Positions 1-48,385 of a stretch of DNA of 48,385 nt are shown here, piece by piece. The position numbers and the translations under genes were made by a program. The stretch is from Limnothrix sp. RL_2_0 (lineage in GTDB: Bacteria; Cyanobacteriota; Cyanobacteriia; Cyanobacteriales; MRBY01), in contig JAAUPR010000010.1 in the NCBI GenBank assembly GCA_012033055.1, positions 1 through 48,385 of the forward strand, given 5' to 3'. Within the stretch, counting starts at the first letter, position 1. Every line of letters begins with the position of its first letter. The notes under the pieces are model-generated. The model ran no database searches and was not told the DNA's origin. It worked only from the letters and a program-made list of their open reading frames with translations.

Positions 1-668
1 GCGATCGCCCAGAGAAATAAACCCACCAATCCCCCACGGGAAGAGCAAGTATAGATATTGACAGGCAGTAGCGCCGTGAGGAGGAGCAACAAAAAGCGTG
101 TTTTCCCCGTTTGGGCAAGGGCAAAACTAAAGACGATGGGCAACAATAAACAGAGATACGCCGCCACAAAATTATGGTGACCAAGGGGGAAGCGAGTCCG
201 ATCTGAGATGGGATCAAGGAGCGGCCATTCCAGCAAACTCGACGTACTCATGGCAAACCCGATCACAACTAAGCTCCGCCACAAATGTTGCCAAGTCCAT
301 GGCCCTTGCCCCAGCCAATTCCGCAGGACATATAACACCACCCCATAGCCGAAGATGGTCGCCAGATTGAGAAAGGCTACCCCTTTAAACGGTGCAAAAA
401 TTGCTGACAGTACACAGGCGATCGCCACCGCCCCCACCGCCAAATCCAGACCATAACCCAAAGGAAGAAAATGACGGTCGAACTGACGCAGCATCACCAA
501 CAAAGTAATGCCCAGCAAAAAAAATCCCCCTTGCCAGAGAAAAATCCAGGGGAAAGCCACCATCAAGTAGTAGCTTGTAGGGAGAAACATAAAGAGGAGT
601 AGAATCCCCAAGCCACCGTAGCCGAGCCACTGCTCCCAACCAATTTTTTTCTCTAAATGTTGCTCCAT
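1..668 (-). CDS. O-antigen ligase family membrane protein (5' part, runs off the left edge)
   Basis: Reading the minus strand from the ATG at 668 gives about 222 codons without a stop to the window edge, so the C-terminal part is missing. The translation is very hydrophobic, with about six membrane segments. It contains PLGHHNFVAAYLCLLLP and, near the edge, CSSRGGLVGLF. This 'PLGHxNFxAxYL ... SRGGxxG' pattern is the one I associate with the Wzy_C/O-antigen ligase (IctB-like) family, which joins or polymerises lipid-linked surface glycans at the periplasmic face of the inner membrane. It starts 25 bp from the divergent ATPase gene at 694, so the two probably share a promoter region. The family assignment comes from motifs only, and the substrate cannot be told. 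Confidence 0.75.
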   Translation of the reverse strand, partial: MEQHLEKKIGWEQWLGYGGLGILLLFMFLPTSYYLMVAFPWIFLWQGGFFLLGITLLVMLRQFDRHFLPLGYGLDLAVGAVAIACVLSAIFAPFKGVAFLNLATIFGYGVVLYVLRNWLGQGPWTWQHLWRSLVVIGFAMSTSSLLEWPLLDPISDRTRFPLGHHNFVAAYLCLLLPIVFSFALAQTGKTRFLLLLLTALLPVNIYTCSSRGGLVGLFLWAI

Positions 669-693
669 TCTCGCTCTCCAGACTCTAAGACCT

Positions 694-1230
694 ATGCCCA
701 AACATACTCAGCATATCTTCTCGCATTTTCTCATCGGTATGCCGGCTTCGGGGAAATCGACTTTTGCCCAGTGGCTCCAACGGCAAACGGAAGCAATAAT
801 TATTTCTACGGATGAAATACGCACAGCACTATACGGTGATGCCAAGGTGCAAGGATCTTGGGCTGCCATTGAAACAGAGGTGCTGAAAAACATTGGGGAG
901 GCGATCGCCCAGCAACAGCCCATCATTTATGACGCGACAAATACGAATTATGTCTGGCGTGGAGATTTTTTACGTCGTTGTCCACCGATAACTTGGGTTG
1001 CCTGGTGGCTCAATGTGTCTGTCGAAATCTGTCTAGAACGAAACCAGCGGCGATCGCGCCTCGTGCCCCCAGAGATTGTCCAACATATGGCAACAGAATT
1101 GCATCACAATCCCCCCAGTAATGGAGAAGGCTTTCTCGAAACGATTACCCTGCACGATACAGATGTAGCGACCCTTACGGCCCTGAAAAAACAGCATCCT
1201 CAATATCTTGGCGGCTCAAAGAATATTTAA
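694..1230 (+). CDS. P-loop kinase-like ATPase (polynucleotide kinase/zeta-like fold)
   Basis: 178-residue soluble protein. The Walker A motif GMPASGKST is at residues 15-23, followed by STDEIR (the 'lid/DE' segment seen in polynucleotide-kinase-like and shikimate-kinase-like P-loop proteins) and YDATNTN near residue 100. An arginine-rich RNQRRSRLVP segment could form the lid. These features fit the AAA_33/PNK-like P-loop kinase family, which phosphorylates small molecules or nucleic-acid ends, but nothing in the sequence identifies the substrate. The 3' end overlaps the convergent DUF3143 gene by 56 bp. Upstream it is divergent from the O-antigen-ligase-like gene. Start: the first ATG in frame; no strong ribosome binding site is visible. 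Confidence 0.75.
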   Translation: MPKHTQHIFSHFLIGMPASGKSTFAQWLQRQTEAIIISTDEIRTALYGDAKVQGSWAAIETEVLKNIGEAIAQQQPIIYDATNTNYVWRGDFLRRCPPITWVAWWLNVSVEICLERNQRRSRLVPPEIVQHMATELHHNPPSNGEGFLETITLHDTDVATLTALKKQHPQYLGGSKNI

Positions 1231-1483
1231 ATGACCGTTGAATATCCGAACCATCGGCTCCGGCTTTGATGTAGCGGACAGCCAACTCTTCTATTTCAAG
1301 ACAAATTTCAGCTTGCCACGCGGGACGAGCCACAGACCAACAATGCAAGTTTTCGGAATTTTGTTCGCAACCGAGTTGCGCCAGCCACTGCTCGATTTTC
1401 GGGAGAGGATGGTTATACAAAGGGCTGTCAAGGGCAGGCATGGCAGGCATCGTCATTGAGTCAAAGGAATAAATAATGTTCAC
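1175..1483 (-). CDS. DUF3143 family protein
   Basis: 102 codons, or about 93 residues if the second ATG (MTMPAMPAL) is used. The core has LPKIEQWLAQLGC, LHCWSV and EICLEIEELAVRYI, which I recognise as the cyanobacterial DUF3143 pattern; the function is unknown. It lies 45 bp downstream of the J-domain gene on the same strand, and I believe this J-domain/DUF3143 pairing recurs in cyanobacteria, so the two are probably one transcript. The last 56 bp overlap the end of the convergent ATPase gene, so the two coding ends use both strands. Confidence 0.75.
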   Translation of the reverse strand: MNIIYSFDSMTMPAMPALDSPLYNHPLPKIEQWLAQLGCEQNSENLHCWSVARPAWQAEICLEIEELAVRYIKAGADGSDIQRSFKYSLSRQDIEDAVFSGP

Positions 1484-1528
1484 TAAAAATTTAGGTTAGT
1501 TCAGTCTAACAAGCCCACCCCATCCCTG

Positions 1529-2020
1529 TCAGAGCATTGCCACCGGCGGGGACACATTTTGGCTCAGGCTCAGGGCGATCGCCAACAACAGACAACCGAG
1601 GAAGGTAATCACCATAATAAATAGGGCAAAAATTTCCCCAGCCGATAATGGGCGATCTGTGGGGTCAAGGTACGCAGAATTTTTATAGTTATTCTCCCCC
1701 GCTTGATTTCCCGTCGCCGTTTGCACCACGCTATATAGAGAAAACCCAATTTTGAGGTCATATAGCGATCGCCGCTCAGGATTACTGAGAGCAGCATAGG
1801 CTTCATTTAACCGCTGAAATTTCGCGGTGGCCTCCGCCTCTGGCAATACCGTCGTATCGGGATGGAATTTTTTACTCAGGTCACGATATTTTTGACGAAT
1901 CTCCATCGGTGACGCAGACGGATTGAGACCCAGCACGCCGTAATAGCTCAGAGCAATCCGAGTTTTGATGTCTAAGGTTTTGCTTGTAGATCGGTTTTGA
2001 GCAGAATAAGGGGCCATCAC
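1529..2020 (-). CDS. J-domain (DnaJ-like) membrane-anchored protein
   Basis: 163 residues. A J-domain covers about residues 25-90: YYGVLGLNPSASPMEIRQ, then the diagnostic HPD at residues 53-55 (KFHPDTT) and FQRLNEAYAALSNPERR. J-domains stimulate the ATPase of Hsp70 (DnaK). There is no Gly/Phe-rich or zinc-finger region, so this is a class III J-protein. The C-terminus has one strong membrane segment (FALFIMVITFLGCLLLAIAL), which suggests that it recruits a DnaK to a membrane, with the J-domain presumably cytosolic. First gene of a probable two-gene unit with the DUF3143 gene. Either of the two leading Met codons could be the start. Confidence 0.85.
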   Translation of the reverse strand: MMAPYSAQNRSTSKTLDIKTRIALSYYGVLGLNPSASPMEIRQKYRDLSKKFHPDTTVLPEAEATAKFQRLNEAYAALSNPERRSLYDLKIGFSLYSVVQTATGNQAGENNYKNSAYLDPTDRPLSAGEIFALFIMVITFLGCLLLAIALSLSQNVSPPVAML

Positions 2021-2299
2021 CAGCCAGTTTGCAGAAATTTGATTTTTATTTTACCTTTCCTAAAAATATTAGTGGCTGTTTAGCGGTTTTCAATCGTGAC
2101 ATTTTAAGCATTGCTTGATCCTCTCAATCTTTGTTCTGATGCTTGAAAATCGAGTACCTGATAGGCAAACAACAGCGGCGATCGCCCCCAATGTCAGCAG
2201 CCCTAGACAACTCACACGAAAACGCGATCCCCATCACACATTGGCCAACCATTACCGACAAAGATGGGATCATCACCGCAAAACCTGTTTACCCTAGAG

Positions 2300-2872
2300 A
2301 TGTTTTCCATGGGCTTACAACCAGTTGACCGAGTCCTTAAACATTTAATGAGTAGCGCCGCTTGGCAGCACCAAAAGCGCTTTCAACACATTGCCGCACT
2401 GTGGCCAACCTTAGTCTCCTCCAAAAACCTTGCCCATAGCCGCCCCATCCACATCACCGACAATATCCTCTGGATTGCTACCTCCAGTACCACTTGGTCA
2501 CAACACCTCAACCTCCAGCGCCGTCAATTATTGCATCGGCTCAACCAGCAGCTACCCGAAACCTTAACTGACCTGCGTTTTTCCGCTGTCCATTGGCGTT
2601 ACAAACCAGCCTACTCCCCCTTAGCAGAAAAACCATCCTCTAGCCATCCCAGCCTGAGCAATCCTCTCGACCCGGTAATCAAACCAGCGCCTCAAGTCAC
2701 GGCGATCGCCGCAGTTACCCAATGGCTAGAACGGCAACAAGATCGCCTAGAACAAGCCCCCCTTTGTCCAAAATGCCAAGTACCGACCCCCCAAGGAGAG
2801 TTAAACCGCTGGCAAATGTGTTCTTGCTGCACAGCACAAAAGTGGCACAAAACAATCTCTCAAAATAAATAA
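2300..2872 (+). CDS. DUF721 (DciA-like) protein with C-terminal zinc ribbon
   Basis: About 190 residues from the ATG at 2300; the frame is open from 2264, and the ATG at 2309 is another possible start. The N-terminal half (VDRVLKHLMSSAAWQ, WPTLVSSKNLAHSRPI, LWIATSSTTWSQHLN) has the DUF721/DciA signature, a KH-like domain. Known DciA proteins load the replicative helicase DnaB in bacteria lacking DnaC. A low-complexity Pro/Ser linker follows. The C-terminus carries CPKC, then an MCSCC cluster, a likely zinc ribbon often seen in cyanobacterial members. The helicase-loading role is inferred from the family and not shown by this sequence. Confidence 0.7.
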   Translation: MFSMGLQPVDRVLKHLMSSAAWQHQKRFQHIAALWPTLVSSKNLAHSRPIHITDNILWIATSSTTWSQHLNLQRRQLLHRLNQQLPETLTDLRFSAVHWRYKPAYSPLAEKPSSSHPSLSNPLDPVIKPAPQVTAIAAVTQWLERQQDRLEQAPLCPKCQVPTPQGELNRWQMCSCCTAQKWHKTISQNK

Positions 2873-3270
2873 ATTATTCTTGTATTGAGCGAGATCACGA
2901 AGTAAAAAGAAAAGACTCAACAAAAAACATAAATGCATTACCTCAAAATACATTTTGGATGAATACTAGTTTTTTCAACACTATCAAAAATTTGTTTTTT
3001 CTTTTAAAAAATATGTATAAGAAATTGATCCCTGCTAAGAATGCTCTAATTTAAGTAAGAAATAAAGCCGATCTCCCCATGAAAAGACTTTCCGCAAACA
3101 GCGTTACAAATCGCAATGGCAAATATAAAAAAAAACAAAACTTAAATCTCCATAAAAAAAGCCATAGAGTCCGTAGACTATGCAATTGAGATTGATTTGT
3201 AGTGTTTGCTACAAGGGCATAATAAAGATAACAGACAAAAACCTAAGCATTAATTCCCGATTCGGCCACC
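2873..3270. other. AT-rich intergenic region
   Basis: About 400 bp, strongly AT-rich and without HIP1. A 36-codon ORF at 3079-3189 (plus, Lys/Asn-rich) has no clear ribosome binding site and I do not call it. An imperfect hairpin lies near 3164-3182 (CATAG...CTATG). The stretch CATAATAAAGATAA around 3218-3232 could hold a -10 element for the gene at 3271. No other structure was recognised. Confidence 0.4.
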
Positions 3271-3537
3271 ATGAACAAAAATAATTCTTCCGTTTCAACC
3301 TGTAAAAATTGTGGCTGTTTTCAGTCAGAAGGACGTCGTGGTGGCACATGTGGGCTTTTCAATACATTTGCCGACTCTGACTGGGCCGTCTGTCCGCTAG
3401 CTGTTCCTATTTTTGAAGAGGTTCAGGAAGAAAAACGGGAACTTTTCCTCCTAGAGAAGTCTTTTTCGCTTAAAATTGTTCGGGATAATTCAAAGCTACC
3501 TGTTCCCAGTAACTCCGCTTATTTGGAAGCAACCTAG
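3271..3537 (+). CDS. Small Cys-rich cyanobacterial protein (EGRRGG motif)
   Basis: 88 residues. The conserved-looking half has five cysteines: CKNCGCF (residues 11-17), EGRRGGTCGLF and DWAVCPLAVPIF. This spacing suggests a small metal- or cluster-binding fold or disulfides. The pattern 'C-x2-C...EGRRGG-x-C-x(12-14)-C-x-LA-x-P-F' resembles a conserved cyanobacterial hypothetical family that I have seen but cannot name. The C-terminal half is variable, mixed-charge sequence. It is monocistronic, flanked by intergenic stretches of about 400 bp on both sides, so it has its own promoter. No function is assigned. Confidence 0.7.
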   Translation: MNKNNSSVSTCKNCGCFQSEGRRGGTCGLFNTFADSDWAVCPLAVPIFEEVQEEKRELFLLEKSFSLKIVRDNSKLPVPSNSAYLEAT

Positions 3538-3961
3538 ATAAAGGGTTGAGGGATCGTTGCGTAGGATCGAGAACTTTTGCAACTGTAAATATTTCGACAT
3601 CTTTGTGTTAGTGTTTACTGTCTTCACGATGGCAGTAGAGTCCGAGCAGATCAATTGAAATAGACTTTGCGATATCTGGGTAATTGCTGACTATTAGATT
3701 GGTGGCGATCGCCACAAAGTATTTTCAAGATGTTGTTAGAAAAGAGAAAAAGAAGTGGATTTGAGCAGGCATTACTCTAAGTGTCATTAGGGTTTAGTCG
3801 TTCTCTTGGCATGGACAACAAGGTTAAAAGGCCCAGAGAAAGTCGCCATCACACTACAAAAATCGGTAAAATAGACCTTGAGAGCACTCATTAATGTGTT
3901 CTTGACTTCATTGCTGGTAAAGCAAGACCGGCTCGTATTTTTTAGTCACTGAATTTATCCC
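3538..3961. other. Intergenic region, no gene seen
   Basis: 424 bp between two small plus-strand genes. It contains an extended palindromic HIP1 (GTGGCGATCGCCAC, about 3703-3716). No convincing ORF, terminator or RNA gene was recognised. The length leaves room for a long 5' leader or a small RNA, but I see no specific support for one. Confidence 0.3.
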
Positions 3962-4219
3962 ATGCTCCAAGACAATTCGACCATCCGCTATTACCAACGC
4001 CTGACAGATGCCATGGTAGAACTGTGGCGTCGAGGTAGCCGTTATGAAGATATTCGTAACTATATGGATGGCTACATCGCCTGTTTGCATCAGACCAAAG
4101 TGTTGGAATCCTATAAGATTCACCGTCTGGAGGAGGAGGCTTTCCGCTTTCTACGGGATCCTTCTAATTTCGAGCTTTCTTACCCCCAAACTCAGACAGA
4201 AACTGATTTTAGCTACTAG
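3962..4219 (+). CDS. DUF6761-like small cyanobacterial protein
   Basis: 85 residues, soluble, helical. TIRYYQRLTDAMVELWRRG, then MDGYIACLHQTKVLE, HRLEEEAFRFLRDPSNFE and an acidic/Thr tail match my memory of a short conserved cyanobacterial family (DUF6761). Its role is not known. It stands alone between two long spacers. The family name is from memory and could be wrong, but the protein looks real: well-formed amphipathic helices, no low complexity, and typical codon use. Confidence 0.7.
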   Translation: MLQDNSTIRYYQRLTDAMVELWRRGSRYEDIRNYMDGYIACLHQTKVLESYKIHRLEEEAFRFLRDPSNFELSYPQTQTETDFSY

Positions 4220-4561
4220 TTCCCTCTTGCCTAGGAGAGTTTAACTGTAGTGAGAAAATATTAGTCGAGTTTGCCAGATCAGTTTGTCTGTGTGGCTATC
4301 ACGGTTCGTTTTGTGTCGAGAATATAGTCGAGAATATAAAAGTGTCGGAAAAATAATTGCATCAAAGTCGGCGATCGCCCATCAAGGTAGAATTGTTTGA
4401 ATTTTTACAGACAAAGTGCGAAGCCGTAGATCGAGTTTTGTTAAAGTTATACGGATAAAGCCCAACAAAATAGGAAGAGTGATATTCAATCTTTTTTTTG
4501 AGAATATCAGGGGTGCTTGCCCGGTATTCCTTGGGGATAACACACCACTGATTCATTACAT
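4220..4561. other. Intergenic region with a 12-bp tandem repeat
   Basis: 342 bp upstream of the sensor kinase gene. It has two perfect tandem copies of GTCGAGAATATA at 4315-4338, with a partial relative (GTCGAGT) near 4264, and one HIP1 at about 4371. A tandem 12-mer in a promoter region could be a regulator binding site; no regulator is suggested by the sequence. No gene seen. Confidence 0.4.
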
Positions 4562-6430
4562 ATGTCCATTCGCCGACGCATTATCAATGGCTATATTGTT
4601 GTCCTAGGGGTTGCCTTTCTAGGTATAGCCATGGGTTTATTGATCGGCAATAGCAAGCAACAGCAGGCATTAGAGTTGAGACAAGCGGCAATCAATGAGT
4701 CGAAACAGCTCAATGCTTTAAGAATAAATATTCTCCAGAATCATCCAACACAACAATTTACTGCCAACTTAGACGATTTAGAGCAATTTGAGCTTGCCAA
4801 AACTAAATTTTTTGATGGGCTCGTTGAGGTTGAAAAAATCATTAATTCTTACCGAGAGATACATGATTTATATGTTGAGCTTAATATCGAAGCTTCTTTA
4901 GCTCCTAGTAGTAAATCAGCCGCCGATCGCCATACAGAACACTCTGAGATGGAGCACCATGACCATGATGAGTATTACGAATTTCACCAGCTGATTCAAG
5001 ATTATCGAGATGTTGTTGTAGCCTTCAGGCAAAAAGCAGATATATTTTTCCAAGAGATTGAACCCCTCATTAGTGGTTCCCCTGGCGATATCCTCATTGC
5101 AGAACAAAAAATAATCGATTTTTCACAGAGTCAAGAGTTCAAAACTTTTATTGATTTTGCGGATCAACTCCAGCCCTATGTCCAGCAGGTAGATGTTCGG
5201 AAGCGGAATGCGGAATTGCAATCTTTACGATCCACACATCTACGCAATCGGATCATTATCGGGAGTCTCTTGACCTCTATTCTGATTGCCCTAGGCATTG
5301 CGATCTACACTAGCCAGGCGATCGCCCAACCGATCCTCAAAATTATCCAGACCGCCCAACAGGTCACCAACGAAAAAGACTTTTCCCTACAAATTGCCCA
5401 ACCAGAAATTGACGGAGAAGTACGAACCCTTGCCACCTCGATCAATGCACTAATCACCCAAGTGCAACTCCTATTAGAACAGCTAGAAGCCAAAAATGTT
5501 GATTTAGAAGATGCCCTAAACCAACTCCATAAACAGCAAGCGAAACTAGTACAATCCGAAAAAATGTCTAGTCTTGGGAAATTGGTCGCCGGCGTCGCCC
5601 ACGAGATCAACAACCCCGTCAACTTTATCCATGGCAATCTTTACCATGCCCAGAGCTACGCGCAGGATTTACTCTCACTACTCGATGCTTACCAAGCCCA
5701 CTTCCCCGATATTCCACCGGATCTAGAAGATAAAATAGAAGACAGCGATCTGTCTTTTCTCAGGGAAGATTTCCCGAAGACACTAGAATCCATGGGCCTT
5801 GGCACAGAACGAATTCGTGGCATTGTGTTGTCGCTCCGCAATTTTTCTCGCACAGATGAAGCTGAATTTAAAACTGTCGATGTGCATGAAGGTATTGAAA
5901 GTACGCTCTTAATCCTGCAACATCGCCTTAAAGAACACCATGATCGCCCCAAGATTGAAGTAATTCGAAACTATGCCGAGTTACCTCGCGTAGACTGTTT
6001 CCCCGGACAGCTCAATCAAGTATTTATGAATTTATTTTCTAATGGTATTGATGCGATCGAGGATCAACATATGGCCCAACAACAACAGGGTATGACGGAT
6101 TATGTGGGGCAATTTATGGTTCGGACGGAACTGGTTGATGCGGAATGGGTCAGCATTTGCATTAAAGATAATGGTAAGGGCGTGCCTCTCAATCAGCTCA
6201 GTCGTATTTTTGATCCTTTTTTCACCACGAAGGCGATTGGCAAAGGGACAGGTATGGGTCTTTCTATTAGCTATCAAATCATTGCTGAGAACCATGGTGG
6301 GGAACTCAGTTGTATTTCCACTTTGGGTCTAGGGTCTGAATTTGTGATTCGTTTGCCTTTGCGTCAAAAGCACAAATCTTCTAAGGCGAGAGTGGTAGCG
6401 GCAGCAATAACTTCGCCTAGACCTGTGTAG
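4562..6430 (+). CDS. Sensor histidine kinase with His-rich sensor loop
   Basis: 622 residues. Transmembrane helix 1 at about 10-28 and helix 2 at about 230-252 enclose a 200-residue extracytoplasmic region, followed by a HAMP-like segment, a coiled coil, and the kinase core. The phospho-acceptor is His347 in GVAHEINNPVNF. The ATPase domain carries the N box (FSNGIDAIED), G1 (IKDNGKGV), the F box (DPFFTTK) and G2 (GKGTGMGLSIS), so it looks catalytically complete. The sensor region holds a cluster at about residues 121-143 (HTEHSEMEHHDHDEYYEF) with seven His and many acidic residues, which hints at metal binding. No response regulator lies nearby. It closely resembles the kinase at 14272. The signal sensed is not known. 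Confidence 0.88.
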   Translation: MSIRRRIINGYIVVLGVAFLGIAMGLLIGNSKQQQALELRQAAINESKQLNALRINILQNHPTQQFTANLDDLEQFELAKTKFFDGLVEVEKIINSYREIHDLYVELNIEASLAPSSKSAADRHTEHSEMEHHDHDEYYEFHQLIQDYRDVVVAFRQKADIFFQEIEPLISGSPGDILIAEQKIIDFSQSQEFKTFIDFADQLQPYVQQVDVRKRNAELQSLRSTHLRNRIIIGSLLTSILIALGIAIYTSQAIAQPILKIIQTAQQVTNEKDFSLQIAQPEIDGEVRTLATSINALITQVQLLLEQLEAKNVDLEDALNQLHKQQAKLVQSEKMSSLGKLVAGVAHEINNPVNFIHGNLYHAQSYAQDLLSLLDAYQAHFPDIPPDLEDKIEDSDLSFLREDFPKTLESMGLGTERIRGIVLSLRNFSRTDEAEFKTVDVHEGIESTLLILQHRLKEHHDRPKIEVIRNYAELPRVDCFPGQLNQVFMNLFSNGIDAIEDQHMAQQQQGMTDYVGQFMVRTELVDAEWVSICIKDNGKGVPLNQLSRIFDPFFTTKAIGKGTGMGLSISYQIIAENHGGELSCISTLGLGSEFVIRLPLRQKHKSSKARVVAAAITSPRPV

Positions 6431-6437
6431 TCTGGAA

Positions 6438-7789
6438 TTAGAGTAGATTGGCTGATTCGTAGAGACGGCGCACCATGGCTAGGAGCGATCGCCATACTGG
6501 AGATCAGACGACATGCGACCAGACAGGAGCTGAATGATGGGTGCAATGCCACGGGTAACAAACCGGAAACGGGGATCTACCACTTCCTGCACTAAAGGTT
6601 CGAGGCTAGCATAAGCTTTGAGGTGTTGGATATGGGCACGGACGCCGACGCGGGCGCTCGGAAAAGTGGCTCCTGTTGTACCACCACCGACAGCCCCAAG
6701 ATTGGCAAAATTATTTTGAGTCGCGTCAATGTCGCCGATAAATTGTAAGAAGGAAGTATCGAGACACATCTGACAAAAAGCGATATCTGCACTCACCCCT
6801 TCGATCGCCGCTTCCTCACGGTAGAGTTTCGGTAAATCAGGGAATTTTTGGAGAGCTGCCTCGTTATTCGATTTGAGGAACATAATCATCTGTACCTCGG
6901 AGGTATTCCCAGAACCCATGATGCGGTCTAGCTGGCCGGGACAAACGGATAGAATGGAAGACAAGATCAATGTCCGAGTGTCCTTATCCCAACTCACCAT
7001 GACGTTATAGTTTCTCAGTTCAATTGCCTTGACGTAGACGATGCCGCGATATTGTACGAGGCGCAAAGATTGATTTTCGATGAGGTTAATGCCAAGACGA
7101 TCGACGAGATCAATGGGGAGATAGGAGTTGCCATTAATCAAAATGCCTTGTTCTGCATAGGACTGTTTGTTAATGACGATGTTGATGGCAGGATAGGTGG
7201 AGTCGTCAAGGCTCGGAACAAGACCGTTTAAGGTTTGTAGCCAAGCGGATAAGCCTTCTGCAATGCCTAGGGCAAAGTCTTTGCGGCGGTTAATGAGGAG
7301 GCTGCGATCGCCGGGACTCGTCAAAAAGCCCACATCGAGCAATAAAGAAGGAATCACCACCTCACGGCAAAAGGCTAAACGACCAAGCCCCGTAAAAGTA
7401 TCTGCTTTTGCCCCTCTACTACTGAGATCAGGCACACGGCGCAATAGGGCACGTAAAATCAATTCTGCATGTTTTTGGCGATCGCTATTATTAGCAATAT
7501 AGTAAGCCGTTGCACCCCGTACACTTGGATCCGTGAAAGCATCCGTTTGAATCTCAAGGGCAATATCGCCAGAGCGGGCGCGGGCATTGATCCACTTAAT
7601 CGTATCCGCCGCACTGAGGTCATCAGGCACAGCCAAAATTTCTAGCCCCAACCGTCTGACCTCCGGTATAAGTTGATCCCGGAGAAGAATCATCTGCTGC
7701 GCTTCTGTTGTATTACCTGCGACGGCACCGGGGTCCATTAGACCTCCTTCCATGCCACCGTGACCTGCGGAAATGAAGATTCTACCCAT
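6438..7789 (-). CDS. tftA: N-acetylmuramoyl-L-alanine amidase, TftA-like, with a one-base frameshift near the 3' end
   Basis: The uninterrupted frame is 6479-7789 (436 residues). An Amidase_3 domain (about 1-190) opens with ISAGHGG and cleaves the amide between MurNAc and the peptide stem. A copper-amine-oxidase-like/AMIN-type middle region follows (INGNSYLPIDLVDRLGI), then a C-terminal lysozyme/glucosaminidase-like region (DIAFCQMCLDTSFLQF, QNNFANLGA). This layout matches the cyanobacterial family annotated as hormogonium tapered-terminus morphoprotein TftA. No signal peptide is seen. The frame ends at TAG within ...QYGDRS. One base later, the minus strand encodes LAMVRRLYESANLL then TAA at 6438, which looks like the family's normal C-terminus. 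One base is therefore missing next to the HIP1 at 6484-6491. Either the last 14 residues are lost or the base was missed in sequencing. Confidence 0.8.
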
Positions 7790-8239
7790 TGGATTTACTT
7801 ATAGCGTCGTTGCTCAGTGGTTAGTCTAAATCTAAGGTTAACCCCAATTGTTGATTCTATTGCAGTATTTTTTAGAAGAAATAATAGTTTTACCGCTGTG
7901 GAGGTCAGAATAGGGCATTTTGAGCTGGATAGAGCGACCTTTAAGCCTTTGCACCAAGCTAGTTGAAACAAAAGAGGCATGGCTTACCCAGAGTTTTCCT
8001 AAGATTTGATTGGCTTTTCATTAAAGGTGATTTTAGAAAAGTGAGCACTTCCCTACCAAATAAGGGGAGGATGTCGCTACAATTGTGGTCAAAATTTACA
8101 GTTAGTACCCACACTGGCATCAGTTCATTTGCTGGATTTGGTGTTGTAAGCAAGTCGATTGTCTGATTTTGGGGAGGGTTGGGGCTAACTGTTCTCTGTA
8201 ATCACACTCGGTAAACTCTATATTTTTCTGCGTCTAGCC
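7790..8239. other. Divergent intergenic region, no gene seen
   Basis: 450 bp between the divergent amidase and acetyltransferase genes, so promoters for both must lie here. Short ORFs on both strands (about 60-67 codons) overlap each other and show no family features. No terminator, RNA gene or repeat copy was recognised. Confidence 0.35.
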
Positions 8240-8722
8240 ATGAAAAAAACTTTGGATTGTAGCCATATTTTCTTTTCTGTTGATAAAAATTGCGTTGATA
8301 TTTTTCAGCTACGGGAATTGTTTAATGCGACTGCGTTTTGGGCGAAGGAGCGTTCTTTGGAGGATCTGGAGACGGCGATCGCCTATAGTGATCCGGTGGT
8401 GACGGTGTGGGATGGCGATCGCATGATCGGTTTCACAAGGGGGACATCCGACGGCGTATTTCGTGGCACGATCTGGGATGTGGTGATTCATCCGGAATAT
8501 CAAGGCTTAGGGCTTGGTCGCAAATTAGTAGAAACTCTGATTAGTCATCCCCGCATGAGTCGAGTCGAGCGGATTTATTTGATGACAACTCACCAACAAT
8601 CTTTTTACGAACGCATCGGCTTTAAGGAAAATCAAACGACCACCATGGTGCTCCACAACCACGAGCATCCGGTCAGCATCATTTCTTGTTCCCTAGAGGA
8701 AGCCAGCCCTGTACTTGTATAA
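8240..8722 (+). CDS. GNAT acetyltransferase, Ycf52-like
   Basis: 160 residues, one GNAT domain. WAKERSLEDLETAIAYSDPVV, then VWDGDRMIGFTRGTSDGVF, TIWDVVIHPEYQGLGLGRKL (acetyl-CoA binding motif A, QGLGLG) and SFYERIGF (motif B). The 'W-x-R-S-x2-L-x3-A...F-x-R-x-TSD...TIWDVV' pattern is that of Ycf52, the plastid/cyanobacterial relatives of plant NSI/GNAT2 N- and lysine-acetyltransferases. The likely reaction is transfer of acetyl from acetyl-CoA to a protein amine; the target is not known. The last 44 bp overlap the convergent kinase-like gene. Start: the ATG at 8240. Confidence 0.8.
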   Translation: MKKTLDCSHIFFSVDKNCVDIFQLRELFNATAFWAKERSLEDLETAIAYSDPVVTVWDGDRMIGFTRGTSDGVFRGTIWDVVIHPEYQGLGLGRKLVETLISHPRMSRVERIYLMTTHQQSFYERIGFKENQTTTMVLHNHEHPVSIISCSLEEASPVLV

Positions 8723-9452
8723 AGCCTTCTGCGCTTTTTTCTTTTGTTAAGCCACCCCCTAAGCCTGTGGCAATTTTTTCGCAAAGTTGCCACTTTAAGT
8801 GGGGGGAAAATTCGAGGTTTTGGGCGGTTTGTTTTAGGGTTTCGAGGTTGGGTTTTGCTGCGATCGCCAGATCTGGAACGGTTGCCTGTTGCCAAAAGTC
8901 TTCCCCATCAGCGGATCGTACAGAAAAATTACACTGGCCTGATTGGGGGATACCGTAGTCAAAAAAGACATCGCCGCCCTTGGTTTGGTTAATGACGGTA
9001 TTTAACAAAATACTCAATAATTGTTCGGTTCGTTGGCGATCGCCTGCGATAACTATTTCACCGTCAGTCTTATCAGAGCGTTGCACCACAAACTTGAGAT
9101 TTTTATTTTTTGCCTTGACCACAAATATTCGCTCTAGTGCGCCGACAAGATTTGCAAAATCAAACACATCAGCCTTCAAGATTCCTGTGCCATAATCCAG
9201 CTTCGATACATCAATCGCCAAATCCAGCAGCGTCATAAATTTTTTACTCGCTTCATAGCACTGGGCAATAAATTCTCGTTCTTCCTCCGGGCTGTCACAA
9301 AGATCCGCCAAAATGAGCTGTTGCAAACTCATAATATGACTCATGGGCGATCGCAGCTCGTGGGCCGTTTGCCCTAAGAATCCCGCTTGTAACTGTCCCA
9401 ATTGCAGAGCCATTTCGATGACTGTTTTCATATCCTGTGGTGCATCCGACAT
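8679..9452 (-). CDS. Soluble histidine-kinase-like protein with degenerate ATPase domain
   Basis: About 257 residues from the ATG at 9452 (MSDAPQDMKTV); the frame is open 19 codons further upstream, but that part is not convincing. A HisKA-type helix pair carries His31 in QTAHELRSPMSH, then a dimerisation helix with DLAIDVSKLDYG. The following region has the shape of a HATPase_c domain (RQRTEQLLSILLNTVINQT, later ATGLGGGL), but the N box lacks a clear Asn-rich motif and the G1 DxGxG is not visible. It may be a phosphotransfer or scaffold protein and not an active kinase. There is no sensor or membrane domain. It converges with the GNAT gene with a 44-bp overlap and is divergent from the HdrB-like gene. 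Confidence 0.7.
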   Translation of the reverse strand: MSDAPQDMKTVIEMALQLGQLQAGFLGQTAHELRSPMSHIMSLQQLILADLCDSPEEEREFIAQCYEASKKFMTLLDLAIDVSKLDYGTGILKADVFDFANLVGALERIFVVKAKNKNLKFVVQRSDKTDGEIVIAGDRQRTEQLLSILLNTVINQTKGGDVFFDYGIPQSGQCNFSVRSADGEDFWQQATVPDLAIAAKPNLETLKQTAQNLEFSPHLKWQLCEKIATGLGGGLTKEKSAEGFIQVQGWLPLGNKK

Positions 9453-9535
9453 AACAAAACATAACCATTTGAGTGGTGACCAATATAGCGACGATAAGAT
9501 GAAACACAATTCCCTTCATCCTAGGTTTGGCTGAA

Positions 9536-10429
9536 ATGTTGCGCTACGCTTATTTTCCCGGTTGTGTCGCCCAAGGGGCTTGTCGGGAGTTACATCTCTC
9601 TACAACGGCTTTGGCTGATGCTCTGGACATTGAACTCATTGAACTCAAAAAAGCCGCCTGCTGTGGCTCGGGTACTTACAAAGAAGAGTCCCAACTCCTC
9701 GAAGATACAGTCAACGCCCGGAATATCGCCCTTGCGGAGTCGCTAAATTTACCTTTATTAACCCATTGCAGTACTTGCCAAGGGGTGATTGGTCATGTGG
9801 ATGAGCGTCTTAAGGATGCCAAAGCTAACGATACAGAGTATTTTGACCAAATTAATGGCCTACTTACTAAACAAAATTGCTCTCCTTACCAAGGCTCTAC
9901 GGAGGTGAAACATATCCTCTGGGCATTAGTCGGAGATTACGGCTTGGATGCGTTGCGGGAAAAAATCAAAAAACCTTTAAAAAACCTGAAATGTGCGGCG
10001 TTTTACGGCTGCTATTTGCTGCGGGCACAGGACAGTATTCCGTTTGATGATCCGGTGAATCCGCGATCGCTGGAAAATGTTTTTGAGGCGGTAGGGGCAA
10101 CGCCAGTGGTTTATGACGGTAGAACTCAATGTTGTGGTTGGCCTTTGTCTAGTTATGCGACGGAACAGTCTTTTAGTATGGCTGGCAAACATCTTTTGGC
10201 GGCGATCGCCGCTGGGGCTGATTGTTTGGTAACGCCTTGCCCGCTGTGCCATTTGAATTTGGATTCTCGCCAACCGGAAGTGGAAAAAGTAATCGGCAAA
10301 AAGTTGGGGTTGCCGGTGTTGCATCTGCCACAATTGGTCGCCCTTGCCCTTGGTGTCCCACCAGAAGAATTAGGACTCAGCAAGCACATTGTGAATACGA
10401 AACCATTGCTAGAAAAAATGGGCTTTTAG
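9536..10429 (+). CDS. HdrB-like CCG-domain protein (heterodisulfide reductase subunit B family)
   Basis: About 297 residues from the ATG at 9536 (a TTG at 9527 is in frame). Two CCG domains: the first has FPGCVAQG and AACCGSGTY, with HCSTCQG; the second has [21 protein letters not shown] and PCPLCHLN. Each Cx(n)CCGx(n)CxxC set can hold an FeS cluster; in methanogen HdrB these bind noncubane [4Fe-4S] clusters. Cyanobacteria make no coenzyme M/B, and homologues are often annotated as HdrB or SdhC/E-like, so the electron partner is unknown; a quinone- or thiol-linked redox role is only a guess. It stands alone. Its stop overlaps by 4 bp the stop of the convergent acetyltransferase gene. Confidence 0.8.
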
Positions 10430-11064
10430 GTTTTATTAATAGCTTTGAGGGATGGGAGGTCTGATCCGGTGATCGCCTCCAAATTTTCAGTGATTGTTTC
10501 AAAAGACCAATTCCACCAAGCGATGGTTTCTAGATCTTGAATCACATCATCGGCAAAACGTTTACGAATTAATTTCGCCGGATTTCCGCCGACAATCCCA
10601 TAGGCTGGCACATCTTTTGTTACCACCGATTTCGCGGCAATAATTGCGCCATTCCCAATTTTTACGCCGGGCATAATCGTTGCGCCGTAGCCCAGCCACA
10701 CATCGTGACCAATTTCGGTGTCGCCTTTGTTGGGATATTCGGACTGTTCCGGCATTACTCGCGCCCAATCTGCGCCAAAAATTTCGAAGGGGTAGGTGGA
10801 AAAACCCGACATTTTATGATTAGCGCCATTCATGATGAAAGTAACCCCAGTGGCGATCGCACAGAACTTCCCAATAATCAGGCGATCGCCGATAAAAGGA
10901 AATAAGTACAACACATTGCGCTCAAAGTTTTCCGAATCTTCAGGATCATCGTAATAGGTATAGTCGCCGATGACGATTTGCGGATTTTTTACCGTATTCC
11001 GAATAAAACAAACCTGCGGAAAATTTGGCAGCGGATGAACTTGTCTCGGATCAGGATAATTCAT
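10426..11064 (-). CDS. CatB/Vat-type hexapeptide-repeat O-acetyltransferase
   Basis: 212 residues. Left-handed beta-helix enzyme: [32 protein letters not shown] (the family hallmark with the catalytic His), STYPFEIFG, then hexapeptides [19 protein letters not shown] and [18 protein letters not shown], and [14 protein letters not shown]. This is the xenobiotic acetyltransferase subfamily that includes streptogramin A acetyltransferases (Vat) and CatB. It transfers acetyl from acetyl-CoA to a hydroxyl. The natural substrate is unknown and the sequence does not prove drug resistance. The chosen start aligns with Vat N-termini. The minus-strand frame upstream of it also reads like protein for about 27 codons, but without an ATG/GTG/TTG. 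Confidence 0.85.
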
Positions 11065-11188
11065 CAGATAGCCGTACTTCCAATAGTAACGACAATTAGG
11101 ATCAGCTAACTCGCCGTGCTGATTTTTAAACTCAAAATCTTGGAGCTTAATTGTGAATGTTAAATACTAAAGGCTGATTTGTTTTTGT

Positions 11189-11851
11189 TCAATATAATTC
11201 GTCGTATTCAGCTGTTTCCACTCGTCTAGCTTCTGTACGAGATGGTGGCGGCAAGAACTCAGTTCGTCTCATCGTATGGGGGATCTGACCATGAGTATAA
11301 GGATGAATTACATTGACAGTCCTAGGTATAGTCCTAGTTTGCCGTTGTTTTTGGACAGAAAACAAAGATAAAACCCCAGCCGTAACCACACCAACCACAC
11401 CACCACAAACAGTTAATATTGCCCCACCCACAGCCCAAATTATAGGTGATTCCCACTGAGAGTTTTCTTCCACTGGGAGGACTGTTGCTACTTCTTCTTG
11501 ATTTTGTTGTTGTGCTAAATTCCACTGCTGTTGGGCAGTAAAACTTTCAAGTTGAACTTGGAGTTGTTGATTTTGCAACTTTAATTGTTGATTATCGGCC
11601 TCTAACTTCTCCATCTGCATATTCAGACTCAGCTTTTCCAATTGCAGTGCTTGGTTGGGATCCGGTGTTAGTTGCTGTCCGTAGTTGGGAGGATACTGAA
11701 TGGGTATGGGTTGCTGCACTGTTTGGGGGGCTTCAACCGTTGGCATTTCAAAATTTGGTTGTTGAGCAGGAGTCCCTGTCCCTTTAAGCAAGACAAGTGC
11801 TGCTAGCCCAGCTATAGAAACTCCACCGATAAATGCAATACCTTCACTCAT
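11189..11851 (-). CDS. Membrane protein with Gln-rich coiled coil (unknown function)
   Basis: 220 residues, not recognised. An N-terminal hydrophobic helix (about residues 5-22, IAFIGGVSIAGLAALVLL), a Pro/Gln-rich stretch, a coiled coil at about 65-118 (NQALQLEKLSLNMQMEKLEA and onwards), a second hydrophobic segment at about 138-165 (IIWAVGGAILTVCGGVVGVV) and a basic, Arg/Pro-rich tail of about 50 residues ending in YDELY. The layout suggests two membrane passes with the coiled coil on one side, useful for assembly or scaffolding. It is alone on its strand, with a 630-bp region upstream of its start. Confidence 0.6.
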   Translation of the reverse strand: MSEGIAFIGGVSIAGLAALVLLKGTGTPAQQPNFEMPTVEAPQTVQQPIPIQYPPNYGQQLTPDPNQALQLEKLSLNMQMEKLEADNQQLKLQNQQLQVQLESFTAQQQWNLAQQQNQEEVATVLPVEENSQWESPIIWAVGGAILTVCGGVVGVVTAGVLSLFSVQKQRQTRTIPRTVNVIHPYTHGQIPHTMRRTEFLPPPSRTEARRVETAEYDELY

Positions 11852-12482
11852 AAGATTTTATTCCTCAACTAGAACTTGAGCTTTACTTGATTTGGACTGG
11901 CGCGATATCTGACTCATAATGTATCGCCTGTTTTTAAATTCAGATTTAAGACTCAAATTGTAGGTCAATATATCAGGTGATTTTTCTGCTTGGCGACGGT
12001 TTACTATCCGCTGTCACCATATCAATACCACATTAATCTAGTTGTACACCAAAAAATGACAAAAAAATCATACTGTGATGCACGATGTGTGACTGGGTTT
12101 TAACCTTTTTAGAGTCAGGGTTGCAGAAGTTGTTGTTTTTATCGCAAGCGGTGCTGCTATCACCTAAGCTAGTCAGCCCTACAAACTTGTTGCATCACCA
12201 TTTATCAATGGCTCAACCTCGACAATCCTAGCACTGGCAAAAGTTTCTCGTCGACTGCGAAAGTGGAATTGGCAAGCTCTAGTCAAAGATGTTGTCTGAT
12301 GAGAATCTATTTTAACTCCCCAAGAGGCGACCAGAAAAGACTTGGATTTTGGCTAATATCTCGGGTGTAAATGCTTATAATGCAAGCCTTACTTCTCGAA
12401 GTTCTCTCTGTCTATGTTTGATGACGGCAATTGAGATAAGCTAACTAAAGCAATTTTGGATGATTGAGGGCAGAGAACTTTC
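11852..12482. other. Long divergent intergenic region
   Basis: 631 bp between the divergent coiled-coil protein gene and lpdA. A TATAAT at 12376-12381 could be the -10 of an lpdA promoter; no good -35 lies at the usual spacing. The stretch 12185-12300 (plus) reads as a short open segment ending KWNWQALVKDVV, interrupted upstream by stops; it could be a gene remnant, but I recognise no family. HIP1 is absent here. Confidence 0.35.
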
Positions 12483-13919
12483 ATGAGCGACACAAAGTTT
12501 GATTATGACTTGGTGATTATCGGTGCAGGAGTCGGTGGTCATGGCGCGGCACTCCATGCGGTGAAATGTGGTCTCAAAACGGCAATTATCGAAGCAGCGG
12601 ATATGGGTGGAACCTGTGTAAACCGGGGGTGTATTCCTTCTAAGGCTCTGCTAGCTGCTTCTGGAAAAGTGCGGGAAATGCGCGACCAAAAGCATTTGCA
12701 ATCACTAGGCATTAATGTCGGGGCTGTGGACTTTAGTCGTGAGGCGATCGCCGCCCATGCCACAGACCTAGTAAACAAAATCCAGAGTGACCTAACCAAT
12801 AGCCTTAAGCGATTAAAAGTAGATATCATTCGCGGCTGGGGCAAAATCGACGGCGAACAAAAAGTGAGCATTATCAGCGATGACGGTGTGAAGAATATTA
12901 CCGCCAAAGAAATCATGATTAGCACCGGGTCAAAACCCTTCGTCCCCCCCGGTATCCAAGTAGACGGCAAAACCGTATTCACCAGCGATGATGCCGTGCG
13001 CCTCGAAAGCTTGCCCCAGTGGGTCGCCATCATTGGGAGCGGTTACATTGGCCTAGAATTTTCTGATGTGTATACTGCCCTCGGTTGTGAAATCACCATG
13101 ATCGAAGCCCTCGACGAGCTAATGCCCGGCTTTGATCCAGAGATTGCTAAACTTGCCAAACGAGCACTCATTGATCAACGGGACATCGAAACCTACACCG
13201 GCGTTTTTGCCACAAAAATTATTCCCGGCTCCCCCGTTAAAATCGAACTCACCGACGCAAAAACCAAAGAAGTTGTTGAAAATCTCGAAGTGGATGCCTG
13301 CCTTGTTGCGACTGGTCGTGTACCCGCCACAAAAAATCTCGGCTTAGATAGCGTTGGCGTGGCGGCCGATCGCCGGGGCTTTATTGATGTCAACGACAAA
13401 ATGCAGGTGATCAAAGACGGCAAAGTGATTCCCCATCTCTGGGCGGTGGGCGACGCGACTGGAAAAATGATGTTGGCTCACGCAGCTTCTGGTCAGGGCG
13501 TTGTGGCGGTAGAAAATATGATCGGCAACGAAATGACTGTTGACTATGCAGCGATTCCAGCGGCAGCCTTTACCCACCCCGAAATCAGTTATGTGGGCAT
13601 GAGCGAACCCCAAGCCCGTGAAGCTGGCAAAGAACAGGGGTTTGAGGTGGCGACGGCAAAAACTTATTACAAAGGTAATTCCAAAGCCCTTGCGGAGAAG
13701 GAAACCGACGGCATTGCGAAGATCATTTTCCGCAAAGATACCGGGGAACTTTTGGGGGTACATATTATGGGTATTCATGCGTCTGATTTGATCCAAGAGG
13801 CTGCTAATGCGATCGCCGCCAAGAAACCAGTGCAAGAATTAGCCTTTAACGTCCACGCCCACCCGACCCTATCGGAAGTTTTGGATGAAGCCTATAAGCG
13901 GGCAAAAGTTTCTGCATAG
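12483..13919 (+). CDS. lpdA: Dihydrolipoyl dehydrogenase (E3)
   Basis: 478 residues, the normal family length. FAD-binding [13 protein letters not shown] is near the N-terminus (Gly14 onwards). The redox-active disulfide is Cys45/Cys50 in [13 protein letters not shown]. The NAD-binding motif GSGYIGLEF comes mid-protein, then the second FAD contact WAVGDATG. The dimer-interface catalytic pair is in HAHPTLSEV near the C-terminus. The enzyme reoxidises dihydrolipoamide with NAD+ in pyruvate dehydrogenase, glycine decarboxylase and related complexes; no E1/E2 genes are nearby, as is common in cyanobacteria. It is followed by a clear intrinsic terminator, so it is a single-gene transcript. Confidence 0.95.
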
Positions 13920-13968
13920 ATACCCTCCAGCCCAAACTCCAAATATTCTAAATAAATTCAACCCGAAG

Positions 13969-13999
13969 CCTCCGTAATCCTAACCAGCGGAGGTTTTTT
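13969..13999 (+). terminator. Intrinsic terminator of lpdA
   Basis: A CCTCCG/CGGAGG stem with a 13-base loop is followed directly by six T. It lies 50 bp after the lpdA stop and is a good rho-independent terminator on the plus strand. Confidence 0.85.
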
Positions 14000-14271
14000 A
14001 TTGGCGCTCATTGTCCAGAAAATCAGCCACGGCATCCACTCAAAAGCAAAATTTTCATCGCCCCAAAATATCAGTAAATGCCGACATACATATTCCCGAT
14101 CTGGTCTTGTATCACGTGCAATTACATATAAGTACCTCCACAACATTTTTAGCAGAGGAAAAATTTTCCCTAAAAGTACCTAAATACAAGCGAAGCCGAT
14201 TGCCTTGGCTGATAACTGGCCGCTGACTAATTTTCCATGTAAGTACTCGCTTTTATGACTGTAATTTCCCT

Positions 14272-15936
14272 ATGAAGTTACCTCTTCTAAAACTCCACCG
14301 ACTGACCCATCAAGTATTGATGTATATCCTGACGATGGCGGTAGCTTTTAGCTTACTTTTAGTCGCCTTGGGCAGTTGGAATTCGTGGCAAATTGCCAAT
14401 AATTTTAAGTTCGGTATCACTACCGATTTGCAGCTCCAGCAACTCAGTGGCCAGATTATTCACCTCGATGAAGTGCTGACGATGTCTGCCCGCATGGCTG
14501 CCGCCACGGGTGATCTGAAATGGGAAACTCGCTACGCTAGCTTTGAACCCAAACTCAGTGAAGCCATCGAAACGGCGATCGCCCTTGCCCCAGAAGCATA
14601 CGAAAGCCACGCCGAGCGCACCGATGCCGCCAACGAGCAACTCATCAAACTAGAAGCAACCGCCTTTCAACTGATCCGAGAGAACCAAGACGCCGAAGCC
14701 CTAGCATTATTATTTAGTGACCAATACGAAATCCAAAAACAAATCTATGCCGACGGGATGCGCCAAACCACCCAAACCCTCGCCAAAAGAGTCGAAACTA
14801 ATATCGAAGCCTACGGTCTATCCCTATCCCGCTCAAGCCTATTTAGCTTCATCAGCTTTCTGGTTTTAATGGTGTCGTGGATCTTGATTTTGGCATTGAT
14901 CAGCCAATATATAGAAAGTCGCCAAAGGGCAGAAAAAAGACTACGGACTGCAAAATCACAACTAGAAGTAAGCCATGCTCAAATTGCTGTCTCTGAGATT
15001 GCGTTACGCCACCAAACAGCAGAGTTAGGCCAGGCACTCCAGAAACTAAAAGAGACCCAATCAACAATTATCCAAAATGAAAAAATGTCTAGTCTTGGTC
15101 ATCTTGTGGCTGGCATTGCCCACGAAATTAACAATCCAGTAAGTTTTATTTATGGGAATATCAAATACCTACAAAACTATTTCGATGAGTTGCTAGCGAG
15201 TGTTGCCATTTACCAAAAATATTACCCTGAGCCAGTCGCAGAAATTTGTACACATCAAGCCAATATTGAGCTGGATTTCCTACAAGAAGATCTGCCAAAA
15301 ATCATTGATTCTATTCGCTTAGGGACAAAACGAATTCAACAAATTGTGCTCTCTCTACGTAATTTTTCACGCATGAATGAGGCTGACTGTAAAAATATTG
15401 ATATCCATGAAGGTTTGGATAGTACATTACTAATTTTGCAACATCGACTTATTACAAAATCAAGTTATCCAGAGATTGAAGTTGTCAAAAAATATGGAGA
15501 TTTACCGTTAATTGAATGTTATGGCGGACTGTTAAATCAGGTTTTTATGAATATCTTGAGTAATGCGATTGATGCATTGCGGGATAAGCAACTCTCGTAT
15601 TTGAGCCAAAATAATCTGGGCGATCGCCCTCAGATTACGGTGCAGACTTCAGCCTTAAATTCCCATTACATCGAAATTTCGATCAGCGACAATGCCGATG
15701 GGATGTCAAAAGCAGTGCAAGAGAAATTATTTGAACCTTTCTTTACGACGAAGCCGGTTGGCAAGGGAACGGGGATGGGCCTGTCCATTAGTCATCAAAT
15801 TATTGTGGAGAAACATAAGGGTAAACTGCTCTGTTTTTCTTCCCCCGGTACTGGTACAGAGTTTGTGATCCAACTTCCCATTGTTCAAACACCTGTACGT
15901 CACTCACCTCGGCAAATGGTTAGTGAGTCTCGATAA
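14272..15936 (+). CDS. Sensor histidine kinase (paralogue of the kinase at 4562)
   Basis: 554 residues. Transmembrane helix 1 at about 14-36 and helix 2 at about 190-215 flank a mostly helical extracytoplasmic domain of about 150 residues. A coiled coil leads to EKMSSLGHLVAGIAHEINNP with the phospho-acceptor His284. The ATPase domain has LSNAIDAL (N box), ISDNADGM (G1, with Ala where Gly is usual), EPFFTTKP and GKGTGMGLSIS (G2). The kinase half closely resembles the kinase at 4562, including the INNPVxFIxGN and LRNFSRxxEA blocks; the sensor halves differ. No response regulator is adjacent. Upstream, 14000-14271 holds no gene. Confidence 0.88.
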   Translation: MKLPLLKLHRLTHQVLMYILTMAVAFSLLLVALGSWNSWQIANNFKFGITTDLQLQQLSGQIIHLDEVLTMSARMAAATGDLKWETRYASFEPKLSEAIETAIALAPEAYESHAERTDAANEQLIKLEATAFQLIRENQDAEALALLFSDQYEIQKQIYADGMRQTTQTLAKRVETNIEAYGLSLSRSSLFSFISFLVLMVSWILILALISQYIESRQRAEKRLRTAKSQLEVSHAQIAVSEIALRHQTAELGQALQKLKETQSTIIQNEKMSSLGHLVAGIAHEINNPVSFIYGNIKYLQNYFDELLASVAIYQKYYPEPVAEICTHQANIELDFLQEDLPKIIDSIRLGTKRIQQIVLSLRNFSRMNEADCKNIDIHEGLDSTLLILQHRLITKSSYPEIEVVKKYGDLPLIECYGGLLNQVFMNILSNAIDALRDKQLSYLSQNNLGDRPQITVQTSALNSHYIEISISDNADGMSKAVQEKLFEPFFTTKPVGKGTGMGLSISHQIIVEKHKGKLLCFSSPGTGTEFVIQLPIVQTPVRHSPRQMVSESR

Positions 15937-16047
15937 TAGGCGATCGCCCAGCATTTTTTATCACCCTAAGTTCATCGCTAGGTGCATTGCGATCTACTTT
16001 GTTTTTTGCTTAGAATAGTTGTGTAAACTTTCTTAAAGGAAGATGCT

Positions 16048-16203
16048 ATGACTTTTACTAAGGTGAAAATAAAGAATACTGACAAAGATCAGTCTGATGA
16101 AAGAGTTGCAGAAGCGGAACCAATTCTTTGTCCCCACTGTAAAAGAACGGCGAGTAATGGAATTAAGTGTAAAGGGATTTGTGTTGCAGACGATGATTAT
16201 TAG
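16048..16203 (+). CDS. 51-residue CxxC protein
   Basis: An ATG at 16048, preceded at a good distance by AAAGGAAG, opens 51 codons ending in TAG at 16201. The sequence has a charged N-terminus, then ILCPHCKRTASNGIKCKGIC and the acidic end VADDDY. Four cysteines (C-P-H-C and C-K-G-I-C) suggest a small zinc ribbon or knuckle. I believe very similar short proteins occur in other cyanobacteria, but I cannot name the family. The ribosome binding site, cysteine pattern and typical codons support a real gene despite the small size. Function unknown. Confidence 0.7.
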   Translation: MTFTKVKIKNTDKDQSDERVAEAEPILCPHCKRTASNGIKCKGICVADDDY

Positions 16204-16239
16204 TCTTTCGCAGTTTTGAATGTTCCAAACATGCTCTAC

Positions 16240-16491
16240 TTAGATAATAAAGAGAACAATATTTAGCAGAATTAACACTACCAGTAAGCCTAGATTTTGC
16301 CAAAGTTCTTTATGGCTTTTAGAAATTTTGTCCCCGAGAATACGTACTGTTTTATCTTGCAAATATCGCCTTAAGCCAAGGGGCAATTGATCGTAATATC
16401 GTTTGTATTCTAGGGCAGAAAGAATGACGTTATAGATATTGAAAATTGTGATGCCGAACAGCGCCCAACGATAGATACTATAAAAAAACAT
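16240..16491 (-). CDS. Small two-TM membrane protein (unknown function)
   Basis: 83 residues, not recognised. It has a hydrophobic N-terminal segment (YRWALFGITIFNIYNVILSA), a charged, basic middle (YKRYYDQLPLGLRRY, KTVRILGDKISKSHKE) and a strong C-terminal membrane helix (LGLLVVLILLNIVLFII). Both ends in the membrane with a cytosolic basic loop is the likely topology. It converges with the 51-residue CxxC gene, with 36 bp between the two stops. Confidence 0.55.
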   Translation of the reverse strand: MFFYSIYRWALFGITIFNIYNVILSALEYKRYYDQLPLGLRRYLQDKTVRILGDKISKSHKELWQNLGLLVVLILLNIVLFII

Positions 16492-16742
16492 TGGTTTTAC
16501 ATTTGAGTCTCAAGGCATGGTGTGGGGACTTACCTCCCTGCTTTTAAGGTATGTCAGGCGCGACATTTTGACATCCCCTATGGTGAAGCCAAATCATCCT
16601 GAAGAATTTTTGGTGAGTCAAGATCTCGTAAAAATATTTTATTGGCCTCAACCGAACCTCTATTAGTGCGGTTTTACAGGTTCTTTTTTTTGCGAAATGC
16701 CTCTACTATCGTTGTTACTGAGGTTGGGGAGGAGCTGCCACC

Positions 16743-18158
16743 GTGGAATTTGAATTAGATCAACTACAAGTTTGGCGCACGGTCAGCTCTGTACTACAGG
16801 AGGTCGCGGGATTTTGTGAGTCGGAAGAGCCACTGCCTGCCCACCAAGCTCAAGGTCAATGGCGTGGGGCGATCGCCGCGATCGAAAGTCTTTTAGAAAA
16901 TCAACTGGCTTATTCTTCCCGGACACCTGCGGGGTTGATCCTCTCTAGTCCGAGTCCTATTTGCGGCGATCGCCAAATCTTAGAACGTTATCAAAACGCT
17001 ATTTTTACCCCCAAAAGTATTAAAGACGTTGCCCTGTGTCATTTTCAGTTAGCGGGGGCAATGGTCAATGGTCATGGGGCTGTGGCAGACCAGAAGATTG
17101 CAGAATTTCCGCTAATGCCCAACGATCCTCTGCAAAACGAACAATTTTGCCTTATTCTCACGCCAGAATTTAGCTTTACGATGGTGCTCGATGTCGAGGT
17201 GGGTTTTCAATTCTCCTTTGACCCCGACGTGATCGACGATCTCTGGCAAATGTTGCAGTGGCGCATGGCTTTGACCCAACCTTTTCAGTTTCAAACCCTG
17301 CAGAAATTTTGGCAGCAATTTAAACCCGTTGCCCCGGACTATCGCCTTGTCGCTCACTTCAGTCGTCTGATGCTGCGATCGCTGCCAGAAACCACTGCAC
17401 CTATTCCCGTCCAACCCCAACCCGAACAACCCATCAAAAATGTTTCACCGAGCGCGAACATCCATCCCGAATTAGAGCTACTCCAAGCCCTAACCCACGA
17501 GATTCGGACACCTTTAACAACCATCCGAACGATGACCAAGTTGTTACTAAAAAAGAAAAAACAGCTCACCACCGATATCGTTAAACGGATCGAAACCATC
17601 GAACAAGAGTGTAATGAACAAATTCGGCGCATGGAACTGATTTTCCGGGCAGCAGAGATGGAAACCCCTTCCCAACAACGCGCTGTGCAGCTGATTCCCA
17701 CTTCCCTTGAGCAACTATTTCTTGAGGGGACACCCCGCTGGCAAAAGCAAGCCCAACGGCGCAATGTGGTTCTTGATGTGGTTTTACCGAAAAAGTTGCC
17801 CCAAGTGGTCAGCGATCCAGCCATGCTCGATCAGGTGCTATCGGGTCTCATCGAAACGTTTACCCGCCGTCTGCCATCGGGTTCTGAAGTACAACTGCAA
17901 GTCACTACGGCTGGCGATCAACTAAAACTTGAAGTTCAGTCCAATAGTCTGGCGCAAAAATGTCTCGAAAAGGCGATCGGGCAGCTGCTTACTTTTCAAC
18001 CGGAAACGGGAAGTCTGAGTCTCAATTTGAAAGTTACAAAAAATCTCTTCCATGCCCTCGGTGGTAAGTTGCGTATTCGTCATCGTTCTTCTGGTGAGGA
18101 TGTTTTCACCATCTTTTTACCCCTAGGTAATAATCTTTCTGTGCCGGTAGCGCGTTAG
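16743..18158 (+). CDS. Cytosolic sensor histidine kinase, GTG start
   Basis: 471 residues starting at GTG 16743; GGAGG at 16728-16732 is well placed, which decides the start. The N-terminal 230 residues form a soluble domain with no recognised fold and no membrane helices. A Pro/Gln linker precedes LELLQALTHEIRTPLTTIR with the phospho-acceptor His252. The ATPase half (VVSDPAMLDQVLSGLIETFT ... KVTKNLFHALGGKLRI) keeps the overall shape, but the N-box Asn and the G1 DxGxG are poorly preserved, so ATP binding is uncertain. The N-terminal domain plus THEIRTPLTTIR matches a conserved cyanobacterial kinase type, which I cannot name. No partner regulator is nearby. Confidence 0.75.
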   Translation: MEFELDQLQVWRTVSSVLQEVAGFCESEEPLPAHQAQGQWRGAIAAIESLLENQLAYSSRTPAGLILSSPSPICGDRQILERYQNAIFTPKSIKDVALCHFQLAGAMVNGHGAVADQKIAEFPLMPNDPLQNEQFCLILTPEFSFTMVLDVEVGFQFSFDPDVIDDLWQMLQWRMALTQPFQFQTLQKFWQQFKPVAPDYRLVAHFSRLMLRSLPETTAPIPVQPQPEQPIKNVSPSANIHPELELLQALTHEIRTPLTTIRTMTKLLLKKKKQLTTDIVKRIETIEQECNEQIRRMELIFRAAEMETPSQQRAVQLIPTSLEQLFLEGTPRWQKQAQRRNVVLDVVLPKKLPQVVSDPAMLDQVLSGLIETFTRRLPSGSEVQLQVTTAGDQLKLEVQSNSLAQKCLEKAIGQLLTFQPETGSLSLNLKVTKNLFHALGGKLRIRHRSSGEDVFTIFLPLGNNLSVPVAR

Positions 18159-18371
18159 GTTTGGGCAGTGAATTGATTGCTTTGGTAAGAATGTTTCACG
18201 GAATATTTTGATGGACTTGTGCTGATTAATAATTGCTAATTTCCTTGGGTATGTCAGCTATTTCAGGGGTGCAAAAATGGACATCACCTAAAGATTTACC
18301 AACGTCTATGGGGAACTGTCCTGAGGAAAGTTACAACTAGAGAGGAAAGGGATTTAAGTCCCCTCAACTGG

Positions 18372-21128
18372 TTGGAGCAAAAATATGGGCAGCCAATGGA
18401 AACGAATGCGCTGGGCGATCGCCCTTTATGTCTATCGATGGCAGTGGGGTTGGTGGATTTGCCGCAGAGTCCAATAATGCCTGTACATGCTCAAATGATG
18501 GCGACTGAGGGGACTTTTGCGCAGCAGTTACAATCCCTCGAAACTCAGGCTCAAACTTATTTGCAACAGGGTCAAATTGGTCTTGCGCAACAAACTTATG
18601 CGGCGGCGGCGACGCTGGCTAGGGATACTGCCCAAGATATTTTCGAGACAATTATTCCTCTGATCGGTGAGGTTCACCCTGCCCTTGGCTATGCGAATCA
18701 GGCGCTGACCTTCGCGCAAAAAAGTGGCGATCGCCCCCTCACGGCTGAGGCTTTAAATTTAGTCGGAATGATCCAGTTCCAAAGTGGTGGTACGAGTAAT
18801 GCTCGCAGTAATTACCAACAGGCGATCGCCATCCTGCAAGGTTCTCCAACATCCGCTCCCCAAGGCTATAGCCAAGTTCACCTCGGTCAAATCGAACAGG
18901 CGATCGCCAATTACCCTAAAGCCACAGCATTTTATAACGAAGGTCTGAATACGTTTCGCAGTGTGAACGATACAGCGGGGGAAATCTTTGCCCTTCAAAA
19001 TATTGCCGATCTCGCCCAGCAACAACGCAACGCGCCCGAAGCTCTGCGCACCTATCGTGAGGCTCTCCAACTTGCTCGTCAAACGGGTAACCGTAAAGCT
19101 GCCGCTGCCACCCTATTAGTGATGGGAGATTTACAAAAAGGCGATCGCCAATATGTCCTCGCCCAGCAACTTTATGAAGAAGCCCTAGAGGCAAACCAAA
19201 CGAGTCAAAACCTGCGAGAAAGGGGAAAAATCCTTAACCGTTTAGGTACATTAGCCCTCCGCACTAGCCAGCACACCGAAGCAATCAATCTATTGGAACA
19301 GGCTCTAACCGTTGCCCAACAGGCTGGAGATCTGACCGAACAGGGTTCCATTCTGCGCAATATCAGCATTAGCTACCAGCAACAGGGACGATATGAAGAC
19401 TCCTTTGATCTCTTGCAACAGTCTGCCCTTGTGTTTAATCAGATGGGAGTCCGAGCCTTAGAGGCGGAAGCTTTAGCGGAGATGGCCGCAACCCAGAATG
19501 CCCTCGGTAACCGGGAAATGGCGATTATCTATTACAAACAAGCGGTGCAGGTGGTGGAATCCCGCCGTAAAGATTTGACCCTAACTTTTCCTGCTAATGG
19601 CGATCGCCGCCTCGCTAATGTAGATGTCCGATTATTTACGCCCATTTATCGTCGCCTAGCGGATATGTTGATCGCAGACGATCGCCTGTCAGAAGCCCAG
19701 CAAACTTTAGATCTGCTGAAAGTGCAAGAAATCGATAGCTATCTGCGTACTGTAGAAGGAAATGAAATTACAGAGCAAGGCATCGCCGATTTACCGTCGG
19801 AACAGACCATTTTGGTGGAATACGAACCCCTTCGAGATCAGGCGATCGCCCTAGGCAAAGAACTCCTCGCCCTACGCCGCATTCCCAGCGTGGAACTAAC
19901 CTCCGCTCAAACCCAACGCATCCAAGAATTAAGTCAGCAACAACAAGATCTTACCCGTGCCTTTAGCGAATTTAGCCGCAGCCCCGAGGTGAAAGCCGCT
20001 TTAGCCAATGTCAGTGCCACTGCCCGCGAACAAAATCTCAGTTTAAATACTCTGCGCCGGGTGGCTGATAATCTGCGACAACTCGATGAACGCTCGATTA
20101 TTTTGTATCCCCTTGTGCTGGATGATCGCCTAGAACTCATTGTCGCCAGTCCTTTCGCCCCACCCATCCGCCATACAGTGAATGTTTCCCGCGAGGAACT
20201 GAATGCCACCATCGCCGACATGCGTACAGCCCTCACCACTCCCCGCCGCGATATCTCTGCTGCTCCCGCCAAGAAACTCTATGACTGGATTATTGCGCCC
20301 ATCGAAGAGGATCTCCAAGCCACCGAAGCCACGACGATTATCTATGCCCCTGATGATCAACTCCGGTATATTCCCCTCGCGGCACTGAATGACGGCGATC
20401 GCTGGCTCATTGAGCGATTTCGGGTGAACAATATTACCGCTGCGAGCTTGACTGATTTCACAAGTCAGCCTCCCTTGGTACTCAAGATTTTGGCAGGAGC
20501 CTTTACCCAAGGGGAATACGACATCAAAACCACCACTAGAGAATATATTTTTGAAGGGCTGCCGTTTGCAGGGACAGAAATCAACAATATCGTCGCCGCG
20601 ATTCCCAATACCCAAACATTATTTGATCAAAATTTTACGAAAGCCCAGACTGTTCCCCAGATGGATAATTTCAACATTGTTCACCTCGCTACCCATGCGG
20701 CTTTTGTCCCCGGTAAACCGAAAGATTCTTTTGTGCTTTTTGGCAACGGCGATCGCGTCACCCTTGAGGAGGTTCAGGATAGTTGGTTTTTGACCAATGT
20801 GGATTTGATCGTACTCAGTGCCTGCCAAACCGCAGTCGGTGGGGAACTGGGTAATGGGGAAGAAATTTTAGGGTTTGGTTACCTGATGCAAGATGCTGGA
20901 GCAAAGGCGGCGATCGCCTCACTGTGGTCAGTGTCCGACGGTGGAACCCAAGCCCTAATGAACCGCTTCTATGAACAACTCGTTTCCGGTGGTGTCAGCA
21001 AAGCCGAAGCCATGCGCCAAGCCCAAATAGCCATGATCAACGGGGAGTTGTCTGTAGATGATTCCCTCGGCGATACATCCCACCCCTATTACTGGTCGCC
21101 ATTTATTCTCATCGGCAACGGTTTGTGA
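18372..21128 (+). CDS. TPR-CHAT protein; signal peptide probably split by a one-base deletion
   Basis: 918 codons from a TTG at 18372 (ATG at 18396 in frame). About eight TPR units span residues 50-400, a helical linker follows, and a CHAT caspase-like domain covers about 600-918 with the His in HLATHAAF (about residue 775) and the Cys in LSACQTAVGG (about 817), so the dyad is intact. The in-frame N-terminus is an odd signal peptide. The other frame from ATG 18385 reads MGSQWKRMRWAIAL; one extra T in the run after the HIP1 at 18416-18423 would join it to LCLSMAVGLVDLPQSPIMPVHAQ, a textbook signal peptide. The protein is therefore probably exported. It converges on the VWA gene. Substrates are unknown. 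Confidence 0.85.
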   Translation: MEQKYGQPMETNALGDRPLCLSMAVGLVDLPQSPIMPVHAQMMATEGTFAQQLQSLETQAQTYLQQGQIGLAQQTYAAAATLARDTAQDIFETIIPLIGEVHPALGYANQALTFAQKSGDRPLTAEALNLVGMIQFQSGGTSNARSNYQQAIAILQGSPTSAPQGYSQVHLGQIEQAIANYPKATAFYNEGLNTFRSVNDTAGEIFALQNIADLAQQQRNAPEALRTYREALQLARQTGNRKAAAATLLVMGDLQKGDRQYVLAQQLYEEALEANQTSQNLRERGKILNRLGTLALRTSQHTEAINLLEQALTVAQQAGDLTEQGSILRNISISYQQQGRYEDSFDLLQQSALVFNQMGVRALEAEALAEMAATQNALGNREMAIIYYKQAVQVVESRRKDLTLTFPANGDRRLANVDVRLFTPIYRRLADMLIADDRLSEAQQTLDLLKVQEIDSYLRTVEGNEITEQGIADLPSEQTILVEYEPLRDQAIALGKELLALRRIPSVELTSAQTQRIQELSQQQQDLTRAFSEFSRSPEVKAALANVSATAREQNLSLNTLRRVADNLRQLDERSIILYPLVLDDRLELIVASPFAPPIRHTVNVSREELNATIADMRTALTTPRRDISAAPAKKLYDWIIAPIEEDLQATEATTIIYAPDDQLRYIPLAALNDGDRWLIERFRVNNITAASLTDFTSQPPLVLKILAGAFTQGEYDIKTTTREYIFEGLPFAGTEINNIVAAIPNTQTLFDQNFTKAQTVPQMDNFNIVHLATHAAFVPGKPKDSFVLFGNGDRVTLEEVQDSWFLTNVDLIVLSACQTAVGGELGNGEEILGFGYLMQDAGAKAAIASLWSVSDGGTQALMNRFYEQLVSGGVSKAEAMRQAQIAMINGELSVDDSLGDTSHPYYWSPFILIGNGL

Positions 21129-21130
21129 GC

Positions 21131-21165
21131 AAAAAAAAGTAGGAGTTTGGTTGCCAAATCCCTAC
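21131..21165 (-). terminator. Intrinsic terminator for the VWA-protein gene
   Basis: On the minus strand, a GTAGG...CCTAC hairpin (about 12-bp stem with mismatches, 3-base loop) is followed by eight T. It sits just after the VWA gene stop and between two convergent genes. The plus strand has no T-run after the hairpin, so the terminator serves the minus strand. Confidence 0.75.
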
Positions 21166-21198
21166 TGTCCACATACAAAGAAATAGTTTTGCCGTTTG

Positions 21199-22305
21199 TT
21201 ATTGCAAAATAAAACCTTTCCGGGCGAGCTGTTCCCGCAACGCCTGAATCATCACGTAGTCAAGGGTATCGCGGGGGTCTTCATTGCTGGGTAAACTGCG
21301 GATATATTCCTCACGCTTGGCTGTCAAATCACGAATTTCCGCCTGAATTTCTGCCCGCTCCGATTGCACGCCTAAAATATATGCTTCTTTTTCTTCGGTG
21401 CTTAGACCCTGTAACTCAGCAGGTAAAGCTTCTTCTTCGAGGGTTTCGAGATCTACTGTGTTTTCGTCAATGGCATCAACCAGATCCCACGAGGCATTAC
21501 GATAATAGGCCGAACTCTTGGAGCTACCACGGGTAACGATCGCCGCCCCAGCATTCATATCCTGCTGAAGTTGTCGTTGCACACCCCTTGTCCCATCTTC
21601 GCCGTAGGGAATATAGGTTGTATTTAAGCGAGCATTTAAGTCCCGAATTTCTTCATCGTAGGGGGACTCTTGCACGATTACAGCGCGATCTTGATTGATA
21701 TTAAAATTCGCACCACTGGCTAGGGATGCTCCTGCCGCCCACAGATCCCGCTCCTGACTTTCGGCGCTGCCACAATAAATTGTATTGACTAAAATGCCGT
21801 CGCGGCTCGCAAGGGTTACTGCGTCTCGCCAAGAGACTTTCCCTTGATCGAAAGGTTCATTTCCGGCAATAAAAATCGCCCGAAAATCGTCATCATCATT
21901 TGTCCAATTAAGTTGATTTGTGGCGGATTCGATTACCCAACCGCTATACTCTTGACCGCCATTGGTACGGATTTCAAATAGCTTTTCGGATACGCCGTCT
22001 AGTTCTGTGGTGAAGTCTGTGAGTTGACGGTTAAAGCCTTCGCTGTAGGGCAGGGAGTCGTTGCCGTAATGGTAGAGGGCGACTTCGAGGTTGGGAATTT
22101 TGCCGTCTTTGCGCACGTCGGTTAGGGCATTGACCACTGTCCAAAGTTGGCTACGGGTCTGGTCGATAAGGCCATCCATGCTATTGCTAGAATCCAGCAG
22201 AATCGCAATTTGGATCGTGGGTTCTTCTTCGGCGATCGCCACCCATGGCATCAGCACCACGGCTAGAGAAAGAACTGTTGGTGTAAGCAAACGGGACAAA
22301 GACAT
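21199..22305 (-). CDS. Secreted VWA-domain protein
   Basis: 368 residues. A signal peptide is clear (MSLSRLLTPTVLSLAVVLMP, cleavage near VAIA-EEE). A von Willebrand factor A domain follows with a full MIDAS start DSSNSM (D38, S40, S42) and the later Thr/Asp-containing loops, so it should bind a divalent metal and a protein ligand outside the cytosol. The C-terminal 120 residues are charged and helical, with a coiled coil (EEKEAYILGVQSERAEIQAE). It converges on the TPR-CHAT gene with its own terminator between them. Both are probably exported, but a joint role is not shown. Confidence 0.82.
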   Translation of the reverse strand: MSLSRLLTPTVLSLAVVLMPWVAIAEEEPTIQIAILLDSSNSMDGLIDQTRSQLWTVVNALTDVRKDGKIPNLEVALYHYGNDSLPYSEGFNRQLTDFTTELDGVSEKLFEIRTNGGQEYSGWVIESATNQLNWTNDDDDFRAIFIAGNEPFDQGKVSWRDAVTLASRDGILVNTIYCGSAESQERDLWAAGASLASGANFNINQDRAVIVQESPYDEEIRDLNARLNTTYIPYGEDGTRGVQRQLQQDMNAGAAIVTRGSSKSSAYYRNASWDLVDAIDENTVDLETLEEEALPAELQGLSTEEKEAYILGVQSERAEIQAEIRDLTAKREEYIRSLPSNEDPRDTLDYVMIQALREQLARKGFILQ

Positions 22306-22558
22306 GACTCAACCCAAATAGAACAGGACATAGTATTGGATGACGGTCGTTGCACCGATTTTGTGTCTGACTGCATCAATACAAAATATTAAGCAATTTC
22401 AAACTACCGATTGGTAGCCAGATCCTAGATCCTCCTAGCTCCCCTCATGAACGCACTGGTTAATCAGGCAAGAAAACGCTAGCCAGAAGGATCAAAGTGT
22501 CTACCGTATCCCCTATTAAACTACTGCATATTTTGCGGGATTCCGGAGCGGCGATCGC

Positions 22559-24787
22559 CTAAGGCACTTGCAGAGTCACAAACTCATTTTCCGGCACAAA
22601 GCTGTGGTACTCACCATCATCCGCCAAAATTGCCACCATTTTCAGACTCAAGTCAGGCTTTACATGAAGCACATCCCAAGGCACAGACAGCTCCAAGCAC
22701 TCCTTATAAGCCATCTTCGCATGGGCAACCCTTGGAGCCCACTGACCATAATCCACCGCTTCCTCAAACCACATAGATTTAGTCACCATATTGATGCCGA
22801 TGTGGTGGCGGAATAAATAATTTAACGGTTCCTGTTCCGGCATACTTGCGATAGGTGCAGGGCTAATGGCGCAGTTAATACCGGGGTAAAAACAGAGGAG
22901 ATGTAGCTCGGACGGTAAATCCTCACCCCATTTCACGCCCCGCTTTAAATCAAACCGCATATAGAAATTCAGGTGATCCCAACCGTAATACAGCCGTTGT
23001 AATGCACTGCTCTGGTGCATCGTGCCACGAGCGCCGCCAATTTCAATACAGCCTGCCTTATCCCAATCTTGTTCATCCCCCACACCATCGATAACCGGAT
23101 GAATAAAGCTCTGGGGGACATGCTCCTGTTTCACATTGTGCTGCTCAATGGGTTGCTTCACATCGGCTGGAATTGGCTCATTGAGAGCGGTGTAAATGCC
23201 TGCTACGTGCTCCCGGAAGAGTTGGTCAAACATGGCATCTTGGTTGGAAGAATGACCTTCTCCAAACCACCAGAACCAGTCGGATCCTTCTGCAGCGTAG
23301 AGGGATTCCCATGCCTCAGGGTTGGTTAATTCAGTGGCTTCGGGGTGTGCTTCGAGGGTTTTGCGGGCTTTGTAGAGCAGATCCCATGCTTTATTTTTCG
23401 CGGGATCGCCGATCCAAGTGGTAAAACTACCGTCTACCCATGAGCCACTGTGGAGTTTCTCGCGGGGAATGGTTTCGGTGGGGGGGAATTGCTCGATAAA
23501 TTCGGAAACGGTGACGAGCTCTAGGTTGCGATTGGCGCTGAGTTTTTCGTATAGCGCGGTGAGGAAGGGGATGCCATCTCGCTCGTAATATTCCCAACAG
23601 TTTTCACCGTCGAGGGCAATGGTAACGAGGTGGGGTTTTTGGAGGCTGGTGTGGTCGGAGTCTTGGTTTTGGCGAATGGTGCGGGCGATCGCCTCTAGGT
23701 GTCCGACAAAATCACTAGCCGCCGCTTCTGCTGGCATACCGCTGTAAGTAAAGCCAACGAGATCCGAAAGACGGTGATCCCGGAAGACAATGGACAGATC
23801 GCCGGAGGGGGTTTCGAGGCGGTAGGGCTGGTACATCATTTCCGGTTCGTATACATTACCCACTTCGTCGCGGTGGAAGAAATGTTTTAAACTCCAGCCG
23901 AGTACTGCTTCGTCGGAACAGATCCATTTAAAGCCTGCCGCCGCGATGGGATCAAGTACTTCTGGACTAACCGACTGCTCTGAAGGCCACAGTCCTCGCA
24001 CTTCACGACCGAAGCGATCGCGATACATTTCCTTGGCTTTATTCAAATGGCGGGGAATATCCTCCGACCACATAAAGCGATCTTGGGGCAATTCCATCCC
24101 TGGTACAGCCACGCGACCCGAATTGGTATCTGCTAATAGGGGCAAAATTGGGTGGGTGTAGGGGGTTGTGGTCACTTCGAGTTGACCGTTGTCCTGCATT
24201 TCCTTGTGCTTTGGAATGATGCGTTTAATGATTTCCCTTTGTTTGGTATAGATGCGCTGGCGATCGCCTAAGGTGAAACCGCGATCTTTTTTCAACCAAC
24301 CGGCAATATCTGGGTCATCCCAAAAGAGAGGATCAATCCATGCCAAATTATGCCAAGCCAAGAGATCAGAAAAAGCCTGATCATCCCAATTTTCTAGACA
24401 CCATGCCCGACCTTTTTCCTGTCGCTGACAATAGAGTTCACCGTAGCGGGGGTGGGGATCAACGAGGGTGCGGTGGTTGCCATCAAAGAAATGTTCGAGA
24501 ATGTACCATTTTTGGTCTGGCGTTAAGGTTTCAACGGGGGTTAAAGCCAGTTTGAGATAAGGATCTAAAGCTTTGCCTGCCGCATAGTCCTCCAGTTGCA
24601 AAATCAATGAAGGGACAAGGTTTACTGTCTGGTGGAGGCGGGGATATTTTTCGAGTAACAAGATTAAGTCTAGATAATCCTTAGTTCCGTGGAGCCGCAC
24701 CCATGGCAAATGATATTCACCGTTGGCTGATTTGTAGAGGGGTTGATGTTGATGCCAAACGAAAGCGATATGGAGAGGGTAGGACAT
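22559..24787 (-). CDS. Glycoside hydrolase family 57 protein (alpha-glucan-acting)
   Basis: 742 residues. The five conserved GH57 regions are visible: HQHQP near the N-terminus, GNHRTL-type segment, GLWPSEQS with the catalytic nucleophile Glu270, ALDGENCWEYY with the likely acid Asp, and the later WFWWFGEGH block. The C-terminal region is a beta-rich DUF1957/amylopullulanase-type module. GH57 enzymes hydrolyse or transfer alpha-1,4/1,6-glucans; in cyanobacteria such proteins are presumed to act on glycogen in the cytosol, in keeping with the absence of a signal peptide. Amylase, pullulanase or 4-alpha-glucanotransferase activity cannot be told apart here. Divergent from fabD with 215 bp between the starts. 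Confidence 0.9.
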   Translation of the reverse strand: MSYPLHIAFVWHQHQPLYKSANGEYHLPWVRLHGTKDYLDLILLLEKYPRLHQTVNLVPSLILQLEDYAAGKALDPYLKLALTPVETLTPDQKWYILEHFFDGNHRTLVDPHPRYGELYCQRQEKGRAWCLENWDDQAFSDLLAWHNLAWIDPLFWDDPDIAGWLKKDRGFTLGDRQRIYTKQREIIKRIIPKHKEMQDNGQLEVTTTPYTHPILPLLADTNSGRVAVPGMELPQDRFMWSEDIPRHLNKAKEMYRDRFGREVRGLWPSEQSVSPEVLDPIAAAGFKWICSDEAVLGWSLKHFFHRDEVGNVYEPEMMYQPYRLETPSGDLSIVFRDHRLSDLVGFTYSGMPAEAAASDFVGHLEAIARTIRQNQDSDHTSLQKPHLVTIALDGENCWEYYERDGIPFLTALYEKLSANRNLELVTVSEFIEQFPPTETIPREKLHSGSWVDGSFTTWIGDPAKNKAWDLLYKARKTLEAHPEATELTNPEAWESLYAAEGSDWFWWFGEGHSSNQDAMFDQLFREHVAGIYTALNEPIPADVKQPIEQHNVKQEHVPQSFIHPVIDGVGDEQDWDKAGCIEIGGARGTMHQSSALQRLYYGWDHLNFYMRFDLKRGVKWGEDLPSELHLLCFYPGINCAISPAPIASMPEQEPLNYLFRHHIGINMVTKSMWFEEAVDYGQWAPRVAHAKMAYKECLELSVPWDVLHVKPDLSLKMVAILADDGEYHSFVPENEFVTLQVP

Positions 24788-25002
24788 ATGGGTGGTGAGT
24801 AGCTGGTAGGGTCTCTAGAGCATGTATTTACACCCATTTATGATAGCGATCGCCTTTCGTGTCCTTGGGGATACCGTAATGAATTGCAAGGATGATATGA
24901 AGCCGTAACATTTCAGTGGTGCGACTCGAAAATCGCAGGCGATCGCCAGTCCCGTATAATCGAGAGTGGCAATTTTTGTAGCAAAAAGTACTAGAGTTCG
25001 TA

Positions 25003-25881
25003 ATGGGTAAAATCGCGTGGGTCTTTCCGGGACAAGGGTCTCAAGCAGTGGGGATGGGGTCAGATTTAGCGGAGCACCCCATGGCTAAAGCAAAGTTTGC
25101 AGAGGCAGAAGCAATCTTAGGCTGGTCTGTGTTGGACAAATGCCAATGTGACGAAACCGAACTATCCCGCACCCTTTACACCCAACCTTGCCTGTACGTT
25201 CTCGAAGCGATTTTGTGTGATCTTTATCGCGAACAAGTGGGTGATGTGGATTTTGTTGCAGGTCACAGCCTTGGAGAATATGTCGCTCTTTATGCCGCTG
25301 GTGTTTATGATTTTGCGTCGGGTTTAAAGCTGGTACAGAAGCGAGCGCAACTGATGGATCAGGCTTCTGGTGGCAAGATGGCGGCGATGATGAAATTTGA
25401 CCGGGAGGAGCTACTCCAAAAAATTGCTGAGACGGATGGGGTAACCCTCGCCAACGATAATAGTGAGCAACAACTTGTTATTTCTGGCACACCGGAAGCG
25501 GTAGATATGGTCACCAGTACTGTCAAAGCAAAACGGGCGATCGCCTTGAATGTGTCTGGGGCTTTCCACTCTCCTTTTATGGCCGCAGCATCAGAGCAAT
25601 TTCAAGAAGTTTTAGCCGCAGTAGAATTTGCCGATGCCAAAATTCCAGTTTTATCCAACGTTGCCCCCCAACCGGAAACTGAAGCGACAGCGCTCAAAGA
25701 ACGTTTGCAGCAACAAATGACAGGTTCTGTGCGGTGGCTCGAAATCATGAATACCCTTAGTGATCTCGATGTGGCTGAGGCGGTGGAAGTTGGCCCCGGC
25801 AAAGTTTTAACGGGTCTGATTAAGCGCACTTGCAAGACCATGGACACGAAAAATATTGATACGCTTAAAAGTCTTGGTTAA
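25003..25881 (+). CDS. fabD: Malonyl-CoA:ACP transacylase
   Basis: 292 residues, the normal length. FPGQGSQAVGMG is at the N-terminus, the nucleophile Ser89 in GHSLGEY, the catalytic His in GAFHSPFM (about residue 197) and the C-terminal EVGPGKVLTGLIKR. The enzyme moves malonyl from CoA to acyl carrier protein, the entry step to type II fatty acid synthesis. It stands alone here, not in the fab cluster seen in many other bacteria. Start: the ATG at 25003; the 215-bp region upstream is shared with the divergent GH57 gene and holds two HIP1 sites. Confidence 0.95.
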   Translation: MGKIAWVFPGQGSQAVGMGSDLAEHPMAKAKFAEAEAILGWSVLDKCQCDETELSRTLYTQPCLYVLEAILCDLYREQVGDVDFVAGHSLGEYVALYAAGVYDFASGLKLVQKRAQLMDQASGGKMAAMMKFDREELLQKIAETDGVTLANDNSEQQLVISGTPEAVDMVTSTVKAKRAIALNVSGAFHSPFMAAASEQFQEVLAAVEFADAKIPVLSNVAPQPETEATALKERLQQQMTGSVRWLEIMNTLSDLDVAEAVEVGPGKVLTGLIKRTCKTMDTKNIDTLKSLG

Positions 25882-26160
25882 TACGGCCTAAGTTTTTAAA
25901 GCCCTCAATTGCATGACACTCAACGTCGGCGATCGCCCCTTTTCTGTTCAGGATTTGGGGTTTATTTTTCGGCAAACATTTCGACCGTGCTGCACTCAAG
26001 ATTGTATTGTCCACCGACATATGAATAGCCGATGAAAGCCTCGCTCCAAAAATCATTTCTGATAGCCCCAGAAAATCAGCGCCGCCCAAAATGATAGCGA
26101 AGGGATCCTTGACCACTGGCGATCGCCTCCATAACTAACTTTCTTCATCCAACTCAAAAG

Positions 26161-26574
26161 CTAAAGCTCAATTTTGCCGAGTAACTTTTGCAATTGCTTA
26201 CGGGTATAAACGACTTCCGCAATTAATCCCCCGATATAAATAGTGGCTAAACCATATACAAATAAAGGTGGGTATTCACGGGGATATATTTCTCGATCCA
26301 TCAAAATCTCAACGGCGATCGCCCCAATCAGCATAACTGTCATAAAAATTGCGAGGGAGTCTGGTCGTATAAGACAACTAGGCGGTTTCGCTGGATTTTT
26401 GTGTGCCTTCACAATCACACAGGAATGGGGCAGCAATATTCGAAAAGCACCGCGTCTAGGTGTAAATTTTCGTTGTCGGGTTACCATTAGCTTCCGTTCG
26501 CTTGCTTGGACATAAAACAGAGAACTGCTGGTCAGAATCTGCTTGATAGCCTCAAATCCATGTTGTACATCCAT
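26161..26574 (-). CDS. Two-TM membrane protein (unknown function)
   Basis: About 137 residues from the ATG at 26574 (MDVQHGFEA); the frame opens 7 codons earlier. The N-terminal half is basic and soluble (RQRKFTPRRGAFRILLP). The C-terminal half has two membrane helices (LAIFMTVMLIGAIAVEIL and PPLFVYGLATIYIGGLIAEVV) and a charged end. No family recognised. It lies between fabD and the first copy of the dispersed repeat. Confidence 0.5.
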   Translation of the reverse strand: MDVQHGFEAIKQILTSSSLFYVQASERKLMVTRQRKFTPRRGAFRILLPHSCVIVKAHKNPAKPPSCLIRPDSLAIFMTVMLIGAIAVEILMDREIYPREYPPLFVYGLATIYIGGLIAEVVYTRKQLQKLLGKIEL

Positions 26575-26662
26575 TGATCTTGATCTCTTTTGCAATAGTT
26601 AGCTTACTAAAAAATGATAGGGAAAATCTTCCGCATTTCATAAAAAACTTCTTCAAAATGTT

Positions 26663-26817
26663 AGACCTCTTGCATAAGTCTAAATTTCCCCGCTTGGTAG
26701 GGGCTAGGGGTGGATTCTCAGTCAGTGGAAACACCTATCGAAACCCCTTTCGGCCTTCGGTCACCTTCTCCAAGGAAGGATATTTATTATTAGTCTAGGG
26801 GCTTTTGCAAGAACTCT
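26663..26817. mobile_element. MITE-like repeat, copy 1
   Basis: 155 bp. One of three copies in the window (others at 29257 and 33051, same orientation). The ends form imperfect terminal inverted repeats: AGACCTCTTGCATAAGTC at the left and the reverse complement AGAGTTCTTGCAAAAGCC at the right. Shared interior blocks include TCTCAGTCAGTGG, CCTTTCGGCCTTCGG and AAGGAAGGATATTTATT. A TA dinucleotide overlaps or borders both ends. There is no transposase inside, so it would need one supplied in trans. It lies upstream of the transaldolase-like gene. The rest of the spacer (26818-27001) shows nothing. Confidence 0.75.
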
Positions 26818-27001
26818 ATGGATCCGACAACTTATCGAATAAGAACTAAAACATTTGATCCTAATTGCGACATTTTAAGATTGTGTTTTTGCGGGCGGTG
26901 TTCTTGAAGGGTAGGTATTCCCGATCCATTTTGCTTGGTTGCTATTTTGCGGCAGCCAATGAGTAAGATTTTGAAACACACACTATCTATAATGACCATC
27001 C

Positions 27002-27637
27002 ATGATTTATTTAGATTCGGCGATCGCCAATGAAGCAGCTCAGGCGATCACTTGGGGTTGGGTCAAAGGCATCACGACTAACCCCACCCTTTTAGCAAAG
27101 AGCAACACCGAACCCGCCGTCACCCTGAAAACCCTCGCAGAAATTTGTACAGGCGAACTTTATTACCAGCTCGTTAGCCAGACCGAAGACGAGATGATCC
27201 GCGAAGCCCACAAAGCACGGGAGATTATCGGTGAAAAACTAGTGCTAAAAATCCCGGCCAACTTCACTGGATTTGCTGCCTTACCCAAACTATCCCCTGA
27301 AATTGCCTGTTCCGTTACCGCCATTTATCACCCGACCCAAGCCGTAGTTGCCGCTGAAGGAGGAGCCAAATATGCGATCGCCTACGTCAACCGTGCCACC
27401 AAACTCCAAGGCGATGGCTGTGACCTAGTGAAATCAATGAAAAATATTTTGCAGGGGAGCGACACAACAATCCTTGCTGCTAGCCTCAAATCCCCCGCCG
27501 AAATTGCCGAGGCCATGGCCGCCGGAGCCGATCACATCACCATTCCTTTTGATCTCCTAAAAGCCATCACGACCCATGCCCTCTCAGAACAAACTGTTGC
27601 CGATTTCACAAGCTCCGGTAAAGGTTTAACGCTCTAA
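27002..27637 (+). CDS. Transaldolase/fructose-6-phosphate aldolase-like protein
   Basis: 211 residues, the length of the short (FSA/TalC-type) transaldolase subfamily. MIYLDSAIANEA, then GITTNPTLLAK (the family signature), the Schiff-base Lys83 in LVLKIPA, SVTAIYHPTQA and GADHITIPFDLLKAI. Members form a Schiff base with a ketose phosphate and carry out transaldolase or fructose-6-phosphate aldolase reactions; which one applies here cannot be told. An ordinary long transaldolase probably exists elsewhere in the genome. Followed 118 bp later by the transporter gene on the same strand, possibly cotranscribed. Confidence 0.88.
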   Translation: MIYLDSAIANEAAQAITWGWVKGITTNPTLLAKSNTEPAVTLKTLAEICTGELYYQLVSQTEDEMIREAHKAREIIGEKLVLKIPANFTGFAALPKLSPEIACSVTAIYHPTQAVVAAEGGAKYAIAYVNRATKLQGDGCDLVKSMKNILQGSDTTILAASLKSPAEIAEAMAAGADHITIPFDLLKAITTHALSEQTVADFTSSGKGLTL

Positions 27638-27755
27638 TTTTGTGAGAAACTAGCCCATCAAAACCGAAGTAAAAGCAGTGAATGCCGCCGACCGAAGGAA
27701 CTGTTGTCTATACTAAAAGGAGCCGTTACAAAACTTCATCACAAACTATTCTTTG

Positions 27756-29171
27756 ATGACCCTTCTAGAAAAACTCCAACAACAGACCTTATTTGGACAA
27801 CGTGTCACTCCGGAATTATTTGCGATTCTGACCGTTTACTTTGTGCAGGGCATCCTCAACTTATCCCGCTTGGCGGTTAGTTTTTTCCTCAAGGATGACT
27901 TAAGTTTAGCCCCCGCCGAAGTCGCTGCCCTTACTGGTTTAGCCGCATTTCCATGGGTCATCAAACCATTGTTTGGTTTTCTGTCGGATGGGTTTCCTCT
28001 CTTCGGTTATCGTCGGCGACCCTATCTGATTATTTCGGGATTACTCGGCTGTGTTGCTTGGATTGCGATGGCAACGGTCGTGCAGACCCCATGGCTTGCG
28101 GCGGCGATGATTATCCTCAGCTCCCTTTCTGTGGCCATTAGTGATGTGATTGTGGATTCTGTGGTGGTGGAGCGAGCGCGTTCAGAATCTTTAGATCAAG
28201 TCGGATCGCTACAGGCTTTGACTTGGGGGGTGTCTGCTGTGGGCAGTCTCATCACGGCCTATCTTAGTGGTTGGCTACTAGAGCAATTTAGTACTCGGAT
28301 TGTTTTTGGGATAACGGCTTGTTTTCCATTGTTGATTTCGGCGATCGCCCTTTTGATCATCGAGCAACCGCGCCCTTCTGTCTCCATCCGTGAGACAACC
28401 CAAAACATTGGTAGCCAGATCAAAATCCTTTGGCAAACCATGCGCCAGAAAACAATTTTATTACCAACAATTTTTGTCTTTCTTTGGCAAGCCACCCCTA
28501 GCGCTGATTCTGCATTCTTTTTCTTCGCCACAAACGAACTGAATTTCAACCCCGAATTTCTCGGACGTGTTCGTTTTGTCACGAGCATTGCGGCCCTAGT
28601 TGGCATTGGCCTTTACCAAAAATTTCTCAAGCAAGTTTCCTTCCGTAAAATGTTGGGCTGGAGTACTGTCATCTCTGCTGTACTCGGCATGACCACCCTG
28701 CTTCTTGTCACCCACGCCAACCGTAGCCTTGGTATTGATGATCGCTGGTTCAGCCTTGGCGATAATTTGATTTTGACGGTGGTAGGACAAATTGCGTTTA
28801 TGCCTGTGCTCGTCTTGTCGGCGCGACTCTGTCCGAAGGGGGTAGAAGCCACGATGTTTGCGCTGCTGATGTCTGTCTGGAATCTTGCGGGGTTACTCTC
28901 CCACGAACTGGGGGCATTACTGACCCAATGGCTCGGTGTAACGGAGTCCAATTTTGATCGTCTATGGCTCCTCGTTACTATTACAAATCTATCTACTTTG
29001 CTACCCCTCGTTTTCGTGAAATGGTTGCCAGCGGGTGATCCTCAAGCCGAGTTGCCACAGCATTCTCAGCCCGCAGAGCTATATCAACACAACAATTTGT
29101 CTGAAGCAGGCTCCTCATTTTTACCTAGTGTCGAGCCAGATCTCGTCGGCAGTAATCGCGACAGTGCCTAG
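27756..29171 (+). CDS. Folate/biopterin transporter (FBT/BT1 family)
   Basis: 471 residues from the ATG at 27756 (a TTG codon just before it is in frame). Twelve membrane segments are apparent. Diagnostic blocks: VYFVQGILNLSRLAVSFFLK, FPWVIKPLFGFLSDGFPLFG (loop 2-3), RRRPYLI, SDVIVDSVVVERAR and the later PSADSAFFFF. This is the BT1/FBT branch of the major facilitator superfamily, whose cyanobacterial and plastid members carry folates or pterins across the inner membrane. The tail of about 50 residues is soluble and Ser/Gln-rich. It sits between MITE-like copies 1 and 2. Confidence 0.9.
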   Translation: MTLLEKLQQQTLFGQRVTPELFAILTVYFVQGILNLSRLAVSFFLKDDLSLAPAEVAALTGLAAFPWVIKPLFGFLSDGFPLFGYRRRPYLIISGLLGCVAWIAMATVVQTPWLAAAMIILSSLSVAISDVIVDSVVVERARSESLDQVGSLQALTWGVSAVGSLITAYLSGWLLEQFSTRIVFGITACFPLLISAIALLIIEQPRPSVSIRETTQNIGSQIKILWQTMRQKTILLPTIFVFLWQATPSADSAFFFFATNELNFNPEFLGRVRFVTSIAALVGIGLYQKFLKQVSFRKMLGWSTVISAVLGMTTLLLVTHANRSLGIDDRWFSLGDNLILTVVGQIAFMPVLVLSARLCPKGVEATMFALLMSVWNLAGLLSHELGALLTQWLGVTESNFDRLWLLVTITNLSTLLPLVFVKWLPAGDPQAELPQHSQPAELYQHNNLSEAGSSFLPSVEPDLVGSNRDSA

Positions 29172-29256
29172 GGTGAAAAGGGCTAGATGTGAGTTCTTGG
29201 TGAATTTTGAACCTATTGCAATCTTTGTTGGCGATCGCCGTTTCCCCCCACATATT

Positions 29257-29421
29257 AGACCCCTTGCATAAGTCTAAATTTCTCCTCTTCCTCTAACATA
29301 CAAGGGGTTAGGGGTGGGTTCTCAGTCAGTGGCGACACCTATCGAAACCCCTTTCGGCCTTCGGCTACATTTCTCAAGGAAGGATATTTATTACTCGTCT
29401 ATGGGCTTTTGCAAGAACTCT
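29257..29421. mobile_element. MITE-like repeat, copy 2
   Basis: 165 bp, the longest copy; it has about 10 extra bases in the left third (TCCTCTTCCTCTAACATAC region) compared with copy 1. Same terminal inverted repeats and interior blocks, same orientation, TA at both flanks. It lies 86 bp after the transporter stop and before the convergent secreted-protein gene. The rest of this 355-bp spacer shows only one HIP1 and no gene. Confidence 0.75.
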
Positions 29422-29526
29422 ATTGAACTGAAGACATCACAAAAAACGCAGCGAGAGAAAATTCTCAAACTACGCTTAGTATTTTTTATGTTTGGGAATT
29501 AATTTTTTGAGGACATCTCCAATTGA

Positions 29527-30003
29527 TTAATTGCCTTGCCGTTGCTTGAGGATATTCAGCATGGCGTCTTCTACTTGGGTTTGTAGGGTTGGATTATTGG
29601 GAAGTTGGTTGGTGATGCTGTTGAAAGTACTACGCGGAATCACGCCGTCGATGAGGGACGGAAGGGTTTTATTGCAATAATCGCGGACTTGACTGATGGC
29701 TTGGCGATTGTTGAGACGATTAATGGAACTGGGTTGGTCGCAGCGAATTCCCCATGATGGTTTTTTGCCAATCAGGGTTTCGACTTCGGCGAGCAGACTG
29801 GTCATGCCGTTATCGCCATAGATGATGAGGTAGGCTTCTGCGTATTGGTTGATCTGGGCTTGGGTCACTTGGGCGATCGCCTGTTGTTGCCAAGAAAAGA
29901 GGGTTGGTTTTGCTTCGAGTTGGGGGGCAACGCCAAAAGCAATAGAGCCGAAAGTGATCAGGCTACCGAGGAAATAACGTTGCAGACGGCGGGATAAGAG
30001 CAT
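29527..30003 (-). CDS. Secreted small protein (unknown function)
   Basis: 158 residues. A signal peptide is likely (MLLSRRLQRYFLGSLITFGS, cleavage near QLEA or AIAQ). The mature part starts VTQAQINQYAEAYLIIYGDN and has two cysteines (IRCDQPS, DYCNKTL) that could form a disulfide. The 'I-x2-Q-x-NQYA-x-A' start faintly resembles DUF4168-type secreted proteins, but I do not assign it. It is upstream of nothing on its strand except the left-lying repeat, and it follows holA on the same strand with 122 bp between. Confidence 0.6.
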   Translation of the reverse strand: MLLSRRLQRYFLGSLITFGSIAFGVAPQLEAKPTLFSWQQQAIAQVTQAQINQYAEAYLIIYGDNGMTSLLAEVETLIGKKPSWGIRCDQPSSINRLNNRQAISQVRDYCNKTLPSLIDGVIPRSTFNSITNQLPNNPTLQTQVEDAMLNILKQRQGN

Positions 30004-30125
30004 AATTCGTTGTGTGGGTGAAGAAATCGCAAGCCTAGGCGATCGCCAAAATTTATATAGATCTAACTCTAAAGAAGTAGAACAGCCTACGGAAGTTCCA
30101 TTCTATGTATTTTTGTCCCCCTAGA

Positions 30126-31106
30126 TTATCGGAAAAGTTGACAAAGTTCGAGTACTTTGGTCTGGAGAATTTCTTTGGCGATCGCCCCCTGCTTGAGACC
30201 CGCTTCTAATTGGAGGAAAACAGGCAAAGTTTTAAGGAGTTTTTTACTCGGTAAACGACCAATTTCTTTCCGTAAAAAATAGAGACGCTTCGGGTTCCGC
30301 AATTCCGCAAACTTGGCGATCGCCTGATCATCCCGTTCCCCCGATTCCATCATTACCTTGATCATCGTCCACAGCCGAAACTGACCGATCATCGTCGCCA
30401 CAATCCTCAGCGCAGGCTCATTTTGGGCCAGCAACTCATCCACCAACTGAATCGCCAGAGCACTATTTCCAGCACGGATTGCTTGGCAAAGCTGCAAACT
30501 ATTTTGACTCGTCGCCGTCACCAAATTTTGAATTTCCTCTGGCCGTAACGGTTGCGCCCGATCATTTTGATAAACCTTTAGTTTTTCCAGCTCATTCCAT
30601 AGCCGACGACTATCATTACCCACCGCCTCCCCCAACAAATTCAACGCTTCCCGGTCGAGAGTTACCCCCAGCTCTTTAGCAGTAATGCGAACCCGGTTGG
30701 CGAGTGCTTCCGTTTGCCAAGGAGGAATCGGTGAAAATTCCCGCACCTTTGCCGCTTCCTGCAGACATTTAGTGGACTTGAGGCGTTTATCCGGTTTTTT
30801 GCGGCTCGTGATCAATAAATGGGATTGTTCCGGTACGACGGTTAGGGTGCGTTGCAACTCCTGAAGCAGGACATCCGAGCAAGAGTTACAAAACGTTGTC
30901 TCCATTAACCACACTAATCTTCCCCCCATCCCAAAGGGCGGAGTCATAACCTCATTTAGGGCATCAATAGTACTGTCTTCTTTACTGCCGTCATAGGTTT
31001 GGAAGTTAAAAGAGAGCCATGCCGGATCGAGGACCGATTGCTTGATCTGATCCACCGCTTGGGCGATCGCAAAATCATCATCCCCCCAGAAAAAGTACAC
31101 AGCCAT
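30126..31106 (-). CDS. holA: DNA polymerase III subunit delta
   Basis: 326 residues, the normal length. The N-terminus VYFFWGDDDFAIAQAVDQIK is the typical opening of HolA, followed by a RecA-like fold without a functional Walker A (as usual for delta), then the helical collar domain (QNSLQLCQAIRAGNSALAIQ, NEPALRIVATMIGQFRLW). Delta opens the sliding clamp in the clamp-loader complex. It starts 70 bp from the divergent ycf3, so promoters for both lie in that short gap. Confidence 0.92.
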   Translation of the reverse strand: MAVYFFWGDDDFAIAQAVDQIKQSVLDPAWLSFNFQTYDGSKEDSTIDALNEVMTPPFGMGGRLVWLMETTFCNSCSDVLLQELQRTLTVVPEQSHLLITSRKKPDKRLKSTKCLQEAAKVREFSPIPPWQTEALANRVRITAKELGVTLDREALNLLGEAVGNDSRRLWNELEKLKVYQNDRAQPLRPEEIQNLVTATSQNSLQLCQAIRAGNSALAIQLVDELLAQNEPALRIVATMIGQFRLWTMIKVMMESGERDDQAIAKFAELRNPKRLYFLRKEIGRLPSKKLLKTLPVFLQLEAGLKQGAIAKEILQTKVLELCQLFR

Positions 31107-31176
31107 GGCAATCCGCTAAAATCAGAGAAAATCAAGCTAAAGTAAAACACCATCATCTCCTGCAACCTAACCCATT

Positions 31177-31698
31177 ATGCCTAGAACTCAGCGGAACGAT
31201 AACTTCATCGACAAAAGCTTTACGGTGATGGCAGATATCATTCTCAAAATTCTGCCGACCAACGACAAAGCCAAAGAAGCCTTTGCTTACTACCGGGATG
31301 GCATGTCCGCCCAAGCCGATGGCGAATACTCCGAAGCCCTAGAAAACTACGAAGAAGCCCTCAAGCTCGAAGAAGATGCTTATGACCGTAGTTATATTCT
31401 CTACAACATGGGGCTAATCCACGCGAGTAATGGTGACCATGAGAAGGCGTTGGGTTTGTATGAAGAGTCTATTTTGCTCAATCCTCGGATGCCTCAGGCG
31501 TTAAATAATATCGCTGTGGTCTACCACTACCAAGGGGAACGGGCGAAGCAAGCGGGTGATGAAGATGCTGCTGAGGACTTATTCGATAAAGCCGCAGAAT
31601 ATTGGAAGCAGGCGATCCGTATTGCTCCAAACAACTACATCGAAGCGCAAAATTGGCTGAAGATTACGGGTCGTTCTGAGATGGATGTATTCTTTTAA
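31177..31698 (+). CDS. ycf3: Photosystem I assembly protein Ycf3
   Basis: 173 residues, the family length. The N-terminus [20 protein letters not shown] is the hallmark of Ycf3, followed by three TPR units ([57 protein letters not shown]) and the conserved end [13 protein letters not shown]. Ycf3 is a thylakoid-associated chaperone for PsaA/PsaB insertion and photosystem I assembly. It is divergent from holA and is followed by a tandem repeat and then gatC. Confidence 0.96.
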
Positions 31699-31706
31699 AC
31701 AACGAT

Positions 31707-31857
31707 CTGGTGATGGGTTATGCCGTCGAAAGCGTTTTTACGAAAAAATGACTTAATTTACGGCTTCGCTCATCCTACGAACTTGGTAATGGGTTACGCG
31801 GTTGGAAGCATTTTCACAGGAAAATATATTGATCTGCCGCTTCACCCATCCTACGAA
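31707..31857. repeat. Two tandem copies of a 75-bp repeat
   Basis: Unit 1 (31707-31781) and unit 2 (31782-31857) share the start TGG-GGGTTA, a middle GGAAGC/GAAAGC block and the end CATCCTACGAA. On the minus strand the units begin TTCGTAGGATG, close to the GTAGGATGGGT-type sequence that recurs between genes in many bacteria. The units differ at roughly a quarter of positions, so the duplication is not recent. Located between ycf3 and gatC. Confidence 0.75.
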
Positions 31858-31887
31858 TTTTTGACCACTGAATAATTGATAACTGTA

Positions 31888-32181
31888 ATGATTGATCTCG
31901 AACAGGTGCGTAAGGTTGCCCATTTGGCTCGTTTGGAGTTGACGGAGGCGGAAGAGGCGGTTTTGCCCGGTCAGCTCAGTGGCATTTTGGATTATGTGGA
32001 GCAGCTAGGGGAGTTGGATACGGAGGGGGTTGCCCCCACAACTCGCGCGATTGATGTGAGTAATATTTTCCGGAAGGATGTGCAGGAGACGTTTGGCGAT
32101 CGCGAGGCGCTTTTGGATAATGCTCCTGAGCGGGAGGATGATTTTTTCCGTGTGCCGAAGATTTTGGGTGACAGTGATTAG
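31888..32181 (+). CDS. gatC: Asp-tRNA(Asn)/Glu-tRNA(Gln) amidotransferase subunit C
   Basis: 97 residues from the ATG at 31888 (a TTG 12 bp earlier is in frame; MIDLEQV is the usual GatC start). [16 protein letters not shown] and [19 protein letters not shown] are the family blocks; ..PTTRA..NIFRKDV.. and [12 protein letters not shown] complete it. GatC stabilises GatA/GatB in the tRNA-dependent amidation that makes Gln-tRNA(Gln). The other subunits are not in the window, as is normal for cyanobacteria. Confidence 0.93.
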
Positions 32182-32207
32182 GTTATGGGACTGGTAATTG
32201 TTTTTTT

Positions 32208-32246
32208 AAGGGCAATTTTTTAGGGCAATTTTTAAGGGCAAATTTC
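32208..32246 (+). repeat. Three tandem 13-bp repeats
   Basis: AAGGGCAATTTTT, TAGGGCAATTTTT and AAGGGCAAATTTC follow each other directly after gatC. The T-runs are not preceded by a stable hairpin, so I do not call a terminator. Confidence 0.6.
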
Positions 32247-32334
32247 AAGAATCATAACGAATCGGCCTCTGTGTTTTGGATCAAATCCTATGATGCGGGA
32301 GTCTTTTTTATGGCGATCGCCTCTACTATTCCCT

Positions 32335-32997
32335 ATGACTACCAGAACTGAACCTCTGCCTTTTGACGGTCAACCTATATTTGTCGCGCAAGATGATGGC
32401 CAATGGCGAGAAGCTGGCCTGCGGGGTTATGGCTACAACAGCGCCACGGGTTATCAATATAAGGTGGCCTATCAGGATGACGGCACGATCCAAGCAGGGA
32501 TATTGTCCGCCAAAATCAAAACTTTTGCGGAAGCCCTCGCAGAAAATATTGTCGAAAATGTTTATGATTTAACCTCCTCAGCGGCGGTAGATCAGATGGT
32601 GGCGGCGCACAATGAATGGCGGGCGAGGTATGGGGTTGGCCCAGTGGTATGGGATGGGGCGATCGCCGAATATGCCCAAGCATGGGCTGAGCACCTCAGC
32701 AGCCAAAATCTGCGGGGACACCGCCCTAACTGTGATTATGGCGAGAATATTGCCTATGCGTCGGGAAAAATGTTGTCGTCAGCGGCAGTCGTCGATCTGT
32801 GGGGCAACGAAGTCCATGATTATGACTATGCAAGCAATAGTTGCGCAGCGGGAAAAGTCTGTGGTCACTACACCCAAGTTGTTTGGAAAAATTCGACAAA
32901 AATTGGTTGTGGCATGGCTCGTACTGCCGATGGTAAAGAAGTTTGGGTTTGTAATTACGATCCGAAGGGTAATTTCGTCGGTCAAAAGCCCTATTAA
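32335..32997 (+). CDS. CAP-domain (SCP/PR-1-like) protein
   Basis: 220 residues from the ATG at 32335 (MTTRTEPLPF); the frame is open from 32290. The N-terminal 65 residues form a small beta-rich module (QPIFVAQDDGQWREAGLRGY). The CAP domain follows: VDQMVAAHNEWRARYGVG, WAEHLSSQNLRGHRPN, YGENIAYASG, VCGHYTQVVWKNSTKIGCG and VCNYDPKGNFVGQKPY. The CAP tetrad (His of AQAWAEHL, Glu of GENI, Glu of WGNEV, His of GHYTQ) is present. No signal peptide is visible from this start, unusual for a family that is mostly extracellular. Role unknown; a MITE-like repeat follows. Confidence 0.88.
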   Translation: MTTRTEPLPFDGQPIFVAQDDGQWREAGLRGYGYNSATGYQYKVAYQDDGTIQAGILSAKIKTFAEALAENIVENVYDLTSSAAVDQMVAAHNEWRARYGVGPVVWDGAIAEYAQAWAEHLSSQNLRGHRPNCDYGENIAYASGKMLSSAAVVDLWGNEVHDYDYASNSCAAGKVCGHYTQVVWKNSTKIGCGMARTADGKEVWVCNYDPKGNFVGQKPY

Positions 32998-33050
32998 TGC
33001 GGCGGGTATTTATTCCAAGTAATCTCCTCAATCAAGCGTGGATCTCCATA

Positions 33051-33202
33051 AGATCTCTTGCATAAGTCTAAATTTCCCTTTTTGGGAGGGGCTAGGGGTA
33101 GGTTCTCAGTCAGTGGCGACACCTATGGAAACTCCTTTCGGCCTTCGGCTACCTTCCCTAAGGAAGGATATTTATTGCTCAATGGGCTTTTGTAAGAACT
33201 CT
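33051..33202. mobile_element. MITE-like repeat, copy 3
   Basis: 152 bp, same orientation and interior blocks as copies 1 and 2, slightly more diverged ends (AGATCTCTTGCATAAGTC left; right end CTTTTGTAAGAACTCT). It sits between the CAP gene and the BON/OmpA gene and ends 84 bp before the latter's start codon, so it may carry part of that gene's 5' leader or promoter. Confidence 0.75.
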
Positions 33203-33285
33203 ATACTTTTTTGGGGTGGGCAAAAGATGGGATAAATTATGATCACGTCAGTGAGTCTGGAACCGCAAGTGGAGGGGTGAACAAA

Positions 33286-35234
33286 ATGCCGGGAGTGAAT
33301 CAAGGGGACGGCGGCGATCGCCCAAGTGAGTTGGATCTATTGCGGGATGTTTTGGGGGGAAGTGTTGGTCAAGGGGATGAGGCCCAAACCGAAGCGAAAA
33401 TTGCAGAACTAGAATCCCAAATGAATCAGATGCGGGAAGAAATGCGTGCCCAAGGAGATAAGGTACAAGATACTCTCCACCAGAAAATCGACGAGGTACT
33501 AAAAGCGCTACAGGTTAATCAGTTTGAGTCGGCCCAAGCGTCACCTACTTCGGTACAGCGATCGCCACAATCCAATCCTGCACCGCCAATTCTGTCACCG
33601 CAAATCCAATCGCCTGCTGCATCAGAACTTCGGCGATCGCCCCAACCCCCCCCTGTTTCTACACCGGCTATTCCTGTTCCCGCCCCCCTCAAACAGCAGC
33701 ACCCCTATACTCCTGTGCCGACACCTCCGGCTCCAGCACCTATTCATGCGCCCCCTGTGCCGACAGAAACCAATCCCCGTTTGAATAGCATGGGTGATTT
33801 AGATGCTTTTACCGAACAACTTAATGCCATTCTGCAACCAAACAATACGCCCCAAAATCCACCTAGTCCGCCGCCTGTTCTCACACCAACCCCTCCTTCA
33901 CCTGTCGCTATGACTGGGCGATCGCCTCACCCGGATCTGGATCATCCCCCGCTAACCAACCCTTCAGCAACGACAAATAATCCCCCCGTCACGAACCCAT
34001 CTGTCGTAAATTCGCCCGCAGTTGCTGCATCGGTCACTAATCCAACCTCTGTACCGAAGCCTTTGCCCCAAAGCACTTTCGAGCCAGAATCCCCCTCGCC
34101 TTCTCTGACTGTAATTGCCGAGGATCAGGCCACTCGCATTAATCAGCTCAAACAGGTCTTACGGGACGAAGATGTGGTGCAGCTCAGGCAGACTAACGAA
34201 AAATTAGATTTCAAATTGCGCCAAGTCGAAGATTATATTGCGTCATCCCAACAGCCGATCAATGATCTATTACCCCTGATGACTGAGCTAGTGCAGCTCA
34301 AAATCAAAGAAGCCAAAACCCTCGAACCTGCTCCTCCGACTAGTCCACCCCGTAAAGGAACGCCATGGGGCGCAATTTTTGCATTTTTGCTACTGCTGAT
34401 CTTGATTCCGTTGGGATTGTATGGTTATTGGCTCCGACGGGAACATCTGTTGGAACAGGATATGGCGATCGCCCTCACCGCCACCCCAGAACTTGCGATT
34501 TATCGTTTAGGTGCAGATGTCCAAGGAAATAAGCTCTATCTTACGGGCAAAGTTCCCAACGAAACCCTCCGCGACCGTGCCTCGCGATCGCCGCCAGTAC
34601 CTTACCCAGTCTCGAACTGAGCAACAATATTGTTATCGTAGATCCACTGCTTGATCCATCCCTACTCGATGACGAGATCAATAACATCCTCAATCCCCTC
34701 AATGCGGTTAATGGTATCCAAGTAACCCATAAGCTTGATGGCGATCGCCTCAGTCTAGATGGCACAGTTATCCAAGAAGCAGATATCAACACCATCATTA
34801 GCGCCCTAGAAAAGATCAGCGGCATTAACCAAATCACCAATAATATCCAAGTTCAGAGCCAGCCCATTACCACCCGCCTATACTTTGACCAAAACTCCGC
34901 AGCGATCAAACCCGACGACGTTGACCAAAAATTAAACCACGTCAAAGAATTTTTACAGCAGCACCCCAACTTAAACCTACGCATCATCGGCTATCAACAT
35001 CCCAGTGAATCCGCCAATGACGTTGCCCTAAAACGCGCCCAATCTACCCAGATTCTCCTCGAAGATCAAGGCATTGATCGACGCCGCATCATTGCCCTCG
35101 GTATTAACCAGTCTCCCCCCAATATCACCGCCGAAGATCCCATCTGGCTGAGTCGTACGATCATCTTTGAAATCCCAGAACCTATAAGCAACACTACAAA
35201 TACTACAGTTAATAATTCAGAGAAAACCCCATAG
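33286..35234 (+). pseudogene. BON/OmpA-domain membrane protein, broken by a one-base deletion
   Basis: The start ATG at 33286 has GGAGGGG 8 bp upstream. Frame 1 (to 34620) encodes a coiled coil, a Pro-rich linker of about 200 residues, one membrane helix (AIFAFLLLLILIPLGLYGYW) and the start of a BON domain, then runs into PVSN-stop. The frame one base over continues without gap: AIAASTLPSLELSNNIVIVD, the second half of the BON region and an OmpA-like domain (TTRLYFDQNSAAIKP ... IIGYQHP ... RRRIIALG) ending at 35234. One base is missing at the HIP1 octamer 34584-34591 (probably TCGGCGATCGCC originally). An intact product of about 650 residues would span the inner membrane and bind peptidoglycan. 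Real mutation or sequencing error cannot be told apart here. Confidence 0.8.
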
Positions 35235-35644
35235 ATATTCGTGCAGAGATCTTTGCAAAACAGCCATTTACTAGACGAAACCACCGCACTATTTCGCAAT
35301 GCTTCGTTACAAAACACTGTTTTTTTGTCATTTTGAGTAAGCAAGGAACTTTTTTCCGTAATCGACTTGTAATTTCAACAAAGACATAAATATACGGATA
35401 TTTAAGCTATTTATACGATTTATTACCAAGAACGAAGTCTTTTAGAGTAAGCAAATATTAAAAAAAGATTATTCTGACCTCTTTTGCTTTATTTATGAAC
35501 ACGGGCTTCATCCTCTCTTCACAAAAGCTTTAAATAACAGAAGCTGAATTCACACAGACTTTAAGATCTCCTCAGAAAATCTGTGGTTATATGTATACGT
35601 ACGTACACCGAACTATTTAGTTCAACATTTAGGAAATATTTACC
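35235..35644. other. AT-rich intergenic region
   Basis: 410 bp upstream of the small secreted protein gene. It holds the palindrome TACGTACGTA at 35596-35605, about 40 bp before the start codon, and two copies of AGAGTAAGCAA/TGAGTAAGCAA (about 35336 and 35446). Either could be a regulatory site; no regulator is implied. No gene seen. Confidence 0.4.
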
Positions 35645-35881
35645 ATGCTTAAGAAACTTTCTCTCGTGGCGATCGCCGTTGTTGGGACTTCTGTACTTTC
35701 CACTGCTCCAGCATCTGCAAATGCAGGTTCCTGTGGAGCAAACGAAGTATTCAATCCCAATACTTTTACCTGTGAACCAGTCCCCCCCATTCCTACCCCC
35801 GGAGCACTTCTAGCTGTAGTAACCATGGGTGGCGCAGCAATCCGCAAAAAGTTAAATCAAGATGCAGGCACAGGCGAGTAA
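35645..35881 (+). CDS. Small secreted protein with PTPA-CTERM-like sorting tail
   Basis: 78 residues. A clean signal peptide (MLKKLSLVAIAVVGTSVLST, cleavage after PASA) is followed by only about 25 mature residues (with Cys pair GSCGANEV and FTCEPV) and then a C-terminal tripartite tail: PTPG, a hydrophobic helix ALLAVVTMGGAAI, and RKK. This resembles the PTPA-CTERM/PEP-CTERM sorting signals recognised by cyanobacterial exosortase-like systems, with Gly in place of the last Ala. If so, it is a very small cargo anchored to the envelope. It precedes the giant surface-type gene by 262 bp on the same strand. No exosortase is in the window. Confidence 0.7.
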   Translation: MLKKLSLVAIAVVGTSVLSTAPASANAGSCGANEVFNPNTFTCEPVPPIPTPGALLAVVTMGGAAIRKKLNQDAGTGE

Positions 35882-36143
35882 TTTTCCATATCTTGCCGGG
35901 AGTTCCAGAAAACCTCAGCAACCATTGATTATCTCTGGAGCTCCTTTCCCTATTTTAAAAACCTGTTCTGTGGCACGACCAGCCATAACAGCCATAACTA
36001 TTTTTGAAAATCCTAAGTATAGCTACGTAAAGTTTGAGACTGTGACTTCCTCCTCGACCAAAGTTGTATCTCTTCCCTTCAATTGCCCCCAACTATTTCT
36101 TTCCCTTTCCCAATAGTTTTTTCTCTCAGGACTAATTAAAACC

Positions 36144-39100
36144 ATGCCAGACAACATACTCGCTCTAAGCTCCGCCCTGCCCGACACTGTCACGTACGAA
36201 TATTCCTTGTTCAAGTTCTCCTTTGTTGGCGATTATCCAGACGATAGGCGAGGAGAACAAGACAGCTATTTTGACATCAATATCGAAGCAGGACCTCTTG
36301 CAAATACCTCTGGATATGATGCCTACTGTATTGACACAGACCGCGCACTGTATGGAGCCAATATCACCTTAGAAAATGCGAAAGTTTACTCCAGTTATGA
36401 AACATTACCTGACGAATTGACGGGCCCAGGCAAGATAGAAAAGCCAGAGAATCTCGATATTCTCAACTGGATTTATAATCAGCGCTTCGTAGGGAAAGAA
36501 TTGTTCGTTGATGCCCAAGGAAACTTCAACGTTGACGGCAATGGTAGCAGCTTAGGATTGGTTACCTACAGTGATATTCAAGTAGCCATTTGGGACTTTA
36601 TCGACGATGAAACCACAATTGATAATCCTGCAACCCCCAATGTAAATGAAGATGACGTTGCCATCTCAGATTACAGCCTAGATCGCATCGCCGCGATCAA
36701 AGCATTAGCCAGTGTGAATGGCGAAAACTTTGTTCCGTCTTTTGAATACACAACCATTTTCGGCGAAGAGACAACAGGTAAAATTGGTGTAATTCTAGAT
36801 CCCCAAGACGCAAATAGCTCGCAAATCATGATGATTGCAGTAGAGCTAGCAAAGGTCGGGGATTATGTCTTTGAAGATGTCGATGCCGATGGTATTCAAG
36901 ATGCCGGAGAGTCTGGCATTGCTAATACAACAGTAAATCTTCTTTCCGCTGACGGCTCCACCATCATCGCTACCACCACAACAGATGCGAATGGTAAATA
37001 CGAATTTGAAGTTATCCCTGGAGACTATAAAGTTCAGTTTGTCCAACCTAATGGCTTTGATAGTGTTAGCCCAGTAAACATCGAAACCGGTGCAGAAGGC
37101 GATGCTGGAGATTCAGATGCAGACCCAAGCAATAGTCTGATGTCTGATGTAATCAGTCTAGCTCCCGGAGAGGAGAACCCAACTATTGATGCTGGTTTCT
37201 ACAACCTTGCTTCCCTCGGTGACTTCGTCTTCCTAGACAACAATCAAGATGGACAACAAAATGCAGGCGATACACCAGTAGGTGGAGTAACCGTTGAACT
37301 CCTTCAAAATGGTGTAGTTGTCGCAACTACCACCACAAACCCAGATGGTTCATACCTATTTGATGGACTAGTCCCCGGTGACTACCAAGTTCAATTCACC
37401 TCCCCAGATGGATTCGTCTTCACCACAGCAAACGTCGGAGATGATGCGAGTGATAGTGATGCAGATGCCAATGGATTGACTCAGACAGTGACTTTACAGA
37501 GTGGAGAAAACAACCTCACCTTAGATGCAGGTCTCATTGAACTAGCTTCTCTCGGTGATACAGTATTCCATGACCGCAATGCAGATGGCATCCAAGATGC
37601 TGGAGAAGAAGGCATTGCCGGTGCCACAGTAGAGCTTGTTGGAGATGTTGATGGCGATGGAGATATTGATACCCTCACCACTACGACAGATGCCAACGGC
37701 AACTATAGCTTTGATGGCTTGACTCCCGGTGACTATACTGTCAACTTCTCTACTCCAAATGGTTTTACCGAATCTAGCCCGGCAAATATCGGTGGTAACG
37801 ATGCAATTGATTCCGATGGCGTTAGCGTTAGCACAACATTAGACGCAGGCGAGAATGACCCAACTCTCGATTCTGGTTTCTACAACCTCGCATCTCTCGG
37901 CGATAAAGTCTTCGAAGATGTAAATCGTAATGGTGTTCAAGATGATGGTGAAGCTGGTATCCCTGGTGCTGCTGTTGAACTTTATATCTGTGTAGATGGT
38001 TCACCTAGTGGCACTGCAGTAGCTACCACGACAACCGATGCAGATGGCAACTATAGCTTTGATGGCTTGATTCCCGGCGAATACATCGTTAAGTTCATCA
38101 CTCCCGATGGCTTTACTCAAACCACAGCCAATGTTGGTGATGATGCAGCTGATTCCGACGCTGGTGTGGGTGGTCTAACTGGTTGCTACACCCTTGAGTC
38201 TGGAGAGAATGAAACTACTGTTGATGCTGGTTTTTATCAACTCGTCGAAGGTGTTGACATTGAAAAATGGGTTAATGGTGAAGATGCAGATACTGCAGCC
38301 GAAGCAGTCGAAATTGCTCCGGGTGCTGATGCAGTCTTTGACTATTTCGTCACAAATACTGGAGAGGTTGGTTTTGCCGCAGCTGATGTAATTGTTACTG
38401 ATGACAACGGTACGGCTGGTGATACTAGCGACGACTTCAATCCAGAGCAAGTAACTATTGGTGGGTTTAACGTTGGTGACCTCGACCAAGACAATATTCT
38501 TGATGCTGGTGAAACTTGGAAGTACACCAAGACTTTACCTGCTGAGACTTTGGGGACGATTACAACAACGACAGTTCAGAATGTTATTGACTTTGATAAT
38601 GATGGTGCTGGCAACCCATTGTCTGCTGGCACAGTAATTGACACAGAGTATGCGAATCTCGGTTTGACAATTTCTGCGACAGGTGGCGCTGGTCAAGCAA
38701 TGATCTTCGACAGTGCCAATCCCACTGGTGGGGATGGGGATTTGGCAACTCAGAGTGAAGGTAATATCCTGATCATTTCTGAGGATGGCGACAGCTCTGA
38801 CCCTGACGATAATGCGAGTGGCGGCCAGCTAATCTTTAAATTTGATAAGGCGGTTGATATCAAGAACATCAACTTTGTTGACATCGAAGAAACTGGTGGC
38901 AAGGTCTTCACTACTGATGTCGATGGGAATGTAACGGTTACGAATATTCCTGCACCGGGTGACGGGACTCTGCAGACCTTAGCAATCAATGACGACAGTG
39001 TTGTTGAAATTGTTGTCAAACTGAAGGGTAGTGGTGCTGTTTCTGGTCTGGCTTTCGATAGCTTTGAGACGGATATTACTCCGGGTCTTTATACTAATAT

Positions 39101-41486
39101 CGGTAGCGTGACTGCTGGTACTGTTGGTGATGAGGATGCAGCAAATTATGTTAATCCTGATGCTGACCCCGGTATTAAGATTGAAAAATTCACCAATGGT
39201 ATTGATGTTGTTGACCTAAGTGACCTTCCTGAAATCACTGCTGGTGCTGCTGTTACCTTCACTTACGAGGTTTCTAATACTGGTAATGTTGCCTTCGCTA
39301 AAGCTGATGTGGTTGTTATTGATGACAATGGTACTGTTGGTGATACGAGTGATGATTTCACTGCAACTTACGTTAGTGGTGATGCGAATAATAACAACTT
39401 CCTTGATACCACCGAGACTTGGCTCTATACTTCCACGACTGAAGCGGCTCAAGATTTGAGTGTTGTCACTTCTTCTAATGATGTTCGCTTCTACCTCACA
39501 GGCAATAGCTACACCACTGGTTCTTACGGTAATACGCGTACTTTCACCTCTGAGGGGGTTTCGGTTGAGGCAAGTGCATTCAGCTATAACTCTTCTGCGG
39601 GTTGGAACACGGCTTATCTTGGTGCTTATGGTGGCGGCTTAGGTGTTACAAATCAGCATGAGAGTGGTTCTGGTCACCGCGTTGATAATGGGGGTAGTAC
39701 GGATTACATTGTGTTTGAGTTTGACGAAAGTGTTGTTGTTGACCGTGCGTTCCTTGATTATGTCAGTGGTGATAGTGATATCTCCATCTGGATCGGCGAT
39801 CGCCAAGGCGACATCACTAGCTTGAACGACACTATCCTCAATAGTTTCACTAGAGAAAATAATTGGGGCGGTGGTTATGACCGCTGGGCAGACTTCAATA
39901 ATTCGGAGGTTTCTGGCAACACCGTTATCATCTCCGCGATGAAGGGCGGCAGCAATGATTCATTCAAGATTCGCAAGCTCGATGTTCAAGTGGCTGGCGA
40001 AACTGTTATTGGTGACTACATCAATACGGCAACTGTCACAGCTGGTGATGTAAGCGATAGCGACCAAAGTGGTTACACCAACCCTGAGTTTGTTGCTGCC
40101 CCCGGCATTGATATTGAGAAGTTTGTCAACGGTATTGATGTCACTAACATCAATGACTTACCTGAAATTGCAGCGGGCACCGATGTAACCTTTACTTATA
40201 CCGTCGCTAACACTGGTAACGTTGCTTTCGCAAAACATGATGTTGTCGTCACTGATGACAATGGCACTGCTGGTGACACTAGTGATGACTTCACTGCTAC
40301 TTATGTCAGTGGTGATGTTAACGGCAATAACTTCCTCGATGTTGATGAGACTTGGACTTACACTTCCACTACTGAGGCGGCTCAGAATTTGAGTGTTGTT
40401 ACAGCGTCTGAAGATGTGACTTTCCACTTCTCCGGTAATAGCTATACCTCAGGTCACGTTGGCAATGTGCGTAATTTCTCTGCGGGTGGTATTGATGTTG
40501 AAGTCAGTGCGTTTAGTAAGTGGAAAATGTCTGGCTACGAAAACTACTACGAGAAGGCTTATCTCGGTGTATACGATGGTGGTTTAGGGGTTACTAACAA
40601 GTATGAGTATGGCTCTGAGCACCGCGTAGATAACAATATCGACATTGACTACATTGTTTTTGAGTTTGACGAAAGTGTTGTTGTTGACCGTGCTTTCTTG
40701 AAGTATGTTGGCAGCGATAGTGATGCGACAATCTGGGTCGGCGATCGTAATGGTGACCTTACATCCCTTGATAACGCCCTTCTTGACAGCTTCACTAAGC
40801 AAGATAACCACGTTAACCATGGTAACGATCGCTGGGCTGACTTCAATGACGTAGCAGGTAACACCGTTATTATTTCTGCCTTCACTGGCGGTAGTAACGA
40901 CTCCTTCAAGATTCAGAAGCTAGATGTTCAAGTAGCTGGCGAAACAGTTATCGGTGACTATATCAACACTGCAACCGTTACTGCTGGTGGCGTTAGCGAC
41001 AGTGATCAAAGTGGCTATACCAACCCTGAAACTGTTGACCCCATTCACTACGAAGCTGAAGACATGCACCTCTGCAACTACAAAGTTGAGCATGTCGGCA
41101 ACGCTGCTTCCGATGGCGAAGTGATTAAGCTCACTGCCCACTCAGGTTATGCAACACAAACCTTTGATGGCTTGACTGGCACTTACGACATTATTGTTGG
41201 CTACTTCGACGAAAATGATGGTCACACAAGTGCATCTGTTTCTGTCGGTGGTCATGTGGAAGCGTCTTGGGTCTGGAATCAAGACCTTGGTTCTAACTAC
41301 GTGGCTGAGCACAATCAAGCTCAATATATTATCGACAATGTCCACATTGGTACTGGCGATACTATCAAGCTCGCTGCAAACTATAACGGTGGTGAGTTTG
41401 GTCGCTTCGATTATGTGAAGATCGTTTCCTCTGACACAATTAGCTCTGTTGAAGAGGGTGTCCAAGACCAACTACTTATGGTCTAA
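36144..41486 (+). CDS. Giant repeat protein: SdrD_B repeats, DUF11-like units, C-terminal CBM-like domain
   Basis: 1780 residues, Asp/Thr/Gly-rich, acidic. An N-terminal domain (1-237; two Cys) is followed by four SdrD_B-type repeats of 110-120 residues at about 238, 356, 466 and 583, each with SLGDxVFxDxNxDGxQDAGE, a Ca-binding-like Asp loop, and TTTTDANGxYxFDGLxPGDY. Three units of about 310 residues start at 703, 1010 and 1321 (IEKFxNGIDV); each is a DUF11-like repeat with a second domain inserted near YTSTTEAAQ. The last 148 residues (HYEAEDMHLCNY...) look like a CBM6/35-type sugar-binding module. There is no signal peptide or sorting tail, so type I-like export is likely. The gene holds only one HIP1. 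Role: probably adhesion or envelope structure. Confidence 0.8.
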   Translation: MPDNILALSSALPDTVTYEYSLFKFSFVGDYPDDRRGEQDSYFDINIEAGPLANTSGYDAYCIDTDRALYGANITLENAKVYSSYETLPDELTGPGKIEKPENLDILNWIYNQRFVGKELFVDAQGNFNVDGNGSSLGLVTYSDIQVAIWDFIDDETTIDNPATPNVNEDDVAISDYSLDRIAAIKALASVNGENFVPSFEYTTIFGEETTGKIGVILDPQDANSSQIMMIAVELAKVGDYVFEDVDADGIQDAGESGIANTTVNLLSADGSTIIATTTTDANGKYEFEVIPGDYKVQFVQPNGFDSVSPVNIETGAEGDAGDSDADPSNSLMSDVISLAPGEENPTIDAGFYNLASLGDFVFLDNNQDGQQNAGDTPVGGVTVELLQNGVVVATTTTNPDGSYLFDGLVPGDYQVQFTSPDGFVFTTANVGDDASDSDADANGLTQTVTLQSGENNLTLDAGLIELASLGDTVFHDRNADGIQDAGEEGIAGATVELVGDVDGDGDIDTLTTTTDANGNYSFDGLTPGDYTVNFSTPNGFTESSPANIGGNDAIDSDGVSVSTTLDAGENDPTLDSGFYNLASLGDKVFEDVNRNGVQDDGEAGIPGAAVELYICVDGSPSGTAVATTTTDADGNYSFDGLIPGEYIVKFITPDGFTQTTANVGDDAADSDAGVGGLTGCYTLESGENETTVDAGFYQLVEGVDIEKWVNGEDADTAAEAVEIAPGADAVFDYFVTNTGEVGFAAADVIVTDDNGTAGDTSDDFNPEQVTIGGFNVGDLDQDNILDAGETWKYTKTLPAETLGTITTTTVQNVIDFDNDGAGNPLSAGTVIDTEYANLGLTISATGGAGQAMIFDSANPTGGDGDLATQSEGNILIISEDGDSSDPDDNASGGQLIFKFDKAVDIKNINFVDIEETGGKVFTTDVDGNVTVTNIPAPGDGTLQTLAINDDSVVEIVVKLKGSGAVSGLAFDSFETDITPGLYTNIGSVTAGTVGDEDAANYVNPDADPGIKIEKFTNGIDVVDLSDLPEITAGAAVTFTYEVSNTGNVAFAKADVVVIDDNGTVGDTSDDFTATYVSGDANNNNFLDTTETWLYTSTTEAAQDLSVVTSSNDVRFYLTGNSYTTGSYGNTRTFTSEGVSVEASAFSYNSSAGWNTAYLGAYGGGLGVTNQHESGSGHRVDNGGSTDYIVFEFDESVVVDRAFLDYVSGDSDISIWIGDRQGDITSLNDTILNSFTRENNWGGGYDRWADFNNSEVSGNTVIISAMKGGSNDSFKIRKLDVQVAGETVIGDYINTATVTAGDVSDSDQSGYTNPEFVAAPGIDIEKFVNGIDVTNINDLPEIAAGTDVTFTYTVANTGNVAFAKHDVVVTDDNGTAGDTSDDFTATYVSGDVNGNNFLDVDETWTYTSTTEAAQNLSVVTASEDVTFHFSGNSYTSGHVGNVRNFSAGGIDVEVSAFSKWKMSGYENYYEKAYLGVYDGGLGVTNKYEYGSEHRVDNNIDIDYIVFEFDESVVVDRAFLKYVGSDSDATIWVGDRNGDLTSLDNALLDSFTKQDNHVNHGNDRWADFNDVAGNTVIISAFTGGSNDSFKIQKLDVQVAGETVIGDYINTATVTAGGVSDSDQSGYTNPETVDPIHYEAEDMHLCNYKVEHVGNAASDGEVIKLTAHSGYATQTFDGLTGTYDIIVGYFDENDGHTSASVSVGGHVEASWVWNQDLGSNYVAEHNQAQYIIDNVHIGTGDTIKLAANYNGGEFGRFDYVKIVSSDTISSVEEGVQDQLLMV

Positions 41487-41561
41487 CTTGAGGATGAATT
41501 AAACACGGAAGATAGTTTGTGTTCCATGTAACTCGCTCTTAATGAGAACGGCCTAAAGTGG

Positions 41562-41600
41562 AAAGCCACCCCGTACAGCAATGTATTTGGTGGCTTTTTT
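41562..41600 (+). terminator. Intrinsic terminator after the giant gene
   Basis: AAAGCCACC pairs with GGTGGCTTT across an 18-base loop, and T-run of six closes it. It lies 75 bp after the stop codon and just before the IS element. Strong plus-strand rho-independent terminator. Confidence 0.88.
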
Positions 41601-41650
41601 ATGGTGGCAATTTTAGGGGCTTTATCTAAGGACTATACCAAAACCGTTAT

Positions 41651-42620
41651 GTAACGTCAGTTCGGGATAAGAAAAGAGGGGTAGAGTAGGCTGAAAGTGT
41701 CCAAACTAAATCAATCTACTCACCCCATGACTAGTCTAGAAGAACTTTTTTGTAATGTGGACGATTTTTGTCAAATCTTTGAACCTCTCTGGCATCAAGA
41801 GCTGATTCAAAGCGGTAAAGTAACTCGTCTTCGCCCTCGTCGTTTGTGCCTCAGTGAAATTATGACTATCTTGATTTCATTTCATCGAGAATCCAACCGT
41901 AATCTTAAACATTTCTATGAGAAATATGTTTGTAAACACTGGCGAGAAGCCTTTCCAGCACTCGTTAGTTATCAACGTTTTATTGAATGGATACCATCCA
42001 CGATTGTGCCTTTCTGCGTTTATCTCCAACAATGTTTAGGCTCTTGTATGGGATTAGCTTTATTGATGCTACAAGTCTAAAAGTCTGTCATAACAGGCGT
42101 ATTCATAGTAATAAAGTCTTTGGTGGTCTTGCCGCTCGTGGTAAAACATCAGTGGGTTGGTTTTATGGTTTTAAGCTTCATTTAATCGTGAATGAATTGG
42201 GCGAATTGCTGAATGTTCAAATCACAGCCGGTAACAAGGATGACCGAAAGCCTGTCGAAGATTTGGTGAAAAAATTATTTGGCAAAGTCTTTGCGGATAA
42301 AGGATATATTTCTCAACCGCTAACGGATAAATTACGAGAGAGCTATGGCATTGAGTTTTTTGCAAAACCAAAACGTAATATGAAAAACAAACTAATGCGT
42401 CTAACGGATAAATTATTATCCAGAAAACGGTTCATTATTGAGACAGTAATCGACCAGTTAAAGAATATTTCACAAATTGAATATTCTCGTCATCGTAGCC
42501 CAGTAAATTGCTTTGTGAACATACTTTGTGGCTTAATTGCCTATTGTCACCAACCGAAAAAGCCTTCATTGCACTTGGACTGGGCATTACAGCCGACGGC
42601 TTAACCCGAATTCAGGTTAC
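41651..42620 (+). mobile_element. IS982-family insertion sequence
   Basis: About 970 bp. The ends carry imperfect inverted repeats: GTAACGTCAGTTCGGGATAAG (41651-41671) and the reverse complement of 42600-42620 (GTAACCTGAATTCGGGTTAAG), matching at 17 of 21 positions. Size and transposase fit IS982. No target duplication was found by eye. The right repeat contains the stop codon of the pseudo-orthocaspase gene (42617-42619). No HIP1 lies inside, unlike the host DNA around it. Confidence 0.82.
41697..42604 (+). pseudogene. IS982-family transposase, broken by a one-base deletion
   Basis: Frame 1 (GTG 41697, or ATG 41727, MTSLEELF) encodes the N-terminal half (SEIMTILISFHRESNRN ... SYQRFIEW) and stops at 42080. 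The overlapping frame continues from GISFIDATSLKVCHNRRIHS through KTSVGWFYGFKLHLIV, FGKVFADKGYIS and ETVIDQLKNISQIEYSRHR to 42604. These are the DDE catalytic blocks (Asp in FIDAT, Asp in FADKGY, Glu in IETVIDQ). Adding one G in the GGG run near 42049-42051 would join the frames as SCMGISFIDAT. No slippery heptamer is seen at the junction, so programmed frameshifting is unlikely. The element is probably not self-mobile unless the base is a sequencing error. Confidence 0.8.
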
Positions 42621-44635
42621 AACATCTCCGTAACTTCATAGACAAAGCGAGATGTCACCCAATTTTCGCTGGACAGTCGATAGTTTTCTTTATTGTCGTT
42701 CGTATCGGTGGGGGCTAGGTGTAAGTCTTTTAACAATGCCAAAACTAAGGGTAAAGGCTTTTCTATTTTGGTGGGGGTGGCTTCGAGTCCGGCGAATAAT
42801 TTGTCGAGTAAAAGTTGAAATTGTTTAAAAGGGCGATCGCTGCCGATCCAGTACGTATGCCAAGTGCCGAGGGGACGTAACGGCTCAAATTCGAAAGTGA
42901 CTTTTTTCAGGCTGCTTGGTGGCACCATCAAACCGGCTTGGGGGGTCAGCAGAATCAATTCCTGTTTAGAACTTTGGGCAAAACCAAGAAAATATAAGGG
43001 CTGGGTTCCCGCATTATTAAAGTGATAAAGCAGAGGTTCCCCAAGCAACACTTTGAGGTCGGTACGGCTCGGCGATCGCCCGATAGCCTGGGGAGTTTGT
43101 CGCTCAGCCAGTGGCGATCGCTTCGGTTCTAAACGATCTAAGCCCACAGTCATCGGTAACCGAGCACTCGTTTCATTCACCAACAACCGCAACCATTTCA
43201 GCGCTAATAATTGTTCAAAAATGGGTTGGAGCCGATCAACCGACGATTTAATTGCCTCATTTTCCTCTAGGGGAATCAGACCGGGAAGAGCATCTCCTGT
43301 CACAGAAAAAAGTTGATACCCAGCATCAAACACATAGTCAGCCCATTCTGGCGGATTACTAATGTTCGCAACGCCCACAATTCCAGCAAAAGCACTAGTG
43401 GCATCGACCCGCTCAATCCGACTTAAATTGTTCCCAAGGGCGATTTTTAAGGTGAGATTACGGGGATAAATTCTCAGTTTTTCTTGAATTGTGCTGCCCG
43501 CAGTGGGCATTGTGCCGGATGTTTTACCTTGCCCAAAGATGCCTGTTTTTGAGGTTAAGCGGATGGGCACAGCGTCGGAGCCAGCCGTTTGGAATTGACT
43601 ATTCGCGGCGATCGCCTGATAGATTTCCGGTTCGAGACCACTAAACAACAAATCTAGATTATTAGCATTCGTCGCAACAATTTGACCCGCTGCAGGCAAG
43701 GTCGTTTTCACTGGCAACAGACCATATAAAGGCGATGCTTTCGGTGCATTTAACTGCAACAATTCCGACCGGAGCTGCACCTGTCGGTAACAGAAACTGA
43801 GAAAACCTTGGGCTTCAGCCATCGTGACTTGGGGGTTGAGCGCCGTCACACAGCGAGCAAGGGAAACCGTAAACAAACCCGCAGCCGAATCATTCAGTTG
43901 TACTTCTGTGCCCCAACCCCGTTGCGCCGCCATTAACCGCAGAATCGATTTTTTGCCTAATTTCTGCTGCGCCAAAATGTACTGGAGCTGTTCGGCGATC
44001 GCCGTTTCGGAAGGATTAAAGCCCGCTGACAATGTTTTTGGATAAGTCCGTCCCCGCCAATAATGATGCCCAGCAGCACTAACCGGATCAAAACTAGTGT
44101 CCAACACCAACGCAGCCTGCGCAGGATTCAGCGATCGCATTAGCCCCTCTAAAGTCGCGACGGCGATCGCATTATTAATCGTCGTTTTCGACTGACCAAT
44201 AACCCCATCCACCGGCATAATAGCCGCCACTTGAGATTGATTCGCACTGAGGTTAATGCGTGTGCCATACCCACTAAAATGCACAAACAGAAAATCATCA
44301 GGGGTTAGCAACTCCTTCAAATCTTTCTGAAACATCGTAAAAATATTGTCCCGACTAGCCTCTCGATCTGTGAGAGTCAAAATGTCTTCAGGAGCAAACC
44401 CAAATTGATGCATCAACACCTGCTTTTGGATCCGGACATCCGTCAAACAGCCCGCCAGATTATCCGCATCGGAATAACCATTAATCCCGATCAATAAAGC
44501 AAATTTTCGACCTTTAAAAGTACTGAGGGCATGGGCATAGCGATCAATGTTTCGCCAAGACCATCGGTCTACTATGCCCAAGGAAACAAGCGTCAATCCT
44601 AACCTTTGTAAAAAGTCGCGCCGATTCAATCCCAT
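42617..44635 (-). CDS. Pseudo-orthocaspase (caspase-fold protein lacking the His/Cys dyad), Tat signal
   Basis: 672 residues. The N-terminus MGLNRRDFLQRLGLTLVSLG has a twin-arginine export signal. A peptidase C14 p20-like domain spans about 43-290 (KFALLIGINGYSDADNLAGC). The usual HxSGHG has become HFSGYG, so the catalytic His is Tyr123; the usual DxCH has become DTSF, so the nucleophile Cys is Ser181. The dyad is therefore Y/S, a substitution known among cyanobacterial orthocaspase pseudoenzymes. The C-terminal part has a DUF4384-like module (LLGEPLLYHFNNAGTQPLYF). It is probably a folded, non-proteolytic periplasmic protein. The last codons (EVTEML) run into the IS982 terminal repeat, which supplies the stop codon, so the original C-terminus may be altered. 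Confidence 0.82.
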   Translation of the reverse strand: MGLNRRDFLQRLGLTLVSLGIVDRWSWRNIDRYAHALSTFKGRKFALLIGINGYSDADNLAGCLTDVRIQKQVLMHQFGFAPEDILTLTDREASRDNIFTMFQKDLKELLTPDDFLFVHFSGYGTRINLSANQSQVAAIMPVDGVIGQSKTTINNAIAVATLEGLMRSLNPAQAALVLDTSFDPVSAAGHHYWRGRTYPKTLSAGFNPSETAIAEQLQYILAQQKLGKKSILRLMAAQRGWGTEVQLNDSAAGLFTVSLARCVTALNPQVTMAEAQGFLSFCYRQVQLRSELLQLNAPKASPLYGLLPVKTTLPAAGQIVATNANNLDLLFSGLEPEIYQAIAANSQFQTAGSDAVPIRLTSKTGIFGQGKTSGTMPTAGSTIQEKLRIYPRNLTLKIALGNNLSRIERVDATSAFAGIVGVANISNPPEWADYVFDAGYQLFSVTGDALPGLIPLEENEAIKSSVDRLQPIFEQLLALKWLRLLVNETSARLPMTVGLDRLEPKRSPLAERQTPQAIGRSPSRTDLKVLLGEPLLYHFNNAGTQPLYFLGFAQSSKQELILLTPQAGLMVPPSSLKKVTFEFEPLRPLGTWHTYWIGSDRPFKQFQLLLDKLFAGLEATPTKIEKPLPLVLALLKDLHLAPTDTNDNKENYRLSSENWVTSRFVYEVTEML

Positions 44636-44779
44636 CTTGAACTTCTGCCCTTGAGAATGCTGTTATCAGACTACCAGCATGTCACTATGAATGACTATAA
44701 ATAATACTGATAAATTAATACCCAATCAGATGATGTAAAGGGACTAGGTAAACCTCAACGCACCACTATCTATTAAGAA

Positions 44780-44853
44780 CGGGACTGACGGGACTCGAAC
44801 CCGCGACCTCCTGCGTGACAGGCAGGCATTCTAACCAGCTGAACTACAGTCCC
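44780..44853 (-). tRNA. tRNA-Asp (GTC)
   Basis: 74 nt on the minus strand. The acceptor stem GGGACTG/CAGTCCC is perfect with discriminator G. The D-arm contains AGCTGGTTAGAAT, the anticodon stem-loop CCTGC-CTGTCAC-GCAGG gives anticodon GTC, and the T-arm is GCGGG-TTCGAGT-CCCGT. CCA is not encoded. It stands alone between the pseudo-orthocaspase and uppS genes, with its own promoter upstream. Confidence 0.96.
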
Positions 44854-44877
44854 ATGTGTTTTTAAGTCACTTCTAAC

Positions 44878-44906
44878 AATATAATTTTGAAAAAAAATTA
44901 TGTCAA
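44878..44906 (-). promoter_or_regulatory. Sigma-70-type promoter of tRNA-Asp
   Basis: On the minus strand, TTGACA (44901-44906) and TATATT (44878-44883) are separated by exactly 17 bp, near-consensus -35/-10 elements. The expected start of transcription is about 15-20 nt before the mature 5' end of tRNA-Asp. A T8 run lies in the spacer. Confidence 0.85.
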
Positions 44907-44980
44907 CCCCCTCAGACAATTATTTTATGTCTTAGTTGAATGCCGTAAGAAAAGCTTGTGATCACAGATCACCATAGAAG

Positions 44981-45720
44981 CTAAGATGCCGTTGCTTTCC
45001 CAAAGCGGCGATCTCGTTTTTGGTAGGCCAAGAGAGCTTGGTGAAATTCAGCTTTATCGAAGTCTGGCCACAGGGTTGGGGTGACATAAATCTCGCTATA
45101 GGCCATCTGCCACAACAAAAAATTACTGAGCCGCATTTCGCCACTAGTACGGATTAACAGGTCTGGATCAGGGATGCCGTGGGTATAGAGATGGTTATTA
45201 ATGATGGTTTCGTTGATCTCGCTAGGTTTCATTTCTCCGGCTGCAACTTTTGTGCGATCGCCTGACAAGCCTGCACCAATTCCTGCCGACCACCGTAGTT
45301 TGTTGCCACAGTAAATTGGATCCCCGTATTCTGTTCCGTCTGTACCACCGACTTTTGGATTTCCTCTTGGAGAGAGTAGGGCAGAGAAGTCAAATCCCCC
45401 ACAAACCGAATTTGGATACCCTTTTGCGCCCAAATCTTAATTTCTCGGCAGAGCACCTTTTCAAATAGAGCCATTAAAAATTCCACTTCCGTGGGCGGAC
45501 GCCGCCAATTTTCCGTCGAAAAAGCATACACAGTTAGCGCATTGATTCCCCAATCCTGACAGTAGGTCAAAATATTGCGGATCGTATCAACACCTTTCTG
45601 ATGACCCATAATTCTGGGTAGACCCCGCTGCTTACCCCAACGACCATTCCCATCCATGATCACCGCAATGTGTTTCGGTAGTTTTTGAGGATCCAAATCA
45701 ACGGGCAAAGAATGAACCAT
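44981..45720 (-). pseudogene. uppS: Isoprenyl (undecaprenyl) diphosphate synthase, split by a one-base deletion
   Basis: Frame 1 (ATG 45720 to stop 45229) encodes the N-terminal two thirds: [20 protein letters not shown] with catalytic Asp23, [20 protein letters not shown]. The continuing frame (to 44981) has [40 protein letters not shown] and the TPTLWPDF end. Together they give a normal cis-prenyltransferase of about 246 residues. One A is missing in the A-run after the HIP1 at 45256-45263 (read on the minus strand GCACAAAAG, expected one A more: AQKVAAGEM). The enzyme makes the C55 lipid carrier for peptidoglycan and is normally essential, which favours a sequencing error or an unseen second copy. 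19 bp downstream of cdaA, probably one transcript. Confidence 0.85.
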
Positions 45721-45739
45721 AACTCAAGCAAAATTTAAT

Positions 45740-46618
45740 CTAATCTTTATCAACAGAAGAGGAGGGAAGCCGTAAAAAACGCTCCAGCAAGACTCTACCC
45801 TGAAAACCTAATTGGCGGCTGATGCGTCCTAGATTTGGTGTCACGGATTCGTGGTCACTAGGGGCAAAATATTCGGCTAAGAGTTCCTTGAGTTTACTAC
45901 TGGTTAGGGGACGGTTGAGATTGCCCCGTTCGGCAAGGGAAATAGAACCTGTTTCTTCTGAGACGACAACACAAATACAATGCTCAACCCGCTCGGTGAT
46001 CCCCATGGCTGCTCGGTGACGGGTTCCCAGTTGCCGTGAAGCCGTTTTTTCGGATAGAGGAAGGATGACACCTGCTGCGACAAGGCGAGAGCCACTGATA
46101 AATACCGCACCATCATGGAGCAATGTGCTGGTCTGGAAAATAGTTTGGAGTAGTTCCTTCGAGATTTCTGCGTTGAGAATCACGCCGGGGACGGAGAAAT
46201 CTTTTTCGTCTATGGGGGTTGTTGTTTCGATTACGAGTAATGCGCCAGTTCGTGTCTGGGAGAGGCTCTTCACTGCATCGACAATGCCGTCAAGGATGCT
46301 GTCTTCAGTGGAGATCACGCGTACTGGGGAGGGACGTAGGAGGGTTACAAGGTCTCCTCGCCCTAATCGTTCTAATAGGCGACGTAATTGGGACTGAAAG
46401 ACGAGGGCGATCGCCACCGCAGAGACCAGCACAAACTTTTCCAGAATCGCCTCTACATACCCCAAACTCACTAACTGAGCACATTTTTCTGCAATGACCA
46501 GCAGCAAAAAGCCCCGCACCACCCAAAGCGTACGCCGCTCCTCAATGACAAACAGTGCCACATAAATTAGAAATAGAGTCAGCGCAATATCAACGCTACT
46601 AAAAAGCCAACTTGGCAT
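45740..46618 (-). CDS. cdaA: Diadenylate cyclase CdaA (c-di-AMP synthase)
   Basis: 292 residues. Three N-terminal membrane helices (about 5-75) lead to the DAC domain with DGA in LLHDGAVFISG and RHR in GTRHRAAMG, the two substrate-binding motifs, so it should be active. It condenses two ATP to cyclic di-AMP at the inner membrane; c-di-AMP controls potassium and osmotic balance and wall homeostasis. It is followed 19 bp later by uppS; lysA lies upstream beyond a terminator. I believe the lysA-cdaA-uppS order is common in cyanobacteria. It carries no cdaR-type partner here. Confidence 0.93.
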   Translation of the reverse strand: MPSWLFSSVDIALTLFLIYVALFVIEERRTLWVVRGFLLLVIAEKCAQLVSLGYVEAILEKFVLVSAVAIALVFQSQLRRLLERLGRGDLVTLLRPSPVRVISTEDSILDGIVDAVKSLSQTRTGALLVIETTTPIDEKDFSVPGVILNAEISKELLQTIFQTSTLLHDGAVFISGSRLVAAGVILPLSEKTASRQLGTRHRAAMGITERVEHCICVVVSEETGSISLAERGNLNRPLTSSKLKELLAEYFAPSDHESVTPNLGRISRQLGFQGRVLLERFLRLPSSSVDKD

Positions 46619-46755
46619 TGGATAGAACCGTCACTTCTGCACAATCAACAAAGCTGCGATTAGACTCTATCATGGCATACGGCAGACAAGCATGAGGCTC
46701 AAATTTTAAGCGTTTCAGCGCCAGTATCTGCCCCAAGTCCGCACCATAAATAAGC

Positions 46756-46791
46756 AAAAATTTCCTTCCATGCATCGGACACAGAAGGAAA
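46756..46791 (-). terminator. Intrinsic terminator after lysA
   Basis: On the minus strand TTTCCTTC pairs with GAAGGAAA across a 15-base loop and is followed by TTTTT. It lies between lysA and cdaA, so cdaA-uppS probably has its own promoter in the remaining 140 bp. Confidence 0.7.
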
Positions 46792-46874
46792 ACCAGAGCA
46801 CCTCATCCTAAAGAAAATGGCTCATATTTTGATCTGGAAATTCAAGCTCAAGCGTGAAAAACTAGATGTAAAAA

Positions 46875-48272
46875 TTAGGATCGGCGTAACCGCTCCGGCA
46901 AACAATCTTGACGTACCAAATCCTCATAGGTTTCCCGACGAATAATGATTTGCGCTTCGCCGTCGCCCACAAGTACTGCTGTGGGTCTGCCAATGCGATT
47001 GTAATTTGAGGCCATGCTGTAGTTATACGCGCCAGTGGCAAGCACTACTAAAATGTCGCCGGGTTGGGGGGTTGGTAACTGGGCATCTTTGATCACAACA
47101 TCGCCAGATTCACAATGTTTTCCGGCTACGGTGACAGTTTCATCACACTGGTCGGAGAGACGATTTGCTACGACGGAGCGATATAGGGATTGATAGGTAA
47201 TGGGACGGGGATTGTCAGACATGCCACCATCAACCGAAACGTAGGTGCGAATATCGGGTACAACTTTGCGACTACCAACGGTATAGGCTGTGACACAGGA
47301 AGTCCCAATCAGCGATCGCCCCGGTTCCACAATGAGCATGGGTAAAGTCACGCCGTATTTATGGCAAGCGGCTTCTAGGGATTCAGCCACATTACGCGAC
47401 CAAGCTTCGATACTTGGGGGATCATCGGATTCTGTGTAACGAATACCGAGGCCACCGCCTAGATTTAAAACTTGAAGATCCAAGCCATATTCCCCAGCTT
47501 TTTTGAACCAGCCTGCCAAAACATCGCCCAAATCTTTGTGGGGTTGCTGTTCAAAAATTTGTGAACCGATATGGGCATGGAGGCCGATGCAGTTGAGATA
47601 ATCGGCGCGGCTGACGAAGGCAAAGGTTTCTTCGATCTGATTGGGATCAAAACCGAATTTGCTATCTAGGTGTCCGGTGCGGATGTATTCGTGGGTGTGG
47701 CATTCGATGCCGGGGGTGAGACGCAGAATAATGTTGGCGATCGCCTGACGAGTTTGAGTCAATTCACCCAATATTTCCAACTCAAGGAAATTATCAACAA
47801 TAATCGTGACATTACTTTCGAGGGCAAATTCTAATTCTTCGCGGGATTTGTTGTTGCCATGAAAATAGATTTTATTCGGATTTACACCAACACCAAGAGT
47901 TGTGTGCAATTCACCGCCAGAAACAACGTCAAAACCCAAACCTTCACTATCAACGATCGCACAAACCGCCATGCAGCTCCAAGCTTTTGAGGCATAGATC
48001 GCGAGGGATTCGCCAGAATAGTATTTTTTCAGACTATCCCGATATTGGCGACAAGTGGTGCGGAGGGTATGTTCGTCGAGAATGTAGAGGGGGGAGCCGT
48101 ATTGCGCGACGAGTTCGGTCACATCGCAACCGCCGATCACGAGGTGATCTTGTTCATTCACGGTGGCGGTGAGGGGCATCAAGCTTTGATTTGGCGAGAG
48201 GGTTGCTGGATTTTCGGGCAAATATTGCCGTCCAGTATTCTGGGTGGATTCGGCGGTTAACATAATTGTCAA
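46875..48272 (-). CDS. lysA: Diaminopimelate decarboxylase
   Basis: 465 residues (a start at 48263, MLTAES, is also possible). The PLP-binding Lys is in AIYASKAWSC. LGFDVVSGGELHT, HIGSQIFE, LNLGGGLGIRY, EPGRSLIG and the C-terminal VDGGMSDNPRP, HCESGD and GAYNYSMASNYN are the fold-type III decarboxylase blocks specific to LysA. It converts meso-diaminopimelate to L-lysine, the last step of lysine synthesis, and draws on the same pool that feeds the peptidoglycan stem peptide, which fits its neighbours cdaA and uppS. The first 30 residues are an extension typical of cyanobacterial LysA. Only 113 bp of upstream DNA remain before the right edge, with no feature I can name. Confidence 0.95.
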   Translation of the reverse strand: MTIMLTAESTQNTGRQYLPENPATLSPNQSLMPLTATVNEQDHLVIGGCDVTELVAQYGSPLYILDEHTLRTTCRQYRDSLKKYYSGESLAIYASKAWSCMAVCAIVDSEGLGFDVVSGGELHTTLGVGVNPNKIYFHGNNKSREELEFALESNVTIIVDNFLELEILGELTQTRQAIANIILRLTPGIECHTHEYIRTGHLDSKFGFDPNQIEETFAFVSRADYLNCIGLHAHIGSQIFEQQPHKDLGDVLAGWFKKAGEYGLDLQVLNLGGGLGIRYTESDDPPSIEAWSRNVAESLEAACHKYGVTLPMLIVEPGRSLIGTSCVTAYTVGSRKVVPDIRTYVSVDGGMSDNPRPITYQSLYRSVVANRLSDQCDETVTVAGKHCESGDVVIKDAQLPTPQPGDILVVLATGAYNYSMASNYNRIGRPTAVLVGDGEAQIIIRRETYEDLVRQDCLPERLRRS

Positions 48273-48385
48273 TTTAGAAATTTCTATAGTGAATCAAGAT
48301 AATAAAGCAGTTTAATACTTAATCGCAGGTGACGGCAGTTCGCCGCATTTCAAGGGTTATCACTCAAAATTGGGAGACGGAAAAA

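Follow-up and report, generated by a model that had tools for sequence, protein, structure and literature searches.

A cyanobacterial adhesin-like protein with a predicted isopeptide sandwich repeated as a frame around unlike nested domains

Introduction

Isopeptide domains are mainly known as the pieces from which stalks are built. A 1780-residue protein encoded by Limnothrix sp. RL_2_0 raises the question of whether a domain of this kind can also serve, repeatedly and at one fixed position, as a holder for other domains. The gene lies in the window analysed here, the whole 48,385-nucleotide stretch of contig JAAUPR010000010.1. The first-pass annotation had proposed that each of three units in this protein begins and ends as one β-sandwich repeat with a domain inserted at the same place, forming a modular design for surface display.

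The computed features described below, namely the nesting, the common junction, the conserved residue triad and the presence of unlike inserts in like frames, agree with the structural part of that proposal. Regarding the protein as a whole, we consider it about 75% probable that it is a secreted fibrillar adhesin, composed of a thioester domain as grip, SdrD_B domains as stalk, and isopeptide-closed frames carrying exchangeable lectin-like inserts. The term display reflects what the domain content suggests.

Architecture of the gene and its product

A single open reading frame encodes the protein, which is probably surface-exposed, and its coordinates and three units of approximately 310 residues (starting at residues 703, 1010 and 1321) are as first annotated. 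Table 1 lists its segments. Export, perhaps by a type I route, is a guess, because neither a sorting signal nor a signal peptide was found in the 1780-residue protein.

Table 1 Segments of the 1780-residue protein, with positions in the window and the evidence for each
Feature	Residues	Position	Strand	Evidence or key residues
Surface/adhesin-like protein	1780 aa	36144..41486	+	Single ORF
Thioester-domain fold, N-terminal	1-236	36144..36851	+	Predicted model; Cys62/Gln146 conservation
SdrD_B (CnaB-like) stalk, four domains	~237-702	36852..38249	+	Pfam PF17210, E 1.6e-123, 4 stretches
Unit 1 frame, first part	703-799	38250..38540	+	Lys708, Asp753 of predicted triad
Unit 1 insert	806-981	38559..39086	+	ISEDGD-type jelly-roll domain, without Pfam family
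Unit 1 frame, second part	982-1008	39087..39167	+	Asn985
Unit 2 frame, first part	1010-1100	39171..39443	+	Lys1015, Asp1060
Unit 2 insert	1106-1290	39459..40013	+	XDP1-like, CBM29-like fold; NF041927 E 5.5e-18; 1gwm Z 9.5
Unit 2 frame, second part	about 1291-1318	40014..40097	+	Asn1294
Unit 3 frame, first part	1321-1411	40104..40376	+	PF24346; Lys1326, Asp1371
Unit 3 insert	1417-1604	40392..40955	+	XDP1-like; NF041927 E 1.5e-16
Unit 3 frame, second part	1605-1631	40956..41036	+	Asn1608
C-terminal 'EAEDM' module, un-nested here		41037..41438	+	Homologue frame-nested in Crocosphaera (L102)

Each unit is one sandwich split by an inserted domain

Each unit consists of a sandwich of the DUF7507/DUF11 type (CLIPPER_2/CLIPPER) interrupted by a domain of approximately 175-190 residues. 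The first frame parts of the three units, referred to as A halves and compared over residues 703-797, 1010-1098 and 1321-1409, share 54-79% pairwise identity (z 23-32 against shuffles), and the second parts, or B halves (residues 982-1008, 1292-1318 and 1606-1632), share 46-89% (z 7.6-16 against shuffles). Between inserts 2 and 3 the identity reaches 68% (z 50), whereas insert 1 resembles either of them only at background level (21-23%, z about 2), which bears out the claim that unit 1 carries a different domain.

Splicing the inserts out in silico tends to restore the frame as a single domain. The whole protein scores 32.4 bits against DUF7507, above the Pfam cut-off of 27; among the spliced single units, unit 3 exceeds the cut-off (31.0 bits, versus 27.2 for its A half alone), and unit 2 (26.4) and unit 1 fall below it. 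Unit 1, where the frame is divergent, gained no DUF7507 score from splicing (16.5 before, 15.1 after). A DUF11 match in unit 3, covering positions 3-106 of 114, appears only once the insert is removed, and in the related locus L044 the same operation raises the DUF11 score from 52.3 to 66.8 bits, with coverage of positions 1-113 of 114. Insert-free frames with contiguous halves exist among the relatives (L041, L100 and L106), some of which combine uninterrupted and insert-bearing frames within one protein.

Structure prediction, proposed in the first pass as a check, was run on residues 700-1322, comprising units 1 and 2 (AlphaFold2 model ma95cb1f89413, 34 sequences, mean pLDDT 85.8), and gave no indication of ordinary consecutive domains. 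Because model residues 1 to 306 align to contiguous Ig-like domains of approximately 83-103 residues (6fhn, 8ayh and 2v5s; the alignment to 6fhn 816-918, for example, comprises 99 residues at 2.5 Å), the strands on either side of insert 1 are predicted to form one sandwich, a pairing read from the ranges of the structural alignments. A Foldseek search with the entire 623-residue model returned only multi-domain background matches. Splice scores, uninterrupted relatives and model thus agree on one sandwich frame per unit, split at the same place, and support the frame-and-insert reading.

A conserved Lys-Asp-Asn triad flanks the inserts

The names CLIPPER for DUF11 and CLIPPER_2 for DUF7507 were coined recently in a report (PMC12617251) that describes a CnaA-like fold with a Lys-Asn isopeptide bond and a helper Asp, demonstrated for DUF11 and predicted for DUF7507. 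All three units show the CLIPPER_2 arrangement of a Lys on the first strand, an Asn on the penultimate strand and an Asp (residues in Table 1). Lys and Asp lie before the insert and Asn after it, which places the insert in the loop preceding the Asn strand. In an alignment of 15 frames, some bearing one of four kinds of insert and others uninterrupted, together with the L043 pair, these three residues account for three of the nine invariant columns.

Across a wider set, Asp and Asn are retained in 113 of 113 distinct nested frames, many of which are paralogues or orthologues and so not independent; one clipped row was read by eye for Asn. Lys is likewise retained in all 113, counting nine rows read by eye in which a long A-B loop leaves the first strand outside the aligned piece. 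Asp and Asn are 39-65 residues apart where a frame is uninterrupted and 208-265 apart where it is nested. By splicing and by the model, a whole domain is thus inserted within a loop of a predicted isopeptide sandwich, and the Lys-Asn bond predicted from the sequence would join the two parts of the frame on either side of that domain. A profile of the spliced frames searched against PDB sequences matched no isopeptide domain.

These observations bear on an alternative in which the units are ordinary consecutive domains, and what follows each insert is either a linker or the opening of another repeat. XDP1-like domains do occur un-nested elsewhere, either between SdrD_B domains (L118, L120 and L125) or in tandem (L119, L129 and L130), as such an arrangement would allow. 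However, both the splice tests and the model contradict it, uninterrupted frames hold the two halves contiguously at the short Asp-Asn spacing, and the Asn is kept in every nested frame; we therefore regard consecutive domains as very improbable.

Fold and relatives of the insert domains

In the model, the two inserts (model residues 110-277 and 409-585) align with jelly rolls, including Ape1 and the carbohydrate-binding module CBM29; the CBM29 match is moderate (Z near 9-10), a likeness of fold that shows no function. No insert matched any carbohydrate-binding module in Pfam. We take the inserts to be jelly rolls resembling carbohydrate-binding modules, and the predicted fold suggests that they may bind ligands.

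A domain search for each insert, also suggested in the first pass, matched inserts 2 and 3 to NF041927 (XDP1; E 1e-17 to 1e-16) and left insert 1 without a Pfam family. Taken singly, inserts 2 and 3 score 65.8 and 61.1 bits, about half the equivalog cut-off of 125, and they differ further from XDP1 in being nested in frames and lacking a PEP-CTERM signal. They therefore represent a domain homologous to XDP1 and not an XDP1 protein. Profile comparison between the families of inserts 1 and 2 was not significant (probability 2.4%); both are jelly rolls with a faint common motif, and the two families may be remotely related. A single profile match of the ISEDGD insert to Protocadherin-18 (E 6e-4) was judged to reflect similarity of acidic motifs and was rejected. 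The ISEDGD domain also occurs free-standing with a PEP-CTERM signal (L022) and, as read from sequence, fused to SGNH-esterase-like (L054 and L055) and haem-peroxidase-like (L056) proteins.

Further insert types in the same loop

The homologue survey envisaged in the first pass yielded further inserts at this junction. The same loop holds at least five types across Cyanobacteriota, Planctomycetota and Pseudomonadota: the XDP1-like and ISEDGD domains; a third domain of approximately 205 residues, with two copies in L048 and one in the gammaproteobacterial locus L115; a fourth of approximately 190 residues in L043 (Limnofasciculus baicalensis), found in no other genome among the 291 searched; and a fifth in Crocosphaera (L102, residues 788-945) that shares 40% identity (z 21) with the C-terminal module of the 1780-residue protein. 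The variety lies mostly within two families, the other types being known from one to three frames each. A PF24346 search sampled 244 genomes from the phylum, and the 30 loci read from it held no further type. The nested position of the C-terminal module type in L102 shows movement between nested and free positions.

This distribution can be read in two ways. The isopeptide-closed frame loop might be a general socket, a natural plug-in display in which binding modules were recombined across phyla independently of the frame; we advance this tentatively, at a little under even odds. Alternatively, the frame could be a passive spacer, in which a few ancient nested units arose by chance insertion and were duplicated in tandem, with no selection for exchange. 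Units 2 and 3 are evidently duplicates (68-89% identity), and insert labels cluster strongly on the frame tree, where they require 12 changes, compared with 43 in shuffles and a minimum possible of 5. In this tree, which has 146 columns for 104 rows and of which the strongest splits alone were used, the starred branches force just 2-3 changes per label. Nevertheless, five kinds of insert at one junction need repeated insertion or exchange, and so do two further observations. Neighbouring frames in L043 have A halves that are 85% identical but inserts without detectable similarity (27%, z 2.1), and the XDP1-like insert occurs both in CLIPPER_2 frames and in the classic CLIPPER frames of cyanobacteria such as Nostoc and Calothrix, separated by a fully supported branch of length 3.05. 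A purely passive spacer consequently appears rather unlikely to us.

The junction before the Asn strand is strongly favoured though not exclusive, because Planctomycetota also have inserts in the A-B loop and L041 has them beyond the Asn strand. The planctomycete ISEDGD domains (L083, L084, L085 and L088) were considered as same-junction cases and rejected, since their actual location is the A-B loop of the frame that follows, as at residues ~650-850 of the 2001-residue ORF of L083. They are flanked by cysteines (EKCVE ... VECLD), possibly forming a disulphide at the neck. In L041, where the frames are mostly uninterrupted, an ISEDGD domain is located after the Asn strand, and residues 145-270 contain an uncharacterised segment of approximately 100 residues, also after the Asn strand, marking a second acceptor site.

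A separate observation concerns the stalk fold. In the Zoogloea locus L136 (ORF on the + strand, frame 3), an SdrD_B (CnaB-like) domain is seemingly split at residues ~590-750 by a domain of approximately 150 residues beginning LITNGSFESG, which also occurs in L127 and L135; L137 holds an uninterrupted counterpart. SdrD_B, a second stalk fold, may thus accept inserts too.

Terminal domains and distribution

The model of residues 1-236 (m9855459080ce, pLDDT 79) places the N-terminus among thioester domains: thioester-domain or Cpa entries fill the first 12 ranks of the PDB structure matches (Z 7.8-10.6, led by 5a0g at Z 10.6, with Cpa 2xi9 at Z 10.0), and the next match falls to Z 2.4. The expected thioester partners are conserved across 10 sequences, Cys62 being nearly invariant and Gln146 invariant. 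We name the region 'TED-like' because its Pfam score against TED (PF08341) is below the cut-off (18.1 bits versus 22, E 0.004). Its fold is predicted to be that of a thioester domain, and the conserved pair suggests thioester reactivity.

Of 291 genomes from the order, 45 carry the C-terminal module, which, as judged by eye, is often repeated and in some proteins adjoins SGNH-like sequences. Its conserved 'EAE' start presumably recalls CBM6/CBM35 modules. Two relatives from the same genus share the conserved C-terminal tail; therefore the gene has not been shortened by the transposase gene downstream.

The 1780-residue protein occurs in three of six same-genus genomes searched, the source genome included. 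XDP1-like domains, most of them nested, are present in Cyanobacteriota (Okeania, Crocosphaera, Symploca, Calothrix and Nostoc), Planctomycetota (Phycisphaeraceae, Stieleria and Rhodopirellula) and Pseudomonadota (Nitrosomonas, Accumulibacter, Thiobacillus and Roseomonas). A genome contig search with the whole three-unit region as query gave no match, and the frame relatives were recovered by alignment-based contig search. No similar DNA was found on plasmids.

A different role for the inserts would follow if the protein were a structural component of an S-layer or extracellular matrix, with the inserts making lattice or calcium-dependent protein contacts and not binding ligands. The acidic conserved motif ISEDGDxxDPDD may point to calcium, the C-terminal module weakly matches the PS2 S-layer protein (E 0.003), and descriptions of the XDP1 family say no more than that it is an exosortase-dependent surface protein. 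Patchy presence within the genus and a mosaic architecture are nonetheless unusual for an S-layer, and the thioester-domain fold points to adhesion, so we consider a structural role unlikely.

Proposed mechanism and relation to known systems

In the adhesin that we favour, the N-terminal thioester domain would probably bond covalently to a partner surface, and the four SdrD_B domains would form the stalk. Within each frame, an isopeptide bond would link the first-strand Lys to the penultimate-strand Asn with the assistance of Asp, and the loop right before the Asn strand would hold a CBM-like jelly roll. Such a bond would join the two chain segments beside the insert, leaving the insert to hang sideways on a closed, mechanically stiff frame. 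The loop would tolerate various modules, which evolution seems to have exchanged, because folding of the frame would need the frame strands alone.

Isopeptide sandwiches that hold an inserted binding domain are already known from RrgA, GBS104 and Mfa5 (PMC7835359, PMC7893114). In Mfa5 D2 of Porphyromonas gingivalis, a von Willebrand domain is inserted between strands B and C, with the bond at Lys111-Asn518 (PMC7835359, PMC7893114). Mfa5 D2, RrgA D2 and GBS104 resemble the units described here in that a CnaA-like sandwich is split by a whole domain, with Lys and Asn on either side. However, theirs is a single dedicated von Willebrand A insert, placed between strands B and C and located at the tip, whereas the 1780-residue protein has tandem frames in which several alternating families of inserts, the modelled ones jelly rolls, precede the penultimate, Asn-bearing strand. 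CLIPPER and CLIPPER_2 domains share with its frames the sequence, the triad, tandem use in surface proteins and Gram-negative hosts, but the passages of PMC12617251 consulted describe compact stalk domains of 7-9 strands and mention no inserts of 175-190 residues preceding the Asn strand. According to that paper, domain insertions in loops are tolerated by both CnaA and CnaB folds.

The N-terminus likewise resembles that of thioester-domain adhesins (Cpa, SfbI, the Clostridium perfringens TED and TIE proteins) in fold, in the Cys/Gln pair and in the isopeptide-type stalk that follows. The matched structures are Gram-positive, whereas this protein is cyanobacterial, scores below the TED cut-off and has a stalk with nested frames; the model would thus place a thioester-domain adhesin fold in cyanobacteria.

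What is new is that the frame is repeated and takes interchangeable inserts at a single junction, an arrangement of which no description was found in the literature searched, which included few subscription journals. Here, in Gram-negative bacteria, an isopeptide domain would be a holder open to repeated use. The predicted bond would close the chain around the insert, and this bond would explain the stability of a domain opened by nearly 200 residues. Such a frame may offer protein engineering a natural loop-display scaffold, and it provides a setting for surface-domain families without a Pfam entry, namely the ISEDGD domain and the L048 and L043 inserts.

Gene neighbourhood

Just upstream of the gene, a 78-residue ORF (35645-35881, +) begins much like a signal peptide and has a PTPGALLAVVTMGGAAIRKK tail that resembles sorting signals of the PEP-CTERM type; it matched no NCBIfam family. 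Further upstream, a region at 33211-35234 (+) has an OmpA-like end, as judged by eye, and a seeming frameshift near 34600, the frame of 33211-34620 resuming in another frame to ~35234. Directly 3' of the gene lies a transposase remnant (DDE_Tnp_1_3) in two overlapping frames (41697-42604, +), adjoined by a gene for a caspase-domain protein (Peptidase_C14; 42617-44635, -). A TPR-CHAT protein is encoded in the same window at 18372-21128 (+).
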